Notes under the pieces: model-generated | Told to the model about the DNA's origin: nothing | The model's database searches: none | Seen by the model: only the letters and a program-made list of their open reading frames with translations | Position numbers and translations under genes: made by a program | Assembly: GCA_003132865.1 (NCBI GenBank) | Contig: PKYZ01000375.1 | Span: forward strand, 1-10,689 | DNA from: Bryobacterales bacterium | GTDB lineage: Bacteria; Acidobacteriota; Terriglobia; Bryobacterales; Bryobacteraceae | DNA: 10,689 bases | Direction: 5' to 3' | Shown here: one piece after another, positions 1 through 10,689 of the stretch | How the letters are laid out: every line of letters starts with the position of its first letter | How positions within the stretch are numbered: the stretch's first letter is position 1

Positions 1-270
1 CACTTTTCGGATAGGAGCCCTATTTGTCGTGATTTTGTGTAATTTTTTTGTAAGGTACCGTGAGCCAGCCCATCTCGCGGTGTTTAGAGGCGGATAACGA
101 TCCGCCGATTCCGGAATCGGGTCTGGCGGCGGCAGGCAAAGTCCAACGCCTGAAACAGGGCCGTAATCCAATTGGCCGGCAGGCCGTGCCTCGGTCGTGT
201 GCCGCTGGAGGTTTCCGTTTGGTGGGCGCCGAAAGAAAGGCCATTTTACTTAAAAGATACACTCGCTCCA
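1..270. other. Intergenic segment with no supported gene
   Basis: I see no convincing coding region here. The open frames are short and lack a recognisable motif or a good ribosome binding site. The first 50 bases are AT-rich and include a T-run near 43-49, unlike the GC-rich remainder. The segment contains the paired inverted repeats at 89-120 and leads directly into the IS630 transposase remnant at 271, so part of it may be the decayed left flank of that element. I could not identify a terminal inverted repeat. Confidence 0.5.
89..120. repeat. Two abutting inverted repeats (stem-loop plus 16-bp palindrome)
   Basis: Bases 89-106 form a perfect 7-bp inverted repeat, GGCGGAT and ATCCGCC, around an AACG loop. 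Bases 105-120 form a perfect 16-bp palindrome, CCGATTCCGGAATCGG, overlapping the first by two bases. As RNA these would be two mutually exclusive or coaxial hairpins. As DNA the palindrome could be a dimeric protein-binding site. No run of T follows at once, so this is not a standard intrinsic terminator. It could also be the remains of a mobile-element end or a REP-like repeat. Confidence 0.6.
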
Positions 271-815
271 ATGCCAAGAAAAAGCCAATTCTCAGTGATC
301 CTCACAGATGAAGAACGGCTGCGTCTGGAGGCCATAAAGCGCCAATGTACGTCACCGAAGTGTGACGTCATTCGCGCCAAGATCATCCTCCTCGCTGCCG
401 ACGATCTTCAAGATGATGTGCTCTCCTCCCGCCTCGATAACGCCCCGCCAAATCGTCTGCAAGTGGTGTAAATGATTCTGCTTCCCGGCCTGGAGGACGA
501 ACCTCGCGGCGGGCGTAAGGCCCGCTTTCCCCGCCTCTCTCGTCGTTCCAGGTAAAGGCCCTCGCCTGTGGGCCACCACACCGCCTGGGCCTCTCCCTGT
601 CTCGATTTTCGAATCGCCGACATTCGCCAGGAGGTCCTCCAGCAGGGACTCGTGGCGGACATGAGTGGAGCCACCATTTGGCGCTGGCTCAGTAAGGATG
701 CAATCTGTCGTTGGCGGCATCGAAGCTGGATCTTTCCGCGCGATCCACTGTTTGTGGAAAAGGCAAGCCCAATCCTCGATCTCTACAGGGCCTCTGGGAA
801 GGATCGCAAGTTTGT
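271..815 (+). pseudogene. IS630-type transposase remnant, multiply frameshifted and truncated
   Basis: The ATG at 271 opens a reading that matches the usual IS630 transposase N-terminus: LTDEERLRLEAI, then VIRAKIILLAADDL, leading into the helix-turn-helix. The homology then hops frames: PRQIVCKWCK near 443-472, GLEDEPRGGRKARFP near 487-531, VKALACGPPHRLGLSLSRF near 552-608, and ADIRQEVLQQGLVADMSGAT with WRWLSKDAI from about 616. It ends with FPRDPLFVEKASPILDLY and, after another shift, QGLWEG near 795-812. That is at least four frameshifts. The alignment stops just before the first catalytic Asp of the DDE domain, so the copy cannot be active. The family assignment is from remembered motif order, not from a search. 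Confidence 0.8.
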
Positions 816-821
816 CCGTGG

Positions 822-1078
822 CTGTTCGAAACCAACAATCTGATGTATGGCGTGGGCGCCCCGGTCACCGACCTCACCCAGATCCTCGAGACGGTCAATG
901 CCAACCCGCTGGTGGTTAGCACATCGCTCGCCGACTTGAACCTCGCCGCCGGCAGCCCTACGATCCAGGAACGGTCATCGGCGCGATCAGCCCGGTCGAG
1001 CCTTTCCGTTATTACCATTATGGCCAGCGCACGGAATCTGGCGACTTGATGGACCCGGCTGCGAAAAAAAAAGACTAT
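822..1078 (+). pseudogene. C-terminal fragment of a beta-helix-type secreted protein, frameshifted
   Basis: One frame reads FETNNLMYGVGAP, then NANPLVV, then LNLAAGSPTI. This resembles the closing segment of right-handed parallel beta-helix proteins, where a phrase like NADPLF...F.L...SPAIDAG is recurrent. After about 960 the sense continues in another frame (DPGTVIGAISPVEPF at 962-1006), so there is a frameshift at the SPTI/DPG position. No start codon or upstream domain belongs to it. It abuts the truncated IS630 transposase, so the missing 5' part was probably lost in rearrangement there. The tail frame runs through a nine-A tract (1064-1072) and stops at 1123, overlapping the next gene's start. 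The family call is moderate. Confidence 0.5.
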
Positions 1079-1087
1079 CATGGTTGC

Positions 1088-1093
1088 GGAGAG
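1088..1093 (+). promoter_or_regulatory. Ribosome binding site deciding the start of the SIR2-like gene
   Basis: GGAGAG lies seven bases upstream of the ATG at 1101. The in-frame ATG at 1080 follows a poly-A tract with no purine-rich Shine-Dalgarno sequence. The 1101 start is therefore preferred, giving 460 rather than 467 residues. Confidence 0.65.
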
Positions 1094-1100
1094 AAGAACC

Positions 1101-2483
1101 ATGGAAACTGGTTTCACCCTTAAAGACCTTGCCGAGCGGATGAGCGGCCGCCTCTCATCCGAGGACGGCCCCTACATTCTTTTCCTGGGCAAAGCCTGCG
1201 CTCGCGCCGCCGGAGCCCCGATGGAGAGGGCGCTCAGCAGCCTCGTCAAGGATTTCGGCGAGAGCTTGAAGCCCGGCATAGACGTCTCAGTGCAAGTGGA
1301 ATCCGGAAAACTGAGCATAGTCGATGCGGTCAGCCAGATCACTGCCGGGATGCCCCCGTCGCTGCGCTACATGCTGTTGCAGATGTTTTACAATCGCCTG
1401 CCGGTGCCGTTGTTCTATCAGGATCTTGCGGTGCTCGCCAAGGCGGGATACTTCCGGGGGATTTTCACCACGAACTTCGATACGCTCCTCGAGCAAGCCC
1501 TGGATGGCGCCGACCTGCGCCGCGGTACCGACTACTTCGTGCTCACGCCGGACACGCTCTCCCACTCGCCGCTACCCGACGAAGCCGGGCCGGCCATCGT
1601 GATTTATAAGCTGCACGGGGATCTCGGAGAGCGCAACGTCGCCCTCACCGTGGACGAAATCCGCGCGGCCCTCGGTCCCCAGCAGCGCTTCTTCCGACGC
1701 GGGCTCCGCGAGGACTTGATCATCGCTGGATACGAATTCGAATCCGATCCCGTGAACGATTGGCTGATTAGTTCCGGGGCTGATGAAATTTGGTGGGTGA
1801 GCGCCGCGCCGCCTCCGCCAGAAAGCATCGAGAAGATTGCGAGCACGCGGTCCATCAACTATTTATTGGGCGCCGACTCCTCTCCGGACGCCTTCTTCGG
1901 TCACCTCTGCAATTTCCTTTTGCGCATGCCGGTGCTGCAATCGCTCTCGACACCCCTGATCGAAGGGTCGGAGCCGAACGCGTCCGCGGGGGCGACGGCA
2001 ACGGGAACGGGCGGCCCACTGCCGCCAGCCGTTTCGGGAGCGGCGCGCGAGTCCGGGTATCTGCATGGCCGTCTGCAGCGTTCACAGGATGTGCTCTTCA
2101 GCCTCGAGCAAGCCGTCTCTCCGACCAGTGCCGACAGCAACATCGCCCACCAAATCGACTATCAGAAGCAGCAGATCTGGAATCTGCAAATCAAACTTTA
2201 CAGCGTTCGGGAAAACCGCGAGCGCGTTCTGCACGCGTTCGATCGACTCGCTGTCGCAGCGCGATCCGTACCCACGGATTCCGCCGCCCTCGCCTTTCTC
2301 GAATCGCAGGCGAGCGTCGTGCGGTCCCAGTACGACCAAGAGGCACCGAACGAAAATGTCGTCACCGCCGCCATTGGCGCCGCGATTGCGGTGGCGCCAA
2401 GCTTCCCCCCAAATCCAGAGATTTCCGATGCCATTCGCGAGCTCTCCGGCTTTAAAGGGACGCTCTCCGCAAGGGGGATGTGA
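1101..2483 (+). CDS. SIR2-like domain protein (first gene of SIR2/CHAT/transglutaminase-like operon)
   Basis: A 460-residue protein with a SIR2-like (sirtuin-fold) NAD-binding domain over about residues 20-280. Visible landmarks are a glycine-loop equivalent, ILFLGKACARAAGAP (26-40), the FTTNFDTLLEQAL motif (122-134) with N125 and D127, and YKLHGDL (169-175) with H172, the usual catalytic His position. IIAGYEFESD (207-216) stands where SIR2 proteins have a Gly-rich strand turn. The loop is unusual: the common GAGxS is GKACA. A Gly/Ala/Thr-rich linker (about 290-315) leads to a helical, coiled-coil-prone C-terminal region (about 318-412). In the family, such domains bind NAD and often hydrolyse it in anti-phage systems, sometimes by depleting NAD. 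Here activity is inferred only. The stop overlaps the CHAT gene start by one base, indicating translational coupling. No signal peptide is seen, so it is probably cytoplasmic. Confidence 0.82.
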   Translation: METGFTLKDLAERMSGRLSSEDGPYILFLGKACARAAGAPMERALSSLVKDFGESLKPGIDVSVQVESGKLSIVDAVSQITAGMPPSLRYMLLQMFYNRLPVPLFYQDLAVLAKAGYFRGIFTTNFDTLLEQALDGADLRRGTDYFVLTPDTLSHSPLPDEAGPAIVIYKLHGDLGERNVALTVDEIRAALGPQQRFFRRGLREDLIIAGYEFESDPVNDWLISSGADEIWWVSAAPPPPESIEKIASTRSINYLLGADSSPDAFFGHLCNFLLRMPVLQSLSTPLIEGSEPNASAGATATGTGGPLPPAVSGAARESGYLHGRLQRSQDVLFSLEQAVSPTSADSNIAHQIDYQKQQIWNLQIKLYSVRENRERVLHAFDRLAVAARSVPTDSAALAFLESQASVVRSQYDQEAPNENVVTAAIGAAIAVAPSFPPNPEISDAIRELSGFKGTLSARGM

Positions 2484-3568
2484 TGCCAAGCATTTCGCTG
2501 ATGGTTCTGTCCAAGGGGGGTGCCGACGACACGCCGCTCATGCTGATCGAGAAGGACGGTTTCTGGCGGGAAGTTCTTCCCAGCGCGGCAGGCATTCCCC
2601 CGGCCCAAGCGCGCAGCCTGTTCGACCAGCGCCTGAACGAGGCCATGCTCCAGGTGGATCAGGGCAAGCCCATGCCCGCGGCGCGGCTGAGCGGCCCTTG
2701 CGCCAGCCTCTACGCAGCGCTGGTGCCCTGGGATATCCGCGTCCTACTCCAGCAAACCCGCGAGCCAGGTGCGCGCCTGAACATCCACGCGCAAGCCGCC
2801 TTCGACTGGATTCCGTGGGAGCTTCTGTTCGATCCGGAGCTCCAGGCGTTTCTCGGCCTCCACTTTCAAATCTCGCGCCTGCCGATCGTGACCAAGCCTC
2901 CCGTTGCGGCGACCCAGCCCCGCGTGGTCCGCCACATCCACAATGTTCTTGGCAAGAAAGTGCTCGATCAGGCGGGCGATGCGGCACTATTCGATAAGTG
3001 GGTGACCACGTTCGCGCAAGTGGATCCGTCGAACGTCACCTGCATTCCGAGCGGCCACGCCGCCGCCTACGTCGGCGTGGAGGTGCTGCAGGAAGCAGTT
3101 TCCAGCGATATCCTGCACGTCACGTGTCACGGCATGCGCAACGACGCGCTGGGGAACTTCTGGACCCTGGACAAAGATGCGTCGACTTACGTCGGCGCGA
3201 TCAGCTCGGAAGCGATCGGCGTGCTGCCACTGACGAATGGGCGGCCGCTGGTGTTTGGCAACGCCTGTTTTTCGGCGGCGGCGGCTACGGGCATGAGCTC
3301 CGGTCTGGGGCCGGCCTTCTTCCGGCGGGGCGCGCTGAATCTGATAGGTACGCTGGCGCCAGTGAGCAAGACGCTAGCCATCGATTTCGCCCGAAAGTTC
3401 TACGCCGACCTGTTTGGATCTCCCGGCAACGGCGGTCCGCACGCCATCGGCGAGGCCCTGCTATCCGCAAAGAATTCGTTCCACGCCGCGGCCGGCGGCG
3501 ACCCTTCTTATCTTTTGTACTGTCTCTACGGCCCTGCCGACACCTGCTTCATCCTGACTAGAGACTGA
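2483..3568 (+). CDS. CHAT-domain cysteine peptidase-like protein
   Basis: A 361-residue protein. The N-terminal third (about 1-95) holds no motif I recognise. The CHAT domain (caspase/separase-like, clan CD) spans about 100-358. It has the entry segment FDWIPWELLFDPEL (107-120), the catalytic His motif ILHVTCHG (210-217, H216) and the catalytic Cys motif PLVFGNACFSA (255-265, C262). The C-terminal block GALNLIGTLAPV (283-294) and AIGEALLSAK (321-330) is typical of CHAT proteins. Both catalytic residues are present, so it is probably an active protease. I chose ATG 2483, which overlaps the preceding TGA as TGATG behind AAGGGGG at 2471-2477. A GTG at 2480 is the alternative. CHAT proteins in bacteria are usually activated effectors paired with sensors, and here the neighbours are a SIR2-like and a transglutaminase-like protein. 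No signal peptide is seen. Confidence 0.88.
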   Translation: MPSISLMVLSKGGADDTPLMLIEKDGFWREVLPSAAGIPPAQARSLFDQRLNEAMLQVDQGKPMPAARLSGPCASLYAALVPWDIRVLLQQTREPGARLNIHAQAAFDWIPWELLFDPELQAFLGLHFQISRLPIVTKPPVAATQPRVVRHIHNVLGKKVLDQAGDAALFDKWVTTFAQVDPSNVTCIPSGHAAAYVGVEVLQEAVSSDILHVTCHGMRNDALGNFWTLDKDASTYVGAISSEAIGVLPLTNGRPLVFGNACFSAAAATGMSSGLGPAFFRRGALNLIGTLAPVSKTLAIDFARKFYADLFGSPGNGGPHAIGEALLSAKNSFHAAAGGDPSYLLYCLYGPADTCFILTRD

Positions 3569-4795
3569 ATGACCGACCTTCAAGCCAAAGAACTGCTGGC
3601 CAACCAACTCCGCCGAGCCGCCTCCGCCTGGAAAGTGGGGCAGGCGCCCAATGACCTGTTGGACCGTCTGGACGCCGCCGAGCAGGCACTCGCGTCCGCC
3701 CGGCAGCTTCAGGGCCCCGATGACGACGCCACCGTCCTCACCACCGAGGGTCCTCCCAGCAGAATGCTCTCGGCCGAAACCACGGGACTGGAAGCGACCG
3801 TCAGTCTGCGTATGCGCCAGGTGCCCACCTCCATCGTCCACCTGTTGGATCCCGGCGAAACCCCCCTGGTCACCTGCACCGTGCGGAACACCCGCGACAA
3901 TCCAAAGGTGCGGCGCGTCCGCGTCACTTCGTTCGTGGAAGGCTATTCCGCCAAAGCGATCGAAACGATCGATCTGACCTACGGCAAAGACGCTTCCACT
4001 TTCAGCCAGTTGCCCACCTTTTTCCCGGACCGCATCCAAACTTTGCACGAGATGACGCGCGCCACGCTCAACGTGAAGGTCGAAGATCTCGACAACGGAA
4101 AGATCGAGTTGCACAAGACCTCGCACATCTGGCTGATGCCACCTACCACCGCGGTGCTCTCCATGAAGGACCCGGACACCGGAAAATGGAAGGATCTCAC
4201 GCCCTGGCTGGCCTCCTATGTCACCCCCAACGAGCCGTCGGTCCTGAACTTCCTGCGTAGCGCCGCTCTGCTCTCTTCCGTGGGCAAGCTATCCGGTTAT
4301 CAGGAACCGCGGAGTGGCGTGCCCGAGCAGGTGAAGGCGCTCTTTCTTTCCCTGAAGCAAAACTCCGGCATGCGGTACGTGAATTCCACGGTGGCCTACA
4401 GTCTCGAAAGCAGCACGGTTGTGCAGCGAGTCCGCCTGCCGCGCGAAAGCCTCGCCGACAAGGTGGCCAATTGCCTAGATGGCGCCGTGCTTTTCGCCAG
4501 CCTGCTGGAGGCCGCGTCGTTCAATCCTGGAATCGCGATCATGCCCGGGCATGCCTTGGTGGCCTGGGAAACCTGGGGGTTTTCCGACGAGTGGTCGTGC
4601 CTGGAAACCACAGAAATCGCCGATGCGGATTTCGACAAGGCCTGCGGCGATGCCGCGAACCTGGTGAAGCGCTATGCGCCCGCCGGCCTGAAATCGGGCC
4701 TGCCGCCGCCACCAGCGGGCAGCGAAGCCCTGCGCTTCTGCTGCGTCCGCGCGGCGCGCACCAGCGGGTCGGCGCGGGTGCTGCCCATGGGATAA
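3569..4795 (+). CDS. Transglutaminase-like cysteine peptidase with central beta-sandwich-like region
   Basis: A 408-residue protein whose ATG follows the CHAT stop directly (TGAATG), so it is probably translated by coupling; only a weak GAG lies upstream. Residues 1-50 are helical. Residues about 75-195 are strand-rich, with LLDPGETPLVTCTVRN (92-107) and alternating hydrophobic strands, suggesting an Ig-like or similar beta domain. Residues about 285-350 carry a transglutaminase-like core: KVANCLDGAVLFASLLEAA (298-316) with C302, IMPGHALVAW (324-333) with H328, and CLETTE (344-349) with E346. This gives the Cys-His-acid order of that fold. Members act as proteases, peptidases or cross-linkers; the substrate cannot be read here. 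A Pro-rich stretch (379-382) precedes the C-terminal tail. The N-terminus shows no signal peptide, so it is probably cytoplasmic like its partners. Confidence 0.72.
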   Translation: MTDLQAKELLANQLRRAASAWKVGQAPNDLLDRLDAAEQALASARQLQGPDDDATVLTTEGPPSRMLSAETTGLEATVSLRMRQVPTSIVHLLDPGETPLVTCTVRNTRDNPKVRRVRVTSFVEGYSAKAIETIDLTYGKDASTFSQLPTFFPDRIQTLHEMTRATLNVKVEDLDNGKIELHKTSHIWLMPPTTAVLSMKDPDTGKWKDLTPWLASYVTPNEPSVLNFLRSAALLSSVGKLSGYQEPRSGVPEQVKALFLSLKQNSGMRYVNSTVAYSLESSTVVQRVRLPRESLADKVANCLDGAVLFASLLEAASFNPGIAIMPGHALVAWETWGFSDEWSCLETTEIADADFDKACGDAANLVKRYAPAGLKSGLPPPPAGSEALRFCCVRAARTSGSARVLPMG

Positions 4796-4800
4796 GGCGC

Positions 4801-5145
4801 TCAGACTCTGCGCAGCCGGATGGAGACGACCACCCGCGCACCGCGCGCCGGCACCGGATAGCTCTCAGCGTGGACGTAGTCGCCCGCGCCAATGCGCCCG
4901 TCCCCGTCCAAATCGAGCAACGCACTCACCGTATAGATCGCGCTCGGGTCCACTAGTTGGGCTTCGACGCGGAACGGAATTCGCGCAGGCCGACCCGGAT
5001 CGTGGGCGATGCCGGGGATGGATATGGTCGCCAGCCGGCGCGCAGGTGCGTCAGCCTCCGTCGTATCCAAGACGGAAATAGTGGCAATGGCACCACGAAA
5101 TGCCGGTGCGTCCGCGGGCAGGTGCAACTCGCCGGCGATCTCCAC
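4801..5145 (-). CDS. YbaY/YscW-like small beta-domain protein with an EF-hand-like loop
   Basis: A 114-residue protein starting at a GTG five bases after the astacin stop, with no strong Shine-Dalgarno sequence, so translation probably depends on coupling. The segment LHLPADAPAFRGA (7-19), then ISVLDTTEADAPA (23-35), then IYTVSALLDLDGDG (70-83) and GDYVHAESYPV (88-98), resembles the YbaY/YscW (type III secretion pilotin-like) beta-sandwich family. Unlike E. coli YbaY it shows no lipoprotein signal peptide, so it may be cytoplasmic or the start may be misplaced. Residues 78-89 fit the 12-residue EF-hand loop (D78, D80, D82, G83, I85, D89), so calcium binding is possible. It is the last gene of the minus-strand operon and its stop lies 5 nt from the convergent operon's stop. 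Confidence 0.6.
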   Translation of the reverse strand: MEIAGELHLPADAPAFRGAIATISVLDTTEADAPARRLATISIPGIAHDPGRPARIPFRVEAQLVDPSAIYTVSALLDLDGDGRIGAGDYVHAESYPVPARGARVVVSIRLRRV

Positions 5146-5150
5146 CGTTT

Positions 5151-6011
5151 CTATTGCGCGATCGCGGTGGCGGCGGCGATGTCGTCCGGCGAAAGGGCTT
5201 CGCGCTGGCCGATCCGCACGCCGGCCGGAACTATAATGGTGGGCTTCGAGGCGTCTGCGGCAAAAGCGAATGCCGGATAGTGCATGATGGAGCCATAGTC
5301 GTACTGCCCGAGGTCTGTTCCGTCGGAGATGTGCTGATCGAAATTGTGTTCCAGCCCCGCCATGATGTTGGCAGCATCGATCTTGATGAATTTATCGCGG
5401 TCCGACCGGCTTTGTTCGTGCCATAGTCCGATGGTGTGTCCGATTTCGTGGATGGCGTTTCCCGCGGTGCAATCGGAACCAAGCGTCACGACCTGTTTAC
5501 CACCCCGGCGGCCAACCGACGAACTGCATCCGCTGCCCGGCCGGAACATTACGTAGTCCGGCTCGTTTTTATGCGCCTTGAAACGGAACTTGGTGTGCGC
5601 CTCCCAATGCTCGACCGCTTGGGTGACACGCTGCGCATTCGGCAGCGCGGCGTCGATCTCGAACGGCACCAGGTTGCCCGGCCAACGCGCCTGTTCGCCG
5701 CGAATTGCGATGCCCTCGATCTTGCGCTGCTGGAATGCATCTTGCAGCGCGATAACTGCCTTCTTTACGTCGGGCGAGGCGGCCAGTTTGTCCAGGTCGA
5801 TGGCCGCCGCCTTACGCAAGAGGTCGGCGAGGAATGCGCTTTGCGCCTCCTCGACCGTACCGAGCACAATATCGCCCTCGAACATGGCCAAGCCATCGAC
5901 CGCGGCGTACCGTACCTCTTTGTTGTCGAATGTCCGTCCCGAGATCACCGTGCTCCTGGGGGCGGCCGTCGAGCGAAATTCGCCCGACTGGACTATCGTA
6001 TCGTCAGCCAT
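5151..6011 (-). CDS. Astacin-type (M12A) zinc metallopeptidase, pro-form
   Basis: A 286-residue protein. The zinc site is HEIGHTIGLWHEQSRSDRD (188-206), the astacin signature HExxHxxGxxHExxRxDRD, with zinc ligands H188, H192 and H198 and the general base E189. The Met-turn is YDYGSIMHYP (237-246), with M243 and Y245. The mature catalytic domain appears to start near W110, followed by PGNLVPFEID. The N-terminal 105 residues look like a propeptide. They contain FEGDIVL (44-50), matching the FxGD aspartate-switch motif whose Asp (D47) holds the zinc in astacin zymogens. C162 and C181 could form a disulfide. No signal peptide is evident, unusual for a family that is mostly secreted. An AGGAG lies six bases upstream of the ATG. 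The gene follows the 720-aa membrane protein by 19 nt and precedes the YbaY-like gene by 5 nt, consistent with an operon. Confidence 0.93.
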   Translation of the reverse strand: MADDTIVQSGEFRSTAAPRSTVISGRTFDNKEVRYAAVDGLAMFEGDIVLGTVEEAQSAFLADLLRKAAAIDLDKLAASPDVKKAVIALQDAFQQRKIEGIAIRGEQARWPGNLVPFEIDAALPNAQRVTQAVEHWEAHTKFRFKAHKNEPDYVMFRPGSGCSSSVGRRGGKQVVTLGSDCTAGNAIHEIGHTIGLWHEQSRSDRDKFIKIDAANIMAGLEHNFDQHISDGTDLGQYDYGSIMHYPAFAFAADASKPTIIVPAGVRIGQREALSPDDIAAATAIAQ

Positions 6012-6017
6012 AGTTAT

Positions 6018-6022
6018 CTCCT
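6018..6022 (-). promoter_or_regulatory. Ribosome binding site of the astacin gene
   Basis: On the minus strand AGGAG is six bases before the ATG ending at 6011. It sits in the 19-nt gap after the upstream gene and supports this start, which lacks a signal peptide. Confidence 0.7.
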
Positions 6023-6030
6023 GCGCGGCA

Positions 6031-8193
6031 TTAAGCGCGCTTTGGAATGTTCTTGATCACCGAATCCAATGTGAGATCCAGGCCAAAAGCCCAGAAGAAG
6101 ATTATCACAAAATCCGCGAAATTGCCCACGAACTTGTCGGCGAATGTGTAGCGCGCGATAAGGCAGAGCAGGAAGCCGGACCCGAGCGTCTGCCAGAACT
6201 TGGTCCACCGGATCTTGCTTATCGTGCGCGCCATTCCGGCGGGTAGGGCGGGCGGCGCGTATGTCTCCTTCACGGCCGATTCGAGAGTGAGCACGAAACC
6301 GCGCGACAGGCTCGCGGGAGCGGCTGCGTCCTGCCATGTGGAGGGCGTGAGCGCCGCATCACTTTCCGCGTTCGTCAGCCTGTCAGCGGTAATCCGCGCC
6401 GCCTCGGCGTATTTGTTGGCACTCAGAAGATCGGCCACGGGTTTCCGTTTGGCTTCCTCCAATTGGAGGAGCAAGGCACCAGTCCAGGCCTCGTGCACGC
6501 TGCGCAGCGCCTTTCCCAGCGGCTGCGCCGCCGCTGCCGCATCGTTCACCAGCGCGGGCAGTTCCGCAGCCGCGGTTGTGACGCGGTCGAGCAGCGTCAG
6601 GATCAGATCCTTACGCGGAAGTTGCTCAATTTCGAGCAGGGGAGCGAGCGCTTTCCGCGCCTCGACGACCAGGTTGCTTCCCAGCCTGGCGACTGCGTCC
6701 TGGGCTGCCCGCAGTTCCTCGGAGAGATCGTGCAAGAACTGAATCAACTGTGCCGAGGAGGCCTGCGCTGGAAGCTGGGCCTTCCCGACGGCAGCCCGCG
6801 CCGCCGCGGCTATGGGCTGAAAGCCCGCGGCAATCGGCGGTGAAATACCCATGTCCGCATTGGACAGGCTATCGAGCAGCAGACCGATGCCGCCCTGCCA
6901 TTTGCGCGCGTTGATGTCCAATGCGACAGTCAACGCGGTTTGCAGTTCGTTGGTGGTGTTCACAGCCCCCGTCACATTGTCCGCGCGCATCTGGGCAGCC
7001 GCGTCGGCCAATTTGGTCCGTCCGGCCGCCAGCGCCTCAGAGACGGAGTTGGGAACTGGCCAGAGACTGCGCACGACGGAACTCACGCCGTCCAGCGTGG
7101 CCTGCGCCGCCGCCCGGCGCGTACCGAGGTCCTGCAGTGCGGCCCGCCATGCCTGCTCCAGCGCCTGGCGCGCGTTGTCCAAGGCGCCCGCATCGTCTCC
7201 GTTCTGCGCGTTCTGCACCGCTGTTAATAGAGCCGCGAGCGCGTCGTGGAATAGTTTGTCGGCGCGTCGTTCCAGGTCCGTTTGTACTTGCTGCAACAGA
7301 GTCTGCGAGCGCAGCCGCGCCTGCTCCATTTCCAGGTTCTGCTGGAGGAAAACCTTCAGGAACCACCCCATTACCAGACCTGGAATGGCAAAGGCAATGA
7401 TCCAGAACAGAGGTCTGCGAGACCATACCTCGATATTCATCGGGACGGCGTCGGCCAGCGCCGGCGACACCAACTCCACCGACCCGGTGACTTTTCCGAG
7501 CGGAAACCCGCTTTGCAGGGTGTACGGAACGATAGCGCTCTTGCCCGGTTCGACGCGAAGGGGAGAAGGCGCGACTCCCTCCTTCCCCGGTTCTTGGTGC
7601 GGGAACAGAATCCGGGCGCCGATGGGTCCCGAAGGGCCGATCAGTTCGGTAACGGTCCGCAGTTGTATGCCGGTGGCCGCCGACTTCCCATTGAGTTCCC
7701 AAAGGACCAGCGCGGGCGTTTCTTGCCGATCCCACAAGAGACCAACCACCCGGTGGATCACCAAGGTGCCCGGAACGCGCAACTTAGCTGCCGGATGGCT
7801 CACCTGCAGTTTCAGAACGCCCGGTGCGGCGCCTTTTTGGGAGAATAAGACCGTCACATCGTAGGCGCCCTGTTCGCGCAATTCCTCCGGTTTCAGCAAG
7901 TGGAGCAGCAGCGCGCCGGGTTGACCATCCGAATCCGTGGCCCACGCGGCTGCGAAGACCTGGTCCGGCGCGCTGAACTTGCGGTTGCCCAGCGCGACAT
8001 CCACCACAGCGAGACGAATCTCGTCGGCATTGACTCCGGCCTTAGGAGTGACCAGAAAGCGGAATGTGTCGCCACATCTCTCGCAGATCTCGGCGACATT
8101 GGCGCCCACCAACCTAACGATATCTTCAGCTGTTCCCGGGAAAGCGCCCGCCAGTACCGCAACCGTTAATCCGAGCCATCTCGTGGTCTCCAA
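6031..8193 (-). CDS. Large membrane protein: signal peptide, extracytoplasmic beta region, TM, long helical domain, two C-terminal TMs
   Basis: A 720-residue protein I cannot assign to a named family. I place the start at TTG 8193, preceded by GGGGGAG six bases upstream. This yields a clean signal peptide (TRWLGLTVAVLAGAFPG, 4-20), whereas the longer ATG frame from 8274 puts unlikely sequence before it. Residues about 25-255 are strand-rich and Pro/Gly-containing, probably extracytoplasmic, with a CxxC (C37, C40) near the mature N-terminus. A transmembrane helix follows at about 262-282 (LFWIIAFAIPGLVMGWFLKV). Residues about 285-640 are Ala/Leu/Glu-rich helix and coiled coil, presumably cytoplasmic. 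Two further hydrophobic segments lie near 666-681 and 692-706. The layout suggests a transmembrane sensor, scaffold or anchor. It is the first gene of the astacin operon. Confidence 0.75.
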   Translation of the reverse strand: METTRWLGLTVAVLAGAFPGTAEDIVRLVGANVAEICERCGDTFRFLVTPKAGVNADEIRLAVVDVALGNRKFSAPDQVFAAAWATDSDGQPGALLLHLLKPEELREQGAYDVTVLFSQKGAAPGVLKLQVSHPAAKLRVPGTLVIHRVVGLLWDRQETPALVLWELNGKSAATGIQLRTVTELIGPSGPIGARILFPHQEPGKEGVAPSPLRVEPGKSAIVPYTLQSGFPLGKVTGSVELVSPALADAVPMNIEVWSRRPLFWIIAFAIPGLVMGWFLKVFLQQNLEMEQARLRSQTLLQQVQTDLERRADKLFHDALAALLTAVQNAQNGDDAGALDNARQALEQAWRAALQDLGTRRAAAQATLDGVSSVVRSLWPVPNSVSEALAAGRTKLADAAAQMRADNVTGAVNTTNELQTALTVALDINARKWQGGIGLLLDSLSNADMGISPPIAAGFQPIAAAARAAVGKAQLPAQASSAQLIQFLHDLSEELRAAQDAVARLGSNLVVEARKALAPLLEIEQLPRKDLILTLLDRVTTAAAELPALVNDAAAAAQPLGKALRSVHEAWTGALLLQLEEAKRKPVADLLSANKYAEAARITADRLTNAESDAALTPSTWQDAAAPASLSRGFVLTLESAVKETYAPPALPAGMARTISKIRWTKFWQTLGSGFLLCLIARYTFADKFVGNFADFVIIFFWAFGLDLTLDSVIKNIPKRA

Positions 8194-8199
8194 ATGGGT

Positions 8200-8206
8200 C
8201 TCCCCC
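8200..8206 (-). promoter_or_regulatory. Ribosome binding site supporting the TTG start at 8193
   Basis: Minus-strand GGGGGAG ends six bases before the TTG at 8193. It is the best Shine-Dalgarno match near the 5' end of this frame, and the signal peptide begins immediately after, so sequence and protein evidence agree. Confidence 0.6.
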
Positions 8207-8410
8207 AATCCTCTCGATTGTACACCTCGTCTGTGTGCGGCGAACGTTGCCGCAGCGTGATAACAAGCCTGCATGCACCATCGTCGGGTGTGGCGTCCAC
8301 GTTCCCCCGCCTTCGGAGGATCACGCCAGGTTGTTCAACGATTGTGCCAGCCCTTTGTTGTTGCCGGGTTCGCGGCAGAGCCGCTCCTGTTCCTTGGGTT
8401 AGCGCACTAG

Positions 8411-8641
8411 CCCCGTCCAGGTCGAAGCCACGCCAAGTGGATCAGCCACGCCGAGTTCAGCAGCGACGGCAAGCTTGCGCTTGCGAACAGCGGCGACCAC
8501 ACCGCGAGCATTTGGGACCTCACGACGGACCACTCAATTATCCAAGCGGCCGCGCGCAACTCCGTTGCGGGCGGGGCCATAAGCGCCGAGCGCCAGCGTA
8601 CCAGGCCGCAGCCGATCGACGTGGCAACACATTCGGCTTAG
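8411..8641 (+). pseudogene. WD40-repeat protein fragment (about one repeat)
   Basis: A frame between stops at 8408-8410 and 8639-8641 reads WISHAEFSSDGKLALANSGD (8438-8497) followed by HTASIWDLT. This is a textbook WD40 unit: a strand ending in F-S-x-D-G-K, a Gly-Asp turn, and a closing IWDL. Only one repeat is seen and there is no plausible start codon, so it is probably the remnant of a larger beta-propeller protein. The tail after the repeat has no recognisable motif. WD40 propellers often act as recognition modules next to caspase-like or NTPase effectors, so the lost gene may once have belonged with this neighbourhood; that is inference. Confidence 0.65.
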
Positions 8642-8656
8642 GTGGTGGCTTAGGTG
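8635..8656. repeat. 12-bp-period direct repeat upstream of the 8710 gene
   Basis: GGCTTAGGTG occurs at 8635-8644 and again at 8647-8656 with a period of 12 bases, just before an A/T-rich TAAAAT (8657-8662) that could serve as a -10 element. No good -35 is visible. The repeat might be an operator for the downstream gene or merely sequence debris of the WD40 remnant. Confidence 0.4.
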
Positions 8657-8698
8657 TAAAATTGCAGATAACGCCAAAAGCGAAATTTGAAGCACGGC

Positions 8699-8706
8699 AG
8701 GAGGAG
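8699..8706 (+). promoter_or_regulatory. Strong ribosome binding site of the 8710 gene
   Basis: AGGAGGAG precedes the ATG-ATG pair at 8710 and 8713 by 3-8 bases. It fixes the start here even though the frame stays open upstream to 8194. The upstream part of that open frame is an artefact, since the WD40 remnant uses a different frame. Confidence 0.85.
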
Positions 8707-8709
8707 TCT

Positions 8710-9453
8710 ATGATGCTATCGAGCCAGGAAGTCCGTTGGTTTTTCCAAGGAGCCATCGAGCAACATCAAGCATTGCGGAGCTGGGTGGAAGAGAGCGACC
8801 CAATTGATGGAGAGGTGGACGTTGCTCGACCCACATGGAAGGTAAGGCTTGGTGGCAAACCAGACGTCTATCTCCTCGTTCCGGGACACGCCGACATGGG
8901 CATCAAATGGCGGGAAGGTCAGTTGCAGATCAAGGGGCTCCAGAGTCCATTGGGTACACAGCTCTTCAGCGGCCGGCGCGAAGGACGGGTGGAGAGGTGG
9001 ATCAAATGGAGTTACGAAGGAGAGCCTATCAAGCAGGCATTTGCTCACTGGTTCAGAGAACCCGGATTTGCCGGCCCCCGCATCATCGAGGTTTTCAAGA
9101 CGAGGTGCCTTCGCAAGGCGCGAATCGATCCTCAAACCGGCCAGGCGAAGGAAGTCAACGCCGAAGAGCACATCGAGAGAGGCTGCGCCCTCGAAGTCGC
9201 CGAACTTAGAGTCGGGGCTGATTTGTACTGCTCAGTCGCATTCGAGGCCTTTCCCGATGACTCCGCGATGCATGCTGATTTCACCAGCTTTGTGAACTGC
9301 TTTCTTCAGAAACTGCCGGACGTGGCGCTGTCGGAATCCAACTCCATGGGCTACCCGGCATGGCTGGATACAATCTCAAGAAACGCTCTGCCGACTGAGA
9401 TGCTGCCCGGTGATGTTGGTGGAACAGTCCGGACTGGAAACGGGGACGTTTAG
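8710..9453 (+). CDS. Hypothetical protein, possibly CYTH/triphosphate-tunnel-like
   Basis: A 247-residue protein of unproven function. The start is set by AGGAGGAG (8699-8706); ATG 8713 is almost equally good. Its pattern weakly recalls CYTH-fold proteins: an early strand DVYLLVPG (residues 52-59), then MGIKWREGQLQIKGL (63-77), which resembles the CYTH turn where basic residues line a tunnel (L-R-x-R, then x-K). A late strand LEVAELRVGADLYCSVAFEAF (approximately 160-181) follows, with acidic residues, and there is a C-terminal YPAWL. The classical N-terminal ExExK motif is not present, so catalytic activity is doubtful. No signal peptide or membrane segment is seen. It stands alone, divergent from the 720-aa protein gene and downstream of the WD40 remnant. 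It is a real gene by ribosome binding site, length and residue pattern; the fold call is tentative. Confidence 0.65.
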   Translation: MMLSSQEVRWFFQGAIEQHQALRSWVEESDPIDGEVDVARPTWKVRLGGKPDVYLLVPGHADMGIKWREGQLQIKGLQSPLGTQLFSGRREGRVERWIKWSYEGEPIKQAFAHWFREPGFAGPRIIEVFKTRCLRKARIDPQTGQAKEVNAEEHIERGCALEVAELRVGADLYCSVAFEAFPDDSAMHADFTSFVNCFLQKLPDVALSESNSMGYPAWLDTISRNALPTEMLPGDVGGTVRTGNGDV

Positions 9454-9813
9454 ATTAATTGCAGTTCCTCCTTTATTTGCCGGAGGCCTTGCAAGCTGGC
9501 CTCAAGAGTGGCGAGAGGTTTTCTGAAACCGTTGCCGAGCCCAGCCGCGGCAGGTGGGAACGCTCCCTAAACCCAGACACGAACAGAGCTTGCGCTCGTC
9601 TCGGCAATGGCACGTCGAGCCGGCGATCGGCTGCCGGATCAGGCCCACTGTCTCCTATCGGAACAACTGATCGCAAGGTCCGCCTCGGTGGCCCTAAGGG
9701 CTTGCGCGGTGGCCCTTGGTCTCTGCCGCGGGGCCGATTATCCTCGACATTGAAATCACCTGTCAAACATAGCCGCGGGTCTGGAGACGTTCGCACTGGC
9801 ACTCCAGGCAAGA
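9454..9813. other. Intergenic segment with no supported gene
   Basis: Open frames exist on both strands, but none has a ribosome binding site, conserved motif or plausible composition (the longest are Arg/Pro/Ser-rich). A 10-bp direct repeat, CGGTGGCCCT, occurs at 9686-9695 and 9707-9716, and GCCCT/AGGGC form a small inverted repeat around 9691-9701. No terminator with a T-run is apparent after the 8710 gene. Confidence 0.5.
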
Positions 9814-10026
9814 ATGATCTATCATTTAAAAATGTCAGATTTAGCGTTGCGGTATAGAGCTTTCTGCACGACCCATCCGGGCGGTGGTTGGTGGGGGCAA
9901 TGCCATCCGAAGAATGAAAAAGGTCTCGCAAGCGCCGAAAAAGACGCAAAGGAACACACCAAGTCAACTGGCCATAAGACAGTCGGCGTGGTTGAGGTTG
10001 ACAAGGCTGAATGTCCACCTGAATAA
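9814..10026 (+). CDS. Small Cys/His-rich hypothetical protein (possible zinc-finger-like)
   Basis: A 70-residue protein, not recognised as a named family. The recognisable core is YRAFCTTHPGGGWWGQCHP (14-32) followed by a Lys/Glu/Ala-rich helix, then EHTKSTGHKTVGVVEVD (47-63). The ordered C18, C30, H48 and H54 (Cys-x11-Cys-x17-His-x5-His), together with the GWWG turn and the final alternating strand, suggest a small zinc-binding beta-beta-alpha-like fold. ATG 9814 has an AGG five bases upstream; ATG 9832 is the alternative and has no Shine-Dalgarno sequence. Composition differs from the surrounding Arg/Pro-rich noise, which supports a real gene. Its lone position beside mobile-element debris gives no functional hint. 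Confidence 0.5.
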   Translation: MIYHLKMSDLALRYRAFCTTHPGGGWWGQCHPKNEKGLASAEKDAKEHTKSTGHKTVGVVEVDKAECPPE

Positions 10027-10045
10027 CTGGGCCGGCTGCGCTCGG

Positions 10046-10098
10046 GGCGCGGTTTGGCGCCGTTACGGCACGACCGTGTGACCTTCCCCATTTTGGGG
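10046..10098. repeat. Cluster of short hairpins after the small gene
   Basis: Three perfect short stems lie in 53 bases: GGCGC/GCGCC (10046-10061), ACGG/CCGT (10065-10077) and CCCCA/TGGGG (10086-10098). They follow the 70-aa gene stop by 19 bases and could reduce read-through, but no T-run follows. In GC-rich DNA, stems of 4-5 bp are individually common. Confidence 0.35.
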
Positions 10099-10300
10099 TC
10101 GTTCCCCTTGCCCCGCCGGTCCGGGAACCGTCTTGGGAACGCGATTCCTGTCAACCAATTCCATTCTCGCGGACAACGAGAAAATACGCTCAAGCTCAGC
10201 CGGTGTTCGTGCACAGGTGAGTGTCCAACCGCCTGTCTGTAGACGAAACCCCTTGATGCCGCGAAATCAGGAACTTGCAGTGTCGAATCGCTTGCGATGT

Positions 10301-10441
10301 GGCGGCTCCCGCCGCATCTTCCTCCTGGGTGCAGCAGGCGACCAGGAGGAAAACGGCCCGCGAGCCGTCCACTCGGCGGGCCCCCCAAAAACGTCGCTCC
10401 GAAGTAAGGACTATGTCCCATAAGGTAATCTTTTTGGGACA
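10301..10441. repeat. Run of four consecutive inverted repeats
   Basis: Four non-overlapping inverted repeats follow each other: GGCGG/CCGCC (10301-10313, 3-nt loop); TTCCTCCTGG/CCAGGAGGAA (10319-10351, 10-bp perfect stem, 13-nt loop); GGCCCGCGAG with CTCGGCGGGCC (10355-10382, one bulged G, 7-nt loop); and TGTCCCA/TGGGACA (10414-10441, 14-nt interior that can extend the stem). The second and third stems are longer than expected by chance. The array could be a structured RNA, a mobile-element end or an attachment/regulatory region. I see no coding frame that explains it. Confidence 0.6.
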
Positions 10442-10527
10442 AGGAACTACGCCAGCGCGCCGTGGCGCCGCGAGGCGAAGAACGGGCAAAGATCCTCCTG
10501 CTCGCCTGCTGCTACCAGGAGGGTTAA
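10438..10527 (+). pseudogene. IS630-type transposase N-terminal fragment
   Basis: The frame from 10438 reads DKELRQRAVAPRGEERAKIL then LLACCYQEG before a TAA at 10525-10527. This matches the N-terminus of another IS630 transposase subgroup (ordinarily a helical segment with ERAKILLLA leading into the helix-turn-helix). The frame is closed at once and no start codon is present, so it is a dead fragment. Its subgroup differs from that of the remnant at 271, so the two are separate insertions. The inverted repeat at 10414-10441, next to a TA dinucleotide at 10412-10413, might be the element's end, since IS630 elements insert at TA; that is inference. Confidence 0.65.
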
Positions 10528-10689
10528 CTCAGGAGGCCCCTCGTAAATCGTTGGCCTGGTTTCTCATACCGTCGTTTGAGCGTATCCCATCGCTGCGCCC
10601 CCAGTGCGGCATTGCAGGTGGGGCAGGGTGCCAGCGCAACGCGCGGTTTCGGCATCCCTGGGATAATGCGATAGATTGACAATTGAGCC
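10528..10689. other. Window end with no supported gene
   Basis: No frame continues the IS630 homology convincingly, and nothing else with a motif or ribosome binding site is visible before the window ends. This may be further decayed transposon sequence. Confidence 0.4.

Follow-up and report, generated by a model that had tools for sequence, protein, structure and literature searches.

Three adjoining genes probably constitute a suicide-type immunity (conflict) operon in which two peptidases control a predicted SIR2 NADase effector, and the arrangement is best read as a combination that is new but belongs to an already known network of conflict systems. The window, which is the whole 10.7-kb stretch of DNA that was analyzed, carries on its forward strand a gene for a SIR2-like NADase-class protein (1101..2483, 460 aa), a gene for a CHAT caspase-like peptidase that overlaps it by one base (2483..3568, 361 aa), and a gene for a transglutaminase-fold (TGL) protein that abuts the CHAT gene (3569..4795, 408 aa). 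The 1-nt overlap and 0-nt gap reported in the first-pass annotation were borne out, and the SIR2-like, CHAT, and transglutaminase-like products that it described were identified as SIR2_2, CHAT, and TGL-fold proteins. Profile scans of the window took in 7 proteins. Scans of the window for tRNA genes and Rfam families were empty, and a promoter and terminator scan returned matches at chance level only.

The SIR2 protein matched the SIR2_2 profile (PF13289) with 48 bits against a gathering cut-off of 24.5. It consists of a SIR2 domain (residues ~1-283), a variable linker (~284-312) that is poorly conserved and of low confidence in the predicted structure, and a helical C-terminal domain (~313-456) for which no Pfam family scored above cut-off in the window protein or nine relatives. 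The two active-site residues proposed earlier are largely conserved. N125 (codon 1473..1475, forward strand, TTNxD motif) was kept in 89/105 relatives and replaced by Ser in 14/105, and H172 (codon 1614..1616, forward strand, KLHGD motif) was kept in 99/105 and lost in 6/105, while D127, K170, G173, and D174 were present in all 105. The predicted fold was closest to the antiphage NADases of SPARSA, Kom, Thoeris, and SIR2-HerA, and the sequence profile also picked up SPARSA, ThsA, and KomC. PADLOC models of SIR2 defence proteins gave weak matches (PDC-S65, 2.8e-9; SIR2-Argonaute type, 3.7e-8). Having both an NADase-class fold and the active-site Asn and His that characterize antiphage SIR2 NADases, the protein is predicted to be an NADase of the defence class.

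The second protein matched CHAT (PF12770) at 1.8e-12, with 47.8 bits against a cut-off of 24, and also matched Peptidase_C25 at 3.6e-7. H216 and C262, the catalytic pair assigned to it in the first pass, were invariant in 120/120 sequences. A PDB sequence search with this protein found nothing at E 0.01.

The third protein begins with a helical hairpin (residues 3-46), followed by the anticipated beta-sandwich (~63-192) and a TGL domain (~199-403) with the Cys-His-acid set of the TGL-type fold. C302 and H328 were invariant in 120/120 relatives (the best 120 of 765 matches), and the third residue is Glu, as had been proposed. The protein is recognized by neither Pfam nor PADLOC models; Transglut_core (PF01841) gave 12.8 bits against a cut-off of 23 and matched 0/36 family members at E 0.01, and a PDB sequence search found nothing at E 0.1. 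The fold and Cys-His order are shared with LapG and PNGase, from which the window protein differs in its third residue Glu, its extra beta-sandwich and helical hairpin, and its lack of a Transglut_core match above cut-off. All 36 TGL sequences of one alignment matched the anti-phage protein ProA (NCBIfam NF058533), the window protein doing so at 3.9e-22 over profile positions 30-235 of 1903. However, it is not a ProA equivalog, as its score of 77.6 bits lies below the cut-off of 1500, it has 408 rather than 1903 residues, and it contains no helicase. We infer that NF058533 describes large DUF3320 helicase-type proteins; on plasmids, TGL-like regions were found within DUF3320 proteins. The identity of ProA was not found in the open-access literature.

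The genes beside TGL relatives in reference genomes depended on how close the relatives were. Close relatives had conflict genes as neighbors (CHAT, C25, C14, STAND/NACHT, and EAD or Death-like genes) in 14/18 loci, compared to 1/19 tested loci of distant relatives (p=6.7e-6); counted over proteins, the figures were 18/37 and 1/20 (p=0.0009). EAD1, EAD7, bDLD1, and STAND proteins adjoined close relatives, and EAD or Death-like domains were found beside TGL relatives at two loci (L011 and L014). In Nonomuraea, an in-frame TGL ATG overlaps the stop codon of a CHAT gene (ATGA), which is the second CHAT gene of that locus. Distant relatives had ordinary genes as neighbors and, in Bacteroides, DUF3805 and ABC-F genes.

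The three-gene arrangement appears to be present beyond this window, as seen indirectly through source contigs of equal reported length. SIR2 and CHAT relatives had such length matches 24 times, compared to approximately 0.8 expected from shifted lengths; 23 of these were feasible, and the match at length 1808 was discarded because the contig was shorter than both genes together. SIR2 and TGL relatives did so at least 13 times, compared to approximately 1 expected (0.95, shifted lengths), a count that is too low because the TGL relatives counted were the best 120 of 765 matches. At least 2 of the matching lengths occurred in all three families. Distances between paired proteins were correlated for SIR2 and CHAT (r=0.89, 0/5000 permutations) and for SIR2 and TGL (r=0.73; 1/5000 and 0/5000 permutations in two runs), and co-divergence of TGL and CHAT by the same measure was not significant. 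The sole other readable SIR2-CHAT pair, in a Chloroflexi MAG (locus L065), again has a one-base overlap; TGL was not seen beside it, on a contig that stops 1,064 nt beyond CHAT. The claim that coupling to the transglutaminase is fixed did not hold: the tighter coupling is between SIR2 and CHAT, the TGL family outnumbers the SIR2 family (765 vs 105 matches) and has close relatives beside other conflict genes, and L065, where the contig ends soon, shows no TGL.

Searches of genome sets with the SIR2 profile at E 1e-20 gave matches in 10/400 Chloroflexota genomes, of which a single one, in G002, was full length, and in 0/396 Acidobacteriota genomes; at 1e-30, there were none in 195 Myxococcota or 294 Planctomycetota genomes. 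On viral contigs, the SIR2 alignment yielded 1 remote relative among 162 pattern matches and the TGL alignment none among 141. Plasmids gave 1 remote match for SIR2 and 46 for TGL, none of which reached 80% coverage.

Three genes on the reverse strand converge on the operon. The last of these encodes a 114-aa protein (4801..5145), with 5 nt between its end and the TGL stop codon; its YscW-like match (0.0015, 19.3 bits) fell under the cut-off of 22.6. Next to it lies a gene for an astacin-family metzincin (5151..6011, 286 aa), 355 nt from the TGL stop codon, with a PF01400 match of 2.5e-46 (158.2 bits against 22.5), an HExxHxxGxxH motif, and the Met-turn MHY. Upstream of the metzincin gene, after a 19-nt gap, a 747-aa protein gene (6031..8274) encodes hydrophobic segments as judged by eye; a Pfam scan of its product gave nothing above cut-off, and the protein had a weak match in 1/189 Acidobacteriota genomes. 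Metzincin genes on the same strand adjoin relatives at L004 and at L065, where 60 nt separate the metzincin and SIR2 genes, which makes metzincins possible extra partners and the window metzincin a candidate accessory peptidase. The metzincin of the window was left outside the operon because its gene is convergent and its product is merely 26% identical to the L065 metzincin, compared to 46% between those of L004 and L065. A metzincin profile matched 2/301 Chloroflexota genomes, one of which was the profile's own source (G002).

Known antiphage SIR2 NADases (Thoeris ThsA, SPARSA, DSR1/2, SIR2-HerA, Kom, and Avs5) differ from the present set, in which SIR2 is accompanied by two peptidases; scanning the 7 window proteins gave no TIR, Argonaute, HerA, or STAND partner. 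Thoeris needs the TIR partner ThsB next to ThsA, and SPARSA needs a short Argonaute, so neither system was found among the window proteins scanned. CHAT peptidases are described in PMC10952713 as occurring in Craspase (type III-E CRISPR) and Borvo. The window protein resembles these in being a CHAT caspase-like peptidase of a family with invariant His and Cys, but it is standalone (361 aa) and has no TPR match; Craspase also comprises a gRAMP effector and a CRISPR array, whereas there was no Cas protein among the 7 and no array-like repeat in the window. According to PMC7159879 and PMC8195603, multicellular bacteria have peptidase-linked conflict systems (VMAP-MoxR-vWA, EACC1, NucA-trypsin, and the EAD network) that contain caspase and, rarely, transglutaminase-like peptidases alongside swapped effectors and EADs. 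The EAD1, EAD7, bDLD1, and STAND neighbors of close TGL relatives are a likeness to these systems. However, MoxR, vWA, and VMAP were absent from the 7 window proteins, and these proteins contained no effector-associated or Death-like domain at E up to 1. SIR2 is mentioned once in the text of PMC8195603 (the EAD10 system) and nowhere in PMC7159879. No description of the SIR2-CHAT-transglutaminase combination was found in open-access PMC full text, which is weak evidence of novelty because it covers that literature only.

If the operon is a suicide-type system, its terminal effector would be SIR2, acting as a SPARSA/Kom/ThsA/SIR2-HerA/DSR2-class NADase that stays silent until infection or another intrusion and, once triggered, would empty the cell of NAD+, presumably protecting against phage. 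Control would lie with the CHAT and TGL peptidases. Of these, the one tightly coupled to SIR2, CHAT, would probably be the executioner protease and act on the poorly conserved linker that joins the SIR2 and helical C-terminal domains. Because members of its family recur next to CHAT, caspase, STAND/NACHT, and EAD/Death-like proteins at other loci, TGL, with its hairpin and beta-sandwich before the peptidase domain, would probably serve as the initiator or licensing component. The NAD-linked, two-protease conflict system first suggested for this locus thus agrees with an NADase-class SIR2 prediction, two cysteine peptidases of different folds, and largely conserved catalytic residues, but not in the fixed coupling of TGL.

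Other scenarios deserve consideration. SIR2-CHAT could be the real two-gene system, with TGL an exchangeable accessory joined in some lineages and serving other conflict modules elsewhere. The tightness of the SIR2-CHAT coupling, the many other partners of TGL, and the L065 pair agree with this possibility, which we consider rather unlikely given the SIR2-TGL contig-length matches and correlated distances; the undercounted TGL co-occurrence and the end of the L065 contig also weigh against it. It is less probable still that SIR2 is a sensor, scaffold, or deacylase rather than an NADase effector and that the peptidases kill by cutting cell proteins. The top fold matches of SIR2 are NADase effectors and four of its residues are kept in every relative, yet its N125 and H172 vary where the CHAT and TGL catalytic Cys and His (for TGL, in the best 120 of 765) do not. 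A stress or developmental protease module with no conflict role would fit the ordinary neighbors of distant TGL relatives, but it is improbable enough, considering the neighbors of close relatives and the defence class of SIR2, that we rank it last.

Beyond the preferred suicide-type reading, we tentatively propose, at somewhat less than even confidence, a so far undescribed bacterial apoptosis-like cascade in which CHAT and TGL-fold peptidases, and in some lineages a metzincin, unlock a SIR2 NADase. TGL would then be a reusable control component across conflict systems, with effectors swapped (SIR2, a lipase-like hydrolase-CHAT fusion, possibly a muramidase, and STAND/EAD proteins). If true, protease-activated NAD+ depletion would bring two death mechanisms, NAD+ loss and caspase-like proteolysis, together in a single bacterial operon, where a proteolytic cascade of bacteria could be put to the test, and the TGL-fold family would be a marker for finding more conflict systems.

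The three genes lie in succession on the forward strand of the window (61% GC): the SIR2-like gene at 1101-2483, the CHAT gene at 2483-3568, and the gene for the transglutaminase-fold protein (TGL) at 3569-4795. The 1-nt overlap and 0-nt gap described in the first-pass annotation were confirmed; the SIR2 and CHAT genes share one base (TGATG), and TGL begins at the base directly after the CHAT stop. A convergent gene set encoding a 114-aa protein, an astacin-family metzincin, and a 747-aa protein terminates 5 nt past the TGL stop. The 747-aa protein (6031-8274, reverse strand), whose gene is apparently the first of this set, has hydrophobic segments, no Pfam match above cut-off, and one weak relative among 189 Acidobacteriota genomes. 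Just 5' of the operon, at about 240-850, are broken reading frames that we take to resemble an IS630-type transposase remnant. An inverted repeat with two 30-nt arms (10321-10350 and 10493-10522), which are 90% complementary and have 142 nt between them, may represent a hairpin or the end of a mobile element.

As a proxy for co-occurrence, we compared the lengths of the longest contigs reported for the SIR2, CHAT, and TGL homolog lists, an indirect and lossy approach in that the window's own three clusters give three different longest lengths. There were 24 lengths in common for SIR2 and CHAT, 13 for SIR2 and TGL, 8 for TGL and CHAT, and 2 for all three. The chance level was set by offsetting the same lists 1 to 60 bases in either direction, which gave means of 0.8, 0.95, and 1.2, respectively, and a maximum of 4. 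One SIR2-CHAT match, at length 1808, was too short for both genes and was discarded as chance, leaving 23. Distances between paired proteins, which can be correlated through vertical inheritance alone, gave r=0.89 for SIR2-CHAT (24 pairs including the window, 1808 omitted; 0 of 5000 permutations) and r=0.73 for SIR2-TGL (14 pairs; 1 and 0 of 5000 permutations in two runs). TGL-CHAT distances were not significantly correlated (r=0.20, 9 pairs; 874 and 850 of 5000). Such correlations between sequences support an origin of the paired proteins in the same genomes, not adjacency of their genes. Our confidence is high that the SIR2 and CHAT genes are a recurring unit, and fair that all three are.

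In a Chloroflexi MAG (G002), one locus (L065) encodes a SIR2 relative of full length and, directly downstream, CHAT; here too the two genes overlap by one base (TAATG), and a metzincin-like gene lies 60 nt upstream of SIR2 on the same strand. The 15 kb of L065 examined showed no TGL, but the contig stops 1,064 nt past CHAT; the genome carries a TGL gene at another site (L002), interrupted as assembled. A pattern-based scan with the TGL alignment, covering one genome per species (84,980 species), returned 44 loci. This SIR2 family was absent near TGL in all 44, within the stretch examined around each; as far as a scan of this sensitivity can tell, few sequenced species therefore seem to carry the three-gene operon.

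These loci were divided by TGL score into a close set (L001-L018; 18 loci, at least 231 bits) and a distant set (L019-L044; 26 loci, at most 187 bits). CHAT, C25, C14, STAND/NACHT, or EAD (effector-associated domain)/Death-like domains were present in 18 of 37 scanned neighbor proteins in the close set, compared to 1 of 20 in the distant set (nSTAND2 at L036; 19 of 26 loci covered). The sets differed by protein (p=0.0009) and by locus (p=6.7e-6), with conflict-domain neighbors at 14 of the 18 close loci and at 1 of the 19 distant loci covered; these p-values are indicative, as neighbors were picked by eye (size, orientation) and each close locus contributed more of them than a distant one. L002 was scored positive on a CHAT match of 20.6, below the Pfam cut-off, that matches the window CHAT at 1.7e-9, and L004 because of a caspase gene lying some 3 kb downstream. 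Neighbor proteins scanned at L005, L012, L015, and L017 had no conflict domain. The Nonomuraea locus (L003) is CHAT-CHAT-TGL, with an in-frame TGL ATG overlapping the CHAT stop, an arrangement similar to the window except that CHAT stands where the window has SIR2. Sorangium has TGL with CHAT at L006 and with CHAT and CHAT-nSTAND1 at L010. TGL adjoins EAD1-nSTAND1-FGE at L011, accompanies a Death-like protein and NACHT-FGE-EAD7 at L014, and at L001 and L002 precedes a fusion of a lipase-like hydrolase with CHAT. Downstream of metzincin-TGL at L004 are an SH3-muramidase protein (10718-13810) and a caspase (C14) protein (13887-17378); the muramidase may take the place of SIR2 as an effector, acting by lysis.

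Distant TGL relatives in Bacteroidales (L071, 8467-9660; L037 and L039) adjoin DUF3805 and ABC-F genes, and are apparently outside a conflict context. On a Mesorhizobium plasmid (L070, 8701-15802), a large DUF3320 protein has a TGL-like region within its first part. Its gene precedes one for a DNA repair exonuclease and then a third gene, possibly a ProA-type system.

The window metzincin (5151-6011, reverse strand) is convergent, 355 nt from TGL, and matches the NCBIfam model of the Legionella metalloprotease effector LegP at 1.9e-82 (276.5 bits, below the cut-off of 300). Metzincin-like genes, defined by HExxHxxGxxH and a Met-turn, were found beside TGL at L004 (8837-9598; motif and alignment) and upstream of SIR2-CHAT at L065 (3644-4768; Pfam astacin 20.5, just below the cut-off of 22.5). 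At L004, an in-frame TGL TTG overlaps the metzincin stop, and an in-frame ATG lies 8 nt after it. A third member of the L004/L065 family (L069 of genome G289, 12522-13262) precedes an EAD1 gene that gave a trypsin match below threshold. The L004 and L065 metzincins are 46% identical, and those of the window and L065 26%. The L004/L065 family was found in 2 of 301 Chloroflexota genomes, one being the profile's own source, and the scanned loci contain two more ORFs bearing the motif, one 2 kb and the other 6 kb from a TGL gene. From three cases, the metzincin as an extra partner is a lead and not a rule.

The catalytic residues proposed in the first-pass annotation held for both peptidases and for most SIR2 homologs. 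Among the matches listed, window protein included, CHAT H216 and C262 were kept in 120/120 (of 137 matches), as were TGL C302 and H328 (120 of 765), with E346 in 119/120. Of 105 SIR2 homologs, all kept D127, K170, G173, and D174, 99 kept H172, and 89 kept N125; Ser replaced this Asn of TTNxD in 14, including P0125, P0126, P0127, P0143, and P0153. Because their catalytic residues are near-invariant among the homologs listed, most CHAT and TGL family members should be active peptidases. NADase activity may be altered or absent in the Ser subgroup, and not every SIR2 relative need be an NADase.

Related systems have been described. In the compared passages, PMC7159879 reports conflict systems with swapped effectors joined by caspase, trypsin, and rarely transglutaminase-like peptidases, and VMAP systems in which every caspase gene adjoins an alpha/beta-hydrolase gene. 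Alternative effectors of the EAD10 system include SIR2 and a papain-fold transglutaminase-like domain (passages of PMC8195603), SIR2 and CHAT occur in separate antiphage systems (passages of PMC10952713), and the portion of PMC10910872 compared names CHAT and SIR2 in figure legends only. Because no compared passage of these four papers combines all three, SIR2-CHAT-TGL appears to be a new combination within a known kind of system.

The SIR2 linker has a mean conservation of 0.17, versus 0.53 and 0.48 for the two flanking conserved parts, and low model confidence in the predicted structure. CHAT would cleave this linker, so that the NADase is freed or rearranged, and TGL would initiate or license the process upon some trigger. 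The precedent is Craspase, in which a CHAT peptidase acts on one partner protein, Csx30 (a passage of PMC10952713). This specific order of proteases is doubtful, while SIR2 as an NADase effector controlled by the peptidases is the reading we moderately favor. That the operon is a conflict system is quite probable.
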